From Bradyrhizobium elkanii USDA 76 (GTDB lineage Bacteria; Pseudomonadota; Alphaproteobacteria; Rhizobiales; Xanthobacteraceae), in the NCBI RefSeq assembly GCF_023278185.1, contig NZ_CP066356.1, forward strand, positions 930,001 to 994,000: a DNA stretch of 64,000 bases, read 5' to 3'. How positions within the stretch are numbered: position 1 is the first letter of the stretch; each line of letters begins with the position of its first letter. Below the pieces are notes generated by a model that saw only the letters and a program-made list of their open reading frames with translations, was not told where the DNA came from and made no database searches. This document shows, piece by piece, positions 1 through 64,000 of this stretch. The position numbers and the translations under genes were made by a program.

Positions 1-29
1 AAGCATATTCATTCTGAGTGAGGCGAAAA

Positions 30-967
30 ATGAGCAAGGCACAACGCGAACTTCCGATTCTCGTGACCGGCGCGGCTGGACGGATCGGCTCGGTGGGTCG
101 CACCGTGACGGAGCTGCTTCTCGCCCGTGGATTCCAGGTACGGGCGCAGGTTCGTGTGGACGACGAGCGGGCCGCAAGGTTGCGTGCGCTCGGTGCAGAA
201 GTCGTGGTTGGCGATCTGCTCGATCTTATGGCGGTACATCGGGCGATCGAAGGGTGCGAACGTCTCTGCTTCGCAATGTCGGTCGCGCCGACCTATCTCG
301 AAGCGGCTGTCAACGTCGCCGTCGTCGCGAAGCACCACGGCGTAAAGGCGTTCGTCAATCTCTCCCAGATGACCGTCAACGAGATGGACATCTTCAATAC
401 GACCCCCAGCCCACAGCAAAAGCAGCATTGGTTGGCGGAGCAGATATTATCCTGGTCCGGGCTGCCAGTGGTGGAAGTACGACCAACGGCCTTCATGGAA
501 GGGTTGTTGCTTCAAACGGCGAAAACCGTCTCCTTGCAGGACAAAATCATGGCCCCCTTTGGAATGGGCAAGAACTCTCCATCGCTGCAGCCGATGTCGC
601 TCGGGTGATCGCCGAGATACTGAGTGAGCCCGCCGAGCATATCGGCCAGACCTACCATCTGACCGGCCCGGTTTCGCAGGACATGGACGCGGTTGCACGC
701 GAGTTCTCGGCCGCGCTTGGTCGCACGATCTCGTATGTCAACGTTCCACTTGAGGTCATGAAGGGGCAACTCGCCGCCTTCGGAATGCCGCAGCATGTCG
801 TTGCGCACGTGGCGACCATGGCGGGGCTACATCAGGACAACCGGTACGATCGGTTCAGCAACGATGTCGAAAGGCTGACCGGCATACGTCCGATGAGCGT
901 TCGGGAATTCGTGCAGAAGAACGCGCATACGTTCGCACCGGTCGCGCCTTCGAGCGCGGCTGAATAA
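30..967 (+). pseudogene. NmrA/SDR-type NAD(P)-binding oxidoreductase, frameshifted
   Basis: The first frame starts at ATG 30 and opens with a Rossmann nucleotide-binding loop (VTGAAGRIGSVG) followed by an NmrA-like fold (VVVGDLLD, VEVRPTAFMEGLL). It runs to a stop at 606-608. The rest of the protein (IAAADVARVIAEIL to the end at 967) is in another frame. Adding one C to the CC at about 588-590 joins the frames as NSP-IAAADVARV, so the lesion is a single-base deletion in a short C run. The restored protein would be about 312 residues, normal for NmrA-like NAD(P)H-binding regulators or quinone reductases. Either the gene is a young pseudogene or the assembly has an error there. No partner gene suggests a substrate. 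Confidence 0.8.
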
Positions 968-1209
968 ACGCATCGTAGACACGGGTTCGCAAAGGAGCGT
1001 GGTTGCGGGCACACGCAACCACCGATACCGACATTCACTTCAAGTCACGATCTGACCAAGATGGCCCCTCGGGGGAGTTCCTCGCGTCCCGAACGCGATG
1101 TATCTGCAATCGACAATCACTTTTTCAGCGATTTGCTTACTCGTTCGAATGAGACGGAATCGTAATTTCGGTTCAGACGCGCATATCGCGCTGTAAAACA
1201 AAGAAAATC

Positions 1210-1258
1210 TGGCGCACCCGACACGATTCGAACGTGTGACCTTTGCCTTCGGAGGGCA
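1210..1258 (-). other. 3' fragment of tRNA-Arg(CCG), probable integration scar
   Basis: Read on the minus strand, 49 nt reproduce the 3' part of a tRNA-Arg. The fragment has the 3' strand of the anticodon stem with anticodon CCG inside TGCCCTCCGAAGGCA, a variable loop, a complete T arm (ACACG-TTCGAAT-CGTGT), and the acceptor 3' strand GGGTGCG followed by CCA. The 5' half is absent: upstream bases offer no partner for the acceptor strand and only a decayed D-arm-like stretch. The 3' halves of tRNA genes are usual attachment sites for tyrosine integrases, which leave such a copy at the far end of an island. No integrase is in the window. I read it as an old att duplicate, not a working tRNA. 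Confidence 0.7.
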
Positions 1259-1513
1259 CAGCTCGATCTATTCCGCCAATCGCGGACCAGTTCCACCAAT
1301 CGCAAGAATCGGGTGTTGCGTGCCCCCCACGACCACCGGCTATTGCGATATCGGCGCAGCGACCCGGAAGGGTCGCCTTCGCTTTTTTCGCGGCATTTCG
1401 CGAAGACCAGGTGTCACGCCTCCAGGATTTGACCTAGCCAGGGTTGGGACAAGAGGCGGCAGCTCCCGCGATTGTCGATTTCGCGATGCAGCGAACCTCC
1501 GCCAAAGTGCCAA

Positions 1514-1644
1514 GCGCTCACGCTACCATACTAAGGACAAACAGCGGTTCCTCGTGTCGGTGGTTGCGTATGATTCCCTCCCTGGGCACCAAAACTGCGC
1601 TTTTCCACGCTAGAGCACGATCTTCTACGATTGCGTTCGCTGGA
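1514..1644 (+). repeat. Dispersed ~125-bp repeat, copy 1
   Basis: First of four same-orientation copies in the window; the others start near 9032, 40483 and 46725. The core begins at CTAAGGACAAACAGCGG and runs through GATTCCCTCCCTGGGCACCA to GCGCTTTT. It is preceded in most copies by a GCGCTCACGC-like lead. Copies 1 and 4 are the closest pair, both extending to GCGTTCGCTGGAT. In one frame the core reads TKDKQRFLVSVVAYDSLPGH, but no copy has a convincing start signal. Confidence 0.8.
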
Positions 1645-1790
1645 TGATCGGCGCGAAGGGCACTCGCGGATTTCTCTCCCTAGGGCTCGATAGATTTACC
1701 TACGCTCAAATCCCCGCCCCCGGAACCAGATCTCGTCATATTGAGCAGGTTTCTTGGTGCCTGCCTCGGTTCGCGCGTCAGAAGGACCGG

Positions 1791-2694
1791 CTAGTTGCGG
1801 ACTGCGTACAGAGGCGTTCTGACCGTCAGTTGATAGGCGGGCTTCGGCACCCACATGATTTCGGCTGTGATGCCAAACAGCCGATTGTCGTTGTCGTCCA
1901 TGCGATCGAGATCGAGCCGCACAATCGGTTGTGTGAAGGGCTGAATGGACGTGAGGGTCAGAAGCTGCGCGCCCTCGAAGGATTGCACGCCCACGCGGCC
2001 GGTAAATTTCCAATTGTTCGGCCATTGATAGTAGCCGCCGACATAGGCAATCGTGTTCGGGTTGATCCTTCCCAACGCATTGCCGACGTCGGTTCGCGTG
2101 TGTTGGAAGCCGCTGAGCAGGCCTCTGGTCTCATCGGAATCGAGCGCATAGTCAAATTCGAGAATGTTGTTGAAGGAGGTTGTACCCAGCGGGCCATTGG
2201 GAATCGACTGTGTGATGGTCGATTGCAGCGTCACCGTAGGAAAGGTCCCGCCGTTCTGCTGGTAAAGATCCGCCTGGAAGCCGATGTTCCAGCTTGTGAT
2301 TTGAAAGGACGAAAAGCCGGCGCTTCCGAAGTTCGTCGAGCTGCCGGAGACGCCGGCATAGAGCGAGACGTTTTCGGTGACATCGACCGTCAGCGGTATT
2401 GAGGGATTTCGCTGATGGCAGGCCGACCGGAAATGCCACGCCGCCCGATGTCGCAAGCGTCTGCGTATTGAACAGCGTTGGATGTCCAAAGGCGAACGCG
2501 AGCGATCCTGCCGGGACCTGCGCGTAGATCGTTCTGAGGTCGAGATAGATCGCCGGCACCGAAGCATTGGCAACGCCATCATCATTTGCGGCAAAGGCCT
2601 TCGCAACCGGGACGATAAGGATTGCGCACAATGCAGCGCTCAAGATCGATCCGAGAGCCGGGAGCCCTGTGCTGTTACGTGACGGCGCGTTCAA
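1791..2694 (-). pseudogene. Outer-membrane transporter-like protein, frameshifted
   Basis: A TTG start at 2694 is supported by GGGAAGG nine bases upstream on the minus strand. It leads a signal peptide (LSAALCAILIVPVAKAFA) and the start of a beta-rich protein. Near 2400-2415 the frame shifts between SAKSL and IPLTVDVTENV, and the rest continues to 1791 ending in LTVRTPLYAVRN. A one-base change in the CCCTCAAT region joins both parts into about 300 residues. The sequence resembles the outer-membrane 'transporter'/phenol MetA-like family, alternating short polar and aromatic strands (GYYQWPNNWKFTGRVG). The closest counterpart in the window is the intact protein at 7351-8457. It is either a recent pseudogene or a sequencing indel. 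Confidence 0.7.
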
Positions 2695-2709
2695 GGCGAT
2701 AACCTTCCC

Positions 2710-2750
2710 TAAAGCGCGATGAGATTAGGTTGAATCATCATCGCGCTTTA
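2710..2750. repeat. 13-bp inverted repeat hairpin
   Basis: TAAAGCGCGATGA (2710-2722) is followed after 15 bases by its exact reverse complement TCATCGCGCTTTA (2738-2750). It lies upstream of the TTG start of the frameshifted outer-membrane gene and next to the REP-like element. It could be a REP-family hairpin or a transcript-end structure between the divergent flanks. Confidence 0.75.
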
Positions 2751-2761
2751 GCTCTTTGTTT

Positions 2762-2837
2762 GAGCATGATCTCCGCGCAAACGCGTTCCGCGTTTGTCGC
2801 GAGGGAAAACCGCTTCACACTTTTCCGGATCATGCTC
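2762..2837. repeat. REP-like palindromic element
   Basis: The 76-bp unit is bounded by GAGCATGATC (2762-2771) and its reverse complement GATCATGCTC (2828-2837), with an inner perfect stem AAACGCG/CGCGTTT around TTC. The motif pair GAGCATGATC and AAAACCGCTTCACACTTTTC is, to my recollection, a frequent intergenic palindrome of Bradyrhizobium-group genomes. Its last base is also part of the TAG stop codon of the AraC gene on the minus strand. Confidence 0.75.
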
Positions 2838-3886
2838 TAGGCGCGATTGCCATTGGGTCGGGAGGCGGGCCGATCGATCGCAACTTGTCCGTTCCTCGAC
2901 CTCTCCCGAAACTCCCGCGGGGTGCAGCCTGAGATCCGGCGGAAAGCGCGCGTGAAGTGGGCAGGGTCGGCATAGCCCGATGCGAATGCCACGTCGATGA
3001 TCTTGATGTCAGTGTCGCCCAGGAGCTTGGCCGCATTGTTGAAGCGGGCCTGCTCAAGCAGGGCCGAATATGTCAGCCCAGCGAGTGAAAGCCTCCGTTG
3101 CAGACTCCTGGTGCTCACTCCCATCATCTCGGCCGCCTGCATTATCGTGAGGCCTCCTTGATCAAGGTAGGAGGGCAAGCTCAGCTTCAGTGCGCTGACG
3201 ACGTCCTTGCCGAATGACTGCGGCTCGTGATCAGCCGGCGTCGGCCGAAAGTCATTTGCGGGATTTGCGAGACTGAGGAGCCCTACCGGCACTTCGATCC
3301 ATGAGGCCTTTTGACCCGACATAAAGCGCGTGTTCGGCCAATGCGACTGGACCTCGGGGCTCGGCGCATAGAGCGCTTCAAACGCAATCACTCTTGGAGA
3401 CCAACTCGCTCCGGCGAACTGACGGACGATGTGAAGGACGAATATGTTCTGAAGCCACTGGGATATCTCAAGATGGGAAATGCCCTCCGTTCCAATGAGC
3501 TTACTGCAAATCTTCAAACTCTCGCCGCTTGGCTCGAGCCATAGTTGGAGGATTGTATCTTCGCACGGTGCCCACCGGCATATTTGCTGCAGGGCAACCA
3601 ATAGGGTTGGCGCATGGCGCACTCGCGCCCGCAGGGCTTCGCTCAAATGTTCGAACGAGAGTCGCTGGGCTGCGCGAAAGGCAATTTCTGACAGACCCTG
3701 CTTTTGCTGAGCTGCGGTCGCGAACCGAACGGCCGGCAGCAAAGGTACGTAATGATCCGCTTTTTCTTCAAAGGACGTCGGGAGTTGAAATTTGGCGAGA
3801 AGTGCTGCCGTCGGGCCGCCTATCTCAGAATGAAGTTCAGCGAATGGGATCAGAAACTGACAACGGGTCAATGGAATGACGGTCAT
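2837..3886 (-). CDS. AraC-family transcriptional regulator (OruR/ArgR-like)
   Basis: This 349-residue protein has an N-terminal effector domain of the arabinose-binding-type 4 family (about residues 20-210, opening LIPFAELHSEIGG). A C-terminal double helix-turn-helix follows (about 235-335): MQAAEMMGVSTRSLQRRLSL for the first helix pair and IIDVAFASGYADPAHFTRAF for the second, ending GCTPREFRERSR. Full length and the ATG start suggest it is intact. Regulators of this type usually control amino-acid or aromatic catabolic operons. Nothing adjacent is an obvious target: the frameshifted membrane protein lies downstream on the same strand and an AraC fragment lies divergently upstream. The stop codon touches a REP-like palindrome. 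Confidence 0.85.
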   Translation of the reverse strand: MTVIPLTRCQFLIPFAELHSEIGGPTAALLAKFQLPTSFEEKADHYVPLLPAVRFATAAQQKQGLSEIAFRAAQRLSFEHLSEALRARVRHAPTLLVALQQICRWAPCEDTILQLWLEPSGESLKICSKLIGTEGISHLEISQWLQNIFVLHIVRQFAGASWSPRVIAFEALYAPSPEVQSHWPNTRFMSGQKASWIEVPVGLLSLANPANDFRPTPADHEPQSFGKDVVSALKLSLPSYLDQGGLTIMQAAEMMGVSTRSLQRRLSLAGLTYSALLEQARFNNAAKLLGDTDIKIIDVAFASGYADPAHFTRAFRRISGCTPREFRERSRNGQVAIDRPASRPNGNRA

Positions 3887-4090
3887 TACTACCTGCCCAA
3901 GAAGTTTTGCCGCGATCGCAGCTTAGCAGGTCGGAACTCGTCTTGCGTTGTCTTTATCGGGCAGCCAGGTCCGACGATCTCGCTTGACGAAAGTTTTGGC
4001 GGCTGATGGCCAGATCGGTGCCCGAAGCTGCTTTATCCTGAAGCGTCGTTTCTCTCGCAGGAGCACGGGCTTCACGCCTCAAACCAACCG

Positions 4091-4477
4091 ATGAGAGCTG
4101 TCCGATTGCCTTCGGCCCAGGCGGTCCGTGAAGTCATTGTCGCGTCGCTGCGACACGGTGACGCAACCCTTGATAGCACCGCTCGCGCCCTCAAGGTCAG
4201 CTCGCGCACGTTGCAGCGTCACCTTGGTCGCATGGGCACCAGCCACAGCGAAATGCTCGCGGAAGTTCGCTTGAACATCGCTTGCCGCTTGCTCGTGGAC
4301 TCAAGCAAGCGACTGTCGGAAATCGCGAAATTCGTCGGCTACAGCAACGCCAGCAGCTTCAGCCGTACTTTCGTGCGTTTGATGAAAATCCAACCCATCA
4401 CTTACCGGCAGCGGCAACTTGCCGATCGGCAGAGCCAAGCGAGCCATGGCAAGAAATCTCACGCCGCTGGGCCATGA
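4091..4477 (+). CDS. AraC-type HTH protein, N-terminally truncated
   Basis: The 128-residue frame is almost only an AraC DNA-binding domain: STARALKVSSRTLQRHLGRM and SEIAKFVGYSNASSFSRTF form the two helix-turn-helix units, and MKIQPITYRQRQ is the usual end. Family members are about 250-350 residues. The same frame stays open for roughly 28 codons upstream of ATG 4091 without another start, and no clear ribosome-binding site precedes 4091. I infer a regulator that lost its effector domain, though a stand-alone HTH cannot be excluded. It is divergent from the complete AraC gene at 3886, perhaps its decayed duplicate. Confidence 0.6.
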   Translation: MRAVRLPSAQAVREVIVASLRHGDATLDSTARALKVSSRTLQRHLGRMGTSHSEMLAEVRLNIACRLLVDSSKRLSEIAKFVGYSNASSFSRTFVRLMKIQPITYRQRQLADRQSQASHGKKSHAAGP

Positions 4478-4583
4478 CAATTCCGATCATTGGCGCGAAA
4501 TGGCAAGACGCGCGATCTGAATTGGCGCGAAATGCTTAGCGAAGCTGATTGCCGAGATTGCGCTGCCCAAAGGAATGTTGAAC

Positions 4584-5252
4584 ATGACCCTTCGCTCAGC
4601 TCTGTTGGTATTTTGTGTCGCCGGATTGATTGCCGTTCCCCATAAGGTGCTTTCCCAGTCCGCACCCGAGAGCAAACCACACGTACCGCTTGAGAAATCG
4701 ATAGGCCAGGCAAAGCCTGAAGTCGTGCCGTCGCTCTTCGTCCTCAACTCGCGCGGGGCGAGCTTGAAGGACGGGAAGCTCGTGCTGACGGGGGTTTCAC
4801 CGAATGCCATCGTGTTCGCCGATCGGCCCGTGAGGGCGGCTGGTCACGATCTCACATCGCGAATTGTTGAGGATTGGGGCAATGGCAGTGACAATTTCGC
4901 GAAAGACCCTCCAAATGCCACTGTGTCCGGGTTCAGGAAAGACGGATCGTCGGTAGCCGACGCCGTCGTCGTCCTGAAATCGCCGAAGCTCGACGGCGAC
5001 AGGCTGACTTTCGATGTCGATCTGCTCGAAGGTGACCTTGCAGGAGCTGATGGACCGGCGTCGATCTTCATCGACATCATCGGTCGCCCGTTCACACCGC
5101 TGTCCTTTGCCGGCGTTGCGCGCCGCACCGCCTGGCGAGGGGCTTATTATCGCGGCGCTGCCGTCGCTGGTGCGGCCGCCCTTGGAGCTGCGGCAGCCTA
5201 TCCCTATTACGCCCCGCGGTGCGGATTCTATCCGTATCCGCCTTGCTACTGA
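4584..5252 (+). CDS. Exported protein of unknown function
   Basis: The start at 4584 is preferred over ATG 4575 because AAAGGA lies about nine bases upstream of it. The product is about 222 residues. It opens with a signal peptide (MTLRSALLVFCVAGLIAVP) and continues with a soluble region containing SRGASLKDGKLVLTGVSPNA and a DGDRLTFDVDLLEGDL strand. A Gly/Ala-rich stretch (YYRGAAVAGAAALGAAAAYP) and a Tyr/Pro/Cys-rich end (RCGFYPYPPCY) follow. The tail resembles many small rhizobial envelope proteins. I do not recognise a functional family. About 90 bases later a second exported protein starts on the same strand, so co-transcription is likely. Confidence 0.75.
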   Translation: MTLRSALLVFCVAGLIAVPHKVLSQSAPESKPHVPLEKSIGQAKPEVVPSLFVLNSRGASLKDGKLVLTGVSPNAIVFADRPVRAAGHDLTSRIVEDWGNGSDNFAKDPPNATVSGFRKDGSSVADAVVVLKSPKLDGDRLTFDVDLLEGDLAGADGPASIFIDIIGRPFTPLSFAGVARRTAWRGAYYRGAAVAGAAALGAAAAYPYYAPRCGFYPYPPCY

Positions 5253-5342
5253 GCAACGCGACCGGCCACGTCGCAGCCTCCGGGCCGACTGATGCAGGTG
5301 GGCCGGATTTAAGCCGAACATACGAGCTCACAGGAGGGGATC

Positions 5343-5699
5343 ATGGGACGAGCCGCTATGATCGCAGCATCGCTGATCATCGCCGGCATCCAGTCAGCGC
5401 ATGGGCAGACCGACCTGAGCGCTTACGCCAATGCCGAAGGCTATCTGGATGTTCAGAAGCTGACATGCGCACAGCTCGCCGGAACGTGGCAGGGAGACGC
5501 CGATCTTCTCACTGCCTGGTACAGCGGCTGGTACAACGGCCTCGCGCGCAAGCATTATCTCGACATCAAGAAGTCCCGCGAGGCCGAACACGAAGTGATC
5601 CAGCACTGCAAGGCTCATCCTGACCAGCTCATCATCGAGGCGATCGCAGTGGTCTTCAAGGATATGAGAGCTGCGCTCGGGATCAGGATGCAGCCCTAA
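5343..5699 (+). CDS. HdeA/HdeB-family periplasmic protein
   Basis: ATG 5343 follows a strong AGGAGGGG. The 118-residue product has a cleavable signal (IAASLIIAGIQSAHGQ) and the family pattern of two cysteines framing a helical core: LTCAQLAGTW near residue 40 and VIQHCKAHP near residue 85. HdeA/HdeB proteins are small periplasmic chaperones that protect proteins at low pH. In alphaproteobacteria they often have other or unknown envelope-stress roles. It lies between an exported protein of unknown function and the DUF1254 protein, all on one strand. Family assignment is fairly firm; the acid-stress role is only inferred. Confidence 0.75.
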   Translation: MGRAAMIAASLIIAGIQSAHGQTDLSAYANAEGYLDVQKLTCAQLAGTWQGDADLLTAWYSGWYNGLARKHYLDIKKSREAEHEVIQHCKAHPDQLIIEAIAVVFKDMRAALGIRMQP

Positions 5700-5791
5700 C
5701 GGCGGATCCGATGCCTTTCATGGCAGACCGACAGTCGGAGCAGCCAGACGATCGTTTGAAGACCATTCGAATTGTACACAAGGAGAGAACA

Positions 5792-7225
5792 ATGGAGATC
5801 ACTCGTCGCAATCTTGCGCTTGGCGGAATGGGTCTGCTCACGGGAGCGGCGATAGGCCGGTCGGCCGTCGCCCAGGAGGGTTCTTTCCTGGGGATCGGTC
5901 AAGGCTTGGAGGATTTCTGGCTCGCGAGCGACGCCTACATATTTGGCTATCCGTTGGTGACGATGGAGATGACCCGCCGGGTCCTCACCAATGTTGCCGA
6001 ACCCGTGGGAACGAAGGCGCCGATGGGGCAGATCATCAAGCTGCGGCAATATCCGGACGCCGCCTTCAGGGACGTCACGGCGCCGAACGCAGACACGCTC
6101 TATACGACTTCCTTTTTCGACGTCGGGAAAGAGCCGTGGGTCCTCAGCATTCCGGACATGAAGGGACGCTATTTCCTGATGCCGATGCTGGATGGCTGGA
6201 CGACGGTGTTCCAGGTACCCGGCAAGCGCACCACCGGCACCGGCGCGCAGACCTACGCCATCACCGGACCCGGCTGGAAAGGCAAACTGCCGGACGGGGT
6301 GAAGGAATACAAATCGCAGACCAATATCGTGTGGCTGCTCGGCCGCATCTATTGCACCGGAACGCCGGAGGACTACGCAGCCGTCCACAAGCTGCAGGAC
6401 GAGTGCAAGCTCGTTCCGCTCAGCGCTTACGGCAAGCCGTACACACCACCTCCGGGAAAGGTCGATCCGTCGATCGACATGAAGACGGCTGTCCGCGAAC
6501 AGGTCAATCGCATGGACGCGGTGTCCTATTTCAAGCTGCTCTGCGAACTCATGAAAACCAACCCGCCATACGCGGCAGACGCGGCCCAGCTCGCCAAATT
6601 TGCCCGCATCGGCATCGTACCCGGACGCGACTTTGACGAGACCAAGCTGAAGGCGGACTTCCTGAAGCGTGTCCCCGAGGTGTCGTTCGACAGGATCATG
6701 CTTCAGTTCAAGGTCAACAAGGCCGTCAAGGACGAGAACGGCTTTGCGTTCACGACGAAAACCGGCATCTACGGGACCGACTATCTGATGCGGGCCCTGG
6801 TAACCGCGATCGGACTCGGCGCCAACCGCCCGCAGGATGCGGTCTATCCGACCTCGCAAAAGGATGCGGATGACCGCAAGTACAATGGTGCGAACAAGTA
6901 CGTCATGCGGTTTCCCAAAGGCCACCTGCCTCCGGCCGAGGGATTCTGGTCGCTCACGATGTACGACAGCGGCTACTTCTTCGTGAACAATCCGCTCAAC
7001 CGATATTCGATCAGTGCGCGGGAAAATCTGAAGGAAAATCCGGACGGCTCGACCGATCTCTACATTCAGAAGGACTCGCCCGGCAAAGACAAGGAATCCA
7101 ACTGGCTTCCTGCGCCCGAGGGAGATTTCATACTCATGCTGCGCATGTATTGGCCGCAGGAAACCGATCCTTCGATCATCAACGGCACCTGGACGGTTCC
7201 GGCCGCCAAGAAGATCGGGGCCTGA
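5792..7225 (+). CDS. DUF1254/DUF1214 exported protein
   Basis: ATG 5792 is preceded by AAGGAGAG and begins a Tat-like signal (ITRRNLALGGMGLLTGAA). The upstream in-frame start at 5711 lacks such support. The 477-residue product has the DUF1254 region (about 60-190: SDAYIFGYPLVTMEMTRR, APNADTLYTTSFFDV) followed by DUF1214 (about 360-460: GFWSLTMYDSGYFF, LNRYSISARENLK). These two-domain periplasmic proteins are common in rhizobia and actinobacteria. I know no established reaction for them. A strong hairpin just after the stop suggests the transcript ends here. Confidence 0.85.
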   Translation: MEITRRNLALGGMGLLTGAAIGRSAVAQEGSFLGIGQGLEDFWLASDAYIFGYPLVTMEMTRRVLTNVAEPVGTKAPMGQIIKLRQYPDAAFRDVTAPNADTLYTTSFFDVGKEPWVLSIPDMKGRYFLMPMLDGWTTVFQVPGKRTTGTGAQTYAITGPGWKGKLPDGVKEYKSQTNIVWLLGRIYCTGTPEDYAAVHKLQDECKLVPLSAYGKPYTPPPGKVDPSIDMKTAVREQVNRMDAVSYFKLLCELMKTNPPYAADAAQLAKFARIGIVPGRDFDETKLKADFLKRVPEVSFDRIMLQFKVNKAVKDENGFAFTTKTGIYGTDYLMRALVTAIGLGANRPQDAVYPTSQKDADDRKYNGANKYVMRFPKGHLPPAEGFWSLTMYDSGYFFVNNPLNRYSISARENLKENPDGSTDLYIQKDSPGKDKESNWLPAPEGDFILMLRMYWPQETDPSIINGTWTVPAAKKIGA

Positions 7226-7234
7226 GGGGATTGA

Positions 7235-7267
7235 ACTGATGCCGGCCCACAAAGGGTCGGCATCAGT
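7235..7267 (+). terminator. Hairpin after DUF1254 gene
   Basis: A 14-bp stem, ACTGATGCCGGCCC against GGGTCGGCATCAGT with one G-T pair and a five-base loop, begins ten bases after the stop codon. No T run follows, so it may act as a transcript-end or pause structure and not as a textbook intrinsic terminator. Confidence 0.55.
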
Positions 7268-7350
7268 CAAAGTGAGCTTGCGCCGTCGAACGAACATTGT
7301 GCGGCAGAACGGATCGTTATGCGGTCGCTTAAAAGTGCGCGGGGTGTGAG

Positions 7351-8457
7351 ATGGGCATTATTGTTCTTCGGAGAAACGGACACGCCACCAGGCGAGGTAA
7401 AACAAAGCGAGGAATCCGTTTCCCGTTCGGGGCCTCAGTCATGGCCACGGCAATGCTGACAATGTCAGTCTGGTCTGCAACCGTCCATGCCGACGAAGGC
7501 GGAGTTTCATATTGGCTTCCCGGCCGCTTCGGCAGCCTTGCAGCGACTCCTCAGGTCCCCGGCTGGTCGATGGCGGAGGTTTACTATCACACCAGCGTTA
7601 GTGCCTTCGGCAATGCCGCCGCCGCAAGGGAAATCCAGGTCGGCAGAATCCCTGCCGCAGTGAACGTCGATCTGAACCTGCATTTGAACGCACAGGCGGA
7701 TCTCGTGCTGCTCAATCCCACTTACACGTTCGCAACGCCGGTGCTGGGCGCGCAACTCGCCATTGGCGTAACCGGACTGTTCGGGCGGTCGAGCGCAAAT
7801 CTTGACGGCACGCTGACGGCGGCGGTCGGCCCGCTGGCGGCAACGCGCGCGGGAAGTTTTGGCGATTCGATCACGTCGGTCGGCGACCTCTACCCGCAGG
7901 CGACTCTCAAGTGGAACGCTGGCGTCCACAATTTCATGACCTATGTGACGGGCGATATTCCCGTTGGGGCGTACAGCCCGACCCGCCTCGCCAATCTCGG
8001 CATCGGGCACGCAGCCATCGACGGCGGCGGCGGCTATACCTACTTCAATCCGCAGACCGGCCGCGAGTTTTCTGCGGTCGCCGGCTTCACCTACAATTTC
8101 AAGGATCAGGATACGCAGTACCAGAACGGCATTGACTTCCATCTGGATTGGGGCGCATCCCAGTTTCTGTCCAAGCAGTTCTTCGTTGGCCTGGTGGGCT
8201 ATGCCTATCAACAAGTCACCGATGACTTTGGCCAGCATCCTATCCTGGGTGGCTTCCGCTCCCGGGTGCTTGGCGTCGGTCCGCAGATCGGCTTTCTGTT
8301 TCCTGTCGGCGACATGCAGGGGTACTTGAACCTGAAAGGATATGGCGAATTTGCCGCGGAGAACCGCCCGGCCGGGTGGAATACGTGGCTGACGTTCTCG
8401 ATTTCGCCGATGGCGCCAACGACCGTGGCGTCAACTCGCCGGCCAATCACGAAATAG
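7351..8457 (+). CDS. Outer-membrane transporter-like protein (phenol MetA-like family)
   Basis: The 368-residue frame starts at ATG 7351 with a purine-rich GGGGTGTGAG just upstream; ATG 7441 is a possible later start. A signal peptide (MATAMLTMSVWSATVHA, about residues 31-47) is followed by a beta-barrel-like sequence of alternating strands: NLHLNAQADLVLLNPTYTF, FMTYVTGDIPVGAYSP and GPQIGFLFPVGDMQGYLNLK. This fits the outer-membrane 'transporter' family found near aromatic degradation genes, where it is thought to help uptake of hydrophobic substrates. The long cytoplasmic-side extension before the signal is unusual and makes the first ATG uncertain. It shares its general type with the frameshifted gene at 1791-2694. 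Confidence 0.75.
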   Translation: MGIIVLRRNGHATRRGKTKRGIRFPFGASVMATAMLTMSVWSATVHADEGGVSYWLPGRFGSLAATPQVPGWSMAEVYYHTSVSAFGNAAAAREIQVGRIPAAVNVDLNLHLNAQADLVLLNPTYTFATPVLGAQLAIGVTGLFGRSSANLDGTLTAAVGPLAATRAGSFGDSITSVGDLYPQATLKWNAGVHNFMTYVTGDIPVGAYSPTRLANLGIGHAAIDGGGGYTYFNPQTGREFSAVAGFTYNFKDQDTQYQNGIDFHLDWGASQFLSKQFFVGLVGYAYQQVTDDFGQHPILGGFRSRVLGVGPQIGFLFPVGDMQGYLNLKGYGEFAAENRPAGWNTWLTFSISPMAPTTVASTRRPITK

Positions 8458-8485
8458 TCAGGCGGTCACGGTAGCGACAGAGCCA

Positions 8486-8920
8486 ATGTTGCCAGATACG
8501 CCATCGGTCAGTCAGCTCTCTCACGTTATTTCCCAAGCGGCCGCGCCCGCGTTTCTTCTTGGCGCATTGGCGGCCTTCATCGCGGTGCTGATATCCCGCC
8601 AGAACAGGATTATCGACAGATCAATCTACCTGAACCAAATTTCTGATGAGGATCAGGTGAGATGCCGGCTCAAATCAGACTTGCCGCGTCTAGTTCGGCG
8701 CGCCGCCATGATCAATCGCGCGATCTTCTGGTCCATCATCGGAAGCATCTCGATCAGCGTCGTAATAGTCGTCGGCTTCGTGAGCGCGTTCTTTCAGATC
8801 CAGCACGAGCGAGGCGTCGCCATTCTCTTCATTGTTTCGGTAGCGGCTTTCATCGTGTCATTGGTGGATTTCGCGCGAGAGGTCCGAATTGCTCTGAGCG
8901 AGCATGACCATTACGGCTGA
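8486..8920 (+). CDS. DUF2721 family membrane protein
   Basis: The 144-residue product matches the DUF2721 pattern: an N-terminal helix (AAAPAFLLGALAAFIAVLIS), a short loop with RIIDRSIYLN, and two further membrane helices (FWSIIGSISISVVIVVGFV and VAILFIVSVAAFIVSLVDFA). Function is unknown in the family. It starts 28 bases after the outer-membrane protein gene and is probably co-transcribed with it. The spacer downstream contains copy 2 of the dispersed repeat. Confidence 0.75.
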   Translation: MLPDTPSVSQLSHVISQAAAPAFLLGALAAFIAVLISRQNRIIDRSIYLNQISDEDQVRCRLKSDLPRLVRRAAMINRAIFWSIIGSISISVVIVVGFVSAFFQIQHERGVAILFIVSVAAFIVSLVDFAREVRIALSEHDHYG

Positions 8921-9031
8921 GTTCGTCCTGGTCGTTGTCCAGGACCTTAAGCAAACATCAATTCTGACAGTGTCGGCGGCCTTGGGTGGGGTTCCGGGAT
9001 TGTGAGTCTTGCAATGCAGCGAATTTGCTTC

Positions 9032-9150
9032 GCGCTCATGCTACTATGCAAAGGACAAGCAGCGGTTCGTCCTGTTGGTGGTTGCGCGTGATTCCCTCCC
9101 TGGGCACCAAAACTACGCTTTTGTGCACCAGACAACGATTTTGTGCGATT
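9032..9150 (+). repeat. Dispersed ~125-bp repeat, copy 2
   Basis: This copy begins GCGCTCATGCTACTATG and carries the core AAGGACAAGCAGCGGTTCGT and GATTCCCTCCCTGGGCACCA. It is the most diverged of the four copies but keeps the same reading pattern (KDKQRFVLLVVARDSLPGHQ). It lies in the 276-base spacer between the DUF2721 gene and the end of the convergent MFS gene. Confidence 0.75.
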
Positions 9151-9196
9151 TCTTACGCCTGATGGTAGCCCCCAACATTGTCGGCATGATCGGCAT

Positions 9197-10852
9197 CTAC
9201 GGCAACGACTGATTGCTGCGCGTGCCTAAGCCGGCTTGCCGAAAACTAGCGGCGATGAAGTGGGTAACCTTGGGCTCGGCCGCAGCGCCATACTCGCGGA
9301 TCGCGTCCTGAACGACCTTGTCGGTGTTGGTCACGCGCTGGTGTTGCCGGAGGTGCTCGAGCCATGAAGCGACCATGAACGTCTCCAGAAAGCGCCCGCT
9401 CTCGGCGGCATCCTCGAAAACGTCCCAGGAATAAGCGCCGTCGCTTCGCCTCTGTCGACCCAATTCCGTGACGGCGGCGAGGAACGCGTCGCGCTTTTCC
9501 GGAGCGATGAAATACTCGACCGTGATCAATACCGGACCACGATCTGCATCGGCGTCAATGGCCAAGATCGGGGCCGGCCAATGCATGGAAGGTGCAAGAT
9601 CAACTCCGGCACCGGTTTGAAGCTTCCAACGCCAGGTCAGCGCGATCCCCGCGAGGGCACCCGCGGCGGCGAGGAAATGTGCCGCAGGCAAGCCGAGTCC
9701 AGAGGCAAGCTGTCCCCAAAGTACGCTGCCGGCGGTCATCGCTCCGAAGAACGCGGTCACGAAAATAGCCAATCCGCGGCCCCGCACCCAATCCGGCAGC
9801 GAGACCTGAACTGAGACGTTGATCGTCGCGAGGACGGCGATCCATGAGACGCCTGCGATCAGGCAGGCCGCAAGTCCGATCTCCGGGTAACGCGCGATGC
9901 CCAGGAGGATCAGGCTGAGCGCCGTGCCGACGGTGCCGGCCGCAACGAGCCCGTTGGGTCCGAAGGTGGACTTCATCCAAGGCAGCATGAACGCACCGAT
10001 GACTGCGCCGACGCCGATCGCGCCGAGCAAGATGCCGTAGAGCGCCGGACCGCCCGCGATCTGATTGCGCGCGACGAGTGGGAGCAGGGCCCAATAGGCG
10101 CTCGCGAAGAAGAAGAACGTCGCCGCCCTAACGAGGGTCGCACGGAGCTTGGGATTGAATCGCGCATGGCGGAAGCCGACCACCATGGCGCCGGCGAGAC
10201 GCTCCGGCGGCAGCGCGTTGCCTTGCGAGGATGCGAGGCGCCACCAAAGGAGTGCTCCGATCACGGCGAAATTGCTCAGCGCGTTGATCCAGAAGGGTGC
10301 CGCGATGCCCAATCCGCCGATGACGGCGCCACCCAGCGCCGGCCCGATAGCTCTGCTGATGTTGACGCCTACGCCGTTGCTGGCGACGGCCGCGGCCAAG
10401 TCCTGTCTCGGGACAAGCTGCGGGACAACCGACTGCCATGCGGGCGCGGTGAATGCAGCGCCGGCGCCGAGTAGAAATGTGAACAGCAGAAGGATGGGTG
10501 GAGTGACGAGGTTGAGTCCGACGAGCGCCGCGCTCGCTGCCGCGATGATTGTAAGGACGATTTCACAACCAATCAGAAAACGGCGTTTGTCGACGGTGTC
10601 TGCCAGCGCGCCGGCCGGCAGCGCGAACAGGAACATCGGAAGGCTGCTCGCGACTTGAACCAACGAGACGGTGAGCGGGTTGGCATCGAGGCTGGTCATC
10701 AGCCATCCTGACGCCGCGTTGTACATCCAGGTGCCGACGTTGGCGACGACGGTTGCGATCCAGATGACCGTGAACGTGGTATGCCGAAACGCGATCCACG
10801 GGGAAGCGTTGCGCACTGCGGATGGATCCGGCTTTTCGTTGAATAGGGGCAT
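9197..10852 (-). CDS. MFS exporter of the MFS_3 (EntS-like) family
   Basis: This 551-residue protein has about twelve membrane helices (from WIATVVANVGTWMYNAASGW) with the MFS cytoplasmic loop GALADTVDKRRFLIG between helices 2 and 3. A soluble C-terminal extension (about residues 430-540: LITVEYFIAPEKRDAFLAAV, ETFMVASWLEHLRQHQRVT) is characteristic of this branch, in which an antibiotic-monooxygenase-like domain follows the transporter. The branch includes the enterobactin exporter EntS and many drug or unknown exporters. The gene lies downstream of the MBL hydrolase gene on the same strand, 82 bases away, so the two may be co-transcribed. Substrate unknown. Confidence 0.88.
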   Translation of the reverse strand: MPLFNEKPDPSAVRNASPWIAFRHTTFTVIWIATVVANVGTWMYNAASGWLMTSLDANPLTVSLVQVASSLPMFLFALPAGALADTVDKRRFLIGCEIVLTIIAAASAALVGLNLVTPPILLLFTFLLGAGAAFTAPAWQSVVPQLVPRQDLAAAVASNGVGVNISRAIGPALGGAVIGGLGIAAPFWINALSNFAVIGALLWWRLASSQGNALPPERLAGAMVVGFRHARFNPKLRATLVRAATFFFFASAYWALLPLVARNQIAGGPALYGILLGAIGVGAVIGAFMLPWMKSTFGPNGLVAAGTVGTALSLILLGIARYPEIGLAACLIAGVSWIAVLATINVSVQVSLPDWVRGRGLAIFVTAFFGAMTAGSVLWGQLASGLGLPAAHFLAAAGALAGIALTWRWKLQTGAGVDLAPSMHWPAPILAIDADADRGPVLITVEYFIAPEKRDAFLAAVTELGRQRRSDGAYSWDVFEDAAESGRFLETFMVASWLEHLRQHQRVTNTDKVVQDAIREYGAAAEPKVTHFIAASFRQAGLGTRSNQSLP

Positions 10853-10934
10853 CGAAATTCACTCAATCGATCGAACTCTGCCCGCAAAAGGCCAGCGTCG
10901 CTAGACCAACATGCTCGCGAATCCGAGCGTCGCG

Positions 10935-11951
10935 TCAGTCATTCGTTGGTTTCAATACGGTGGTGTAGTTTGCGGGTAACCACTCGAACCGGCCGTCGAC
11001 CGAGCGGATATGCCCGATTCCCGGAAAGGCGATGTGAGCCGCCGCGATCCACGTCGAAGTCCGCGCGGCCTGAGCGAAGATCGCTGTGCGTTCCGCCTCT
11101 GCTGCGAGCGGATTGCTGTCGTAGGTCACGGTGACGGCAGGGTCGGGAAACTGGATCGGAGCGACATGAACGAGGTCGCCCCACACCAAAAGTGTCTTTC
11201 CTTCACTCGAGACTTCGTAGGACGTGTGGCCTGGAGTGTGTCCGGGAGTAGGAATTGCACGAATCCCCGGTGAAAGTTCCTGGCCTTCCGAGAAGGGCTT
11301 CAGCCGGCCGGAGTCTCCGTAGGGCTTCAACGAGGCGCGATCGCCTTCGAACATCGGCTTGAGGAATTTGGGCGCTTCGCTCTCGTTCTTGGCGTCGAGC
11401 CAGTAGTCGAGGTCCTTCTGGTTGACCCTGATGGTCGCGTTGGGAAAGACAGGCTTTCCCTGTGGGGCGATGCCGCCGACGTGATCTGCGTGAAGGTGCG
11501 TCAGATAGATCTCGTCGATCTGCTCCGGTTCATATCCGGACGCACGAAGATTTCCCAATAGGTGTCCGCAGCACGAGCCGTAGAGACTGCCGGCGCCACT
11601 GTCGATCAGAATGAGCCTATCGCCCGTGTTGACGAGGAAAGCATTGATCGAGCCCTCCACGGGAGCGGCGAGGTCCCACGCCGCGAGAAGAGCGTCCGCT
11701 TTGCCGGGATGACCTTCCGCGAGCTTGATGGCCTTCCGGTCTCCGCCTGCTGTCGTTTCGTTCCTCGTCATCACGTCGTGGACGGGAAAGGGATGGGTGC
11801 CGTCGAGCAAAGCCGTTATCTCGACGCGGCCAAGCATGATGCGGTAGAAGCCCGGCGCCTGGGTGCGGACCTGCGGAGCGCCGGCATGCGCCGGCTCATG
11901 AGACAACAGGGATACCAACGCCAACAGCGCGGCAGTGCAGATCCGCTTCAT
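10935..11951 (-). CDS. Exported MBL-fold metallo-hydrolase
   Basis: The start at 11951 is chosen because GAGGAG precedes it and because it opens a signal peptide (MKRICTAALLALVSLLSHEP); the frame is open further upstream but without support. The 338-residue product has the metallo-beta-lactamase zinc motif THLHADHVGG near residue 175 and later ligands in TPGHTPGHTSYEV and AAHIAFPGIGH. It therefore likely binds two zinc ions in the periplasm. Family members hydrolyse lactones, esters or other small molecules. Position between an MFS exporter and an alpha/beta hydrolase, all on the minus strand, suggests a detoxification or catabolic set. Confidence 0.88.
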   Translation of the reverse strand: MKRICTAALLALVSLLSHEPAHAGAPQVRTQAPGFYRIMLGRVEITALLDGTHPFPVHDVMTRNETTAGGDRKAIKLAEGHPGKADALLAAWDLAAPVEGSINAFLVNTGDRLILIDSGAGSLYGSCCGHLLGNLRASGYEPEQIDEIYLTHLHADHVGGIAPQGKPVFPNATIRVNQKDLDYWLDAKNESEAPKFLKPMFEGDRASLKPYGDSGRLKPFSEGQELSPGIRAIPTPGHTPGHTSYEVSSEGKTLLVWGDLVHVAPIQFPDPAVTVTYDSNPLAAEAERTAIFAQAARTSTWIAAAHIAFPGIGHIRSVDGRFEWLPANYTTVLKPTND

Positions 11952-12013
11952 CCTCGTCTCCTCATCTCGAGCCTCGGCGCAATCGCGGGCATGACGCAGT
12001 GCGGTTGACGATC

Positions 12014-12898
12014 TCACCCGCTCCAGCCCTTCAGAAAATCGAGAAGAAGCTTGTTGACCGCTTCCGGCTGTTCTTCCTGCGGAAGATGGCCGCAACGTTC
12101 AATCGCGGCCACCGAGAGGTTTTCAGCCATCTCGCTCCAGACCGCCTTCATGTCGAAGAGACGGCCGACGGCGCCGAAATCTTCACCCCAAAGGGAAAGC
12201 ACGGGGCATTTGACCTTCTTGTCGGCGTCCTCGATGTCCTGAGCGACGTCTTCTGCGCTCGCGCGATAGTCGGACATCGCGCCCCGCACGGCGCCTGGCG
12301 CGCTATAGGACTTCACGTAGGTCTCGAACGCCTCGCCGGAGATCGTCATCGGATCGTGGCACCAGTCCGAAAAGAAGTGGCGAAGCCAGATGTATTCGCG
12401 TCCTGCGATCAAGGCCTCCGGCAGGTCGGCGATCTGGTGGAACATGAAGAACCAGTATTCGCGAGCGATCTTCGCGTTCATCTCGCGCGCCACGATGCGG
12501 GTCGGAACGTTGTCCATGACGACCAGGCGATCGACCAGATCAGGGTGATCCTTGACGAGGCGGGTCGCGACCCGCGCGCCGCGATCGTGCCCGACCAGTG
12601 CCACGCGGCCCACGCCGAGCGTCTTCAGGAGCTCGACGATGTCGTTGGCCATCGTTCTCTTGTCGTAGCCTTCCGACGGCTTGTCGGTCTCGCCGTATCC
12701 GCGAAGATCCGGAGCTATCACCCGATAGTAGGGGGCGAGCGCCGGAATCTGAAAGCGCCAGGCGAAGCTGGTCTCGGGGAAGCCGTGTAGCAGGATGACC
12801 GGTGGGCCGGCCCCGGCCTCGAGGTAAAATTGTCTGATGCCGTTAGCCCGGCACGTCGTCCGATGAATGGTGGTCACCGATTTGATGCCCGGGTGCAA
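12014..12898 (-). CDS. Alpha/beta hydrolase, haloacetate dehalogenase/epoxide hydrolase type
   Basis: The 294-residue protein has HGFPETSFAWR (oxyanion-hole loop), DLRGYGETDKP and the nucleophile elbow GHDRGARVA near residue 110. An Asp sits where esterases have Ser. Asp nucleophile plus the DRGxR arrangement is typical of fluoroacetate/haloacetate dehalogenases and epoxide hydrolases; in the dehalogenases the two arginines bind the substrate carboxylate. The catalytic His is probably in ERCGHLPQEEQ. It is 62 bases from the MBL gene on the same strand. A dehalogenase role is attractive but epoxide hydrolase is equally possible. Confidence 0.85.
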   Translation of the reverse strand: MHPGIKSVTTIHRTTCRANGIRQFYLEAGAGPPVILLHGFPETSFAWRFQIPALAPYYRVIAPDLRGYGETDKPSEGYDKRTMANDIVELLKTLGVGRVALVGHDRGARVATRLVKDHPDLVDRLVVMDNVPTRIVAREMNAKIAREYWFFMFHQIADLPEALIAGREYIWLRHFFSDWCHDPMTISGEAFETYVKSYSAPGAVRGAMSDYRASAEDVAQDIEDADKKVKCPVLSLWGEDFGAVGRLFDMKAVWSEMAENLSVAAIERCGHLPQEEQPEAVNKLLLDFLKGWSG

Positions 12899-13177
12899 GG
12901 TTTCAGGCCGCCATTCTTCGTCAAGTCGGTCGAGACTGATTGCAGGTTTTGACGGCGCTTTGTACGATTGCGTCGCTGCGGCTGCGTGAACGCCCGGTTT
13001 GGTACCGAATTTTACCCTGGCGGCGGTTCCGATATCGGGAGAAAGTCCAAGACGCGTGGCGATGTTAGGGGTTGTCTGTTCGAAACGACGAGTGACCGGA
13101 GGGAGAACGAGGACCCGTGGGGTGGATATGGTAGCCCAGACGGGAGGCCTCGGGACCGAGGATTAGGCAGCAACTGC

Positions 13178-14101
13178 GTGAACGCACGGGGACTTCATCA
13201 CGTCACAGCAATCATCGGCGACGTACAGCGCGCTGCGGACTTCTACGCGGGTGTGCTGGGGCTCAGGCGGATCAAAAAGACCGTCTGCTATGACGACCCC
13301 GGCAGTTACCATGTGTACTATGGCGACGACGTCGGCAATCCGGGCTCCGTGATAAGCACGCTCGCCTGGAATTGCGTGACGCCGGGGATGACCGGCGTCG
13401 GCGAGGTCGTGCAGACTGCCTTCCGGGTTGCCCCGGATTCACTCGATATGTGGGTGAATCGGCTCAGTTCCTCGGGAATCCCCAATCGATTGGAATTGTC
13501 GCCCTTCGGAGAGCGCATGCTCTGCTTTGCCGATCCAGATGGCACAGTGCTTTCGCTGGTCGAGACGTGGGAGAAGCAACCCGCCAGCACCGGCCCGAAC
13601 TTCACGGCTGATCGTGCGCTGCGCGGTCTTCATGGTGTCACGCTGAATGTCCGCGAGGAGGATGAGACCATCGACATCCTTCAGAAGGTTTTCGATTTCC
13701 AACTTGTCTCTCAGAGAAACGGGGCCATGCGCTTCGTGGCTCATGACGGCCCGGGCGGAACGATCACCTTGCGCATGATCGGAAAGTCGTCGCGGGGGCG
13801 CCTCGGCGGTGGCACCATCCGGCACGTCGCCTTTCGATCCAGGAATTTCGACGATCGTTCGGAGATGGTCGAGAAACTTCAATCGGCGTACGGCATCGTG
13901 GTGAGTGATCCCATCGAGCGAACTTACCTGAACGCGGTAGGCTTTCGCGCGCCTTGTGGGGTGCTTTTCGAGATCGCGACCGACGGCCCTGGATTCGCAG
14001 TCGACGAGGCGCCGGAGCGGCTGGGCCAGCAACTTCAGCTTCCGGCCTTTCTCGAAGAACGCCGTGCCGAACTGGCGACGATCCTGCCACCGCTCGCTTG
14101 A
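13178..14101 (+). CDS. VOC-family ring-cleaving dioxygenase
   Basis: GTG 13178 is proposed as start since homologous proteins begin just before the LHHVTAI strand; the open frame extends upstream to 12968 but with no family similarity. The roughly 307-residue product has two vicinal-oxygen-chelate modules. Probable metal ligands are His in GLHHVTAI, His in IRHVAFRSRN and Glu in GVLFEIATD. This is the layout of MhqO/LinE/PcpA-like hydroquinone ring-cleavage enzymes. The same pattern recurs in the gene at 25398-26336. The 3' end overlaps the convergent LysR gene by 67 bases. Confidence 0.8.
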   Translation: MNARGLHHVTAIIGDVQRAADFYAGVLGLRRIKKTVCYDDPGSYHVYYGDDVGNPGSVISTLAWNCVTPGMTGVGEVVQTAFRVAPDSLDMWVNRLSSSGIPNRLELSPFGERMLCFADPDGTVLSLVETWEKQPASTGPNFTADRALRGLHGVTLNVREEDETIDILQKVFDFQLVSQRNGAMRFVAHDGPGGTITLRMIGKSSRGRLGGGTIRHVAFRSRNFDDRSEMVEKLQSAYGIVVSDPIERTYLNAVGFRAPCGVLFEIATDGPGFAVDEAPERLGQQLQLPAFLEERRAELATILPPLA

Positions 14102-15024
14102 ACTGACTGCCGATCATCGTGGATCCGGCCTTCCATGAAATCGGTCAGTCGTGGGCACATGAATTCGAGAAATGCTCTCACGCGAAACGGCAGCCGGGGT
14201 CCACCGTGATAAAGCGCGTGTATTTGTTCTTCATCACCCGCCGTGCCCTCGAGCACTTCGACCAGCCGGCCGGCCGAAATATCGTCACGAACGTGATAGT
14301 CGGCGAGCCTCGCCAGGCCGATGCCCGCGATTGCCATTCGTCGCAGGCTCTGAGCGTTATTCGCAAGTAGCGAGCCGCTGATCGCCCGATCGACGATTCG
14401 TCCGCTCTCCTTCAAAGGCCAAACCGGAGCAGAGCGCCGGAAATTGAATCCTAGGCAGTTGTGACGTGAGAGATCGTCGACTGTCTCGGGCTTGCCCAGG
14501 CGATCTATGTAGTCTGGAGACGCGACGATCCTTCGCTTGATGACCCCGATGCGTCGGGCGACCATCGCGGAGGCCTGCAAGGGGCCGACCCGGAAGGCGA
14601 CATCGGTCCGGTCGAGATACATATCGACGATTTCGTCGGAAAGTGAGATGTCGACCACGATCGCGGGGTGAGCTTTCCAAAAGGCGGGGAGCAGGGGCTC
14701 TAGGCCAAGAACGCCGAAGGCAACCGTGGTATTGACCCGGACCGTTCCGCCCGCCGTCGCTGCCCCGCGCGAAATGTCGCGTTCAATGCTATCGAGCTCG
14801 GCCAGCAGTGCAACGCTCTTATCCTGATAGGTCCGTCCCTCGGACGTGAGCGACAGCCGCCGCGTCGAACGCTCGAACAGTCTGACGCCCAGCCTGGCTT
14901 CAATCCTTCCGATCAGCTTGCTGACGGTGGACGGCGTCATCAACAGCCGACGCGCCGCCTCCGAATAGCTCCCGGCTTCCGCCACCCGAAGGAAAACCTG
15001 CATTTCGCCTACGCGATTGTCCAT
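14035..15024 (-). CDS. LysR-family transcriptional regulator
   Basis: This 329-residue protein begins MDNRVGEMQVFLRVAEAGSY with the winged helix SEAARRLLMTPSTVSKLIGR (about residues 18-37). The LysR substrate-binding region follows (TTVAFGVLGLEPLLPAFWKA, HNCLGFNFR, IAGIGLARLADYHV). The C-terminus is somewhat longer than usual and overlaps the end of the VOC dioxygenase gene. It is divergent from an AraC gene across 250 bases that contain a perfect TGAAAC-C-GTTTCA palindrome 15 bases upstream of its start codon. Likely targets are itself, the dioxygenase gene or the divergent AraC unit. Confidence 0.88.
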   Translation of the reverse strand: MDNRVGEMQVFLRVAEAGSYSEAARRLLMTPSTVSKLIGRIEARLGVRLFERSTRRLSLTSEGRTYQDKSVALLAELDSIERDISRGAATAGGTVRVNTTVAFGVLGLEPLLPAFWKAHPAIVVDISLSDEIVDMYLDRTDVAFRVGPLQASAMVARRIGVIKRRIVASPDYIDRLGKPETVDDLSRHNCLGFNFRRSAPVWPLKESGRIVDRAISGSLLANNAQSLRRMAIAGIGLARLADYHVRDDISAGRLVEVLEGTAGDEEQIHALYHGGPRLPFRVRAFLEFMCPRLTDFMEGRIHDDRQSVQASGGRIVASSARRSSRKAGS

Positions 15025-15038
15025 CGTGTGTCCGTCTA

Positions 15039-15051
15039 TGAAACCGTTTCA
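15039..15051. promoter_or_regulatory. Perfect palindrome TGAAACCGTTTCA
   Basis: The 13-base site is an exact inverted repeat (TGAAAC / GTTTCA around one base). It is placed 15 bases upstream of the LysR start codon, where an autoregulating repressor would bind. Which protein binds is not known; the shape also resembles LacI-type operators. Confidence 0.45.
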
Positions 15052-15274
15052 CAGATAAATTGGACTCTAAGCGGATTATCAAGTCCTCCAAATGTCACCT
15101 ATCGTGTGTCATCGTTTCCTTTTGCAATCCGGCGTTTCGAAGCGGCCAGTGGCTGTCCGATCGATGACTTGAACGAAAACGACGATCGCACTATGAGAAA
15201 AACTGGTGCGGTGGACGTGATCGGCGCCTGGTCCTTCGGATTGGCTGAGGTGGCATATCCAACGGTGGATAGCT

Positions 15275-16213
15275 TTGAACACCCCGATGATGGAACTGTC
15301 TGATAGTGCGGTAGGCGGCTTCTATGGTCGTCGCCTGAGCCAGCACCTGGGAATGGAAGGTGACTGCCTTCTACGGATCAACCGCGAAGGACGGTTGGCA
15401 CTCGCGATGACCCGGCTGACCTGCTCCCGGTTCGTTCGGGAGCGGACCGCGGCCATTCCTTCCGAGCCGGCCTTCAGTATCCTGCACCAGCTCGGCGATC
15501 TCGAACGGCATTCCTGTTGGCTCGCGGGACGGCCGAGGTATTCGGGAGCTTTCGGTGCGGGGACCGTCAGCGTGACCAATCTGATGGACAATCCCCAGTG
15601 CGAGTTCAAAGGTCCGTTCGATGCGGTCCAATATTACGTGCCGCGGATTGCTCTGGACGAGTTCGCGCGCGAGCACGGGGCCAAGCCGATCTCGACGCTC
15701 AAATGGAGCAGGGATCAGCGTGATCCCTTCCTGTCGACGCTGTCCAGCGTTCTGCTCAGCGCGGTGGAGCAGGATCCGACGACCAATCAACTCTTCATCG
15801 ACCAGATCGGCTTGAGCCTGCTCGCCCATTTCGCGCAGACCTATGGCGGCATGCGCCCGAGCGAGAGGGTTTCAAGTGGAGGCCTTGCCCCTTGGCAGGA
15901 GCGCCGCGCCAAGGAGATCATGCGGACACGGCTTGCCAGCAATCTCACGATCGCTGACGTTGCCGCGGAGTGCAAATTGACGCCCAGCCACTTCGCAAGA
16001 TCATTCCGGCGCAGCACCGGGGTCGCTCCACACGAATTCCTCTCGCAGCTCCGGATCGATGAGGCCAAGCGCCTCATGTTGACCACGAAGCTGCCGCTGG
16101 CGGACATCGCGCTCATCTGCGGCTTTGGCGACCAGAGCTACTTCACCAGGGTGTTCTCCCGCAATGTCGGGACGAGCCCCGGAGCTTGGCGAAGGGCGCG
16201 ATCCGAAGGCTGA
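15275..16213 (+). CDS. AraC-family transcriptional regulator
   Basis: The product is about 312 residues. TTG 15275 has GGTGGA about six bases upstream; ATG 15287 or 15290 are alternatives. The N-terminal AraC-binding-like domain (about 30-190, with HSCWLAGRPRYSGAF) is followed by the double HTH: ADVAAECKLTPSHFARSFRR and LADIALICGFGDQSYFTRVF, ending GTSPGAWRRARSE. Many members of this branch sit next to small hydrolase or oxidoreductase operons. Here the broken isochorismatase-like gene and a haloperoxidase-like hydrolase lie convergently downstream, and the long seven-gene operon begins at 18007. Confidence 0.87.
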   Translation: MNTPMMELSDSAVGGFYGRRLSQHLGMEGDCLLRINREGRLALAMTRLTCSRFVRERTAAIPSEPAFSILHQLGDLERHSCWLAGRPRYSGAFGAGTVSVTNLMDNPQCEFKGPFDAVQYYVPRIALDEFAREHGAKPISTLKWSRDQRDPFLSTLSSVLLSAVEQDPTTNQLFIDQIGLSLLAHFAQTYGGMRPSERVSSGGLAPWQERRAKEIMRTRLASNLTIADVAAECKLTPSHFARSFRRSTGVAPHEFLSQLRIDEAKRLMLTTKLPLADIALICGFGDQSYFTRVFSRNVGTSPGAWRRARSEG

Positions 16214-16233
16214 CACGCGAGCATGCTCATGTC

Positions 16234-16865
16234 TCAAGCCGGTCGGATCATGTCGCGAGCGTAAGCCAAGCCGATCCCGTATCCCCCTGCATGAGACTCT
16301 ATTATGGCGCGTGCGCCATCGTAGGTTTCATGCCTTGTCCAATCGCGCTGCATCTCGAGCAGGACCTGGATCCAGGACGCCGGGCGAGCGCCGGCGGCCT
16401 GCATCCGGCCGAGGGCCAACTCGTGGCTTGCTGTCGTAAGCGCTCCACAGGCGTCGCCGACCACGTAGACTTCCAGGCCGGCCGACAGTGCCGAAAGCAC
16501 GGCGAACGTTACGCATGCCTCGGTAAGCAGGCCTGAGACGATCAAACGGCTCCGACCGGTGGCAGGACGGCCTCGCGCGCCTTGTCGTCCTCCCACACGT
16601 TCATGCTGCGCCGGTCGATCGGCTCAATGCCGGGCAACGCCGACTTGATCGCCGGCATCAGCGGCCCGCTGTATACCTTCGTCGCCGAAGTCGATGCGAC
16701 GACCGGCAGGCCGAACACCGTTGCGGTCTTCGCGAGCGCAACAACATTGTTCAAGAGAACCTGCCGGTCAATCGAACCCACTCCGAAGGCCAAACCGGCT
16801 TGTTGGTCGACCAAAAGCAGGGCGCAGTCCTTGGGCTCGAGCAGATGAAGAGGATTCGCGGCCAT
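16234..16865 (-). pseudogene. Isochorismatase-family hydrolase, frameshifted
   Basis: The N-terminal part (ATG 16865) carries the isochorismatase start LLEPKDCALLLVDQQAGLAF and runs into a stop after LPPVGAV near 16542. The C-terminal part is in another frame and contains the catalytic cysteine context VSGLLTEACVTF and the C-terminal HETYDGARAIIESH. Adding one G to restore CTGGCCACCGG at about 16556-16560 joins AREAVL to ATGRSRLIV, giving about 210 residues. The intact paralogue at 18007-18657 has the same architecture. A single-base deletion is therefore clear; whether it is biological or an assembly error is open. Confidence 0.82.
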
Positions 16866-16878
16866 CGACTTTCTCCTG

Positions 16879-17694
16879 CTAGGCTTTCAGGAACGCGAGG
16901 AGGTCCGCATTGACCTGATCGGCATGTGTCGTCGCCGTCGCGTGCGGAGCGCCCGGATAGGTCTTCAGTTTGGCCCCCTGGATCATCTCGGCTGCCAGCT
17001 TGCCCGTATAAGGGAGCGGCACGACCTGGTCGTCCTCGCCATGGATCACCAGAGTGGGCACGTTGATCTTGGCCATGTCAGGCCGGAAGTCGGTTTCCGA
17101 GAACGCGGTCACGCAATCGATCGTCGCCTTGACCGACGCCTGAAGGGCGATCTGAAGCGTCTGCTTGAATATGCCTTGCGACACCTTCATTCCGTGGTTC
17201 GTGCCGTAGAAGAGCGGGCTAAAGTCATCCAGGAACTGCGGGCGGTCCTTGATCAGGCCGGCCTTGATGCCGTCGAACACCGACTTGTCGACGCCGTCGT
17301 GGTCCGCGGTCTTGACGAACAGCGGGGTCACGGCGCTGAGCAGGACAAATTTCGACACCCGCGACGTTCCATGGCGCGCCACGTAGCGGGCGATGTCTCC
17401 GCCTCCCATGGAGAATCCAACGAGCGTCACATCCTTCAGGTCGAGATGATTGACGAGGTCGGCGATGTCGTCGGCGAAGGTGTCGTAGTCATAGCCGGTC
17501 CAGGGCTGGCTCGACCGGCCGAAGCCCCTGCGGTCGAACGCCACGGTTCGGTAACCGTGCTCGGCGAAGAAAGGCATCTGCGCGTCCCACATGTCCGCGC
17601 TGAGCGGCCAGCCATGGCTGAACAGGATCGGCTTTCCGCTTCCCCAATCCTTGTAATAAAGCTCGGTACCGTCCCGCAATCTGAGAAGAGGCAT
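16879..17694 (-). CDS. Alpha/beta hydrolase, non-haem haloperoxidase-like
   Basis: ATG 17694 begins MPLLRLRDGTELYYKDWGSG, the usual start of the family. The 271-residue protein has HGWPLSADMWD, FDRRGFGRSS, the nucleophile elbow GFSMGGGDIARY near residue 95, the acid in VIHGEDDQVVP and the catalytic His in YPGAPHATATTH. Cofactor-free 'chloroperoxidase' enzymes of this type act as perhydrolases or esterases. The open frame continues far upstream to 18576 but that part is antisense to the next gene. It lies 13 bases after the start of the broken isochorismatase-like gene on the same strand, so the two were probably an operon. Confidence 0.88.
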   Translation of the reverse strand: MPLLRLRDGTELYYKDWGSGKPILFSHGWPLSADMWDAQMPFFAEHGYRTVAFDRRGFGRSSQPWTGYDYDTFADDIADLVNHLDLKDVTLVGFSMGGGDIARYVARHGTSRVSKFVLLSAVTPLFVKTADHDGVDKSVFDGIKAGLIKDRPQFLDDFSPLFYGTNHGMKVSQGIFKQTLQIALQASVKATIDCVTAFSETDFRPDMAKINVPTLVIHGEDDQVVPLPYTGKLAAEMIQGAKLKTYPGAPHATATTHADQVNADLLAFLKA

Positions 17695-18006
17695 CGTTCG
17701 ATCCTGTGACGTTATGAGGACCGCGACGTCATTTGGCACGATCGCCCGGCCCTCCTGCGCGCAAGGTCGCGGACGGAGCGCGGATTGGCTTGGATGATCT
17801 GCGCGCCCTTTGGACATGCTGGCGGTCTCAGGCCAAGGCCGCCGACGGGCGGTCGGCAATCTGTCGCAGCTGGACGAGTCATCGGGCCGGAGTCCAAGCC
17901 GCGACGAAATCGTCCAAGCGTTGGCCGGCGTTCGGGGGGCACGATGCAGCCGCTTGCACCGTCCCTTTCGCTCGATCGCCGATGCCGATCGCAGGAGAAC
18001 TTCTCG
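17695..18006. other. Divergent spacer between hydrolase and seven-gene operon
   Basis: These 312 bases separate the haloperoxidase-like gene (minus) from the operon starting at 18007 (plus) and should hold both promoters. I see no gene. An inverted repeat GTGACGT (17706-17712) / ACGTCAT (17726-17732) sits close to the hydrolase start and could be an operator. Confidence 0.45.
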
Positions 18007-18657
18007 ATGTCGAAACTCGATATGCTCACCCCCGACAACAGCGCGATCGCTCTGATCGACTATCAGCCGGCGATGTTCCAGGGTGTTCAATCGCACGACC
18101 GCTTGGTCACGGTTAACAACGTTCAGATCCTCGCAAAGGCCGCCAAACTTTTCAAAATCCCGACCGTACTGACGACGGTGGCCAGGGATTCGTTCTCGGG
18201 CCCCTTCATGCCGGAGGTCACCTCGCTGTTTCCGAAACATGACGTGATCGACCGCACGTCGATGAACTCCTGGCTCGACGCAAACTTCCGCAAGGCGGTG
18301 GCTGCCACCGGTCGCAAGAAATTCGTGCTGGCCGGCCTCTGGACCGAGGCGTGCGTGATCTTTCCGACGCTGGACATGCTGAAGGAGGGTTACGAGATCT
18401 ACATTGCCGCCGATGCTTGCGGCGACCTCTCGCTCGAAGCCCACAACCGCGCAATGGAGCGCGCCATCCAGGCAGGAGCGGTTCCGATCACTTCTTCGCA
18501 GTATGCCTACGAGCTTCAGCAGGACTGGGCGCGCAGCGAGACCTACGAGGGAATGATGGACATTCAGCGCGCGCATTCACCCTACGGAATCCAGATCCGC
18601 TTTTCGAAGTGGGCGCTGGGAGAGCACGCCTCCGAAGGCGGCGCGAAAGCCGGCTAG
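18007..18657 (+). CDS. Isochorismatase-family hydrolase (YcaC-like)
   Basis: ATG 18007 follows AGGAGAA. The 216-residue product shows the cysteine-hydrolase triad pattern: Asp in AIALIDYQPAMF, Lys in ATGRKKFVLAG and Cys in GLWTEACVIFPT. It ends in the YcaC-like IQRAHSPYGIQIRFSKW. Such enzymes hydrolyse amides or related small molecules in the cytoplasm; the substrate is unknown here. It is the first gene of a compact operon that includes an amidohydrolase and is the intact paralogue of the broken gene at 16234-16865. Confidence 0.88.
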   Translation: MSKLDMLTPDNSAIALIDYQPAMFQGVQSHDRLVTVNNVQILAKAAKLFKIPTVLTTVARDSFSGPFMPEVTSLFPKHDVIDRTSMNSWLDANFRKAVAATGRKKFVLAGLWTEACVIFPTLDMLKEGYEIYIAADACGDLSLEAHNRAMERAIQAGAVPITSSQYAYELQQDWARSETYEGMMDIQRAHSPYGIQIRFSKWALGEHASEGGAKAG

Positions 18658-18683
18658 ACCTCCTCAAATAGCGGATAGCCGAG

Positions 18684-18977
18684 ATGAAAATCTATGCGTT
18701 GTCGCTCGGCGCCGGCCTATTGGTCGGCGTCATCTACAGCCTGCTCAATGTGCGTTCGCCGGCGCCCCCGCTGGTTGCCCTGGTCGGGCTTCTCGGCATT
18801 CTCGCCGGCGAGCAGATCGTTCCCGTTGCTCGCCAGTTGCTGGCCGGGCAGGGGCTTGCATCCGCGTGGCAGCAGGCAAAGTGCGCTCCGCACATGTTCG
18901 GGATGCTGCCCGGACGTCAAAGCGACCAATCACGAAACGCCGCTGCGTTGGAAGAAGGCCTGGAGAAACACTCATGA
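18684..18977 (+). CDS. XapX domain protein
   Basis: The 97-residue protein starts MKIYALSLGAGLLVGVIYSL and contains the XapX (DUF1427) core with two predicted membrane helices (LSLGAGLLVGVIYSLLNVR and PPLVALVGLLGILAGEQIV). A soluble tail of about 45 residues is longer than in the minimal domain. Function is unknown; XapX proteins are often found beside amidohydrolase and hydrolase genes, as here. Its stop codon overlaps the start of the amidohydrolase gene (ATGA), indicating translational coupling. Confidence 0.82.
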   Translation: MKIYALSLGAGLLVGVIYSLLNVRSPAPPLVALVGLLGILAGEQIVPVARQLLAGQGLASAWQQAKCAPHMFGMLPGRQSDQSRNAAALEEGLEKHS

Positions 18978-20860
18978 GCATGGCACCGGACGTCATCCTG
19001 CATCGCGGTCTGTTCACGACGCTCGATCGATCGAATCCGACCGCTTCGGCTGTCGCTATCGCCGACGGCAGGTTCGTGGCCGTCGGACACGACCATGAGG
19101 TGATGAAGCTCGCCGGGCCTGCCACGAAAGTCGTCGATCTCAAGGGACATCGCGTGCTTCCCGGCTTGATCGACAACCACCTTCACATCATCCGCGGCGG
19201 CCTGAATTTCAACATGGAGCTCCGGTGGGACGGGGTGCGCTCGCTGGCCGACGCGATGGACATGTTGAAGCGGCAGGTTGCGGTCACCCCGCCGCCACAG
19301 TGGGTGAGGGTGGTCGGCGGGTTTACCGAACATCAGTTCGCGGAGAAGCGGCTTCCGACGATCGACGAACTCAACGCCATCGCGCCCGACACGCCGGTCT
19401 TCCTGCTGCATCTCTACGACCGTGCCATCCTGAACGGTGCGGCGCTGCGTGCCGTTGGCTATGCGAAGGATACGCCTGAGCCGCCGGGCGGCGAGATCCT
19501 GCGCGATGCGAAGGGTAACCCGACGGGTTTGTTGCTGGCCAAGCCCAATGCCAACATCCTGTACGCGACGCTCGCCAAAGGACCCAAGCTGCCATTCGAC
19601 TATCAGGTCAACTCGACTCGTCACTTCATGCGGGAATTGAACCGGTTGGGCGTGACCGGGGCGATCGATGCTGGTGGCGGATTCCAGAATTACCCAGAGG
19701 ACTACGCGGTCATCCAGAAGCTTAGCGACGAGGGTCTTCTGACGATCCGGCTCGCGTACAATCTCTTCACCCAGAAGCCGAAAGGCGAGAAGGAGGACTT
19801 CCTCAACTGGACGAAGACCTCCAAGTACAAGCAGGGCGACGACTATTTTCGCCACAATGGTGCCGGCGAGATGCTGGTGTTCTCCGCAGCCGACTTCGAG
19901 GATTTCCGCGTCGCGCGTCCGGACATGCCTCCGGAGATGGAAGGCGAGCTCGAGGAGGTCGTTCGCGTCCTTGTCCAGAACAAGTGGCCGTGGCGGCTCC
20001 ATGCGACCTACGATGAGACGATCTCGCGGGCGCTCGACGTGTTCGAGCGGGTCGACCAGGACATGCCCCTGGACGGCCTTCACTGGTTCTTCGACCATGC
20101 CGAGACGATTTCCGACCAATCGATCGACCGCATCGCGGCGCTCGGTGGCGGCATCGCCGTACAGCATCGCATGGCCTACCAGGGCGAATACTTCGTCGAA
20201 CGATACGGGGCGGGCGCAGCCGAGGCGACGCCGCCGGTCAAGAAGATCATCGACAAGGGCGTCAAGATATCGGCCGGCACCGACGCGACTCGCGTAGCTT
20301 CCTACAACCCGTGGGTCTCGCTATCCTGGCTTGTCACGGGCCGCACCGTGGGCGGACTGCGGATCACACCGCAGCGCAATTGCCTGGATCGCGAGACGGC
20401 GCTGCGCATGTGGACCGAGAACGTGACGTGGTTCTCGAACGAGGAGGGCAACAAGGGCCGGATCCAGGTGGGCCAGCTGGCCGATCTTATCGTGCCAGAT
20501 CGCGATTACTTTTCCTGCAGCGAGGCCGAGATCGCGGATACGACGTCTCTGCTGACCATGGTCGGCGGGAGGATCGTGTTCGGAGCAGGCGACTTCTCCA
20601 GGCTAGAGGCGGTCACGCCGCCGCCGGCGATGCCGGACTGGTCGCCCGTTCGCCGCTTCGGCGGCTATGCGGCTTGGGCGGACGAGAAGGAGAAGACGAA
20701 GCAAGGCGACCTCGCGATGAAGGCCATGCAGATGTGCGGCTGCGCAAACTCCTGCGGAGTGCATGGACACGATCACGCCGCGGCGTGGTCCAGCCGGTTG
20801 CCCGTCTCCGATTTGAGGAGTTTCTGGGGCGCGCTCGGCTGTGCCTGCTGGGCGGTCTGA
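18974..20860 (+). CDS. Amidohydrolase family protein (YtcJ-like) with Cys/His-rich tail
   Basis: ATG 18974 overlaps the XapX stop. The 628-residue protein has the composite-fold start IADGRFVAVGHDHEV, the metal motif LPGLIDNHLHIIRGG (HxH) near residue 63, later ligands in FFDHAETIS and the Asp in KISAGTDATRV. This is the YtcJ/imidazolonepropionase-like TIM barrel. It acts on C-N bonds other than peptide bonds; substrate unknown. The last 45 residues are unusual: MQMCGCANSCGVHGHDH and later GALGCACWAV give five Cys and several His outside the catalytic barrel, a possible extra metal site. No signal peptide is seen. Confidence 0.88.
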   Translation: MSMAPDVILHRGLFTTLDRSNPTASAVAIADGRFVAVGHDHEVMKLAGPATKVVDLKGHRVLPGLIDNHLHIIRGGLNFNMELRWDGVRSLADAMDMLKRQVAVTPPPQWVRVVGGFTEHQFAEKRLPTIDELNAIAPDTPVFLLHLYDRAILNGAALRAVGYAKDTPEPPGGEILRDAKGNPTGLLLAKPNANILYATLAKGPKLPFDYQVNSTRHFMRELNRLGVTGAIDAGGGFQNYPEDYAVIQKLSDEGLLTIRLAYNLFTQKPKGEKEDFLNWTKTSKYKQGDDYFRHNGAGEMLVFSAADFEDFRVARPDMPPEMEGELEEVVRVLVQNKWPWRLHATYDETISRALDVFERVDQDMPLDGLHWFFDHAETISDQSIDRIAALGGGIAVQHRMAYQGEYFVERYGAGAAEATPPVKKIIDKGVKISAGTDATRVASYNPWVSLSWLVTGRTVGGLRITPQRNCLDRETALRMWTENVTWFSNEEGNKGRIQVGQLADLIVPDRDYFSCSEAEIADTTSLLTMVGGRIVFGAGDFSRLEAVTPPPAMPDWSPVRRFGGYAAWADEKEKTKQGDLAMKAMQMCGCANSCGVHGHDHAAAWSSRLPVSDLRSFWGALGCACWAV

Positions 20861-20861
20861 C

Positions 20862-21329
20862 ATGGCGTCCGGGGGCTCGCCGAACTTGATCTCCACGATC
20901 CTTCGTTGGCCACTCCTGTGGCATGCGGCCAGGCTCGCCCTGGTGTCGGCCTACTTGCTTGGCGGCTTGACCAAACTGCTCGACTTCGCGAGTGCCGCGG
21001 CCGAGCAGGAACATTTCGGTCTGCATCCGGGGTGGCTGTGGGCCGCGACTGCCATTGTGGTGGAACTCGGTGGTTCTCTGCTCGTCGTCATCAACCGCTT
21101 CGTGTGGCTCGGTGCCGGCGGGCTCGGCGTGCTGACGTTCGTTGCGATGATCACCGCCAACGCGTTCTGGACAATGGTTGGCCATGAGAGATTCATGGCC
21201 GCGAATGCCTTCTTCGAACATCTCGGGTTGATCTCGGGCCTCATCATCGTATCGATCGTTGCCGACCGGGCTTCTTCCGGCTCGAGCCGAGCTGCGCGAT
21301 CTCAGGCCTTTCAAGGAGTATCGGAATGA
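20862..21329 (+). CDS. DoxX-family membrane protein
   Basis: The start at ATG 20862 lies one base after the amidohydrolase stop; an earlier in-frame GTG at 20841 would overlap it. The 155-residue product has four predicted membrane helices in the DoxX pattern: LALVSAYLLGGLTKLLDF, LWAATAIVVELGGSLLVVI, LGVLTFVAMITANAFW and LGLISGLIIVSIVA. DoxX proteins are linked in other bacteria to thiosulfate oxidation or redox stress, but many are uncharacterised. The gene lies inside a tight operon and its stop overlaps the next start. Confidence 0.82.
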   Translation: MASGGSPNLISTILRWPLLWHAARLALVSAYLLGGLTKLLDFASAAAEQEHFGLHPGWLWAATAIVVELGGSLLVVINRFVWLGAGGLGVLTFVAMITANAFWTMVGHERFMAANAFFEHLGLISGLIIVSIVADRASSGSSRAARSQAFQGVSE

Positions 21330-22258
21330 AATCAACAAGGATCCTCGCTCTTTTGGCGTTTTCCGCGGCTATCGCGACGGCTGCGCCGGTCACCGGAAAG
21401 GAAGTGACGAAGTCCAAGGAGACGGTGGTTGCCGTCGCCCCTCAATACGATACGACCCACGTCTATGTAGCGCCCGAGGACGTGGACAAGTTCGTGACCA
21501 GCTTCCTGGCGACCTTCGGCGGCAAGAGCACCAAGCAGGTGGTGGCGACCGTCACGCCTACGCCAAGCAGCACGACGTCGCAACTGCTTCAAACACCTGT
21601 TGGCACGGTATCCCTGTTCGGCTTCAAGACACCGATCCCGTATCCATTCGGCGCGGAGCGGAACGGCTACCTCGTCAACGACATGGACGAGGCAATCAAG
21701 GCGGCCCGCGCGGCGGGCGCCGACGTGATCGTTTCCACTTTCCCCGATCCCATCGGGCGGGATGCCGTGATTCAGTGGCCTGGCGGCGTCAATCTCCAGA
21801 TCTACTGGCACACGACGAAACCCGCCTATGCCGCGTTCGAGCGGATTCCGGAGAACCGCGTCTACGTCTCACCCGACCGGGTGGCCGCGTTCACCAAGAG
21901 CTTCGTTGCATTTTCCCGTGGCAAGATCATCTCCGACGACGCGAGAGCGCCGGGCGCCGAGATCGGTAGGTCGGACGCTACCTACAGGCGCATCCGAATC
22001 GAGTCCGGGTTCGGAAAGATGGTCGTACTGGTCACGGACGGTCATCTGCCCTATCCCTACGGACGGGAGACGACGGGCTACGAAGTGGCAGACCTCGCAG
22101 CCACTCTCGCCAAGGCCAAGGAGGCCGGGGCGACGGTGCTCGTCGAACCTTATATGTCGGACGGCCGTTCCATCGCGTTCGTCATGTTTCCGGGCGGCTA
22201 CGTCGCCGAAATCCACTCGCTCGCGCCGAAGAGTGCCGCCCGAGCCGGTGGTAAATAA
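21326..22258 (+). CDS. Exported two-module VOC/glyoxalase-like protein
   Basis: ATG 21326 overlaps the DoxX stop (ATGA). The 310-residue product has a signal peptide (MKSTRILALLAFSAAIATAA) and two similar halves: THVYVAPEDVDKFVTSFLAT with PYPFGAERNGYLV, and NRVYVSPDRVAAFTKSFVAF with PYPYGRETTGYEV. Each half ends in an IQWPGGVNLQIYWH- or FVMFPGGYVAEIH-like strand, the usual position of a VOC metal ligand. A periplasmic glyoxalase-fold protein is unusual, as most are cytoplasmic. It may bind or modify the substrate before uptake or after export. Its gene is in the amidohydrolase operon. Confidence 0.78.
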   Translation: MKSTRILALLAFSAAIATAAPVTGKEVTKSKETVVAVAPQYDTTHVYVAPEDVDKFVTSFLATFGGKSTKQVVATVTPTPSSTTSQLLQTPVGTVSLFGFKTPIPYPFGAERNGYLVNDMDEAIKAARAAGADVIVSTFPDPIGRDAVIQWPGGVNLQIYWHTTKPAYAAFERIPENRVYVSPDRVAAFTKSFVAFSRGKIISDDARAPGAEIGRSDATYRRIRIESGFGKMVVLVTDGHLPYPYGRETTGYEVADLAATLAKAKEAGATVLVEPYMSDGRSIAFVMFPGGYVAEIHSLAPKSAARAGGK

Positions 22259-22273
22259 GGGCGACGACGGTCG

Positions 22274-23695
22274 ATGTCGGATCTGGCTGGTCTGTGGAGT
22301 TTTGGGATCGTCCTCGCGCTTGCCACGCTAGGCGCCGGTATCGACCACGCGCTGGCGGACGATGGGGACACCACGCTCCCCAAACGGCCCGCGATTCAGG
22401 CGAACCGCTGGGCGGAGGATTGGTCGGTTCTCGCCGATCCCAGGCTCCGTACGGAGCCGTTCGACGGCCTCAAATACATTCCGCTTTGGGCCACCGATCC
22501 GAAGAGCTACATTTCGCTGGGAGCCACGTTGCGCGAGCGTTTCGAAAGCAATGGCGCCGCGGGCTTCGGTACGGGCAGCACGCCTTCGGACAGCTACTTC
22601 CTGCAGCGGCTGCAGGTTCATGCCGATATCCACTTCAATGAAAACTGGCGAGCGTTCGTTCAGTTGGAGGATGACCGAGCGTTCCATAAGTTCAACGTCA
22701 CATCAGTCGATCAGGACAGGCTCGACCTTCGCCTTGCATTCATCGAGTACGTCGACAAGTTTGGCGACGGGACTCTCAAAGCTCGGGTGGGCCGGCAGGA
22801 CTTCGCGTTCGATCTGCAGCGTTTCGTGTCATCGCGAGATGGACCGAACGTTCGGCAGTCGTTCGATGCGCTTTGGGCCGATTGGGAGACTGGCCTTTGG
22901 CGTTTCATCGGTTTCGTCAGCCATCCGGTGCAGTATTTCGATGGGCGTCCGTTCGACGATACGTCGAACGACAACTTCCGATTCAGCACGCTCAGGGTCG
23001 AGCGCAAAGTGCTCGGCGACGACGAGCTATCCGGTTACTATTCGCTCTACGAACGAAGCAACGCCAAGTACCTCGACGCCTTCGGTGAGGAGCACCGACA
23101 CGTCTTCGATGCACGGTTCGCTGGCAAGGCTCAGCAGTTCGATTGGGACCTGGAGGCCATGGGCCAGGTGGGCCAGGTGGGCACCAAGGACATTCGTGCC
23201 TGGGCCGTCGGCGCGCGAACGGGCTACACGCTGGCGAGCGTGCCATGGCAGCCTCGCCTGGGACTCCAGTTCGACGCCGCCTCCGGAGACCATCATCCCG
23301 CGGACGGAACGCTGGGCACGTTCAACCCGCTCTTCCCGAACGGCTACTACTTCACGCTCGCCGGTTACACGGGATACGTGAACCTGGTGCATCTCAAACC
23401 TTCCATCACCATCAGCCCGGCGGACCGGCTGAAGGTGATGGGAGCGATTGGCCTGCAATGGCGCGAGACGACGGCCGACGCGATCTACGTCCAGCCCAAT
23501 GTGCCGATCGCGGGGACCGCCGGCAAGGGCAGCAATTGGACGGGGGCATACGGCCAGCTCCGGGTCGATTACGCCTTCAACGACCATCTGACGGGAGCTA
23601 TCGAAGCGGTGCATTTCGATGTCGGTGACACGATTATCCGTGCTGGCGGACACACCAGCAACTATGTCGGCGTCCAACTCCAGTACGGCTGGTGA
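22274..23695 (+). CDS. Alginate-export-family outer-membrane porin
   Basis: The 473-residue protein starts with a signal-like helix (LWSFGIVLALATLGAGIDHALA). It shows the alginate_exp pattern: SLGATLRERFESN, YFLQRLQVHADIHFNENWRA, DKFGDGTLKARVGRQDFAFD, and a C-terminal Trp (LQYGW) as usual for barrel insertion. Despite the family name, most members are outer-membrane channels for small organic substrates and are often encoded in catabolic operons. It lies 15 bases after the VOC-like gene and one base before the DUF1275 gene, consistent with uptake of the operon's substrate. Confidence 0.85.
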   Translation: MSDLAGLWSFGIVLALATLGAGIDHALADDGDTTLPKRPAIQANRWAEDWSVLADPRLRTEPFDGLKYIPLWATDPKSYISLGATLRERFESNGAAGFGTGSTPSDSYFLQRLQVHADIHFNENWRAFVQLEDDRAFHKFNVTSVDQDRLDLRLAFIEYVDKFGDGTLKARVGRQDFAFDLQRFVSSRDGPNVRQSFDALWADWETGLWRFIGFVSHPVQYFDGRPFDDTSNDNFRFSTLRVERKVLGDDELSGYYSLYERSNAKYLDAFGEEHRHVFDARFAGKAQQFDWDLEAMGQVGQVGTKDIRAWAVGARTGYTLASVPWQPRLGLQFDAASGDHHPADGTLGTFNPLFPNGYYFTLAGYTGYVNLVHLKPSITISPADRLKVMGAIGLQWRETTADAIYVQPNVPIAGTAGKGSNWTGAYGQLRVDYAFNDHLTGAIEAVHFDVGDTIIRAGGHTSNYVGVQLQYGW

Positions 23696-23696
23696 C

Positions 23697-24377
23697 ATGT
23701 CGCGGCACATGCTCCTACTTCCGCTGCTGATGAGCCTGAATGCGGGATTCGTCGACACCGCGGGATATCTCGCGCTGCAGGGCTTGTTCACCGCGCACGT
23801 CACCGGAAACTTCGTGACCTTCGGCGCGGCCATGGTGCTCGGGACTTCCGGAGCCCTTGCGAAGCTATTGGCGCTGCCGGTCTTCTGCTTGGTCGTGATC
23901 AGTACCCGGCTGTTCAGCTTCTTTCTACCCGCGATCGGTTTACCGATCTTCCGCTCGATGCTCGCCCTCAAGGTGCTGCTGCTTGCGATCGGCGCGGTCT
24001 GCGCCGTCCGGTTTGGACCGTTCGTCCAAGGCGATAGCTGGCAGGCGATCTGCACTGGGATGATCCTGGTAGCTGCGATGGCCATTCAGAACGCCGCGCA
24101 TCGCATCCACATGGGGACGGAGCCCCCGAGCACTCTCATGACGGGTACCACCACCCAAATCATGATCGACGTCGCTGACGTTCTGAGGGGAGCGCCGGTG
24201 CCGGTATTGACCGTCGCCAAACCGCGTCTCGGGAAGATGGCAGCGAACGTGACGGTGTTTGCGCTGGGGTGCGCCGCCGGAGCGGTTCTCTACGCGAAGC
24301 TCGGGACGTGGTGTTTTGTCATCCCTCCGTTGGTCGCGTTGCCAGCCATCTTCCTGGCGGCCGCCGAGCCGAAGTGA
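23697..24377 (+). CDS. YoaK family (DUF1275) membrane protein
   Basis: ATG 23697 lies one base after the porin stop. The 226-residue product has six predicted membrane helices and the DUF1275 signatures SLNAGFVDTAGYLALQGLFT and FTAHVTGNFVTFGAAM near the N-terminus and IQNAAHRIHMGTEPPSTLMT in the middle. Family function is not established; it is annotated as a putative permease or membrane protein. As the last gene of the seven-gene operon it could serve inner-membrane transport of the amidohydrolase substrate. Confidence 0.85.
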   Translation: MSRHMLLLPLLMSLNAGFVDTAGYLALQGLFTAHVTGNFVTFGAAMVLGTSGALAKLLALPVFCLVVISTRLFSFFLPAIGLPIFRSMLALKVLLLAIGAVCAVRFGPFVQGDSWQAICTGMILVAAMAIQNAAHRIHMGTEPPSTLMTGTTTQIMIDVADVLRGAPVPVLTVAKPRLGKMAANVTVFALGCAAGAVLYAKLGTWCFVIPPLVALPAIFLAAAEPK

Positions 24378-24486
24378 GCTCGCCGGAGGGAAACGGCGAA
24401 GGGATCATGACGGCAAAACTTTCGATCGGCCTTGGGAGAATGCAGGACCGTTCACCCGAAGCCACGCGACTGGCCCGCTCCGGACC

Positions 24487-24705
24487 GGGTCTCACTTCTG
24501 CGACGGTTAGCTGCCGCTTGACGAGCAGGGCGATCAGGTATTCGCGACGACCGACGTCATCGCCGAGTGCGTCCTTGCTGCGTGAGGCCCACGCGGCGTG
24601 CGAGGAGCATGACGATATGGCATCGACAGGCCTCATCGAAAACTGGATCGACAGGGTCGAACGAGGACCGTGGTTTCTGTACGAATGCACGCGGCGGAGA
24701 GCGGA
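24487..24705 (+). pseudogene. dps: dps (ferritin-like DNA-protection protein) relic
   Basis: One frame reads GSHFCDG-stop-LPLDEQGDQVFATTDVIAE (24487-24570), close to the Dps helix that normally reads HFxDYHLLLDEQGDQIFA. A TAG at 24508-24510 interrupts it. About eight bases later a second frame reads LREAHAACEEHDDMASTGLI and ENWIDRVERGPWFLYE (24578-24690), the Dps C-terminal helix. The roughly 40 residues expected between the two blocks are missing and no N-terminal start is seen. The stretch is therefore a decayed dps copy lacking its start and middle. It fills most of the 388-base gap between the DUF1275 gene and the convergent esterase gene. Confidence 0.72.
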
Positions 24706-24765
24706 GGCGCGCCGAGGCGCACCCCGGTCGGTGGATCGGGGTGCGCAGGAGGTTGCGCGAGATCG

Positions 24766-25401
24766 TCAGGGGACCATCTCCCGGTGCTTCGTTTCGGCTA
24801 CCCAGGTACGGGCGAGAGCGATGTCGGCCTGCGAAAGCTGATGGCCCGCCGGGAGCACGCGATGGTCCACCTTGGCTCCTGCGGCCGACAGCATGGCCGC
24901 AAGTGCGGCGGCATTGTCATCCGGCACGATGGGGTCGTGACGTCCGGACAGCATCAGGACCGGCTTCCCGGCGAGATCCGCCTCCGGAGGGTCCGTCAGC
25001 GGGACCATGGCGCGCAGCAGGATCGCTCCGGACAGCACCCGGGGCCTCATCAGGAGAAGCGCGGCGGCGATGTTGGCGCCGTTCGAGTAGCCCACGGCGA
25101 GCGGCGATCCGATGCCATACCGCTCCCGAGCGTCCTGGACGAAGTCCCCAAGTTCGAGCGCGCGATGGCGGACGTCTTCCTCGTCGAAGACGCCTTCCGC
25201 GAGGCGGCGAAAGAAACGTGGCATCCCGTTCTCGAGAACGCGGCCGCGAGGCGACAGGAGCGGGGAGCCCGGCGAGATCATGGCACCGAGCTGCAGCAGA
25301 TCGTTCTCGTCGCCGCCGGTGCCATGAAGGAGCAGCAGCGGCGGGGCATTCGCGGTGCTCCCGGGTTCGAAGCGATAGATGAACGGAGACTTCGCGGTCA
25401 T
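24766..25401 (-). CDS. MhqD-like carboxylesterase (alpha/beta hydrolase)
   Basis: The 211-residue protein has LLLLHGTGGDENDL, the Ser elbow VGYSNGANIAA near residue 105, the acid in LSGRHDPIVPDDN and the His in LPAGHQLSQ, as in the phospholipase/carboxylesterase family that includes MhqD. Its ATG overlaps the stop of the ring-cleaving dioxygenase gene by four bases, so the two are translationally coupled. In Bacillus an esterase and a dioxygenase of these types are induced by quinones and take part in their removal. A similar role is inferred here. Confidence 0.87.
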   Translation of the reverse strand: MTAKSPFIYRFEPGSTANAPPLLLLHGTGGDENDLLQLGAMISPGSPLLSPRGRVLENGMPRFFRRLAEGVFDEEDVRHRALELGDFVQDARERYGIGSPLAVGYSNGANIAAALLLMRPRVLSGAILLRAMVPLTDPPEADLAGKPVLMLSGRHDPIVPDDNAAALAAMLSAAGAKVDHRVLPAGHQLSQADIALARTWVAETKHREMVP

Positions 25402-26336
25402 GATACCGCTCCTTGAAGTTCGGGCAGCACGCCCTCGATCTCTTTGCGGTGCGGCTCGAGGAAGCTCGGCAGTTTCAGGTCGCGGCCGAGCGTTTCGACC
25501 GGTTCGTCCACTGCAAATCCCGGAATGTCCGTCGCGATCTCGAACAGGACGCCCCCAGGCTCGCGGAAGTAGATCGAACGGAAGTAGTTGCGGTCCTTCT
25601 GCTCGGTGGGATGCAGCCCGTGATTGCTGACGAGCTTCTGAGCCATGACCCCTTGTTCGGCATCGTCCTTTGCACGGAATGCGATGTGGTGCACGGAGCC
25701 GCGTCCCTGGCTGCCGCGCAGAAAGCCCTTTGCCTCATAGATATCGACGACGTTGCCCTGCGCGTCGCCGGGCGCCTTGAAGCGCGTCACGGAGCCCTCT
25801 CGTGCGGTCTCGCGGAAGCCGAACACGTCGGTCAGGATATTCGCGGTCTTGGCCGCATCGTCGAGCAGGAGCGTGACGCCCTGGAAGCCGCGGATCGCAT
25901 GCTCCACCGGCACGTCGCCATTGCTCCACGCAGGTTCCTCCCCGGCGCCGGCGATGCCGACGAGCGCAAGCGCCATGCCGTCCGGGTCGGAGAATGCAAG
26001 CACGGATTCGCCGAAACGTTTCTCGAGCGCCTCGTATTTGATGCCCTTCTCGAGGAAGCGCTGCGTCCAATAGCCCAGCGAACGCTGCGGGACGCGGAAG
26101 GTCGTCTGATGGGTTTCGCCGACGCCGCGTCGTCCGGGGGGAGCTCCGTCCCAGGGGAAGAAGGTGAGGATCGAGCCCGGTCGGCCGGTCTCGTCTCCGT
26201 AGTAGAAGTGGTAGGTGGCCGGATCGTCGAAATTGACGGTCTTCTTGACGAAGCGCAGGCCGAGATCCCGCGTGTAGAAGCTGAAGTTCTTCTGCGGTTC
26301 GCCTGCGATGGCGGTGACGTGGTGGATGCCTGACAT
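25398..26336 (-). CDS. VOC-family ring-cleaving dioxygenase (MhqO-like)
   Basis: This 312-residue protein begins MSGIHHVTAIAGEPQKNFSF and has two VOC modules. Probable iron ligands are His in IHHVTAI, His in VHHIAFRAKD and Glu in GVLFEIATD. Length and motifs match MhqO/LinE-type hydroquinone dioxygenases. It is the first gene of a two-gene operon with the esterase and is divergent from the LysR gene 127 bases away. The VOC gene at 13178 is a clear paralogue. Exact substrate (hydroquinone, chlorinated or methylated derivative) cannot be read from sequence. Confidence 0.87.
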   Translation of the reverse strand: MSGIHHVTAIAGEPQKNFSFYTRDLGLRFVKKTVNFDDPATYHFYYGDETGRPGSILTFFPWDGAPPGRRGVGETHQTTFRVPQRSLGYWTQRFLEKGIKYEALEKRFGESVLAFSDPDGMALALVGIAGAGEEPAWSNGDVPVEHAIRGFQGVTLLLDDAAKTANILTDVFGFRETAREGSVTRFKAPGDAQGNVVDIYEAKGFLRGSQGRGSVHHIAFRAKDDAEQGVMAQKLVSNHGLHPTEQKDRNYFRSIYFREPGGVLFEIATDIPGFAVDEPVETLGRDLKLPSFLEPHRKEIEGVLPELQGAVS

Positions 26337-26463
26337 CTTGCTCTCCGGGGTTGGAAGGAGCCGCTCGGGCTCTGGCCGGAGATATCGAACGGCTTTGATC
26401 AGAGAACAATCCGTGCTTCTATGACACTACTGTCTACGAATTGGCGACAATTGGGATCAATCT
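26337..26463. promoter_or_regulatory. Divergent LysR/dioxygenase control region
   Basis: The 127 bases between the dioxygenase start and the LysR start must hold both promoters. An inverted repeat AATTG-GCGA-CAATT (26439-26452) lies just before the LysR start and contains a T-N11-A core as expected for a LysR box. Assignment is by position and symmetry only. Confidence 0.4.
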
Positions 26464-27369
26464 ATGGATAAGGTGGCCAGCCTGCAGGCCTTCGTGAAGG
26501 TTGTGGAAACCGGCAGTTTCTCCGAGGCCGGGCGTCAACTGCGGCTGTCCAGGTCCGCTATCAGCAAATACGTGGGCGATCTGGAGGGAAGTCTTGGCGT
26601 CCAACTCCTCAACCGCACCACGCGGCACGCGAGCCCGAACGAAAACGGTCAGCTCTATTTCGAACGCGCGCTGGTCATCCTCTCGGAGATCGATGCGGCC
26701 GATCAGGCCGTCACGCATCTGCAGTCGGCTCCGCGCGGACTTCTGCGTATCAATGCGCCGATGTCCTTCGGCACTTTGAGGCTGGGACCGGCGCTCGCCG
26801 ACTTCATGCAGATGTATCCGGACCTGCAGCTCCAGCTTGTGCTGAGCGACGACCTCGTCGATCCCGTACAGGACGGCTTCGACGTCACCCTTCGCATCGC
26901 CGACCTGGAATCGTCCAGCCTGATCGCGCGCAAGATTACGCCCATGCCAAGGGTGATCTGCGCGTCTCCCGACTACCTCGAAAAGCATGGTGCGCCGTCG
27001 CACCCGCGGGATCTCCGCGATCACGTCTCGCTGACGTATGGCTTCCTGCTCACCGGCAACCAGTGGAAGCTGACCGGAGCAGACGGAGAGCATTGGATTC
27101 AACCCGCCTGGTCACTGTGCGTGAATAATGCCGAGGTGCTGCGCGACGTCGCCGTCAGCGGAAGGGGCATAGCCTTGATCCCCGAATTCATCGCCGCGGA
27201 TGCGCTACGGAAAGGAGGCCTCAAGACGATCCTGAAGGATTTTTGGGCCCCGCCACTGACGCTGTATGCGATCTATCCGCCGACGAGACACTTGTCGGTG
27301 AAGGTCAGACTGTTCATCGACTTCCTGGTCCAGCGCTTCGGGCGCGAAGTCGACGCCCAAGGGAACTGA
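26464..27369 (+). CDS. LysR-family transcriptional regulator
   Basis: The 301-residue protein begins MDKVASLQAFVKVVETGSFS with HTH SEAGRQLRLSRSAISKYVGD and a standard effector domain (MSFGTLRLGPALADFMQMYP, IARKITPMPRVICASPDYLE). Divergent placement from the dioxygenase/esterase operon strongly suggests that it controls that operon. The LysR at 14035-15024, although similarly placed near a VOC dioxygenase, is convergent to its neighbour, so the two loci are not simple duplicates. Confidence 0.9.
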   Translation: MDKVASLQAFVKVVETGSFSEAGRQLRLSRSAISKYVGDLEGSLGVQLLNRTTRHASPNENGQLYFERALVILSEIDAADQAVTHLQSAPRGLLRINAPMSFGTLRLGPALADFMQMYPDLQLQLVLSDDLVDPVQDGFDVTLRIADLESSSLIARKITPMPRVICASPDYLEKHGAPSHPRDLRDHVSLTYGFLLTGNQWKLTGADGEHWIQPAWSLCVNNAEVLRDVAVSGRGIALIPEFIAADALRKGGLKTILKDFWAPPLTLYAIYPPTRHLSVKVRLFIDFLVQRFGREVDAQGN

Positions 27370-27370
27370 A

Positions 27371-28639
27371 ATGGCTTCCGAGACTGCCGATCCGTCGCCT
27401 CGATCCTATCCCCAGTCCGTCACGTTCGTGCGACGAGCCGGGCCAATCACGGCTGCCGTCGGCGGCGTGGACACCTTCGTGGAGATCGAAAACTGGCTCC
27501 TGGAAGAGGCCTCCGCCGAGCGGCGGATGATCGATCTCCTGGTCAAGCTGATCCGTCGGATGAAGGCCGCCGGTTCTTCGATCGATCGACTGACCCTGCA
27601 CATCGGCACGCTCCACCCCCAACTTGTGGGGTTCGCGTGGGTCTGGAACGCCGACGATGGTTTCTGCGACGAGGTGCGGGTCGCTGACGCGGCGATCGAT
27701 TCCGATGCTTACAAACTCAATCCGTTACAACGGATCGTGGAGACCGGCAAGACGATCCGGCGGGCTCCGAATAAACCGTCGGCGCAGGCGGAATTTCCCA
27801 TCATGATCGAACTCGCGGCCGCCGGAATGGTCGACTACGTGGCGATTCCCTTATCGGGTCTGGATACACGTAACGTGATCACCATCGCGACGAAAGCGGC
27901 CGGCGGCTTCGCCGACGCGGAGATAGATGTCCTGACCCGCGTATTCAGACTCTTCGCCCTGCACGTGCAACGGCACAGCGAGTTGAAGATCTCCGAAAAC
28001 GCATTGGGCGCCTACCTTGGCTACGGCGCCGCCGCCAAGGTGCTCGAAGGCGCGATCAAGCGCGGCGCAGGAGACTCGATCCGCGCCGTGATCTGGGTCT
28101 CGGATCTCCGAAATTTCACGACAATGTCGGACGTACTGGCCCCCACCGACATGCTGGTGCTGCTTAACGCCTACTTCGAGGCGATGGTGAGCGCCGTGGC
28201 CGCTCACGGCGGCGAAATTCTCAAGTTCATCGGCGACGGAATGCTCGCCGTCTTTCCGGTGACGGTCGGCACTGCCGAAGCGTCGCGTGCGGCCGTCTCG
28301 GCGGCAAGGGAGGCAATTGCCAGACTCGAAGCCGCCAATCGGAACGTCTGTGTCGCGTTCGATGCCGAAGGCCACGCCTTGCTGCGGGCAGGCATCGTCC
28401 TTCACGAAGGTGAGGTTTTTTTCGGCAATATCGGCGCTCCGGACCGCCTTGACTTCACGGTCATCGGCGCCGCCGTCAATGAGGCCTGCCGCGTGGAAGC
28501 GCTCACCAAGATCATAGGCCGGGACTTGCTCATGACGGAAGCCGTCGCCCGACATCTCTCTCATGATGTCGAGCATCTCGGTGAGCACCAGTTGCGGGGC
28601 GTCTCCGCCCGGATGTCCGTCTACGGACTGGCGAGCTAA
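27371..28639 (+). CDS. Class III adenylate/guanylate cyclase with N-terminal sensor region
   Basis: The ATG at 27371 lies one base after the LysR stop, suggesting co-transcription. The 422-residue product has an unassigned N-terminal region, a GAF-like part (about 100-200, AAGMVDYVAIPLSGLDTRNV) and a C-terminal cyclase domain. The metal aspartates are in WVSDLRNFT and FIGDGMLAVF. The TVIGAAVNEACRVE segment supplies the catalytic Asn and Arg (N-x3-R). All key residues are present, so an active cAMP-forming enzyme is likely. It probably senses a small molecule through the N-terminal part. Its link to the neighbouring catabolic genes is unknown. Confidence 0.85.
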   Translation: MASETADPSPRSYPQSVTFVRRAGPITAAVGGVDTFVEIENWLLEEASAERRMIDLLVKLIRRMKAAGSSIDRLTLHIGTLHPQLVGFAWVWNADDGFCDEVRVADAAIDSDAYKLNPLQRIVETGKTIRRAPNKPSAQAEFPIMIELAAAGMVDYVAIPLSGLDTRNVITIATKAAGGFADAEIDVLTRVFRLFALHVQRHSELKISENALGAYLGYGAAAKVLEGAIKRGAGDSIRAVIWVSDLRNFTTMSDVLAPTDMLVLLNAYFEAMVSAVAAHGGEILKFIGDGMLAVFPVTVGTAEASRAAVSAAREAIARLEAANRNVCVAFDAEGHALLRAGIVLHEGEVFFGNIGAPDRLDFTVIGAAVNEACRVEALTKIIGRDLLMTEAVARHLSHDVEHLGEHQLRGVSARMSVYGLAS

Positions 28640-28678
28640 TGGATGCACTGGCCTGCCAGTTCCACGGTCCGGCTAGCA

Positions 28679-29803
28679 CTAGGCTCGCTCAGCGGCCTCT
28701 CTGCTGCCAGTGTCGAGCGTCGGATAGTCGAGATATCCGGAATCCGTACCGCCATATATCCCGAACGGCTGCGGTGAGCTGTAGGGGCCGCCAACCCGAA
28801 TTCGCGCCGGAAGGTCCGGATTGGCGAGAAAGAGACGGCCGAAAGCGACCGCGTCCGCCTCGCCGGAATCGACGATCCGCGCGGCGTGCTCGGGGGTGAT
28901 ACCCGCATTGACGATGAGGGGCCCGCGATAGAGTCCACGGAATATCGGCAGCATCCTTTTGTAGTCGGGCGCTCCGGTCCAGGCGTTGGTGTCGGCAAGG
29001 TGCAGATATGCAAGCCCGGCAGTCCCCAGCCAATGCGCGAGTTGCCGATAGGTATCCTCAGGTTTCGGGTCCCGAACGCTGTTGTAGTCGGCGAAAGGCG
29101 ATAGCCGCAGTCCTATCCGTGAACGCGGCACGACATCGGAAATCGCCGCGACGATTTCCAGAAGCAACCTGGATCGTCGTTCGGCGCTCCCGCCATACTC
29201 GTCGGTTCGCAGGTTAATCGTCGGTGACAGAAACTGGTGGATCAGATAACCATTGGCGCCATGGATCTCGACGCCGTCGAAGCCTGCGCGCACGGCGTTG
29301 GCGGCCGCAAGTCGGAATTCGCTCACGACGCCCCGGATCTCCGCAGGGGTCATTGCGCGCGACGATGTAGCAGCGATCCGCACGTATGCGTCGTTGGCGA
29401 GGAGCGCCCACACCTGCAGCCGATCCAGATCGTCGTTCACGCCCGACGGAGATAGCGGTTGTTTGTCGGACAGCAGGCCACGCGCGCTCGCCCGCCCGGC
29501 GTGCCAGAGTTGCGCGACGACGCGCCCTCCTTCTTCGTGGATTCGATCGACGACCGCTTTCCATCCCTCGGTCTGTTCCTCCGTCCAGAGACCGGGCGTC
29601 CGGTCGAAGGCGCGGGACATCGGTCCCACGTTCACGCCTTCAGTCACGATAAGGCCGGCGCTCGCCCGCGCTGCGTAATACTCCGACGCGGAGGGATTGA
29701 TGACGCCGCGCTCGTCGGCGCGCGAGCGCGTCATTGGGGCCATTACTATTCTGTTTTTAAGACTAAGATCGCCCAAAGCGGTCGAATGAAAGAGACCCGC
29801 CAT
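28679..29803 (-). CDS. Old-yellow-enzyme-type flavin oxidoreductase (alkene reductase)
   Basis: ATG 29803 opens MAGLFHSTALGDLSLKNRIV, the normal start of the family; the frame is open further upstream but unrelated. The 374-residue TIM barrel has the FMN loop MAPMTRSRADE, QLWHAGRAS, and the His-Asn pair in EIHGANGYLIHQF that binds the substrate carbonyl. NemA-like enzymes use NADPH to reduce activated alkenes, quinones, nitro compounds or nitrate esters. It lies 50 bases after the MFS gene on the same strand and is probably co-transcribed with it, behind a TetR-type site at 31144. Confidence 0.9.
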   Translation of the reverse strand: MAGLFHSTALGDLSLKNRIVMAPMTRSRADERGVINPSASEYYAARASAGLIVTEGVNVGPMSRAFDRTPGLWTEEQTEGWKAVVDRIHEEGGRVVAQLWHAGRASARGLLSDKQPLSPSGVNDDLDRLQVWALLANDAYVRIAATSSRAMTPAEIRGVVSEFRLAAANAVRAGFDGVEIHGANGYLIHQFLSPTINLRTDEYGGSAERRSRLLLEIVAAISDVVPRSRIGLRLSPFADYNSVRDPKPEDTYRQLAHWLGTAGLAYLHLADTNAWTGAPDYKRMLPIFRGLYRGPLIVNAGITPEHAARIVDSGEADAVAFGRLFLANPDLPARIRVGGPYSSPQPFGIYGGTDSGYLDYPTLDTGSREAAERA

Positions 29804-29853
29804 GTGTCTCGCTCCTTCCAGTTTCAAAATGATCCATTCACAGGAGAGTGACG

Positions 29854-31062
29854 TCAGTGATGTGACGTCTTGCCGGCCCGGGACAAAACCGTCGGTAGCT
29901 GCAAGAGCAGACCCGCCGTCGCAAGCGCGGCCCCGTATCCACAAACGCCGAGCCATGACAGGTGCGTATATGCCCAACTCGCACCGAGCGATCCGAGAGA
30001 ACCGCCGACGAACATCGCCGTCATGAATACGGTGTTCAGCCTGCTTCGCGCCTCGGGACGCAGGGCGAAGATAAGGTGCTGATTTGAGACGAGCGCAGCG
30101 TTCACGCCCGCGTCGAGCAACACGACGCCGACGATCAATCCCGTGACGGCGTTCCAGCCTCCAAAAATAGCCCAGGAGGAGAGCGAGACCGCGGCAGCGA
30201 TCGCAATCACGAGATGAGGACCCCGCTTGTCGGCTACGCGACCTGCCAGCGGCGCGGCGAGCATTCCCGACGCGCCGATGACGCCAAACAGGCCAGCAAT
30301 CTCGGGACCGAGTCCAAATGCCGGTTCCCGCAGATGGAGGGACAAGACTGTCCAGAAGGCGATGAAGGAGGCGAACAGCATCGCTTGCGTCGCTGCGGCC
30401 AGTCGAAGCGTCGGCTCCTCGACGAGAAGGTGGACGAGCGTGCGCAGCGCGGCAGGGTATCCGATACCTTGCGGCACATGGTGGCGCGGCAGGATCAGGC
30501 GGACCAGCGCGGCGGCGCCGAGCGCCAAAGGCGCGCCGAGCCAGAACATCTCGCGCCATCCGAAGTGCGACCCGACGAAGCCGGCTATCGTGCGGCTGAG
30601 GAGAATGCCGCCCAGAATTCCGCTGACCACCGTTCCGACTGCCGCACCTCTGGTCCGGTCGTCGGCAAGCGTCGCGGCGAACGGGACGATCTGTTGGGCC
30701 ACGGTTGCTGCGACGCCGAGCATGAGCGACGCGGCGATCAACGCGAGCGCGGACGGGGCGACCGCGGCGAATGCAAGAGCCGCCGCTAGAATGACGAACT
30801 GCGCGGCGATGAGGCGCCGCCTTTCGACCAGGTCCCCCAAGGGCACCAGGAACAGGAGGCCGACGGCGTAGCCGAATTGCGTGGCCGTGGGAATGAGACC
30901 GATTGCCGATGAATTCGGGTAACTCGCCTCGATCAGGCCGAGCAGAGGCTGATTATAATGGATGTTCGCGACCGCGATCCCGGCGCAGATCGCCATGGCG
31001 AGCGTGCGTGCGCGCGTGAGTTCGGGCGCCTGTTGGTCCGTCGCAATTGTTGACGTCGACAT
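29854..31062 (-). CDS. MFS exporter
   Basis: ATG 31062 is chosen over the upstream start at 31089 because GAGGA lies eight bases before it. The 402-residue product has twelve predicted membrane helices with loop 2-3 PLGDLVERRRLIAA and the conserved loop 8-9 GRVADKRGPHLVI. The sequence resembles the small drug/sugar efflux branch (AraJ/YfhI type). It is the first gene of an operon with the OYE reductase. The palindrome TTATC-AATC-GATAA lies 82 bases upstream of its start codon. Confidence 0.88.
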   Translation of the reverse strand: MSTSTIATDQQAPELTRARTLAMAICAGIAVANIHYNQPLLGLIEASYPNSSAIGLIPTATQFGYAVGLLFLVPLGDLVERRRLIAAQFVILAAALAFAAVAPSALALIAASLMLGVAATVAQQIVPFAATLADDRTRGAAVGTVVSGILGGILLSRTIAGFVGSHFGWREMFWLGAPLALGAAALVRLILPRHHVPQGIGYPAALRTLVHLLVEEPTLRLAAATQAMLFASFIAFWTVLSLHLREPAFGLGPEIAGLFGVIGASGMLAAPLAGRVADKRGPHLVIAIAAAVSLSSWAIFGGWNAVTGLIVGVVLLDAGVNAALVSNQHLIFALRPEARSRLNTVFMTAMFVGGSLGSLGASWAYTHLSWLGVCGYGAALATAGLLLQLPTVLSRAGKTSHH

Positions 31063-31452
31063 GGCGGCAAATCCTCGTTTCGTCGGCACGCAGTCTCGGT
31101 TCGACGCGCCCGGCTCTTGACCTCAAGCAGGATCGACAGTTAATTATCAATCGATAAATAGCAAGGTGTCGCCAAAAAGGGATGGCTCCTATGTGCGTAT
31201 GCTCCGTCGGCGCGCGACCGCAACGATGTTGGTGATCGCCGCGATGACATCTTGTCCGCACGTTCGCTTTTCAGACGTGAGAGTCTTGATCGATCCTTAC
31301 GTTGCGGATGAACGGACGTCTTGGATTCCATACGCACGCTTTGGATTGGTTCGTCGAACTGTGATCGGGGGGGTGTGCAAGTCGCGCATGAAACTGAAAA
31401 GAAGACACCCGGACCCGCCTGATATGGCATTCGCATCCAGGAGAGGCGGGTG
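31063..31452. other. Divergent spacer between MFS operon and cytochrome/hydroxylase operon
   Basis: The 390 bases separate the MFS gene (minus) from the cytochrome c gene (plus). The TetR-type palindrome lies near the MFS side. I see no gene. A tract rich in G at 31365-31372 (GATCGGGGGGG-like) and a good Shine-Dalgarno stretch (AGGAGAGG) before 31453 are the only other visible features. Confidence 0.5.
31144..31157. promoter_or_regulatory. TetR-type operator candidate, site 1 (TTATC-N4-GATAA)
   Basis: TTATC-AATC-GATAA is an exact inverted repeat with a four-base spacer. The same half-sites and spacing occur at 36378-36393 and, with one mismatch, at 36429-36442, next to the TetR gene. It lies 82 bases upstream of the MFS start and 296 bases upstream of the cytochrome start. 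Confidence 0.6.
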
Positions 31453-32757
31453 ATGAAGCTGAGGTTCGTTCTGCTCGCACTGCTTGCCATCGGGACGTTC
31501 GGTGGGACGGCTGCACTTTTGTATGCTTGGGAATCACCGATTCCTCCGATCGATCCGAGGTCGCTCGGCGCACCGGATCGTGCCGTGCTGCGCCGTGGAG
31601 CGAGTCTTGCCCTCCTTGGCGACTGCGCCATATGCCATACCGCGCCCGACGGACTCCCGTATGCCGGAGGGCTTGCGATGCCAACGCCCTTCGGAACGAT
31701 CTACTCCACCAACATCACGCCAGATCCGGAGACGGGCATCGGGCGATGGTCGGAGCAGGCGTTCATTCGCGCTCTGCAATCCGGCGTCGATCGCGAAGGA
31801 CGCCACCTCTATCCAGCTTTTCCGTATGACCATTTCACGCGTGTGTCGGACGACGATGCGAAGGCATTGTACGCCTTCTTCATGTCGATCGATCCGGTCA
31901 GGTCATCGGCGCCACCTAACGGACTTCCGTTTCCGCTCAACGTCCGTCTGACGCTGGCCGGCTGGAAGATTCTCTTCCTCCGCCAGGCGCGTTTCGTTTC
32001 CGACCCGTCGAAGGACGAGAAATGGAACAGGGGAAAGTATCTGGTTGACGGACTGGGGCATTGCGGTGCCTGCCATTCCCCTCGAAATCTTCTCGGCGCG
32101 GAAAGGACGTCGGCTGGTTTTGCAGGAGGCGAGGCCGAAGGTTGGCGCGCCTATGCGCTCGGGCGAGGTTCACTATCGCCAGTCACATGGGACGAAGCCG
32201 CCCTCGCGGACTATCTTGCGCGCGGCTCGCATCCCCTGCATGGGACCGCTCAGGGGCCTATGGCGAACGTGGTCGACAATTTGTCCCAGGTTGATCCCGC
32301 GGACATCGGCGCAATGGCCCACTATCTCGCCTCTCTCGGCAAAGGAGAGGGGCGGAATGGTGCGGAGCGGGCAGCTTCGGGTCCGGGGCGCCTGCCGCAA
32401 GCCGCCGGCGCTCAGGCAGCGACGCCCGCCATCCCGTCCGAGCCGGGCGGTGCGATCTACGCCACCGTCTGTGCGTCGTGCCACGATGGCGGCAGACCCT
32501 TGCCGCTCGGCGGCTCGAGACTCGATCTCTCCACCGCGGTCGCAGACGAGACGCCCGCTAACCTGATCAATCTGGTGGTGCGGGGGATACCGGCGGCTGC
32601 CGGCGCTTCCGCGCATCCCATCATGCCCGGTTTCGGCGATGTCCTTAACGACCGGCAGATATCCGATCTCGTCAACTACTTGCGCACCCGGTTTGCCGGA
32701 AGGCCGCAATGGAATGGGTTGGCCAAAGCGGTTGCGGAAGCAAGAGGCGGCCGGTGA
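31453..32757 (+). CDS. Three-haem membrane-attached cytochrome c subunit
   Basis: ATG 31453 follows AGGAGAGGCGGG. The 434-residue protein has an N-terminal membrane anchor or signal (FVLLALLAIGTFGGTAALLY) and three CxxCH haem sites: CAICH at residue 58, CGACH at about 204 and CASCH at about 340, each followed by a distal Met region. This is the layout of the cytochrome subunits of gluconate, alcohol and molybdenum hydroxylase dehydrogenases (for example nicotinate or isoquinoline dehydrogenases), which pass electrons to the respiratory chain. It is followed immediately by the iron-sulfur and molybdopterin subunits, supporting that role. Confidence 0.9.
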   Translation: MKLRFVLLALLAIGTFGGTAALLYAWESPIPPIDPRSLGAPDRAVLRRGASLALLGDCAICHTAPDGLPYAGGLAMPTPFGTIYSTNITPDPETGIGRWSEQAFIRALQSGVDREGRHLYPAFPYDHFTRVSDDDAKALYAFFMSIDPVRSSAPPNGLPFPLNVRLTLAGWKILFLRQARFVSDPSKDEKWNRGKYLVDGLGHCGACHSPRNLLGAERTSAGFAGGEAEGWRAYALGRGSLSPVTWDEAALADYLARGSHPLHGTAQGPMANVVDNLSQVDPADIGAMAHYLASLGKGEGRNGAERAASGPGRLPQAAGAQAATPAIPSEPGGAIYATVCASCHDGGRPLPLGGSRLDLSTAVADETPANLINLVVRGIPAAAGASAHPIMPGFGDVLNDRQISDLVNYLRTRFAGRPQWNGLAKAVAEARGGR

Positions 32758-32797
32758 GTTGGACCGAACAAGGATACAGGAGGCTCGGCGAAGCAGC

Positions 32798-33286
32798 ATG
32801 ACAACCCTGATCGTCAACGGCGAGAGCCGATCCATCGCGGCGAGCCCTGACACGCCGCTGCTCTACGTCCTCAGGGACGAACTTGGTCTGTACGCGGCGA
32901 AATTCGGGTGCGGGCTCGGCCAATGCGGAGCTTGCACGGTCATTGTCGATGGCAAGGCTGTGTTCTCCTGCGTGACGCCGGTGATGGTATTGGAGGGACG
33001 GACGGTCACCACGCTGGAAGGAATCGGGAGCCGGGACGCTCCTGGCCCGATGCAGCGCGCCTTCATCGCCGAACAGGCCGCACAATGCGGATACTGCATT
33101 CCCGGCATGATGATGCGTGCCCAAGCATTGCTCAATCGCGATCCGCACGCGACCGACGAGTCGATCAGAGCGGAATTGCAGCCTCATCTCTGCCGATGCG
33201 GAACGCATATGCGTATCCTGCGTGCGATCCGGCGCGCCGCAGAAGAGATGCGGCCGAAGACAGTCGAGGCGAGGACAGGTCGATGA
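32798..33286 (+). CDS. 2Fe-2S small subunit of molybdenum hydroxylase (IorA-like)
   Basis: The 162-residue protein has the plant-type ferredoxin motif KFGCGLGQCGACTVIVDG with a fourth Cys in FSCVTP, and the C-terminal four-helix cluster cysteines QCGYCIPGM and HLCRCGTH. It therefore carries two [2Fe-2S] clusters, as in the small subunits of xanthine-dehydrogenase-type hydroxylases. No FAD subunit is present, as in isoquinoline 1-oxidoreductase and nicotinate dehydrogenase, where electrons go to a cytochrome. Its stop overlaps the start of the large subunit by four bases. The Shine-Dalgarno (AGGAGG) is rather far upstream of ATG 32798. Confidence 0.9.
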   Translation: MTTLIVNGESRSIAASPDTPLLYVLRDELGLYAAKFGCGLGQCGACTVIVDGKAVFSCVTPVMVLEGRTVTTLEGIGSRDAPGPMQRAFIAEQAAQCGYCIPGMMMRAQALLNRDPHATDESIRAELQPHLCRCGTHMRILRAIRRAAEEMRPKTVEARTGR

Positions 33287-35511
33287 TGCAAGCTATTTCT
33301 CGGCGCAGCGTTCTGGCCGGCGCCGGCGCGCTCATCGTCGCCTTCCGGCTCTCCGGGACGCACGCACAGACCGAAACCGGCACGGGCGGAAGTCCCTCGA
33401 AGCACGGCCTGCCAGGAAGCCTCGACGACACTCCGAGGATCGACGCGTGGATCCGCATCGACGCGTCCGGTGCCGCGACGATCCTCACCGGAAAGGCCGA
33501 GCTTGGGCAGGGCCTTAAAACGGCGCTTCTTCAGGTCGCGGCGGAGGAGCTGAGGTTGCCGCTAGAGCGGCTATCGCTGGTCATGGCCGACACGGCGCGG
33601 ACGCCCAATGAAGGCTACACAGCCGCCAGCCATTCGATGCAGGACTCCGGCACCGCGATTCGGCATGCGGCAGCGCAAGCGCGCGAACTGCTCCGCGACG
33701 AGGCGGCCCGCAGACTCGGCGTGTCCGCCGCCTCGCTGAAGGTACGCGGCGGCGAGGTGTTCGGAGCCGATGGCAAGCGCCTCGGCTATGGTGAATTGGT
33801 TCGCGATCAATTGCTGTCGGTCGACGCCGGTCAGACTTCGCGCCTGACCTCGCCGGCAGACTTCAGCGTGATGAGCCGGCCCGTTCCAAGGGTCGATATT
33901 CCGGCCAAGGTGACAGGTGGAGCGGCGTACGTCCACGATCTGCGCCCCGAGGGGATGCTGCATGGTCGCGTCGTTCGCCCGCCGAGTTACGGTGCCACGT
34001 TGCAGGACTGCGATGTCGCGCGGGTGGAGCGGATGGCAGGGATCGTCAAGGTCGTGCGGGACGGCAATTTCCTCGGCGTCGTCGCGGAACACGAGTGGGT
34101 CGCGGTCCAGGCGATGCGAATCTTGGCGGCCGCGACGACGTGGATAGAACGGCAGGAGCTGCCGGACGAGGCGGATCTGCCGGCCGCATTGATGAATCTG
34201 CCATCGCGCGACACAACGATTCACGGCACCGGAAATCCCGGCGCGCCGGGAATCCTGGTCGAAGGCACGTTCAGCAGGCCTTATCTCACGCATGGATCGA
34301 TCGGACCGGCGTGCGCGCTTGCGCAACTTGAGGAAGCAAAGCTCACGATTTGGACCCATACCCAAGGTGTGTTCTTCCTTCGGGATGCAATCGCCGGCAT
34401 GCTGCGGATGCCCGCCGAGAACGTGCGCTGCGTCCATGCGGAGGGCGCCGGGTGCTACGGCCACAACGGTGCCGACGACGTTGCGGCCGACGCGGCGATA
34501 CTCGCCGTCGCGGTGCCCGGGCGGCCGGTCAGGGTCCAACTGATGCGCGAGCAGGAGCACGCGTGGGATCCGTTCGGGCCCGGTATGGTGGTCAAGCTGA
34601 AGGCGACGATCGGAGCCGACGGCGCGATCGCCGATTGGCACCACGAAGTTTGGAGCCAGTCGCACATGATGCGGCCCGGTCCGCCGGGGACGCTGATCGC
34701 CGCCCGACTGAAGTCGGACGCCTTTCCGCCCGCGCCACCCGTCGCCCTTGCGCAGCCGGAGGGAGGCGGTGACCGGAACGCGATTCCGCTCTACGCTATC
34801 GCGAACTGCAAGGTAATCAGCCACTTCCTGCCCGACATGCCTTTGCGAGGCTCGTCCATGCGCTCCCTGGGCGGTTATCTCAACGTCCTCTCGATCGAGA
34901 GCGTCCTCGACGAATTGGCAGCCCGCTCGGGGCAAGACTCCGTGACGTTTCGACTTCGGCACACCGAAGATCCTCGAGCTCGTGAAGTCATCGAAACCGC
35001 CGCATCGCGTTTCGGTTGGACTACGCGGGTCAAGCGTTCGGAGAGCACCGGTTTCGGGTTTGGCTTTGCGCGTTACAAGAACCTCGAGGCTTGGTGTGCG
35101 GTGGCCGTCGAGATCGACCTTCCGCGCCAAAGCGGCATCGTTCGCGTCCGTCGCGTCGTGGCGGCGGTGGACACCGGCCAGGTCGTGAACCCGGATGGTG
35201 TCCGCAACCAGATCGAAGGCGGCATTTTGCAGTCGATAAGCTGGACGCTTTTCGAACGGGTGACGTTCGATCGCACCCGCGTAACATCGGTAGATTGGTC
35301 AGCCTATCCGATCATGCGGTTTGACAGCGTCCCGGAGTCGGTCGAAGTCCACCTGATAGATCGGCCCGGCGATGCCTTCTACGGTGTGGCTGAGGCGGCG
35401 CAAGGGCCGGCGGGAGCCGCGATTGCCAATGCGATCAGGGATGCGACCGGCGTTCGGATGCATGAACTTCCGTTAACTGCAGCCCGCATCAAGAGAGCGA
35501 TTGCGGTCTGA
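33283..35511 (+). CDS. Molybdopterin large subunit of hydroxylase (IorB-like), Tat-exported
   Basis: ATG 33283 overlaps the small-subunit stop (ATGA). The 742-residue product begins with a twin-arginine signal (AISRRSVLAGAGALIVAF), so the complex is probably folded in the cytoplasm and exported. Molybdopterin-binding segments are seen (TGKAELGQGLKTALLQVAAE, GSSMRSLGGYLNVLSIESV). The segment GVAEAAQGPAGAAIANAI near residue 700 keeps the catalytic Glu of the family. Closest known types are isoquinoline 1-oxidoreductase beta and nicotinate or aldehyde dehydrogenases. Such enzymes add oxygen from water to an N-heteroaromatic carbon or oxidise an aldehyde. The neighbouring dihydroxypyridine-hydroxylase-like gene favours the heteroaromatic reading. 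Confidence 0.88.
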   Translation: MMQAISRRSVLAGAGALIVAFRLSGTHAQTETGTGGSPSKHGLPGSLDDTPRIDAWIRIDASGAATILTGKAELGQGLKTALLQVAAEELRLPLERLSLVMADTARTPNEGYTAASHSMQDSGTAIRHAAAQARELLRDEAARRLGVSAASLKVRGGEVFGADGKRLGYGELVRDQLLSVDAGQTSRLTSPADFSVMSRPVPRVDIPAKVTGGAAYVHDLRPEGMLHGRVVRPPSYGATLQDCDVARVERMAGIVKVVRDGNFLGVVAEHEWVAVQAMRILAAATTWIERQELPDEADLPAALMNLPSRDTTIHGTGNPGAPGILVEGTFSRPYLTHGSIGPACALAQLEEAKLTIWTHTQGVFFLRDAIAGMLRMPAENVRCVHAEGAGCYGHNGADDVAADAAILAVAVPGRPVRVQLMREQEHAWDPFGPGMVVKLKATIGADGAIADWHHEVWSQSHMMRPGPPGTLIAARLKSDAFPPAPPVALAQPEGGGDRNAIPLYAIANCKVISHFLPDMPLRGSSMRSLGGYLNVLSIESVLDELAARSGQDSVTFRLRHTEDPRAREVIETAASRFGWTTRVKRSESTGFGFGFARYKNLEAWCAVAVEIDLPRQSGIVRVRRVVAAVDTGQVVNPDGVRNQIEGGILQSISWTLFERVTFDRTRVTSVDWSAYPIMRFDSVPESVEVHLIDRPGDAFYGVAEAAQGPAGAAIANAIRDATGVRMHELPLTAARIKRAIAV

Positions 35512-35523
35512 TCGGAGGGAATG

Positions 35524-35582
35524 ACTGGAGGTTTGAACGCGTCGTAGAGGTACGGCGCGCCAATACGCCCACTGCCTCCAGT
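35524..35582. terminator. Inverted repeat between convergent genes
   Basis: ACTGGAGG (35524-35531) has its exact complement CCTCCAGT at 35575-35582, and a second short hairpin GAAGGC/GCCTTC follows at 35595-35615. The pair lies in the 109 bases between the converging hydroxylase and TetR genes. It could serve as a two-way transcript end, although the long loop makes this uncertain. Confidence 0.3.
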
Positions 35583-35620
35583 TTGCTTTTCGAAGAAGGC
35601 AACACACGTGCCTTCCAGGC

Positions 35621-36343
35621 CTAGACTGCTGCTTTCGCCGGTAAAACGGAGCGAACACCGTTAAGGAACGTCGCCACTTTTGCATCGATAATCGAGTTGA
35701 CGTCCGTTTCTAGGGGCATCGAATAGATGAATTGACGCACGCCGAGATAGAAGATCGCCGCGTGGAGCGCCCACACCATCTCGATTTCGAGAACGGTAAT
35801 CGGGAGTTCGCCAGTCGAGGGTCGTCCATACTCGATCCTGATCTCCTCGACGACTCTCTCGAATGCGCGCTCGCGCAGCATTTTGAGATAGCGGGCGTTC
35901 AATCCAAGATCCTTCAGGCCCGCGAACATGAACAGGCGGATCCATTCGTATGTGAGAATGACCTCGGCGTATTCGCGATAAAAATGGGTCAGCCTCGCCT
36001 TCAGAGGTACCGAGCGATCGGTGATGATTTTCTCCCAGGCCGGCTTCCAGCGCCCGACGAAGACTTCCTGATAGACCCGCTCGATGAGAGCTTCCTTGCT
36101 CGGGAAGTAGCGATAGAGCAGGGGCTGGGTAATGCGCAGCCGCTTTGCGAGTTCGCGGGTCTGCCCCTCGAAGCCGTACTCGGCGAAAAACGAGACGGCT
36201 TCCCGCGCGATGATGGCTTCCCGCTCGGACGGGTCCAGCCTCTGCTGCTCTCGGATCGGCGTTCGGAGACGCGCTCTGCTGGGTTGCTTCACACCTGATT
36301 CGCCAGTTTGAGTGCTTTTGGCACTTCTACACCGATTTGCCAC
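35621..36343 (-). CDS. TetR-family transcriptional regulator
   Basis: The 240-residue protein starts at GTG 36343, with a second possible GTG at 36292. The N-terminal HTH reads AVSFFAEYGFEGQTRELAKR and LRITQPLLYRYFPSKEALIE, a typical TetR DNA-binding unit; the rest is a helical ligand-binding domain. It is divergent from the FAD monooxygenase operon. The control region contains a perfect TTTATCATATGATAAA and a second near-copy over the promoter. I infer that it represses that operon and, through the matching site at 31144, the MFS/OYE operon. Confidence 0.9.
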   Translation of the reverse strand: MANRCRSAKSTQTGESGVKQPSRARLRTPIREQQRLDPSEREAIIAREAVSFFAEYGFEGQTRELAKRLRITQPLLYRYFPSKEALIERVYQEVFVGRWKPAWEKIITDRSVPLKARLTHFYREYAEVILTYEWIRLFMFAGLKDLGLNARYLKMLRERAFERVVEEIRIEYGRPSTGELPITVLEIEMVWALHAAIFYLGVRQFIYSMPLETDVNSIIDAKVATFLNGVRSVLPAKAAV

Positions 36344-36377
36344 CGCAGCCGATCGGCCGCGACACCATCACATTTTG

Positions 36378-36393
36378 TTTATCATATGATAAA
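36378..36393. promoter_or_regulatory. TetR-type operator candidate, site 2
   Basis: TTTATCATATGATAAA is a perfect 16-base palindrome 35 bases upstream of the TetR GTG and just upstream of the -35 region of the divergent monooxygenase promoter. It carries the same TTATC-N4-GATAA core as site 1 near the MFS gene. Confidence 0.7.
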
Positions 36394-36399
36394 TAATCG

Positions 36400-36428
36400 T
36401 TGACTTGCATCAACGACGCCCCAATAAT
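36400..36428 (+). promoter_or_regulatory. Sigma70-like promoter for the monooxygenase operon
   Basis: TTGACT (36400-36405) and AATAAT (36423-36428) are separated by 17 bases and lie 38 bases before the monooxygenase start. The operator candidates flank it on both sides: site 2 upstream and site 3 just downstream of the -10. An inverted repeat CGTTGA/TCAACG (36398-36415) covers the -35. Confidence 0.6.
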
Positions 36429-36442
36429 TGATCAAGTGATAA
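36429..36442. promoter_or_regulatory. TetR-type operator candidate, site 3
   Basis: TGATC-AAGT-GATAA differs at one position from the TTATC-N4-GATAA form. It lies immediately after the predicted -10, where a bound repressor would cover the transcription start. Confidence 0.5.
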
Positions 36443-36466
36443 ACAAGCCGAGAAGGGAGGCCGCTC

Positions 36467-37717
36467 ATGAGTGGCGATCGCTGGAAGCGCCGGGTGCGGC
36501 CGAAAGCACTCGTGATCGGCGGGTCCATGGCCGGACTGTTCGCCGCATTGTTGCTGCGGCGGGAAGGCTGGAACGTCGATGTATACGAGCGTATCGGCTC
36601 CGAACTGGCAGGTCGTGGCGCGGGCATCGTCACCCATCACGAGTTGTTCGAGGTGCTGGGCAGGGCCGGCATCGATACTGAAGCCGCCGCCGTCGGAGTC
36701 GTCGTTCCGGGACGGCGTGTGCTGGACCGGAGCGGCCGTATCGTGGGCGAACTCGGGCTGCGGCAGGTCCTTACTTCATGGGGACACCTCTACGGACTTT
36801 TAAAAGCAGCACTCCCCGCAGAAGACTATCATCACGGAAAGAACCTGGTGGAAGTCGCGGAGCTTGGCGATCGCGTGGTGGCGCGCTTCTCCGATGGCTC
36901 TGAGGTTTCGGCGGATCTGCTGATCGGCGCCGACGGCATATTCTCATGCGTCAGGGCACAGCTTGCGATCGATGTCCGTCCTGCGTACGTCGGCTATGTC
37001 GCCTGGCGGGGCCTCGTCAATGAGCGCGACCTGTCACCTCGGACCCGCGCAGAATTGTGCGACTGGTTCGCCTTCAGCCTTCCTCCGGGGGAGCAGATGC
37101 TCGGCTATCCCGTCGCCGGGACCAAAGAAGAGATGGATGTCGGCGAGCGCCGCTTCAATTTTGTCTGGTACCGCCCAGCCAATGCCGATCATGGATTGGC
37201 AGATCTGCTGACCGACATCGATGGCATCCGCCACGAATTGTCAATTCCGCCGACGAAGATTCGATCCGACGTGATCGCCTCAATGCGGCAGGACGCGGAG
37301 AGACTGCTCGCACCGCAATTTGCCGAGGTCGTTCGCCTCACGCCGCAGCCGTTCATGCAGGCCATTCTGGATCTCGAGACACCACGTATGGCGCTCGGAT
37401 CCCGGACGGTGATCCTGGGCGACGCTGCGTTCGTCGCCAGACCTCACGTCGGAATGGGAGTGACGAAGGCCGCGGCCGACGCGGCTGCTCTGGTCGACGC
37501 ATTGCGAGCGCATCCGGCCGATCTGCCCGCAGCGCTCGCAGAATTCGAGTCGATCCGGCTTCCCTTCGGAGCTGCGGTCGTCCGGCGTGCCCGCCATCTC
37601 GGCGCATACATGCAGGCGCAAATCGCCACTGCCGAAGAGCGGGCGATGGCGGAGCGGCATCGCAGCCCCGAGGCGGTCATGGCGGAGACCGCGGTCGCGA
37701 CGGGCATCGCCGCCTAA
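36467..37717 (+). CDS. FAD-dependent aromatic monooxygenase, dihydroxypyridine-hydroxylase-like
   Basis: ATG 36467 follows AGAAGGGAGG. The 416-residue protein has the FAD dinucleotide fold VIGGSMAGLFAALLLRREGW, the RGAGIVTHHEL loop, the GD/DG motif LLIGADGIFSCVRAQL and the second FAD motif VILGDAAFVARPHVGMGVTK. YVGYVAWRGLVNE and FNFVWYRPA recall 2,6-dihydroxypyridine 3-hydroxylase and related hydroxypyridine or hydroxynicotinate monooxygenases. It would hydroxylate a ring using NAD(P)H and oxygen. It heads an operon with a DUF485 protein, an ActP-like symporter and a cupin gene, divergent from TetR and next to a molybdenum hydroxylase. Confidence 0.88.
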   Translation: MSGDRWKRRVRPKALVIGGSMAGLFAALLLRREGWNVDVYERIGSELAGRGAGIVTHHELFEVLGRAGIDTEAAAVGVVVPGRRVLDRSGRIVGELGLRQVLTSWGHLYGLLKAALPAEDYHHGKNLVEVAELGDRVVARFSDGSEVSADLLIGADGIFSCVRAQLAIDVRPAYVGYVAWRGLVNERDLSPRTRAELCDWFAFSLPPGEQMLGYPVAGTKEEMDVGERRFNFVWYRPANADHGLADLLTDIDGIRHELSIPPTKIRSDVIASMRQDAERLLAPQFAEVVRLTPQPFMQAILDLETPRMALGSRTVILGDAAFVARPHVGMGVTKAAADAAALVDALRAHPADLPAALAEFESIRLPFGAAVVRRARHLGAYMQAQIATAEERAMAERHRSPEAVMAETAVATGIAA

Positions 37718-37745
37718 CCGAATTCAAAAGGGAGGAGGAAGACCA

Positions 37746-38045
37746 ATGGACCTGAAAACCATCCAGGACCATCCCGCGTTCAGACAGCTTGCGCGCGAAC
37801 GCGCATGCCTTGGCGTGGGTATGTCGATGGTCATGGCTGCGGCCTACTTCGCTTACATCCTGACCATCGCATTCCGGCCGCGGTTGCTCGGGCATCCCCT
37901 GTGGCATGGCACCGTGATCAGCTGGGGCGTGTTGATCGGCGTTGGTCTGATCGCGCTCGGCTTCGTTCTGACGGCCGCCTACGTCCGGCGAGCCAATTCC
38001 CGTTTCGATCAGCTCGGTCAGCTCCTTCTGGAGGACCTCCAATGA
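37746..38045 (+). CDS. DUF485 membrane protein (YjcH-like)
   Basis: ATG 37746 follows GGGAGGAGG. The 99-residue protein has two membrane helices ([20 protein letters not shown] and [20 protein letters not shown]) and the end [21 protein letters not shown]485 proteins are nearly always encoded just before ActP-type symporters, as here, with the two genes overlapping (ATGA). A small partner of the symporter is likely. Confidence 0.88.
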
Positions 38046-39700
38046 TGTCGCGCTCGGCTTGCGGGGCCTTGTTCGGAATCGCCTTCGCCCTTCTTTCCAG
38101 TCCTGCGGCGGCCGACGCGCTGACTGCCGCGACCGGCACGCGGCGATCGCTGAACGCGACGGCGATCGCCATGTTCCTTGGCTTTGTCGCAGTTAGTCTT
38201 GCGATCACATGGTGGGCGGCAAGACGAGGCACGAGCACGGCAAAGGACTTCTATGCCGCCGGTGCCGGCCTCACAGGCGTCGAGAACGGGCTCGCTATCG
38301 CCGGTGATTACACCTCGGCAGCGACCTTCCTGGGCGTCACGGCGCTCGTCTATACCTCGGGCTACGACGGCATGATCTACGCCATCGGGTTTCTTGTCGG
38401 CTTTCCGATGATCCTGTTCCTGATTGCCGAGCCGTTGCGCAATCTCGGCCGTTATACCTTCGCCGACGTCGCGGCATATCGGCTGTCGGAGGTGCCGGTG
38501 AGGGCCGTCGCGAGTGTGAACACTCTCGTGATTGTGGTCTTCTATCTCATCGCCCAACTCGTCGGGGCCGGTAAGCTGATCCAACTGTTGTTCGGGCTGC
38601 CTTATATCTACGCGGTCGGCATCGTCGGTGGGCTAATGATGGTCTATGTGACGTTCGGAGGCATGCTGGCGACGACCTGGGTGCAGATCATCAAAGCCGT
38701 GCTGTTGATGTCGGGCTCGGTGCTGATGTCGATTCTGATTCTCGGGCACTTCGGCTTCAGTCTGGAGGCGCTCTTCCGGGAGGCGATCACGTTGCACCCG
38801 AAGGCCGACGCCATCATGGCCCCCGGCGGCTTGGTCAAGGATCCGGTATCGGCGATCTCACTAGGACTGGCCTTGATATTCGGCACGGCCGGGCTGCCGC
38901 ACATCCTCATGCGCTTCTTCACCGTGAGCGATGCCCGTCAGGCTCGCACGTCGGTGCTGGTCGCGACGGGGTTCATCTCCATCTTCTACAGCCTGCTGTT
39001 CGTACTCGGCTTCGGCGCCATCGCGATCGTTTCGGCGAATCCCCAGTTTCGGGATGCGTCGGGTGGCCTGATTGGGGGCGTCAACATGGTGGCCCTGCAT
39101 CTGGCGGACGCCGTTGGCGGGTCGCTATTGCTCGGGTTCATCTCCGCGGTAGCGTTCGCGACCATCCTCGCCGTCGTGTCGGGGCTGACGCTCGCGGGCG
39201 CCTCGGCGGCGAGCCACGACCTCTATGCCCGCGTGGTCCGCAAGGGGCGCGCGAGCGAGCAAGAGGAAGTGCGGGTGTCCAAGGCCGCGGCAGTCGCAAT
39301 CAGCCTTCTTTCGATGGGCTTGGGCGTCGTGTTCGAGAACCAGAATATCGCATTCATGGTCGGGCTGGTCTTCGCGATCGCCGCGAGCGCGAACTTCCCG
39401 GTCATACTTCTGTCGATTGTCTGGCCTGATCTCACGACGCGAGGTGCAGTGAGCGGATCGCTTGCGGGCTTGCTGGCTTCGGTGGGATTGGTCGCGCTCA
39501 GCCCGGGAGTATGGACTGCAACGCTCAAGCTCGGGCCCGCACCGTTCCCTTACGACAATCCAGCCTTGGTCTCGGTCCCGCTGGCCTTCGCGGTGTCATG
39601 GGCGATTTCAGTGCTGGACCGCAGTGCTGCGGCTGCGTCGGTCCGCGCCTCGTTCGGCGCGCAGCACGTTCGCGCCCAGACTGGGCTGGGCGTCGAGTAA
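38042..39700 (+). CDS. ActP-like sodium:solute (monocarboxylate) symporter
   Basis: The 552-residue protein overlaps the DUF485 stop by four bases. It starts with a signal-like helix and has about 13 membrane helices with the SSS signatures [40 protein letters not shown] and [20 protein letters not shown]. ActP transports acetate and other short monocarboxylates with sodium. Within this operon the substrate may be an aromatic or heteroaromatic carboxylate, or a breakdown product. Family identity is secure, substrate is not. Confidence 0.9.
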
Positions 39701-39735
39701 CGCGTTTTGGATAACCCATCGCAAGGAGGCATTAC

Positions 39736-40191
39736 ATGAGCAATAGTGCGGCGGAAAAAGGTAAGATTGCCTGGCCCGACTTCATTCGCAAGGAGTTCGC
39801 AGCCAACCAGTTCAACGGTCGGGTCGGCACGCGGCTCTTATCCGAAACGGAACGTGTGCGCGTCTGGGAAATCCGGCTTGCTCCGGGCGAACGCATTGGA
39901 TTCCATCGTCACGTGTTGGACTATTTTTGGACCGCAGTCACGCCAGGCCAGGCGCGATCACACGCGGAGGATGGGACGATCGTCGAAGCCGTCTATTCAG
40001 TTGGCGAGACCCGTCACTTCGTCTATGGGAAGGGCGAATACAAGATCCACGATCTAGAAAACGTTGGCGATGCGGACCTGTGGTTCACCACCGTTGAATT
40101 CCTAGACAGCGCCAATGCGCCTTTGGAGCTTGGTTATGGACGCCATGGCGAAGCCTCTTCCGGCCGGGAACGACTCCCGTCCGAGGCCTGA
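39736..40191 (+). CDS. Cupin-fold protein
   Basis: ATG 39736 follows AAGGAGG. The 151-residue protein looks like a single-domain cupin: VWEIRLAPGERIGFHRHVLD supplies the first metal motif with two His, and the later FVYGKGEYKIHDLENVGDAD the second half. It lies 35 bases after the symporter and is probably the last gene of the operon. It may be a small isomerase, decarboxylase or dioxygenase for a ring product, but the precise reaction is not evident. Confidence 0.72.
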   Translation: MSNSAAEKGKIAWPDFIRKEFAANQFNGRVGTRLLSETERVRVWEIRLAPGERIGFHRHVLDYFWTAVTPGQARSHAEDGTIVEAVYSVGETRHFVYGKGEYKIHDLENVGDADLWFTTVEFLDSANAPLELGYGRHGEASSGRERLPSEA

Positions 40192-40482
40192 ACTGCAGGC
40201 CCTCGCAAGATCTCAGGAGCGATCGAAGCCTTAGCATCGTTGGCCGCCGGGCCTCAGGACAGAGGAAGCAATCTCGGTTCTTAATCGTCGCTAGTACCGA
40301 CGTCGGTTGGTAAGAGGACACGAGGTTCAAGCGCAGAACCCAGCTCTACATCCTCGACCATGATCAGCCTGCCTCTTCCGAACGTGACTTCGGGCCGTAG
40401 CTCAAATGGTGGGTTTGGTCCTGGAAGGTCGAAAATGCTTTATCTTTCAATGGAGATTGGCTGACGCTCCGCCATGATGCCG

Positions 40483-40605
40483 GCGCTCACGCCACGATGC
40501 TAAGGACAAACAGCGGTTCGTCGTGTCGCTGGTTGCGTATGAATCCCCCCCCTGGGCATCAAACTACGCTTTCCCACGCTGAACTACGATTTGATGCGAT
40601 GTCAT
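40483..40605 (+). repeat. Dispersed ~125-bp repeat, copy 3
   Basis: It begins GCGCTCACGCCACGATG and continues with CTAAGGACAAACAGCGG and GGTTGCGTATGAATCC, then CTGGGCATCAAACTACGC. A longer C run breaks the reading frame seen in the other copies, which argues against a coding role. Confidence 0.78.
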
Positions 40606-40940
40606 TGCGTGAGACGCTGGACCGCGGCGCCACGCCGCGCGTTGCCGTCTCCACGCAAGACGATGGCGATTGGCCAGTAGGCCGAAGCCGCGATGGGAAA
40701 AATCGTAAGTGTTCCCTGAATAAGGCGTACACCGATATTCGGAAAACAAAAAGTGCGATGACGCGCCCTAAGTGAAGCCCGCAGCTTCCGATCACGCCTT
40801 CGGATCCGGGACCGGCTGAAGACGAGTACCCCTTGGCGTTACCCCTACCCAACATCGCGGCAGCTTCGGCTGGGTGGAACCGGAATAAATCGAGAATCAT
40901 CTGACGGCGAAACCGCTCCGTGAAGGTTCGGACGGGCCTT

Positions 40941-40994
40941 GTCAGGAAACGACGTACGGCTGTCCTGATCCGCGGGATCGTGCTCGTTGTCCGG
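40941..40994. repeat. 54-bp repeat upstream of MDR/HD genes, copy A
   Basis: A 32-base block beginning GTCAGGAAACGACGTACG is identical to 45901-45932. After 13 unlike bases a GTTGTCCGG block recurs at the same distance. The first block has TCAGGA/TCCTGA arms around a CGTACG centre. It lies 95 bases before the MDR start codon and may be an operator or promoter module. Confidence 0.75.
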
Positions 40995-41089
40995 GGCACG
41001 TCTCCTTGCGACATACGGGTGAGCCCGTCCCATCAATCGCCCCGAACGGTCGACGGCAAGCATGACGAACTGAGCGCAAGGAGCATGAG

Positions 41090-42079
41090 ATGACCCCCAG
41101 CAGCATCGTTCCTCAGGCAAACGAAGAGCGAACTCATTCAACAATGATGGCTTGGCGCGTGCACGAGTTTGGGTCGCCAGAGGTCATGAAGTTCGAGCGC
41201 GTGCCGCGACCTGAGCCAAGCCTTGGAGAGGCCCTGGTCAAAGTTGCGGCCGCTGGCGTTGGCCCATGGGATGGCTGGATCAGGTCCGGCAAGAGCGCTT
41301 TGCCGCAGCCGCTCCCCCTCACTCTCGGCTCGGATTTTTCGGGTGAAATCGTCGCGATGGGACCCGGACACACGGAACTACGTGCCGGAGATGAGGTTTT
41401 TGGTGTTACGAACTCGCGGTTTATCGGGGCCTATGCCGAGTACGCTGTGGCGTCCGCAGGGATGGTTTCGAGCAAGCCAACCTCGCTAAGCCACGTTGAA
41501 GCCGCGTCCGTCCCTGTCATTGCTGTGACGGCATGGCAGGCGTTGTTTGATCACGCCCAGCTCGAAGCAGGTCAAACCGTGGTTATTCATGGGGCGGCCG
41601 GCAACGTCGGATCCTATGCGGTTCAACTGGCCCATCTCGCAGGTGTGCAAACTATCGCAACCGTATCGACGGGCGATATTTCCGTCGCGCGTAACCTTGG
41701 TGCAAACACGGTGATCGACTACCGAACTCAGCGCTTTGAGGAAGAAGTTCGGAACGCGGACGCTGTCATTGATCTTGTCGGCAGCGAAACTCAAGAACGC
41801 TCATTCCAGGTCCTTCGTCGTGGCGGCAAGCTGATCTCGGCAGTGTCCCGCCCGGATCAGGATCTTGCAAAGCGCTACGGTGTTGAAGCCGCCTTCTTCT
41901 TGGTCGACGTCACGAGCCAATATCTGACAAAAATCGCTCGCTTCATCGATGGCGGAAAACTGCGAACAAAGGTCGGGGCAGTCCTACCCTTCGCGGATGC
42001 GCGCGAGGCACATTTGATGCTGGAACGCGTGCGGCCTCCGCCGAAAGGCAAGATCGTGCTCGCCGCCGGTGCGAGTTGA
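41090..42079 (+). CDS. MDR-family NADPH:quinone/zinc-type oxidoreductase
   Basis: ATG 41090 follows CAAGGAGCATGAG. The 329-residue protein has the MDR catalytic fold (AWRVHEFGSPEVMKFERVP, GSDFSGEIVAMGPGH) and the Rossmann loop VVIHGAAGNVGSYAVQLAHL, without the structural-zinc cysteine cluster. This places it with quinone oxidoreductases and enoyl reductases that use NADPH. It probably reduces reactive carbonyls or quinones. It is followed by the HD protein gene after 64 bases and preceded by copy A of the 54-bp repeat. Confidence 0.88.
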   Translation: MTPSSIVPQANEERTHSTMMAWRVHEFGSPEVMKFERVPRPEPSLGEALVKVAAAGVGPWDGWIRSGKSALPQPLPLTLGSDFSGEIVAMGPGHTELRAGDEVFGVTNSRFIGAYAEYAVASAGMVSSKPTSLSHVEAASVPVIAVTAWQALFDHAQLEAGQTVVIHGAAGNVGSYAVQLAHLAGVQTIATVSTGDISVARNLGANTVIDYRTQRFEEEVRNADAVIDLVGSETQERSFQVLRRGGKLISAVSRPDQDLAKRYGVEAAFFLVDVTSQYLTKIARFIDGGKLRTKVGAVLPFADAREAHLMLERVRPPPKGKIVLAAGAS

Positions 42080-42143
42080 TCAGCATAATTTCGTCGTTGA
42101 GCGCGTAACGAAACCCCGCAGTAACTCTTGAAAGGACGCAACC

Positions 42144-42815
42144 ATGACAACCCCAAATCTCGCACAGGCTCTCGTCATTCCCGATTCTTTGCTCGCGAAA
42201 GAGGCGACCGACATCCTGCGCGAACATTCCACCGATTTGCTGTTCAATCACTCGATCCGCGTCTACCTGTTCGCGGTCGAGCAGGGTCGTCAGAGGAATC
42301 TGCGCTTCGACCGTGAGCTCCTTTACGTCGCCGCCGCATTTCACGATCTCGGCCTGATCAAGAAGTTCTCGAGCCCAGACGAGCGCTTCGAGGTCGATGG
42401 CGCAAATGCCGCACGGCAGTTTCTTAGCACCCACAACATCGCTGAAGACCAGGTGCAGACCGTCTGGGAAGCAATTGCGCTGCATACCACCCCCGGCATC
42501 CCGAAGCACATGGGACCTGAAGTGGCGCTTCTCAACTCCGGTGTGCTTCTCGATGTCATCGGGGTGGGGTTCGATCAGTTTCCCGCGGAGCTGCGCGAGG
42601 AAATCGTCGCCAAGTACCCCCGCACAAATTTCAAAGAAGGCTTCATTCAGGAGTATTTCGCCGGTTTTGCGCATAAGCCGGCGACGACGTACGGCACCGT
42701 CAACGCCGCCGTCTGCGAACGTTTCATCCCGGGGTTCAAGAGCCCCAACGCCTGCGACCTGATCGCTGCTTCGCCCTTCCCGGATTCCCAGCACAAGGCT
42801 CACCATCATGACTAG
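42144..42815 (+). CDS. HD-domain hydrolase, cyanamide-hydratase-like type (paralogue 1)
   Basis: ATG 42144 follows GAAAGGA. The 223-residue protein has the HD metal pattern: His in LLFNHSIRVYLFA, HD in AAAFHDLGLIKKF and His in EAIALHTTPGIPKH. A further Asp lies in GVLLDVIGVG. It shares long identical or nearly identical blocks with the gene at 46020-46661 (RFEVDGANAAR, IALHTTPGIP, TNFKE). The family name most often given is HD-domain protein; some relatives are cyanamide or isonitrile-type hydratases. Its end overlaps the MFS gene by eight bases, so they are co-transcribed. Confidence 0.85.
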   Translation: MTTPNLAQALVIPDSLLAKEATDILREHSTDLLFNHSIRVYLFAVEQGRQRNLRFDRELLYVAAAFHDLGLIKKFSSPDERFEVDGANAARQFLSTHNIAEDQVQTVWEAIALHTTPGIPKHMGPEVALLNSGVLLDVIGVGFDQFPAELREEIVAKYPRTNFKEGFIQEYFAGFAHKPATTYGTVNAAVCERFIPGFKSPNACDLIAASPFPDSQHKAHHHD

Positions 42816-44037
42816 GACCTATCCTGTGCTCCAGGGGCTGAATCCCGATCGCGCGCAGGCTACCGGCGCCGACTCGTTGGCCTCTCTCATCTGGCTAACC
42901 CTCGGCGCTTTTGCCATCGGCACCGAGGGGTTCATGATCGCCGGACTACTCCCGGCCCTGGCGCGAGACCTGAACGTCGGTCTGCCAGCCGCCGGTCATC
43001 TGGTCACCGCCTTTTCCCTCGCTTATGCCATCGGCGCGCCGGTCATGGCCGTGTTGACGGCCGGGCTGGAGCGGCGTCGGCTGCTGATTGTCGCCATGGG
43101 CGGCTTCGCCCTGGGCAACCTGCTAGCCGCGCTGGCGCCAGACTACGCCGGGCTGTTGGCCGCGCGGCTGCTGTTGGCCCTGTCGGCAGCAAGCTTTATG
43201 CCGGCGGCCAGCGGATATGCCGCCGCACTGGGCGGTCCGGAGCGGCGTGGCCGCGCCCTGTCCACGATCACGACCGGGTTGACCCTGGCTATCATCGCCG
43301 GCGTGCCGCTGGGGGTACTGGTGGGGCAGGGCTTCGGCTGGCGCGCCACCTTTTTCGGTGTGGCGGGGCTGTCGGTGTTCTCGCTGTTAGGGATTCTCAT
43401 CTGGCTGCCGCGCCAACGGCCTGGCGTCACGGCCGGCCTCGGTGAGCGTCTGGCGCTGGCCAAGCGTCGCGATATCCTAGGCGTGCTGGTGACGAGCGTG
43501 CTGACAGTGGCCGGCACCTTTACGGTCTACACTTATCTCAGTTTCTTCATAGCTGGCGTCGCTGGCCTTGGCCCGCAGGCGCTGGCGCCGGTCCTGCTAG
43601 GCTTTGGCTTGGCCAGTGCAGTCGGCACCCAGCTCAGCGGCAGCGCGGCGGACCGTTGGGGCGCGCGCAGTATCGTGATCGTTGGTGGGGGGCTTGCCCT
43701 GCTGGCCTATCTTGCCTTCTCGCTCAGCGCGGCTCTCGAGCCGGCGCGGGCAATGCTCGTCCTGCTGCCGGCCATCCTGATTTGGGGATTCGCCAGTTGG
43801 GGGCTGATAACGGCGCAGCAAGCGCGGCTGGTGGCGTTGGCTCCGGCACTGGCGCCGATCAGTCTCTCGATGAATTCCTCGGCGATCTACCTCGGCAGCG
43901 CGATGGGTGCCGCGGCGGGCGCTGTGGTCATTTCCAACGGCGCGATGGAGCGGCTCGGCTGGGTAGCTGCGGGATTTGCTCTGGCAGCTCTGTTGTCGGT
44001 GCTGCTCAGCGGCAGCAGCACATCAGGCCGAAGGTGA
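42808..44037 (+). CDS. MFS exporter (AraJ-like)
   Basis: The 409-residue protein has twelve membrane helices with TLGAFAIGTEGFMIAGLLPA in helix 1, PVMAVLTAGLERRRLLIVAM around loop 2-3 and GSAADRWGARSIVIVGGG in loop 8-9. This is the drug or sugar efflux branch that includes AraJ and YdhP. Co-transcription with the HD hydrolase and the MDR enzyme suggests export of a toxic substrate or product. Confidence 0.87.
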   Translation: MTRTYPVLQGLNPDRAQATGADSLASLIWLTLGAFAIGTEGFMIAGLLPALARDLNVGLPAAGHLVTAFSLAYAIGAPVMAVLTAGLERRRLLIVAMGGFALGNLLAALAPDYAGLLAARLLLALSAASFMPAASGYAAALGGPERRGRALSTITTGLTLAIIAGVPLGVLVGQGFGWRATFFGVAGLSVFSLLGILIWLPRQRPGVTAGLGERLALAKRRDILGVLVTSVLTVAGTFTVYTYLSFFIAGVAGLGPQALAPVLLGFGLASAVGTQLSGSAADRWGARSIVIVGGGLALLAYLAFSLSAALEPARAMLVLLPAILIWGFASWGLITAQQARLVALAPALAPISLSMNSSAIYLGSAMGAAAGAVVISNGAMERLGWVAAGFALAALLSVLLSGSSTSGRR

Positions 44038-44142
44038 TGGCGGCGGCGATGGCTTCTCATCGGAAGCGTCACCATGACCATCGGTTCGGCTCTGCGTCCC
44101 GGTTTCAAGCAGTTGCGTGAACTCGTTAGAAGAGGAGGTGCG

Positions 44143-44646
44143 ATGATGTCGAGTGGATTTGCCTATCGGACTGGTACTGTACCAAACCCTCAAGGTATCA
44201 TGGCAAACACAGCGAGAAGAGCAATGCGAACGGCCGCCGTCCCGCTGATAGCAGCGGTGATCGCCCTGGGAGCTTCGCCGGCGATCGCGCAGGACCGGGA
44301 GCAGGTGAAAATCGCCTTCGAGCGCGCACTGCCGAATGTCGAAGGAAAGAAAATGGTTGCTGTGACGGTGACTTATCCTCCCGGAGCCAAATCGCTCGCT
44401 CATCACCACGCAGCGTCAGCTTTTATCTACGCCTATGTGCTGTCCGGGACCATCCGCAGTCAAGTCGGCGACGAACCCGCGAAGATCTATCACGCAGGCG
44501 AAAGCTTTTACGAAATGCCCGGTTCACATCACAGGGTCAGTGAGAACGCGAGTGACAAGGAGTCCGCCAGTTTACTGGCAGTCTTCGTTGTGGATTCCAA
44601 GGACGGGCCCTTGACCAAGCCAGACAAGGACCCGGGATCACAATAA
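44143..44646 (+). CDS. Exported cupin-domain protein
   Basis: The start is uncertain. ATG 44143/44146 has the best ribosome-binding site (AGAGGAGG). ATG 44200 and ATG 44221 are nearer to the signal peptide (MRTAAVPLIAAVIALGASPA). The mature protein is one cupin: GAKSLAHHHAASAFIYAYVL holds the first metal motif and SFYEMPGSHHRVSENAS the second. Homologous proteins normally begin at the signal peptide, so the strong upstream Shine-Dalgarno and the palindrome at 44172-44184 inside the leader may reflect control. Function unknown; a binding or detoxifying role in the periplasm is possible. Confidence 0.8.
   Translation: MMSSGFAYRTGTVPNPQGIMANTARRAMRTAAVPLIAAVIALGASPAIAQDREQVKIAFERALPNVEGKKMVAVTVTYPPGAKSLAHHHAASAFIYAYVLSGTIRSQVGDEPAKIYHAGESFYEMPGSHHRVSENASDKESASLLAVFVVDSKDGPLTKPDKDPGSQ
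44172..44184. promoter_or_regulatory. Palindrome TGGTACTGTACCA
   Basis: An exact 13-base inverted repeat (TGGTAC / GTACCA) 28 bases upstream of ATG 44200 and 49 bases upstream of ATG 44221 of the cupin gene. It resembles operators of TetR or MarR type in symmetry. If it is an operator, the true start codon lies downstream of it. Confidence 0.45.
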
Positions 44647-44860
44647 TGGCGACAAATCGCCTGTTGCCGTGACGATCTTTTTTGGACCTGCATGGGCCGC
44701 TCGGCTTGGGAGAGCAAAATCGACCTATAGAAGTCCATAGCCCCCTGGGTGATCCCGGATGCACGGATGGTGGTTCTGTTGCCTCCCGGATCGCGTCAGG
44801 CCTTTTGCAGGGTCCGGACTACCTGCATAATAAGGCTCCAGGGTGGAGAGGCAGTAGCAG

Positions 44861-45835
44861 GTGCCGGTACAAGCTGTCGCGATCGTCGTCTGTGAGGGGG
44901 TCCAGGCCCTAGACGTGGCGGGGCCGATGGACGTGTTCAGCGAGGCGAACACGTTTCTCGGCAGCGCGGATCGCTACGAAACCGTTTTGGTTGCTGCTCA
45001 CCGCAATCCGCTGCGTGCGTCGAACGGTATATGCATGGTCGCCGACCTGACCTTCGAGGAGGCGGCGGGCGGCTTCGACATCGTTCTGGTGGCCGGCACT
45101 CCGACGCCGCCGGAAGCGGAGCCCGAGTCGTCCCTGCTTCAGTGGGTCAAGGAGCTGCCGTGGCGCTCGAGCGTCTATGGATCGATCTGCACAGGGGCTT
45201 TTGTGCTCGGCTATGCCGGACTCCTCGACGATCGGCGAGTCACGACCCATTGGCAGGATGCACAAGCGCTGGTGGCGAGATTCCCGAAGGCGAAAGTCGA
45301 ACCGGATCTGATCTATGTGCGCGATGGACGGCTGATCACCGCGGCGGGTGTGACGGCTGGGATAGATCTGGGCTTGGCGCTCGTCGGGCAGCGGCACGGC
45401 GCGGAAACGGCGCTCAAGGTTGCCAAGCGGTTGGTCGTGGTTGCTCAGCGCCAGGGTGGACAGTCGCAGTTCAGTCCCTATCTCACGGCCCCTGCCGATC
45501 CGGAATCGCCCATCGCACGCATCCAGGACCACGTCATGGCCAATATTGGGGATCGCCACACGCTGGAGTCGCTTGCCGCTGTCGTCGGCATGAGCCCCCG
45601 GAATCTGGCTCGGCATTTCGGGCAGGTAACCGGGACCACACCGCACGACTTCATCGAGCGCGCCCGCGTTGATGCCGCGCGCATGATGCTGGAAGCAAGC
45701 GACAGACCGCTGAAGGCCATTGCCTTCGATTGCGGCTTCGGATCGGCGGACCGGATGAGAATCGTCTTCAGCACTCGTCTCGGCGTAACTCCCGTCCAGT
45801 ATCGCGCCAGCTTCCGGCGAGCAGAACCGCAATAG
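44861..45835 (+). CDS. GlxA-family AraC regulator (DJ-1/PfpI plus AraC HTH)
   Basis: GTG 44861 follows GGAGAGG at a good distance. The 324-residue protein has an N-terminal DJ-1/PfpI domain (about 5-185; VCEGVQALDVAGPMDVFSEA, YGSICTGAFVLGYAGLL with the nucleophile-elbow Cys, TTHWQDAQALVARFP). The AraC double HTH follows (TLESLAAVVGMSPRNLARHF and LKAIAFDCGFGSADRMRIVF). Such regulators sense amides, amines or related nitrogen compounds. It sits between the two HD-hydrolase units and is a natural candidate controller of both. Confidence 0.9.
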   Translation: MPVQAVAIVVCEGVQALDVAGPMDVFSEANTFLGSADRYETVLVAAHRNPLRASNGICMVADLTFEEAAGGFDIVLVAGTPTPPEAEPESSLLQWVKELPWRSSVYGSICTGAFVLGYAGLLDDRRVTTHWQDAQALVARFPKAKVEPDLIYVRDGRLITAAGVTAGIDLGLALVGQRHGAETALKVAKRLVVVAQRQGGQSQFSPYLTAPADPESPIARIQDHVMANIGDRHTLESLAAVVGMSPRNLARHFGQVTGTTPHDFIERARVDAARMMLEASDRPLKAIAFDCGFGSADRMRIVFSTRLGVTPVQYRASFRRAEPQ

Positions 45836-45900
45836 TTTGCGAGTCATCCGAGAACAAAACCGCAGGCTCCTACTGCCCTGAAGGCTCCGAGCGGCCTTTT

Positions 45901-45954
45901 GTCAGGAAACGACGTACGGCTGTCCTGATCCGTAGCATCCCGCCTGTTGTCCGG
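45901..45954. repeat. 54-bp repeat upstream of second HD gene, copy B
   Basis: Identical to 40941-40972 over its first 32 bases and again at GTTGTCCGG, with the 13 bases between unlike. It lies 65 bases before the HD gene at 46020, in the same orientation as copy A. Confidence 0.75.
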
Positions 45955-46019
45955 AACAGAGCTATGTTGCCTAATCCGGGCAAGCAACCAGCCCGTTATC
46001 CAGCCGAGGAGATTGCTCC

Positions 46020-46661
46020 ATGTCCGAGATCATCGCCGGCATCCGCGTGCCTGACAGTGCTATCGCGCGCGCCGCCACGCAGCTCGTGCGCGATACGGAA
46101 GACGACCTGCTATACAACCACAGCCGCCGCGTCTTTCTGTGGGGCGCGCTCACGGGCGAGCGCCGCGGGCTGAAATACGATCCGGAACTGCTTTACCTCG
46201 GCGCCATGTTCCACGACATGGGTCTCACCGAGAAATATTCGAGCCCCGATCTGCGCTTCGAGGTCGACGGCGCCAATGCCGCCCGCAAATTCATGAAAAG
46301 CTACGGCGTGCCCGAGCGTGACATCGAGGACGTGTGGACCGCGATCGCGCTCCACACCACGCCCGGAATCCCCGAGCATATGCGCCCGACCATCGCGCTG
46401 GTGACCGCCGGTGTGGAGATGGACGTGCTCGGCATCGCCTATCAAGACTTCACGCATGAACAGCGCGATCATGTCTGCGTCCATCATCCGCGCGAGACAA
46501 ACTTCAAGGAGAATATCATCGACCACTTCGCCAACGGCATCATCAAGAAGCCGCTGACGACTTTCGGAAACGTGAAGGCCGACGTCCTGGCGCTGAAGGA
46601 CATGAACTATGTCCGTCATAACTTCTGTTCGATCATCCTTGGCTCCGCCTGGCCGCACTGA
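46020..46661 (+). CDS. HD-domain hydrolase, cyanamide-hydratase-like type (paralogue 2)
   Basis: ATG 46020 follows GAGGAG. The 213-residue protein repeats the pattern of the HD protein at 42144: His in LLYNHSRRVFLWG, HD in AMFHDMGLTEKY, His in TAIALHTTPGIPEH and Asp in GVEMDVLGIA. The two are clearly paralogues. This copy stands alone downstream of the GlxA regulator gene and is preceded by copy B of the 54-bp repeat. The shared motif suggests common control. Confidence 0.85.
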   Translation: MSEIIAGIRVPDSAIARAATQLVRDTEDDLLYNHSRRVFLWGALTGERRGLKYDPELLYLGAMFHDMGLTEKYSSPDLRFEVDGANAARKFMKSYGVPERDIEDVWTAIALHTTPGIPEHMRPTIALVTAGVEMDVLGIAYQDFTHEQRDHVCVHHPRETNFKENIIDHFANGIIKKPLTTFGNVKADVLALKDMNYVRHNFCSIILGSAWPH

Positions 46662-47178
46662 TCCCGCGGAGGTGTGCGACATGGCCGTGGGGAAGACTCA
46701 AGGTCGATGCAGCCAACCCGGCCCCACGCATCAGGCCACCATACTAAGGACAAACAGCGGTTCGTCGTGTCGGTGGTTGCGTATGATTCCCTCCCTGGGC
46801 ACCATAACTGCGCTTTTGTGCGCTGGAGTACGATCGCGTTCGCTGGATTCTCAGCGCTCGCTGAGTTCACGTACGTTCAAATCCAGTCCGGAATTTGCGC
46901 CTGCAATCCAGCTGGGCAGGTTCCGACCAGCGACACGGCCCGCCCAGCCCTATGATAGCGGCCTCGAATATTGGCTCGCTTTCGATTTTCCGCGACAGAA
47001 GTTACTTTCGCCCGCTGCGTATGACCCACTACTATGGTGGGCCTCCAGAAAGAGCCCTCGCCGACCAATGCGGCCGGATTTTCCTCGACCTCGAAGCCTT
47101 CCCAAACGGCCTTTAGGGTGGACAATGCCGCTGTGGACAAGCGACCTGAGGTCGGACGGCGTTGGTGCTGGTCGGTCG
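46662..47178. other. Spacer with repeat copy 4
   Basis: The 517 bases between the HD gene and the convergent Lrp gene hold copy 4 of the dispersed repeat. The remaining bases (46860-47178) show only unsupported open frames on both strands; I cannot assign any relic. Confidence 0.5.
46725..46850 (+). repeat. Dispersed ~125-bp repeat, copy 4
   Basis: Very close to copy 1 through ACTAAGGACAAACAGCGG, GTCGGTGGTTGCGTATGATT and CCCTCCCTGGGCACCA, and both end with GCGTTCGCTGGAT. Lies 63 bases after the HD gene stop, same orientation as all other copies. Confidence 0.8.
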
Positions 47179-47805
47179 CTAAAGGCGGGCAGTGCCGTGA
47201 TCAAATATCCGAGAAGTCTCGAGATTCATGCCGCCATCAATCTGCGCCTGGGACGAAGCGTCAAATCGCTGTTTGGCGGGCCTGTCGAGTCGCCTTGAAG
47301 CTGAGCTGCACGACTTGACCTGAACTGGCCGGTTCGCGTCGATAGGGAGGACCGTCTTGTGGGAAATCCGCTTCAAGGCCAAGTTCGAGCGAATACTCGA
47401 AACGCCGGTTATTCGCGAGAGCTTGTTTACGATGAGGTCTTCAAGAGCATCGATGTCGGACACCATAACGCGGAGAAGATAGTCGCTATCCCCGGTCATC
47501 AGGTAGCATTCCATCACTTCGCTAAGGCGATCAATTGAGCGCGTAAAGCTTTCGAGTGATGGCTGGGCCTGCCTTTCAAGCTTTACTTGTATGAATGCTG
47601 TAACGCCGATGCCGAGAACTGCGGGATCCAGCACCGCAATTCGCCGGTCAATGACCCCGAGTTTTTCGAGTGTTCGAACTCGGGCGAGACACGGGGACGG
47701 TGAGAGATTGACGCGGGAAGCCAGTTCAACGTTGGTCAAACTTGCGTTCTGCTGCAGTTCATTCAAGATCTTTATGTCGATCCTGTCCAAAGCCGTCGTC
47801 GTCAT
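47179..47805 (-). CDS. Lrp/AsnC-family regulator with long C-terminus
   Basis: The protein begins MTTTALDRIDIKILNELQQN with HTH LTNVELASRVNLSPSPCLAR and an RAM effector domain (VTAFIQVKLERQAQPSLESF, VMECYLMTGDSDYLLRVMV). The typical end of the family is around NLALKRISHKTVLPID, near residue 155. Here 50 further residues without similarity follow, so the original stop may have been lost. Lrp-type proteins respond to amino acids and usually act on a nearby gene. The upstream neighbour is the broken pccR locus; the HD gene converges from the other side. Confidence 0.85.
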   Translation of the reverse strand: MTTTALDRIDIKILNELQQNASLTNVELASRVNLSPSPCLARVRTLEKLGVIDRRIAVLDPAVLGIGVTAFIQVKLERQAQPSLESFTRSIDRLSEVMECYLMTGDSDYLLRVMVSDIDALEDLIVNKLSRITGVSSIRSNLALKRISHKTVLPIDANRPVQVKSCSSASRRLDRPAKQRFDASSQAQIDGGMNLETSRIFDHGTARL

Positions 47806-48119
47806 TTCATTCTCCCATGGGCAAGCGTTCGTCGTCCCATCGAGGCCCGGCCCCTCGCGTTATTTCGCGTGGTGACATCTCGACGAAACAAATGCTATCT
47901 CTCGCCCGGGCATGTAGAATTTCGATAAAATGACGACTTGTATCGAAAAACGGTCAATCTGATCTTGCCGCCCGAACATGTGGCCTGCGCGCAGTTGACT
48001 GCTGCCGTCGTGATGAGCAACGCGATTGCAATCTGTGCACTGATCTGGTCGCGGGAACTGAACCAGGTCCCAGCCCAAGCCCGCGATCGTTGCAGATCCC
48101 GGCTTTGTCGTCGACGAAT
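47806..48119. other. Spacer between Lrp gene and disrupted regulator
   Basis: In these 314 bases I see the upstream region of the Lrp gene and no convincing gene. The short open frame on the plus strand overlapping the end of the disrupted regulator has no family resemblance. Confidence 0.45.
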
Positions 48120-48344
48120 CTAGCCGGGTAATTGGTAGGGCAGTATGTCCCTGCGATCGCGGTCTATTCTCAATCTGCTCTTGAGCGGCGGGATCGCGCG
48201 TTGAGGACAGTTGGTCCGCTCGCAGATTCGACAAGAAATTCCGATCGGATCGAAAGTGCCTTTGCTTGTGAGGTCGAGCCCGTCTGCATATACGAAATCT
48301 TTTGCATAGGAGACTTCGCATCCCAGCGCGATGGCATAGCGCGG
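48120..48344 (-). pseudogene. pccR: C-terminal part of PccR/ScfR-type regulator, cut off by IS21-family element
   Basis: On the minus strand this piece reads RYAIALGCEVSYAKDFVYAD, then GLDLTSKGTFDPIGISCRIC and ERTNCPQRAIPP, ending at TAG 48122-48120. This is the signature C-terminus (with its conserved Cys cluster) of the ScfR/PccR family of short-chain fatty acyl regulators. It is in exact frame with the N-terminal part at 50648-51834 once the IS and one copy of the CGCGG target duplication are removed. No start codon is available for separate expression. Confidence 0.9.
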
Positions 48345-48421
48345 TGTCGCGCGCCATGGAAAACTGCCCCCTCGGCGCCACGAGGAATTGCCCCCTCCTT
48401 GGATAGCCGAGGAGAGAGCGA

Positions 48422-49729
48422 ATGAACGAGGAACGAATCACGGAAGGCTCGTCGTGGATTGATCCACGGGGGCAGGTGATGAAGACGCCGGATGACGTGG
48501 CGGAGATGTTGCGCCTGAGGGCGTGTGGGTGGGGTCTGAAGCGGATTGCGCGGCAGCTGGGGTGCAGCCATCACACGGTGAGGGACTACGTGGCGGCGGG
48601 CGGGGTGAAGCCGTTCAAGTCGCTTGAGCGGGCGAAACGACTCCATGGCCTCGAGGGTTGGCTGCGCGAGAGGTTCATTCGGCATCGCGGCAATGCGGAT
48701 GTAGTGCGCCAGGACCTGTTGGCCGAGCAAGGCGTGGCAGTCAGCCGGCGGACGCTGCAACGCGCCGTGCAGCCCTATCGCCAGGCGCTGAAGGCGGAGG
48801 CGCTGGCGACGACGCGGTTCGAGACGCCGCCCGGCCGACAGCTGCAGATCGACTTCGGGGAGCGTCTGGTCGAGATCGGCGGGGTGAAGATCAAAGCATT
48901 CGTGTTCGTGGCGACGCTTGGGCATTCGCGGCGGCTGCATGTGCGTGCGTTCCGGGCCGAGAAGCAAGAGCACTGGTTCGCCGGGCTCGAGAGCGCATTT
49001 ACGACCTTCGGCGGCGTGCCGGAGGAAGTGCTGATGGACAATCCACGCGCGCTCGTGGTGCGCCACGACGCGGTGAGCCGGTCGGTTCAGTTTAACGACA
49101 AGCTCATCGCGTTCGCGAAGCATTGGGGCTTCCGTCCTCGCGCCTGCGCACCGTATCGGGCGCGCACGAAGGGCAAGACGGAGAATGGCGTCGGCTACGT
49201 GAAGAAGAACGCGATCGCGGGGCATTCCTTCGCGAGCTGGGACGCATTCGAGGCGCATCTCGCCGAGTGGGAGCGTGAGGTGGCGAACGTGCGTATCCAC
49301 GGCACGACCGGCGAGGCGCCGATCGCTCGCTTTGCGCGTGACGAGGCACACCGGTTGAAGCCGCTCGGCGGGCAGCCGTCGTTCGGATCGTTGCGCGAAC
49401 TGGCCCGTGTCGTCGGCAACGATTGCGCCGTCGAGATCGACACGAACAGCTACTCGGTGCCGTGGCGGCTGATCGGCGAGCGCGTGGCGGTGACAGTTGC
49501 GGCGGGCGAGGTGCGCATCCGCCATGGCATGCGCGAGGTTGCGGTCCACAAGCAATCGGAGGGTCGCCGGCTGCGGATCGTCGATTCCGCCCACCTCGAC
49601 GGGGTTGCCGGTCGCGATGGCGCGGTCTGCCGACCGGCAAACGAACCGACAGTGCCGGGGTCGTCTCCACTGCCCTCGTTGTTGCGTCCTCTTGCCGAAT
49701 ACGAAGCAGCGATCGGAGGGAGCTTCTGA
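48422..49729 (+). CDS. istA: IS21-family transposase IstA
   Basis: The 435-residue protein has an N-terminal HTH (GLKRIARQLGCSHHTVRDYV) and an integrase core with the DDE residues in QIDFGERLVE, EVLMDNPRAL and RTKGKTENGVGYVKK. It joins IstB to cut and transfer the element ends. The stop overlaps the istB start (ATGA), typical of this family. The sequence has no frameshift. Confidence 0.95.
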   Translation: MNEERITEGSSWIDPRGQVMKTPDDVAEMLRLRACGWGLKRIARQLGCSHHTVRDYVAAGGVKPFKSLERAKRLHGLEGWLRERFIRHRGNADVVRQDLLAEQGVAVSRRTLQRAVQPYRQALKAEALATTRFETPPGRQLQIDFGERLVEIGGVKIKAFVFVATLGHSRRLHVRAFRAEKQEHWFAGLESAFTTFGGVPEEVLMDNPRALVVRHDAVSRSVQFNDKLIAFAKHWGFRPRACAPYRARTKGKTENGVGYVKKNAIAGHSFASWDAFEAHLAEWEREVANVRIHGTTGEAPIARFARDEAHRLKPLGGQPSFGSLRELARVVGNDCAVEIDTNSYSVPWRLIGERVAVTVAAGEVRIRHGMREVAVHKQSEGRRLRIVDSAHLDGVAGRDGAVCRPANEPTVPGSSPLPSLLRPLAEYEAAIGGSF

Positions 49730-50586
49730 TGGCGCGCACAAAGAAGGCTACCGAAGCACCAATCGATCGGCTCGAGGCCATGCTGGCGCGATTGCAGCTC
49801 TCCGGCATCCGCGACCAGCTCGACAACCTGCTCGACGAGGCGGCGCGCGCGAACCTGTCGGCGCGTGAGACGCTGATCCTGCTGTGCGAGCGCGAGATCG
49901 CGCGCAAGGATCATCGCCGCATCGAGATGGGGCTGAAACTCGCACACTTCCCGACCGTGAAGGAGCTTGCGGGCTTCGACTTCGAGGCGCAGCCATCGAT
50001 CGATCCGAAGCAGATCCGCGACCTGGCCGCGTCACGTTGGATCGCCAACGGCGAGAACGTGCTGCTGCTCGGCCCGCCGGGCGTCGGTAAGACGCACTTA
50101 TCGATCGCGCTCGGGCGAGAGGCGATCCTGGCCGGTTACACGGTGCAGTTCACCACGGCGACGACCCTGGTCGCTGGCCTGGCCAAGGCGCATGGCGAGC
50201 GACGCCTGGACGAGAAACTGCTCGCGCTGGCGAAGCCAAAGCTGCTGATCATCGATGAACTGGGCTACCTGCCGCTGGAGCCCGACGCGGCGCATCTGTT
50301 CTTCCAGTTGGTCAGCCGCCGCTACGAAACCGGCGCCATGCTGATCACGTCGAACCGCAGCGTTGCCGAATGGGGCACCGTGTTCGCCGATCCGGTGGTC
50401 GCCACTGCGATCCTCGACCGGCTCTTGCACCACAGCCACGTGCTGACCATCCGCGGCGACAGCTACCGGCTCCGCGCCAAGCGAAAGAGCGGCCTCATCA
50501 AGCCGCCCGCCGCTGACGGCCCTCCGGTCGGCTCCGCCTCCCTCCGTCCCGTCAGCGGCGGAGCCAACCCTGAACCGACATCATGA
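49729..50586 (+). CDS. istB: IS21-family helper ATPase IstB
   Basis: The 285-residue AAA+ ATPase starts at ATG 49729, overlapping the istA stop. Walker A is GPPGVGKTHLSIAL and Walker B is LLIIDELGYLPLE, followed by the sensor region ITSNRSVAEW. It helps target selection and activates IstA. The last residues (PPVGSASLRPVSGGANPEPT) extend beyond the usual end into the terminal region of the IS. Confidence 0.95.
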   Translation: MARTKKATEAPIDRLEAMLARLQLSGIRDQLDNLLDEAARANLSARETLILLCEREIARKDHRRIEMGLKLAHFPTVKELAGFDFEAQPSIDPKQIRDLAASRWIANGENVLLLGPPGVGKTHLSIALGREAILAGYTVQFTTATTLVAGLAKAHGERRLDEKLLALAKPKLLIIDELGYLPLEPDAAHLFFQLVSRRYETGAMLITSNRSVAEWGTVFADPVVATAILDRLLHHSHVLTIRGDSYRLRAKRKSGLIKPPAADGPPVGSASLRPVSGGANPEPTS

Positions 50587-50647
50587 ACCCGAGGGTGGGG
50601 GCAGTTCTTCATGACGCAAAGGGGGCAGTTCCGGATGGCGTTTGACA

Positions 50648-51834
50648 CGCGGACGAGGAGAGCCGAAGCCGCCCCGGCCTTTCGAAAGTTCGGTTGCGAT
50701 GCAAAGAAATCGAATGCCGTCCGGTGTCTCGGCGAGTTGCCGAATGATTTGGCTTGGGGCCTCGAATGCCTGGTGTGCATTCCAGAGCGGGCAGGCGGCT
50801 CCGTAGCGTGCGAATTGCAGTTTTGCCGCGCTGTGGCGTTTGGTGATGTTCCCGGCGCGGTCCAGTCGGGCGAAGAAAACGGGAACGCCCTTCGAGCCTT
50901 GCCGTTGAAGCGTCGACAGGCGATGAGCAACCTGCTCCAGGCTTGCGCCGAACCTGGTGGCGAGCAATTCGAGATCGTGCCGCAGCTCTCGAGCGGATTG
51001 CAGGAATCGTTGGTACGGTAGAACGAGGGCGCCCGCAAAATAGTTTCGCAATCCGGCGGCGCACACGTTTCGGGCATCGACTGATCGAAATGTCGCTTTA
51101 TCTGCAATCTGACCAATCCGTTCTTCTTGTTCAAGAGCCGCGATTTGCAGGGCAATCTGGAAGGTCCGGGTTGGTGTCGGCAGATATTGGCTCAGAAAAA
51201 GCGTGCGCGATGCGCGATCGAATTGCCGCAATGAAGTCTCGTTCGGACCGCTCTGGCGAATCCGTACGCCATGTTTCGCTTCCAGGTAGCTGATCAGCGC
51301 GGTCGTCGCGTTGCTGTCGGGAATATTCAGCCGGTCGGCAAGAGCCTCGGCCGCGGTATCCAACTCATCGACGTAATTGTCGACCAGGTGAAAGAAATCG
51401 CGAACTTCCTCATAAGCCGTCGGTTCTCCCGCCAGGTTGGCGATCTGGCCATCCAGACTGGCGAGCTGCTCGCTGTTGCGCCGATATGCCTGATGCGCGT
51501 TCAGGAGCGCTTGAGCAAAACCGGGAGCGTTCTGAACCACCAGCTTCAACTCTTGTGTGCTGGGCGTGTAGGAAGCGAAGATCGGATCAGCCAACGACTC
51601 GGCCAGCATCGAAATGACTTTGTCGTTGTCGTTGAGCGACAAAGAGCTCAGGTCGACCTGAAATTTTTCGGCGAGCAGCACCAGTACGGAGGCTGAGACC
51701 GGCCGCTGATTGTTCTCGATCTGGTTCAGGTAACTGAGCGAGATTCCCAGCCGCTCCGCGAATGCCGCCTGGGTGAGCCTTGTGCTCTCCCTCACCTCGC
51801 GGAACCTGCGACCGATATAAAGCTTTCCTGCCAT
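50648..51834 (-). pseudogene. pccR: N-terminal part of PccR/ScfR-type XRE regulator, interrupted by IS21-family element
   Basis: ATG 51834 (or TTG 51840) starts [20 protein letters not shown] with the XRE helix-turn-helix LTQAAFAERLGISLSYLNQI. The long effector domain of the short-chain fatty acyl regulator family follows. The frame enters the IS at 50647 after SPRPR; the piece outside the IS is 1187 bases from the ATG. With the fragment at 48120-48344 the intact gene would encode 468-470 residues, the normal length. It is divergent from pccB with 130 bases between starts. A truncated protein with its DNA-binding half and an IS-encoded tail could still be made. Confidence 0.93.
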
Positions 51835-51848
51835 TTGCAACTTCGCAA
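51834..51848. promoter_or_regulatory. PccR-type operator candidate, site 1
   Basis: TTTGCAA-C-TTCGCAA overlaps the start codon of the regulator. It repeats 22 bases later as TTTGCAG-A-TTTGTAA. Tandem TTTGCAA half-sites are what I recall for PccR-type regulators; in this window the rule is supported only by position and the two copies. Confidence 0.5.
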
Positions 51849-51855
51849 TTTACTG

Positions 51856-51870
51856 TTTGCAGATTTGTAA
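51856..51870. promoter_or_regulatory. PccR-type operator candidate, site 2
   Basis: TTTGCAG-A-TTTGTAA, two helical turns from site 1 and between the divergent regulator and pccB starts. A further TGTGCAAATG follows at about 51874. Confidence 0.5.
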
Positions 51871-51964
51871 CATGTGCAAATGTGCGTCTTCAAGCCTTCT
51901 CAGGCCTCGGATCGCTTGTGTATGGCGGGGTAAGACCTGCTCGCGGACCCACCGGGGGTGTTGT

Positions 51965-53497
51965 GTGATTTCCACAATTGAAGCTCTTGAAGAACGTCGC
52001 GTCGGTGCAAGGCTTGGCGGCGGCGAAAAGCGCATCGAGGCGCAGCACGCGCGCGGCAAGCTGACCGCCCGCGAGCGGATCGAACTGTTGCTGGACAAGG
52101 GCTCGTTCGAGGAATTCGACATGTTCGTCGAGCACCGCTCGATCGAGTTCGGCATGGAGAAGACCAGGATCCCCGGCGATGGCGTCGTCACCGGCTGGGG
52201 CACGGTCAACGGCCGCAAGACGTTTGTCTTCGCCAAGGACTTCACGGTGTTCGGCGGCTCGCTCTCCGAAACCCACGCGCTGAAGATCACGAAACTTCAG
52301 GACATGGCGATGAAGGCGAGGGCGCCGATCATCGGCCTCTATGACGCCGGCGGCGCGCGCATTCAGGAGGGCGTCGCGGCGCTCGCGGGCTATTCCTACG
52401 TGTTCCGCCGCAACGTGCAGGCTTCGGGCGTGATCCCGCAGATCTCGGTGATCATGGGCCCCTGTGCCGGCGGCGACGTCTATTCGCCCGCCATGACCGA
52501 TTTCATCTTCATGGTGAAGAACACCAGCTACATGTTCGTCACCGGCCCCGACGTGGTGAAGACCGTCACCAATGAGGTGGTGACCGCCGAGGAGCTCGGC
52601 GGCGCTTCGGTGCACGCCACGCGCTCCTCGATCGCCGACGGCGCGTTCGAGAACGATGTCGACGCGCTGCTGCAGATGCGCCGTCTGATCGACTTCCTGC
52701 CCTCGAACAATACCGACGGCGTGCCGGAATGGCCGAGCTTCGACGATATCGGCCGGGTCGATATGTCCCTCGACACGCTGATCCCCGACAATCCGAACAA
52801 GCCCTACGACATGAAGGAGCTGATCCTGAAGGTCGTCGACGAGGGCGACTTCTTCGAGATCTCGGAGACTTTCGCCAGGAACATCGTCACCGGCTTCGGC
52901 CGCATCGCCGGCCGCACCGTGGGCTTCGTCGCCAACCAGCCGATGGTGCTGGCCGGCGTGCTCGACTCCGACGCCTCACGCAAGGCCGCGCGCTTTGTCC
53001 GCTTCTGCGATGCCTTCAACATCCCGATCGTCACCTTCGTCGACGTGCCGGGCTTCCTGCCGGGCACCGCGCAGGAATATGGCGGCCTGATCAAGCACGG
53101 CGCCAAGCTCTTGTTCGCCTATTCGCAATGCACGGTGCCGCTCGTCACCATCATCACCCGCAAGGCCTATGGCGGCGCCTTCGACGTCATGGCGTCGAAA
53201 GAGATCGGCGCCGACATGAACTACGCCTGGCCGACCGCGCAGATCGCCGTGATGGGTGCCAAGGGCGCGGTGGAGATCATCTTCCGCTCCGACATCGGCG
53301 ACCCCGACAAGATCGCCGCGCGCACCAAGGAATACGAAGACCGCTTTCTGTCGCCCTTCATCGCCGCCGAGCGCGGCTATATCGACGATGTCATCATGCC
53401 ACATTCGACGAGGCGCCGGATCGCGCGGGCGCTGGCGATGCTCAGGGACAAGAAGGTCGAGATCCCCGTGAAGAAACACGACAATCTGCCTCTGTGA
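51965..53497 (+). CDS. pccB: Propionyl-CoA carboxylase beta (carboxyltransferase) subunit
   Basis: GTG 51965 is chosen since the family starts just before [20 protein letters not shown]. The open frame upstream to 51857 covers the control region. The 510-residue protein has two crotonase-like halves ([40 protein letters not shown], and in the second half [20 protein letters not shown] and [20 protein letters not shown]). It transfers carboxyl from biotin to propionyl-CoA, giving methylmalonyl-CoA. pccA follows after two bases. The controlling regulator gene upstream is disrupted by an IS. Confidence 0.96.
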
Positions 53498-53499
53498 CC

Positions 53500-55515
<2,016 letters not shown>

Positions 55516-56135
55516 CAATAGGGATCGCGATCTTCGCATTCTACCGTAAGGATATGTCGGCTAACCCAAGGCGGGAAAAGGGCGATCGCCCCCATATGCA
55601 ACGGGCTGCGGGCGATCAAGGTTGACCGATTTTGCGCCCGCATCTGGCTTTCAGTTCCCACCACATCAAGGCGTGCGTAGTTCCACGGCACGATGAAGTG
55701 AGCATTCTGAAAGCCTTGTTCATGCGACATGCGACGGCTCAAGAATCGAGCTTGTTCGCAGATGCGCGAATGCGCCGGCAGGGTCCAATAAAGGAAAATT
55801 CGGTCATCGGATAATTCGCGAGTTGCGCAAGCGCTCACCAGCGGCGGGTTGACATGGATGATCAAAGGAGAGCGCCAGGAAAATCGCAGCCGGCGCAAGC
55901 GATGATACGCGCCCGAAGGCTCTGTCGGGAAGATGACGCAATGAATCGTCTCTCGTCGTCGCATGCGCTGAAAATTTAACAAGCCGGCCCCGATAGCCTG
56001 CAGCATAATATGCTGATGGGCGATGCGCGCGGTGAAAACTTCGAACATTAATGCCGACCGCGCGGCGCAAAGATCATCGGACAAGCGTGGCCGGAGGTCA
56101 CGGATTGATGGTGCGCTCGGAATCGAAAGCAAGAG
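55516..56135. other. Spacer without recognised features
   Basis: In these 620 bases after pccA I find no gene that I can support, no RNA and no repeat shared with the rest of the window. Short open frames on both strands lack starts and family resemblance. A lower-GC stretch near 55960-56010 may include the promoter of the following genes. Confidence 0.5.
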
Positions 56136-56495
56136 ATGAAGCTCAAGCACATCTATCTTACCGCCCAGGAACCTGAAGCGTTAGCCGGCTTCTATGAAGC
56201 GCTTGGACTGACGATCCGTTTCGCCGACGGCGCCAAATGGATTCAATTCGCCGGAGAGAAGGCCGCCTTCTGCATCGCAGGCCCCGGAGAGTCGGCCTCC
56301 GAAGGGGCTCGGAACGCGGTCGTCGTATTTGAAGTGGATGATCTGGAGCTGATGCTCGATCGGGCCAGCGCCCTGGGAGCCGAGATTTTCGGCGAAATGC
56401 GGGACATGGGGGCGCATGGCCGTGTGGCTTGCTTGAAGGATCCGCAAAACAACACGATCCAGCTCTTTCAAGCGTCGAACAAGCAGGGCGGCTAG
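56136..56495 (+). CDS. Small VOC-family protein
   Basis: The 119-residue protein is a single VOC/glyoxalase module: MKLKHIYLTAQEPEALAGFY at the start with the first metal His (KHIYL), VVVFEVDDLELMLDRASALG in the middle and VACLKDPQNNTIQLFQAS at the end with no Glu exactly in the usual place (Gln in IQLFQ). It may bind a ligand or catalyse an isomerase, dioxygenase or lyase step. It starts the plus-strand run of genes that continues to the window end, 46 bases before the flavin reductase gene. Confidence 0.8.
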   Translation: MKLKHIYLTAQEPEALAGFYEALGLTIRFADGAKWIQFAGEKAAFCIAGPGESASEGARNAVVVFEVDDLELMLDRASALGAEIFGEMRDMGAHGRVACLKDPQNNTIQLFQASNKQGG

Positions 56496-56541
56496 CCGAC
56501 TCCGGACAACTCGGTTCGAGTATTTGCGGGAACCCATCACC

Positions 56542-57069
56542 ATGAATTTCCGAGTGTCACCGATGCCAAACCAACCATCCCCGGTGTTCAGCAGCGCGGA
56601 ATTCCGGAGCGCAATGCGCAACGTGCCCGGCGCGGTGTCTATCGTGACGACGGGCGTGCGACCGGGCAGGCACGGTTTGACGTTGACGGCCGGGTGCTCA
56701 TTGTCAACCGAACCATCGAGCGTGCTCGTTTGCGTCAACAAGTCCGCCGGTGGCCACGACACAATAAAGCAGAGTGGATCATTCTGCTGGAACATTCTCA
56801 CGGCGGATCACGCCGAGCTGGCAAAGAAGTTTGCCGGGCAGGACGGAAGCAAGGGCGACATACGCTTTGCTGACGGTTTGTGGCGTCAACTCACGACAGG
56901 TGCGCCGAGTCTCATCGAGGCAATTTGCAGCTTCGACTGTCGCGTGTCCGGTTCGTACGATGCCGGCAGCCATACGATCTTCGTCGGCGAAGTTGTTGCC
57001 CAAACAACCAACCTCGATCGCGAGCCGCTTGTCTACGTAAACGGCGAATTCACCGTACCGAAGCGTTAG
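56542..57069 (+). CDS. Flavin reductase family protein
   Basis: ATG 56542 is chosen over TTG 56524. The 175-residue protein has the flavin-reductase (HpaC/DIM6) fold: FRSAMRNVPGAVSIVTTGVR at the start, LTLTAGCSLSTEPSSVLVCV and NKSAGGHDTIKQSGSFCWNI in the middle, and HTIFVGEVVAQTTNLDREPL at the end. It uses NAD(P)H to reduce free FMN or FAD for a partner oxygenase. The likely partner here is the luciferase-like monooxygenase at 62588, in the same gene run. Confidence 0.87.
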   Translation: MNFRVSPMPNQPSPVFSSAEFRSAMRNVPGAVSIVTTGVRPGRHGLTLTAGCSLSTEPSSVLVCVNKSAGGHDTIKQSGSFCWNILTADHAELAKKFAGQDGSKGDIRFADGLWRQLTTGAPSLIEAICSFDCRVSGSYDAGSHTIFVGEVVAQTTNLDREPLVYVNGEFTVPKR

Positions 57070-57213
57070 AAGGTCCCGCGCATGGGCTGCCGAATGAGTG
57101 TCGCACTCAGTGAGAATAGCGCCCGGACGCCGACCGAGAATGCGAAGCAAAGGCTCAGGTCATAGCGTCCGGCGGCCAAGAGGATATCTGTCACAAACGC
57201 AGGAGAAATGCCA

Positions 57214-57369
57214 ATGCGGGGGATCATGTTCGCTGACCAGATCAGGTGGGAATTCAACGCTGGGGTGGTCTCGATCCTATCCGAGCGCGGCCAGCTGCGG
57301 GTGGCAGCCTTACTGAGTGTTGCGGTGTCCAATACCCGGCATTCGCTCGCGCCGGCCAGTGCTTGCTGA
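57214..57369 (+). CDS. Small ORF (51 residues) translationally coupled to livH
   Basis: ATG 57214 lies nine bases after AGGAG (57201-57205), a far better signal than anything directly before livH; ATG 57208 is in the same frame. The frame encodes MRGIMFADQIRWEFNAGVVS and continues to a Cys before TGA 57367-57369. That stop shares its last base with the livH start (TGATG), as expected for coupling. I recognise no family and no membrane helix. It could be a leader peptide that sets livH translation or a real small protein. It could also be chance, though the strong ribosome-binding site and exact overlap speak against that. Confidence 0.55.
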   Translation: MRGIMFADQIRWEFNAGVVSILSERGQLRVAALLSVAVSNTRHSLAPASAC

Positions 57370-58238
57370 TGCTCTCGCTCTGGCTAAATGTTCTTGCGAG
57401 CGGCATTCTGCTCGGTCTCGTTTACGGCCTCGTTGCATTAGGCCTGACCATCATATTCGGCGTCATGCGCGTCGTAAATTTTGCGCACGGCGAGATGGTC
57501 GTGTTCGGTGTCTACATCGGCTATTGGACGGTTCGGCTGTGGAACGTCCCAATCATCGTGGCGGCAGCAATCGCCGCGGTCGTGATGTTCGTCTTCGGAT
57601 ATCTGTTAGAAGCGCTGATCGTGAAGCGGTTCGTGAACCGGCCGCATCACTATCAGTTCATTGTTTTCATCGGCCTGTCGTTGCTCTTTAGCGGAGCCCT
57701 GTTGGTCGCGTTCGGGCCGGATCCGCGTCCCACTGCTTCGCAGCTGTCGTTTCAGACCGTATCTCTCGGCCTTGTGACGCTCGACTTGGCGAGATTGCAG
57801 GCGGCAGCGACCGCCGGGCTGCTTATAGCTCTGCTTGGAGCGTATCTGAAGTTCTCCTCGTTCGGCCGCTCGCTGCGGGCGGCGGCGGACAATCGTTTGG
57901 GCGGCCTCATCGTTGGACTGAACATTCCACGAGTCTATGCCGTTACCTTTGGCATCGGGGCAGCTTGCGCAGGGGTCGCCGGCGCCCTGATATCTCCCCT
58001 GTTCGACGCTCAACCATATCTCGCCGTCGATTTCACTCTCCTTGCTTTCGTGACGGTCATCGTGGGCGGGCTCGGCAGCTTTGGCGGAGCACTCCTCGGA
58101 GGTCTGGTGATCGGCGTCGCCGAGGCAATCGCGGCGTTGATGTTCACGCCTTCGATGAAGACGGCGCTTCCTTACGCGCTCCTGATCATCATCCTGGTTT
58201 TCCGTCCGAGGGGGTTTTTTGGTGCAAAAGAAATTTGA
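57369..58238 (+). CDS. livH: Branched-chain amino-acid-type ABC transporter permease LivH
   Basis: ATG 57369 overlaps the stop of the upstream small ORF by one base and has no good ribosome-binding site of its own. The 289-residue protein has about eight membrane helices and the LivH signatures GLVYGLVALGLTIIFGVMRV, NFAHGEMVVFGVYIGYW and VIVGGLGSFGGALLGGLVIG. It forms the inner-membrane channel with LivM. The liv genes overlap or nearly overlap throughout, forming one operon. Confidence 0.92.
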   Translation: MLSLWLNVLASGILLGLVYGLVALGLTIIFGVMRVVNFAHGEMVVFGVYIGYWTVRLWNVPIIVAAAIAAVVMFVFGYLLEALIVKRFVNRPHHYQFIVFIGLSLLFSGALLVAFGPDPRPTASQLSFQTVSLGLVTLDLARLQAAATAGLLIALLGAYLKFSSFGRSLRAAADNRLGGLIVGLNIPRVYAVTFGIGAACAGVAGALISPLFDAQPYLAVDFTLLAFVTVIVGGLGSFGGALLGGLVIGVAEAIAALMFTPSMKTALPYALLIIILVFRPRGFFGAKEI

Positions 58239-59253
58239 CCGTGGGCTGGAAAGGACACGGTGGCTTGCCGGAATAACGGTCTTCGCTGTCCTGGGATTGG
58301 TCGGGATGCTGGCAAACCCGTACGTCATCTCGCTGATGACGATCGTATTGTTGTTCACCTTCCTCGGACAGTCCTGGAACCTGATGCTTGGGATCGGCGG
58401 GCAGCTATCGATCGGTCACGCCCTCTTTGTCGGGCTGGGAGCCTATTCCGTCGGTGTCCTCTACGTAAAGTACGGCATTTCGCCTTGGGTCGGGCTCTTG
58501 ACCGGAATGATCCTCGCCGGATCCGTTGGCGCGTCGATCGCCTGGTTGAGCTTTCGGTTCGAGGTTCGCGGTATCTATTTCGCGCTGCTCACGATTGCCG
58601 CCGCCGAGTTCGCCAGGATCATGTTCAGTGGCTGGGAGTTCGTGGGCGCAATGCAGGGATTGTTCTTTCCTGCGCCAACAGGCGGGATTGAGATCTCCAT
58701 GCTTCGCGGCGATGCCCGCTTCTACTACTTCGTCGCGCTTGCACTGGCGGCGTTGGGAATAATCGGAACCGAATTTATTTCACGATCCTACCTCGGATAC
58801 GTATGGCGGGCGATGCGCGACGACGAATCGGCCGCACGCGCACTCGGCGTCCGGACCTTCCAGCACAAGATTCTCGTGATCTCGATATCGGCCGCAACGG
58901 CTGCCGCGGGCGGTGGAGTTCTGGCGCTCGTTCAAGGGTCGATATTCCCGGACTCGATCATGGGGATGGGGCTATCGGTAGACGTCCTGATAGGGCCCGT
59001 GGTCGGGGGGCTGGGGACCACGTTCGGTCCGCTGGTCGGGTCGCTCGCCGCGATTCCGCTCAATCACTTGATGAGCGCGCTCGGCGACAGTCTTCGGATC
59101 CCGGGACTGAACAATATTACCTACGGTGTTGTCATGATCTCGGTCGTCTGGTTCCTGCCAGACGGCATCTGGCCGGCGATTGTGCGCCTTTGCAAAGCTA
59201 TCCAGGCGCCACCCACGGCATGGCTGTGGCAGTCCCGAAAGGTCGAAGAATGA
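58222..59253 (+). CDS. livM: Branched-chain amino-acid-type ABC transporter permease LivM
   Basis: GTG 58222 follows GAGGGGG at seven bases and overlaps the end of livH by 17 bases. The 343-residue protein has about ten membrane helices and the LivM signatures WNLMLGIGGQLSIGHALFVG, GLGAYSVGVLYVKYG and VIGPVVGG-like loop LIGPVVGGLGTTFGPLVGSL. It is the second permease subunit. Its stop overlaps the livG start by four bases. Confidence 0.92.
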   Translation: MQKKFDRGLERTRWLAGITVFAVLGLVGMLANPYVISLMTIVLLFTFLGQSWNLMLGIGGQLSIGHALFVGLGAYSVGVLYVKYGISPWVGLLTGMILAGSVGASIAWLSFRFEVRGIYFALLTIAAAEFARIMFSGWEFVGAMQGLFFPAPTGGIEISMLRGDARFYYFVALALAALGIIGTEFISRSYLGYVWRAMRDDESAARALGVRTFQHKILVISISAATAAAGGGVLALVQGSIFPDSIMGMGLSVDVLIGPVVGGLGTTFGPLVGSLAAIPLNHLMSALGDSLRIPGLNNITYGVVMISVVWFLPDGIWPAIVRLCKAIQAPPTAWLWQSRKVEE

Positions 59254-59975
59254 CAACTCTGCTCGAGGTCGAGAACCTGTCCCGATCGTTCGGAGGCTTG
59301 GTCGCGGTGAAGGATGTAAGCTTCTCACTTCGAGCCGGGCGGATCACAGCGCTGATTGGACCGAATGGAGCGGGAAAGACGACATGCTTCAACCTGGTCG
59401 CTGGTGCCCTGAAGCCGACCAGCGGCCGGGTGCTGTTCGAAGGCCGCCAAATCGACAATTCGCCACCCGAGACTGTTTGCAGGATGGGCATCGCGCGAAC
59501 ATTTCAGATCGTGCGGCCGATGCGTGAGATGTCGGTGCTTGAGAATGCCATGATCGGAGCCTTCAGCTGGACCAGAAACGTAAGCGAGGCCAGATCGAAG
59601 GCGTACGAGTCTCTTGAAAGCGTTGGTCTGGCCGCCAAGGCCCACGCGAGGACGGATCAATTAACGCTACCGGACCGGAAAATGCTGGAAACGGCCAAGG
59701 CGCTGTCGACCCGGCCCAAATTGCTGTTGCTGGACGAGGTTATGGCGGGTCTGAGACCGACTGAAGCTGCGGGTATTGTAGGCGTACTGCAGAAGCTTGC
59801 CGAAGGTGGATTGACGATCCTCCTTGTCGAGCACGTGATGCGCATCGTGATGGAAGTGGCCTCGCGTGTGGTGGTGCTGCATCACGGCGCCAAGATCGCA
59901 GAGGGACCTCCCGGAGAGGTGGTTGCAGATCCGAAAGTCCTCGAGAGCTACCTGGGGGCAGGCTTCCATGCTTAG
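59250..59975 (+). CDS. livG: ABC transporter ATP-binding protein LivG
   Basis: The 241-residue ATPase has Walker A GPNGAGKTTCFNLVAG, the LivG-specific loop GIARTFQIVRPMREMSVLEN, a signature region LTLPDRKMLETAKALSTRP and Walker B LLLLDEVMAGLRPTE. The LPDRKMLE-type signature, instead of LSxGxxR, is seen in one branch of this family. It overlaps livM upstream and livF downstream. It drives the uptake of amino acids, amides or carboxylates. Confidence 0.93.
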   Translation: MTTLLEVENLSRSFGGLVAVKDVSFSLRAGRITALIGPNGAGKTTCFNLVAGALKPTSGRVLFEGRQIDNSPPETVCRMGIARTFQIVRPMREMSVLENAMIGAFSWTRNVSEARSKAYESLESVGLAAKAHARTDQLTLPDRKMLETAKALSTRPKLLLLDEVMAGLRPTEAAGIVGVLQKLAEGGLTILLVEHVMRIVMEVASRVVVLHHGAKIAEGPPGEVVADPKVLESYLGAGFHA

Positions 59976-60687
59976 TGGTGCGCTTCTGACGATCGATGGA
60001 CTTTGTGTCGCGTACGATGGATCCTGCGCATTGAACGGCGTCTCCCTGCAGATTCATAAAGGCGAATTGATCTGCGTCGTTGGCGCGAACGGCGCAGGGA
60101 AGACCTCACTCATCAGATCTATCTCGGGCATCGTTCGGTCGTCGAGCGGTGTCATCAAGATGAACGGTGTTGATATCACCGGGATGCCGCCGTGGGAGAT
60201 CTGCGAGCGCGGCATTGCCCAGGTCGCGGAAGGTCGACAGATCTTCGGAAGTCTTTCTGTGGAAGAAAACCTGTTGCTCGGAGGGGCGCTGAAGCGCGCG
60301 AAGGCCGGGCAGTCCGAAACGCTCGATTTCGTTTATCAATTGTTTGAGAAGCTTCGTGAGCGCCGGGGGCAATTGGCCGGCACGCTATCGGGCGGCGAGC
60401 AGCAGATGCTGGCTATCGGCCGTGCAATCATGTCGAAGCCCGAGGTCGTCATGTTTGACGAGCCTTCCATCGGGTTGTCGCCCGCGCTGACGGACGTCAT
60501 GTTTCGTGTGGTGAAGTCCCTGCACGAGCAGGGAGCCACGGTCTTGCTGGTAGAGCAGAATGTGGCGAAATCGCTTGCGTTGGCCAATCGCGGCTACGTT
60601 CTGGAGAACGGCTCAATCGTGCTCCACGGATCCAGCGACGAGTTGCTGGACAATCCCGAGATTCAGCGCGCTTATCTTGGATTGTAA
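59968..60687 (+). CDS. livF: ABC transporter ATP-binding protein LivF
   Basis: ATG 59968 follows GGGGGCA and overlaps livG by eight bases. The 239-residue ATPase has Walker A GANGAGKTSLIRSISG, LivF signature region GIAQVAEGRQIFGSLSVEEN, ABC signature LSGGEQQMLAIGRAI and Walker B VVMFDEPSIGLSPALT. With LivHMG it makes a complete membrane and ATPase set, but no periplasmic substrate-binding protein gene is present nearby. Confidence 0.93.
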   Translation: MLSGALLTIDGLCVAYDGSCALNGVSLQIHKGELICVVGANGAGKTSLIRSISGIVRSSSGVIKMNGVDITGMPPWEICERGIAQVAEGRQIFGSLSVEENLLLGGALKRAKAGQSETLDFVYQLFEKLRERRGQLAGTLSGGEQQMLAIGRAIMSKPEVVMFDEPSIGLSPALTDVMFRVVKSLHEQGATVLLVEQNVAKSLALANRGYVLENGSIVLHGSSDELLDNPEIQRAYLGL

Positions 60688-60851
60688 CGGTCCTCAATGG
60701 CGGGACTAGCCCGTCATCCGAAAAGGCGGCCGAGCGATCGCGGCAGAAGATGCCGCGAAATAGCCCGGGCACGACCATTTGTGTCGAGCAGCGGCGTCGG
60801 GGAAAGGGTGTACCGCAATCAATTCCATAAGGCCTCGCTTAGGCTGTTTTT

Positions 60852-61619
60852 ATGGAAGCCGATGACGCCCTTCTGATCGAACGCGACTGCGATGTGGTCA
60901 CCATGACCCTGAACAGGCCGCCGGCAAACGCATTGAATAACGCCCTTGTTGGCCAGCTGCTGGACACGTTTCGCGCATTGTCTCGCGAGGCGTCGCCGCC
61001 GGGCATTGTCCTGACCGGCCAGGGCGAGCGCTTCTTCAGCGCGGGCGGAGACATAAAGGAGGTCGGCGGCATCGAAATATCACGGCCTCGGATGAGGAGC
61101 TTCCATGCGCTTCTTTGCGAGATGGAGAGATACCCCGGGCCCTTCGTGTGTGCCGTGCGTGGATACGCCGTCGGCGGGGCCTTGGAGTTTCTTCTTCACG
61201 CCGACTACGTCGTAGCGAACCATGAATGCAAGGTCGGGTTCCCGGAAATCAACCACGGCCTGTTGCCTGCAGCCAAGGGAATCCGGAAGGCAGTTCAGAA
61301 GCTTGGGCTTCGTGAGGCACAGGCATTGCTCTACTGGGGCGACTTGGCCGACGCCCAAAGGGCACGCCAAATTGGGGCGATCAACGAGATCGCAAGCACC
61401 GCGGAAGTGATGGTGAGGGCCGGGGAGGTATGCAGGTATCTTCGTGGAAAGGAGCGCAAGCTGTTTGCGGCGATCAAGCGTTCGCTGAACCTGACGGGCC
61501 AAATGGACGATGCTGCGCTCGAGGCGGTGACGATCGAGGACCTTGCGGCCTATCTGGTAGACGATAGTTCGGCACAGGCGCGTTCGCGCTTCCTGTCGAA
61601 ACAGCCAAGGAAAGCGTGA
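60852..61619 (+). CDS. Enoyl-CoA hydratase/isomerase family protein
   Basis: The 255-residue crotonase-fold protein has VVTMTLNRPPANALNNALVG at the start, the oxyanion-hole loops GERFFSAGGDIKEVGG and VRGYAVGGALEFLLHADYVV, and VGFPEINHGLLPAAKG with the usual Glu position. The catalytic Glu pair is not fully clear, so hydratase, isomerase or hydrolase activity all remain possible. It lies 164 bases after livF and one base before the creatininase-family gene, which suggests CoA-thioester chemistry on the imported substrate. Confidence 0.88.
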   Translation: MEADDALLIERDCDVVTMTLNRPPANALNNALVGQLLDTFRALSREASPPGIVLTGQGERFFSAGGDIKEVGGIEISRPRMRSFHALLCEMERYPGPFVCAVRGYAVGGALEFLLHADYVVANHECKVGFPEINHGLLPAAKGIRKAVQKLGLREAQALLYWGDLADAQRARQIGAINEIASTAEVMVRAGEVCRYLRGKERKLFAAIKRSLNLTGQMDDAALEAVTIEDLAAYLVDDSSAQARSRFLSKQPRKA

Positions 61620-62402
61620 ATGACCGCACCGGCATTGCCTGACGAGCTCCGTCTTGAACTGATGAGCTTCGAACAGGTATCGGTCGCCCTTGCTGCGGGG
61701 GTATCGACCGTCCTGATACCGTGCGGAGCTGTGGAGCAACATGGACCGCACCTTCCGCTCTGCATGGATGCGGATCATGCAGACGCCATCGCGGCGAGGC
61801 TGGCGCGGCATCTGGGACGCACCCTGATCGCGCCCACCATCAAGGTCGGCTGTTCAGCCCACCATCTGGTCTTCCCGGGGACGATCTCCATCCGCCCGGA
61901 GACGTTCGAATCGATCTGCCTGGATTATTGCACAAGCCTTGCGAGGCACGGCTTCAGGCGCATTCTGCTGTTCTCAGGCCACATCGGGAATTTTCCCGCG
62001 CTCCAGGACATGCTTCCCCGGCTGAGGAGCGCCGTTCCGGCAGACGTCGAGATCGACGCGTACTGCGATGCAGTCGCCTGGATCGAGGCATGGCGAAGCG
62101 CCGTCGAGCAAGCGGGTGGTGACCCGAATGCGGTTGGAGGACATGCCGATATCGCGGAGACCTCGCTCATGATGTTGCTCCGCCCCGACAACGTTCGGCT
62201 CGATCGGTTCGAGGTCGGGCATCTCGGCGCGCTATCCGAGGAGCAGCTTCAGGCAATGTGGAGAAACGGCATCAAGTCCGTCACCGCCAACGGCATCATC
62301 GGCAACCCGTTCGGCTCGACAGCCCGGATCGGCGAGCGATGTCTCGCGGCGATAGCAGATCTTCTGGCTGTCTCGTTTGGAAGCCAAAGCAACGTTGTCT
62401 GA
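61620..62402 (+). CDS. Creatininase-family amidohydrolase
   Basis: The 260-residue protein follows the enoyl-CoA hydratase gene directly. It has the family metal motif IPCGAVEQHGPHLPLCMDAD (Glu, His, Asp ligands), CSAHHLVFPGTISIRPETF, LLFSGHIGNFPALQDML (usually GHGGN) and the late ligand in GGHADIAETSLMM. Creatininase-like enzymes hydrolyse cyclic amides or act in cofactor maturation. In a catabolic gene set an amide or lactam substrate is likely, but cannot be named. Confidence 0.88.
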   Translation: MTAPALPDELRLELMSFEQVSVALAAGVSTVLIPCGAVEQHGPHLPLCMDADHADAIAARLARHLGRTLIAPTIKVGCSAHHLVFPGTISIRPETFESICLDYCTSLARHGFRRILLFSGHIGNFPALQDMLPRLRSAVPADVEIDAYCDAVAWIEAWRSAVEQAGGDPNAVGGHADIAETSLMMLLRPDNVRLDRFEVGHLGALSEEQLQAMWRNGIKSVTANGIIGNPFGSTARIGERCLAAIADLLAVSFGSQSNVV

Positions 62403-62587
62403 ATCTCTCGTGCTCCTCCGCAGATGAACGCCGAGAATGGTTGTCGAGCCACGCTCAGCGGCGTTGGCTGCGAAAGGGACAAGCATCGACTGCTCACAGC
62501 ACAAAATTTGGAAAGTCATGTAACTGCGGGGCGCATTCGAACAAAAATGTTGCCGCGCCCATGAAATGCTTCGCCATCTGACACTCC

Positions 62588-63733
62588 ATGAGGATCCAGA
62601 AGATGGCACTTACGTTCGGGTTTTGGTCGGAGCAAGAAACCCAGGTCGGGCAGAGCTATGCCCGCCGACTCCATGAACTCGTGGACGAGGTGCGTCTGGC
62701 GGAAAAGGTCGGATTCGACTGCGTCGCGCTTTCCGAGCAACACGTTGCACTCGGCGGTATCTCGAGCTCCGCGCCGGAGGTCGTCTACGGGTACCTTGCA
62801 GCCGTTACGTCGCGCGTGAAGCTGAGGTCAGCGGTGACGCTGATGCCCCAGAAGATCAATCATGCCTTGCGATCGGCGGAGCGATTGGCAGTCACCGACA
62901 TCCTGTCGCATGGCCGCATGGAATTCTACGCCGGCCGGGCCAACACGACCATCGCCATGCGCGCCTTCAACGTTGATCCGGGCGAAACGCTCGCTCAGAT
63001 GGAGGAAGGTATCGCGCTCCTGAAGAAATCGATGCGCGAAGATATCTTCACCTTCGAGGGCAAGTACTATCAGATCCCGCCGCGGATGCTGGTGCCGAAG
63101 CCGATACAGAAGCCGCATCCGGTGATCGGCATCGCTGCGACCAGCGAGCGGAGCCACAGCTGGGCCGGATCCGAAGGCCTCGCCGTCATGAGCAACTGCA
63201 TCTACCAGGGATGGGAGGTCCAGGAAAAACTTCTAAACACTTACCGTCGCGGCTGGAAGCGTGACGAACAAGGTCCGCTCGATCGGCCGCGCATCGGCAT
63301 TCCACTTTTCTTCGGCATCGGGTCAACCGATCAGAAAGCGAAGGACGATTACGCCGAGCCCCTCATGCGCTATGCGAGGATTTCAACGGACGCCTATCCC
63401 CGTCTCGCGAAGCTTGCCGACGACTATGCGTATATGAGCGAGAGCGTGCCAGCCATGGAGCGAGCGGGAAAGGACTGGGACTACTTGCTCAACCACTCCG
63501 CGACAACGGTCTGCGGAAGCCCGGACACTGTCATTCGTCAGATCGAGAAGTTCCAGGCGATGGGCGTAGACGAGGTGCTTCTCCATCTCGACTCCGTCAA
63601 TCACGAGAAAATCATGGAAGCGATCGACATGTGTGGCCGGTATGTGATCCCCCACTTCAACGACAGAAAAAATGTCGTCCGGCCTACGGAAGATATTCTC
63701 GGACAGATCCGCGCCATGCGACCGCAAAAGTAA
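62588..63733 (+). CDS. Luciferase-like (LLM) flavin-dependent monooxygenase
   Basis: The 381-residue protein has the bacterial-luciferase TIM-barrel pattern: LVDEVRLAEKVGFDCVALSE, QHVALGGISSSAPEVVYGYL, the segment TDILSHGRMEFYAGRANTTI and PHPVIGIAATSERSHSWAGS. It uses reduced FMN, probably from the flavin reductase encoded at 56542, to insert oxygen into its substrate. It is preceded by 185 bases without genes and followed by a second enoyl-CoA hydratase. Substrate unknown; carbonyl, sulfonate, aromatic acid or amide compounds are all precedents. Confidence 0.9.
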   Translation: MRIQKMALTFGFWSEQETQVGQSYARRLHELVDEVRLAEKVGFDCVALSEQHVALGGISSSAPEVVYGYLAAVTSRVKLRSAVTLMPQKINHALRSAERLAVTDILSHGRMEFYAGRANTTIAMRAFNVDPGETLAQMEEGIALLKKSMREDIFTFEGKYYQIPPRMLVPKPIQKPHPVIGIAATSERSHSWAGSEGLAVMSNCIYQGWEVQEKLLNTYRRGWKRDEQGPLDRPRIGIPLFFGIGSTDQKAKDDYAEPLMRYARISTDAYPRLAKLADDYAYMSESVPAMERAGKDWDYLLNHSATTVCGSPDTVIRQIEKFQAMGVDEVLLHLDSVNHEKIMEAIDMCGRYVIPHFNDRKNVVRPTEDILGQIRAMRPQK

Positions 63734-63760
63734 GCCAACCGGAACAAACGGAAGATAGCC

Positions 63761-64000
63761 ATGTCGAAGCAGAACTATAAATATCTGATCGTCGAGAAGC
63801 GGCCGAGCGGTGTCGCCATTGTCACGATGAACCGGCCGGAGATCCTCAATGCGATCAATTGGGATATGCACAGCGAGCTCGAGCGCGTCTTCGTCGAGCT
63901 GGACGAGGACAAGGCGGTCCGCGCGATCGTTCTGACGGGGGCGGGACGGGGGTTCTGTTCGGGCGGCGATCAGAAAACGCTCGACAAGAGTCCAATCCCG
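63761..64000 (+). CDS. Enoyl-CoA hydratase family protein, cut by window end
   Basis: Eighty codons are visible from ATG 63761. They encode YLIVEKRPSGVAIVTMNRPE and the oxyanion-hole start VLTGAGRGFCSGGDQKTLDK, the first third of a crotonase-fold enzyme. The gene starts 27 bases after the luciferase-like gene and clearly continues beyond the window. It is distinct from the enzyme at 60852. Confidence 0.9.
   Translation, partial: MSKQNYKYLIVEKRPSGVAIVTMNRPEILNAINWDMHSELERVFVELDEDKAVRAIVLTGAGRGFCSGGDQKTLDKSPIP

Follow-up and report, generated by a model that had tools for sequence, protein, structure and literature searches.

Interruption of pccR by a probably recent IS21-family insertion beside an accessory pccBA operon of Bradyrhizobium elkanii

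Described PccR-type regulators

PccR of Rhodobacter (Cereibacter) sphaeroides was reportedly characterized by Carter and Alber in 2015. In PMC10370305 and PMC12632250 it is presented as a member of the ScfR family that controls pccB and acts as an activator, and ScfR sites are commonly composed of two nearly identical boxes (PMC10370305). A structurally solved relative is PrpR of Mycobacterium tuberculosis (MtPrpR; PDB 6CYY, 6CYJ, 6CZ6, 6D2S), for which PMC6765138 reports that the substitutions C363A and C450A each abolish propionate induction, and that a construct spanning residues 155–440 is a monomer with no CoA bound and a closed pocket. A literature search for PccR in Bradyrhizobium returned a match that by its title concerned Ralstonia, and a search combining B. 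elkanii with methylmalonyl-CoA returned none.

An IS21-family element in pccR

In the window, by which is meant the whole 64,000-nt stretch of B. elkanii DNA analysed, a pccR gene divergent from pccB is split by an insertion sequence (Table 1), and alignment shows the same order of pccR and the pccBA operon in relatives. The sequence-only reading had proposed that the two halves form one ScfR/PccR-type gene divergent from pccBA, and both proposals held: a Pfam search placed an HTH, an IrrE-like domain (Peptidase_M78) and ScfRs positions 1–89 of 157 in the 5′ part and ScfRs positions 89–157 (E 1.8e-25) in the 3′ part, whose family is thus that of the N-terminal half. The HTH, IrrE-like and ScfRs domains that ScfR proteins combine in a single polypeptide are present, with ScfRs interrupted at position 89. 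Removal of 2308 nt from 48120–51834 restores 1407 nt, or 468 codons plus a stop, in place of the 470 codons first counted. In the interrupted gene, the 5′ frame continues into the element and stops at 50581, giving 417 aa from the ATG at 51834. Taken alone, the insertion is an ordinary IS knock-out.

The claim that the element is complete and belongs to the IS21 family is borne out by its ends, its open istA and istB frames and their Pfam matches. The stop codon of istA and the start codon of istB overlap by one base, and imperfect inverted repeats of 55 nt (48344–48398 and 50594–50648, 75% complementary) mark the ends, both of which also carry internal repeats spaced 24 bp. CGCGG is directly duplicated at 48340–48344 and 50648–50652. 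Target duplications of the IS21 family measure 4–8 bp, and the 5-bp duplication falls within this range, beside the istA-istB tandem and repeated terminal sequences expected of the family. Among 18 matches to the element genome-wide, this is the sole full-length one.

Table 1. Features of the pccR-pccBA locus (coordinates in the window)
Feature	Coordinates	Strand	Details
pccR 3′ part	48120..48344	-	74 codons + stop; end of ScfRs domain with C-X2-C-X4-C; includes 48340-48344 duplication copy
IS21-family insertion sequence	48345..50647	+	2303 bp; ends TGTC...GACA; terminal repeats, istA/istB, 5-bp duplication, empty site in relatives
istA, DDE transposase	48422..49729	+	435 aa, frame open; Pfam rve + Mu-transpos_C_2
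istB, helper ATPase	49729..50586	+	285 aa, frame open; Pfam IstB_IS21, E 4.2e-84
CGCGG, second target duplication copy	50648..50652	.	Sequence repeat
pccR 5′ part	50653..51834	-	394 codons; HTH, IrrE-like, first half of ScfRs
ScfR-like boxes (putative)	51834..51862	.	TTTGCAA 51834-51840; TTCGCAA 51842-51848; TTTGCAG 51856-51862
pccB, PccR-linked operon	51965..53497	+	510 aa, GTG start inferred; Pfam Carboxyl_trans, frame checked
pccA, PccR-linked operon	53500..55515	+	671 aa
Likely gene-conversion tract in pccB	52712..52954	+	Agrees with lone copy; 66 consecutive polymorphic columns, 0/10,000 shuffles
Likely gene-conversion tract in pccA	53505..53853	+	Agrees with lone copy; 96 consecutive polymorphic columns, 0/10,000 shuffles

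The uninterrupted gene in relatives and the age of the insertion

From 80 relative loci fetched, 12 were read for an empty site. All 12 carry pccR uninterrupted, with open frames of 465–472 codons from the match start, and the same element was not found at the pccR site in any of them. Compared with these loci, the 80-nt junction shows 0 mismatches in four, 2 in two and 7–20 in six. The database protein P0011, from a near-identical genome, equals the window from residue 97 to the last residue of the C-terminal part, with the site uninterrupted; its annotated start is internal, at residue 96, and that genome may carry a different pccR lesion upstream of this residue. With entries of the protein database grouped into clusters at 90%, other B. 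elkanii strains may have intact pccR alleles. The N-terminal part yields dN/dS values of 0.09–0.17 against the six nearest relatives, close to the 0.07–0.16 obtained when the whole gene is compared among five of the same six, and hence gives no sign of long decay. These observations support the earlier view of a recent insertion, and we regard recency as probable.

Residues 85–465 of an intact B. tropiciagri PccR align with MtPrpR at E 1.9e-80, and in this alignment the R394/P395 junction lies directly after the CoA-gating loop 402–408 given for MtPrpR in PMC6765138. The alignment recovers the set of Fe-S ligands, with the equivalent of Cys363 in the N-terminal part and C-X2-C-X4-C in the C-terminal part, and the element separates the two. 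By alignment, the insertion would take away three of the four [4Fe4S] ligands.

Probable further insertions in the same gene

Two database fragments appear to represent other insertion alleles of pccR. P0121 (130 aa, 4 contigs) equals PccR residues 1–105 followed by 25 residues encoded by the end of IS1631, and P0124 (92 aa), the one of the two that is named B. elkanii, equals residues 1–69 followed by 23 residues that occur next to a transposase of the ISBj12 family. Both alleles are known from protein fragments alone; with that reading, they suggest three separate insertions in one gene, by IS21, IS1631 and ISBj12-type elements. The IS1631 tail of P0121 orients istA opposite to the istA of the IS21 allele, and the three alleles thus have the loss of pccR in common, not the orientation. 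A search for further near-identical N-terminal alleles of 110–350 aa yielded none among 22 proteins (best 65% identity). The protein P0023 points to a disrupted pccR frame in a different species' assembly too, so that such loss may be no peculiarity of B. elkanii.

A second pccB and pccA, and gene conversion

Elsewhere the genome carries separate, lone copies of pccB and pccA, whose proteins are 96% identical to those of the operon. The letters TTTGCAA of the first box upstream of pccR we take to be an ScfR motif, and the boxes here would be putative operators; the first shares one base with the pccR start codon, and in all 14 relative loci tested such boxes lie no more than 120 nt ahead of pccR. 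No such box was found upstream of the lone genes (250 nt scanned for pccB, 260 nt for pccA), so that only one of the two gene sets loses its regulator. The suggestion that the strain has lost propionyl-CoA carboxylase control as a whole consequently finds no support. A refuting second PccR was likewise not found in the strain's own genome: its other two ScfR genes are ruled out as such by their 41% and 39% identity to the N-terminal part. One of these is divergent from an isocitrate lyase gene and is RamB-like by context.

Two or more PccA matches occur in at least 23 of 195 genomes, a lower bound given that G093 has two copies with one listed match and that fragmented drafts were missed. PccR is present in 6 of the 23 and lacking in 17, of which 11 were fetched (leaving out G035, G054, G092, G100, G180 and G186). 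At E 1e-8, a search for PccR remnants beside the operon found no PccR-like match in these 11 stretches other than the 41% ScfR of G004 and G046; the stretch from G036 (L188) stops within pccB and is uninformative here.

In some genomes gene conversion likely acts between the operon and lone copies of pccB and pccA; here it is patchy, as the runs of agreement in both genes would indicate (Table 1). Grouping the operon copies as one clade was rejected for both genes (AU p 1.4e-4 for pccB, 1.1e-5 for pccA). Four of 15 genomes (G143, G036, G007, G016) have an operon pccA that shares less than 90% identity with its lone counterpart. Run tests gave p > 0.05 for pccB in three of eight genomes (G016, G007, G143), with G192 borderline at 0.046, and for pccA in four of seven (G192, G093, G143, G016); nearly all pccA columns agree in G192 and G093, and the operon pccA of G093 has no full-length frame. 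Gene conversion fits these data and is not universal. Because of it, pccB and pccA may mislead as phylogenetic markers in Bradyrhizobium. A literature search on gene conversion in Bradyrhizobium paralogs returned no title on pcc.

Predicted consequences and alternative explanations

We put at about three in four the probability that an IS21-family element, probably recently, inactivated the pccR gene linked to an accessory pccBA operon of B. elkanii, with loss of the operon's propionyl-CoA response and with the lone pccB and pccA sufficing. The element inserted into the gene and would thereby have inactivated it: the surviving 394-residue part (417 aa with the IS tail) would keep the HTH and lose three ligands together with the last stretch of the acyl-CoA domain, and for this part neither acyl-CoA binding nor a tetramer is predicted. 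Since PccR of Rhodobacter is described as an activator, propionyl-CoA should no longer raise expression of the operon; the cell would tolerate this because the lone genes, box-free upstream, still encode the enzyme. The two further insertions would be consistent with B. elkanii being able to do without pccR, or faring better without it.

Among the alternatives, an assembly artefact or a mixture of strains seems very improbable: the near-identical genome behind P0011 lacks the element, yet the duplication is exact, both IS ends are intact and the assembly comprises 2 contigs at 100% completeness and 1.57% contamination. It is also unlikely that the truncated PccR persists as a CoA-blind binder that blocks the operon or fixes its level. 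The 417-aa frame does retain complete HTH and IrrE-like domains, and dN/dS of the N-terminal part is near that between intact relatives, although this value is uninformative if the insertion is recent. The comparable C-terminal truncation of MtPrpR, which also lacks the HTH, is monomeric and its CoA pocket is closed (PMC6765138), and the other alleles break pccR after codons 69 and 105, leaving little besides the HTH; the earlier proposal of a truncated blocker gains no support from this comparison.

Equally doubtful is a rewiring of the operon, in which transcription of istAB, directed toward pccBA on a shared strand, would read through the intervening antisense pccR and render pccBA constitutive. 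No terminator-like site was found on that strand between 50300 and the IS end, and the transposase of ISBj12 type next to the tail of P0124 would have the same direction. Against this stand a perfect inverted repeat of 13 bp close to where istB ends (50507–50519 and 50549–50561), three terminator-like patterns within pccR on the same strand (51254–51271, 51648–51661 and 51691–51704; the scan gave 5 patterns for the two strands together, where shuffles averaged 2.0), a scan for sigma-70-type promoters that found none for read-through, the 1.3 kb between the IS end and pccB, and the opposite orientation of the IS1631 allele.

Beyond simple inactivation of pccR, it is enticing to speculate, if only tentatively, that B. 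elkanii repeatedly loses PccR, at least three different elements having broken the 1.4-kb gene in different strains, while the operon stays open here and undergoes gene conversion with the lone copies. The spare genes would then make the loss possible, and selection in the nodule, or perhaps under laboratory conditions, would favour it. If true, several insertions in one regulator within an apparent single species would allow one to test, in a soybean symbiont, whether the loss of regulation is selected for. The strain also offers a natural setting for testing the role of PccR, with a second carboxylase set that lacks the same boxes.

Comparison with known systems

Concerted evolution is known for duplicated bacterial genes, for example rRNA operons. 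As in rRNA operons, copies within a genome are here more alike than between species; unlike them, the exchange involves one metabolic operon and two separate lone genes, in some genomes only. The inserted element matches, over its whole length and at 96.4–96.7% identity, elements carried by plasmids of Bradyrhizobium sp. CB82, ISRA436 and ISRA435; unlike these plasmid-borne copies, it sits in pccR, a site without a copy in the 12 relative loci read. With Rhodobacter PccR, to which it is likened by description and not by sequence, the locus differs in its IS-interrupted regulator and its second pccB and pccA. MtPrpR governs the methylcitrate cycle (PMC6765138) and is intact, unlike the pccR described here, and the C-X2-C-X4-C motif is common to both.

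The insertion in pccR and its target site

The observation, made from the sequence alone, that an IS is inserted in the regulator gene pccR was right; the 470 codons assigned to the undisrupted gene were slightly off, as pccR without the element counts 468 codons plus a stop. The istA and istB genes of the IS21-family element lie in tandem and overlap by one base, its ends carry imperfect terminal inverted repeats as well as internal repeats spaced 24 bp at either end, and CGCGG stands on each side. Its best full-length relatives on plasmids reach 96.4–96.7% identity (36 matching records, 7 with at least 80% coverage), and among 18 matches in the element's own genome (9.5 Mb, two contigs) only this copy is full-length. 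The smaller contig shares an 18-kb stretch at 100% identity with plasmid pS05J of B. elkanii strain S05J-Be (plasmid lengths 402,731 vs 374,082 bp).

Features of the pccR locus and of the second pcc genes (window numbering unless prefixed C1)
Feature	Position	Remarks
AsnC/Lrp-type regulator gene	47179-47805	
pccR	48120-51834	minus strand; split by the IS21-family element
IS21-family element	48345-50647	complete; istA and istB, terminal repeats, flanking CGCGG
pccB, operon	51965-53497	divergent from pccR
pccA, operon	53500-55515	divergent from pccR
second pccB	C1:4,211,411-4,212,976	96% identical in protein to operon copy
second pccA	C1:4,278,564-4,280,576	96% identical in protein to operon copy

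The site is empty in all 12 relative loci read (80 fetched), 11 from Bradyrhizobium and one from Tardiphaga. The database protein P0011, encoded on a 9,223,690-bp contig, crosses the site uninterrupted and is identical to the window's PccR from residue 97 to the end; judged by this sequence match, the insertion is therefore probably young. On the other side, the window's similarity to the nearest relatives ends at 47204-47207, within the last part of the AsnC/Lrp-type regulator gene, whose protein extends about 60 residues beyond the domain match.

Other apparently disrupted pccR alleles

A search with the first 100 PccR residues returned 16 proteins, two of which, P0121 and P0124, are identical to the window's PccR up to a point and foreign beyond it. 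In P0121 (4 contigs, the longest 9,548,186 bp) the identity spans 105 residues, and the 25 residues that follow are encoded at the extreme end of IS1631 copies carried by Bradyrhizobium plasmids (38 matching records, 29 at 99% or more). In P0124, from a 9,513,165-bp B. elkanii contig, it spans 69 residues, followed by a 23-residue tail that adjoins an ISBj12-family transposase (13 matching records, 3 at 99% or more). Together with the window's element these would represent three different insertions in pccR, those of P0121 and P0124 being read from protein fragments. P0011, which begins at an internal codon, may be a fourth lesion or merely a gene-calling choice. Loss of pccR may have occurred repeatedly within the species. 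The istA of the window's IS points toward pccB, as would the ISBj12-type transposase, and the istA of IS1631 would point away; because the orientations are mixed, plain loss of pccR is favoured over promoter capture, a less likely alternative.

A B. embrapense PccR (P0023, contig 8,280,367) has its frame shifted mid-gene and a late start, whereas pccR is open in the draft assembly of strain SEMIA 6208 of the same species; the frame break is either a sequencing error or a pseudogene.

A second set of pcc genes

The second pccB and pccA lie 67 kb apart, start to start, and none of the genome's four ScfRs places is near them. Boxes of the TTTGCAA / TTCGCAA type, a putative ScfR motif, occur at the pccR start and upstream of pccR in 14/14 relative loci tested; the lone pccB has none over 250 nt of upstream sequence, and the lone pccA none over 260 nt. 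The insertion thus most likely disconnects only one of two pcc gene sets. The chief inference of the sequence-only reading, that control of pccBA is lost, is accordingly only partly right: it would hold for the operon, whose regulator is broken, but probably not for the second pccB and pccA, and these spare genes would explain how the loss of pccR is tolerated.

Trees rejected the grouping of the operon copies as one clade, both for pccB (p 1.4e-4; 8 vs 8 rows) and for pccA (p 1.1e-5; 6 vs 7 rows).

In genome G192, whose operon surroundings are the same as the window's, the operon pccA shares 99.6% identity with the lone copy, vs 93.9% with the operon pccA of the window. Within the window's genome the two pccA copies are identical over the first 300 and last ~210 bases, with intervals between dropping to 86%, and the runs of agreeing columns between operon and lone copies were reached by 0/10,000 shuffles for pccB and pccA alike; sequence exchange between them, likely by gene conversion, is patchy here. 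Across 15 genomes, operon and lone pccA are at least 98% alike in three (G192, G093, G046) and below 90% in four.

The operon pccA of G093 (locus L135), 99.0% identical to its lone copy, yet lacks a full-length open frame: there is no 671-codon frame, and the longest open stretches beside pccB are 465 and 443, suggestive of a frameshift. Draft contigs of several relatives (L026-L030, L033, L034, L037) terminate near or within pccB/pccA, as would be seen if short-read assembly failed at operon and lone copies of nearly the same sequence.

PccR and pccBA across the genus

At E 1e-120 or better, 20 of 195 genomes of the genus have a PccR match: the window's, interrupted; 12 others, full-length at 72% identity or more, some being the same genomes as the named relative loci, so that the two counts overlap; and 7 whose match is a more remote ScfR (45–48%). 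At least 23 of the 195 have two or more PccA matches, 17 of them with no PccR match in that search. Eleven of these 17 were fetched; all 11 carry a contiguous pccBA, and PccR of the window's type was not found near the second pccBA, although one of the sequences fetched is cut off too soon to judge. In two genomes (G004 and G046; loci L176 and L181) a different ScfR, 41% identical to PccR, lies within a few kb of the second pccBA operon, which thus seems to occur with other regulators.

What the break probably removes

The structure of the locus, the insertion, the empty site, the spare genes and the patchy identity of the copies are established here. A knock-out by an IS is nothing unusual in itself; more worth following are the three putative insertions in a single regulator and the likely gene conversion. 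The two parts of PccR cover positions 1-89 and 89-157 of the 157-position Pfam ScfRs domain. The solved homologue is PrpR of Mycobacterium tuberculosis (MtPrpR); by alignment to it, the IS would fall directly after the loop gating the CoA pocket, so that the N part keeps one [4Fe4S] ligand and the other three go with the C part. PMC6765138 describes a [4Fe4S] cluster held by Cys363 and a C-X2-C-X4-C motif, induction abolished on mutating Cys363 or Cys450, and a construct (155-440) without the motif region that is a monomer and has no CoA. PccR function would thus have been lost through the insertion, and the operon would no longer respond to propionyl-CoA. In related systems, according to PMC10370305, PccR of R. 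sphaeroides is an activator, and deletion of pccR in R. capsulatus impairs growth on propionate.
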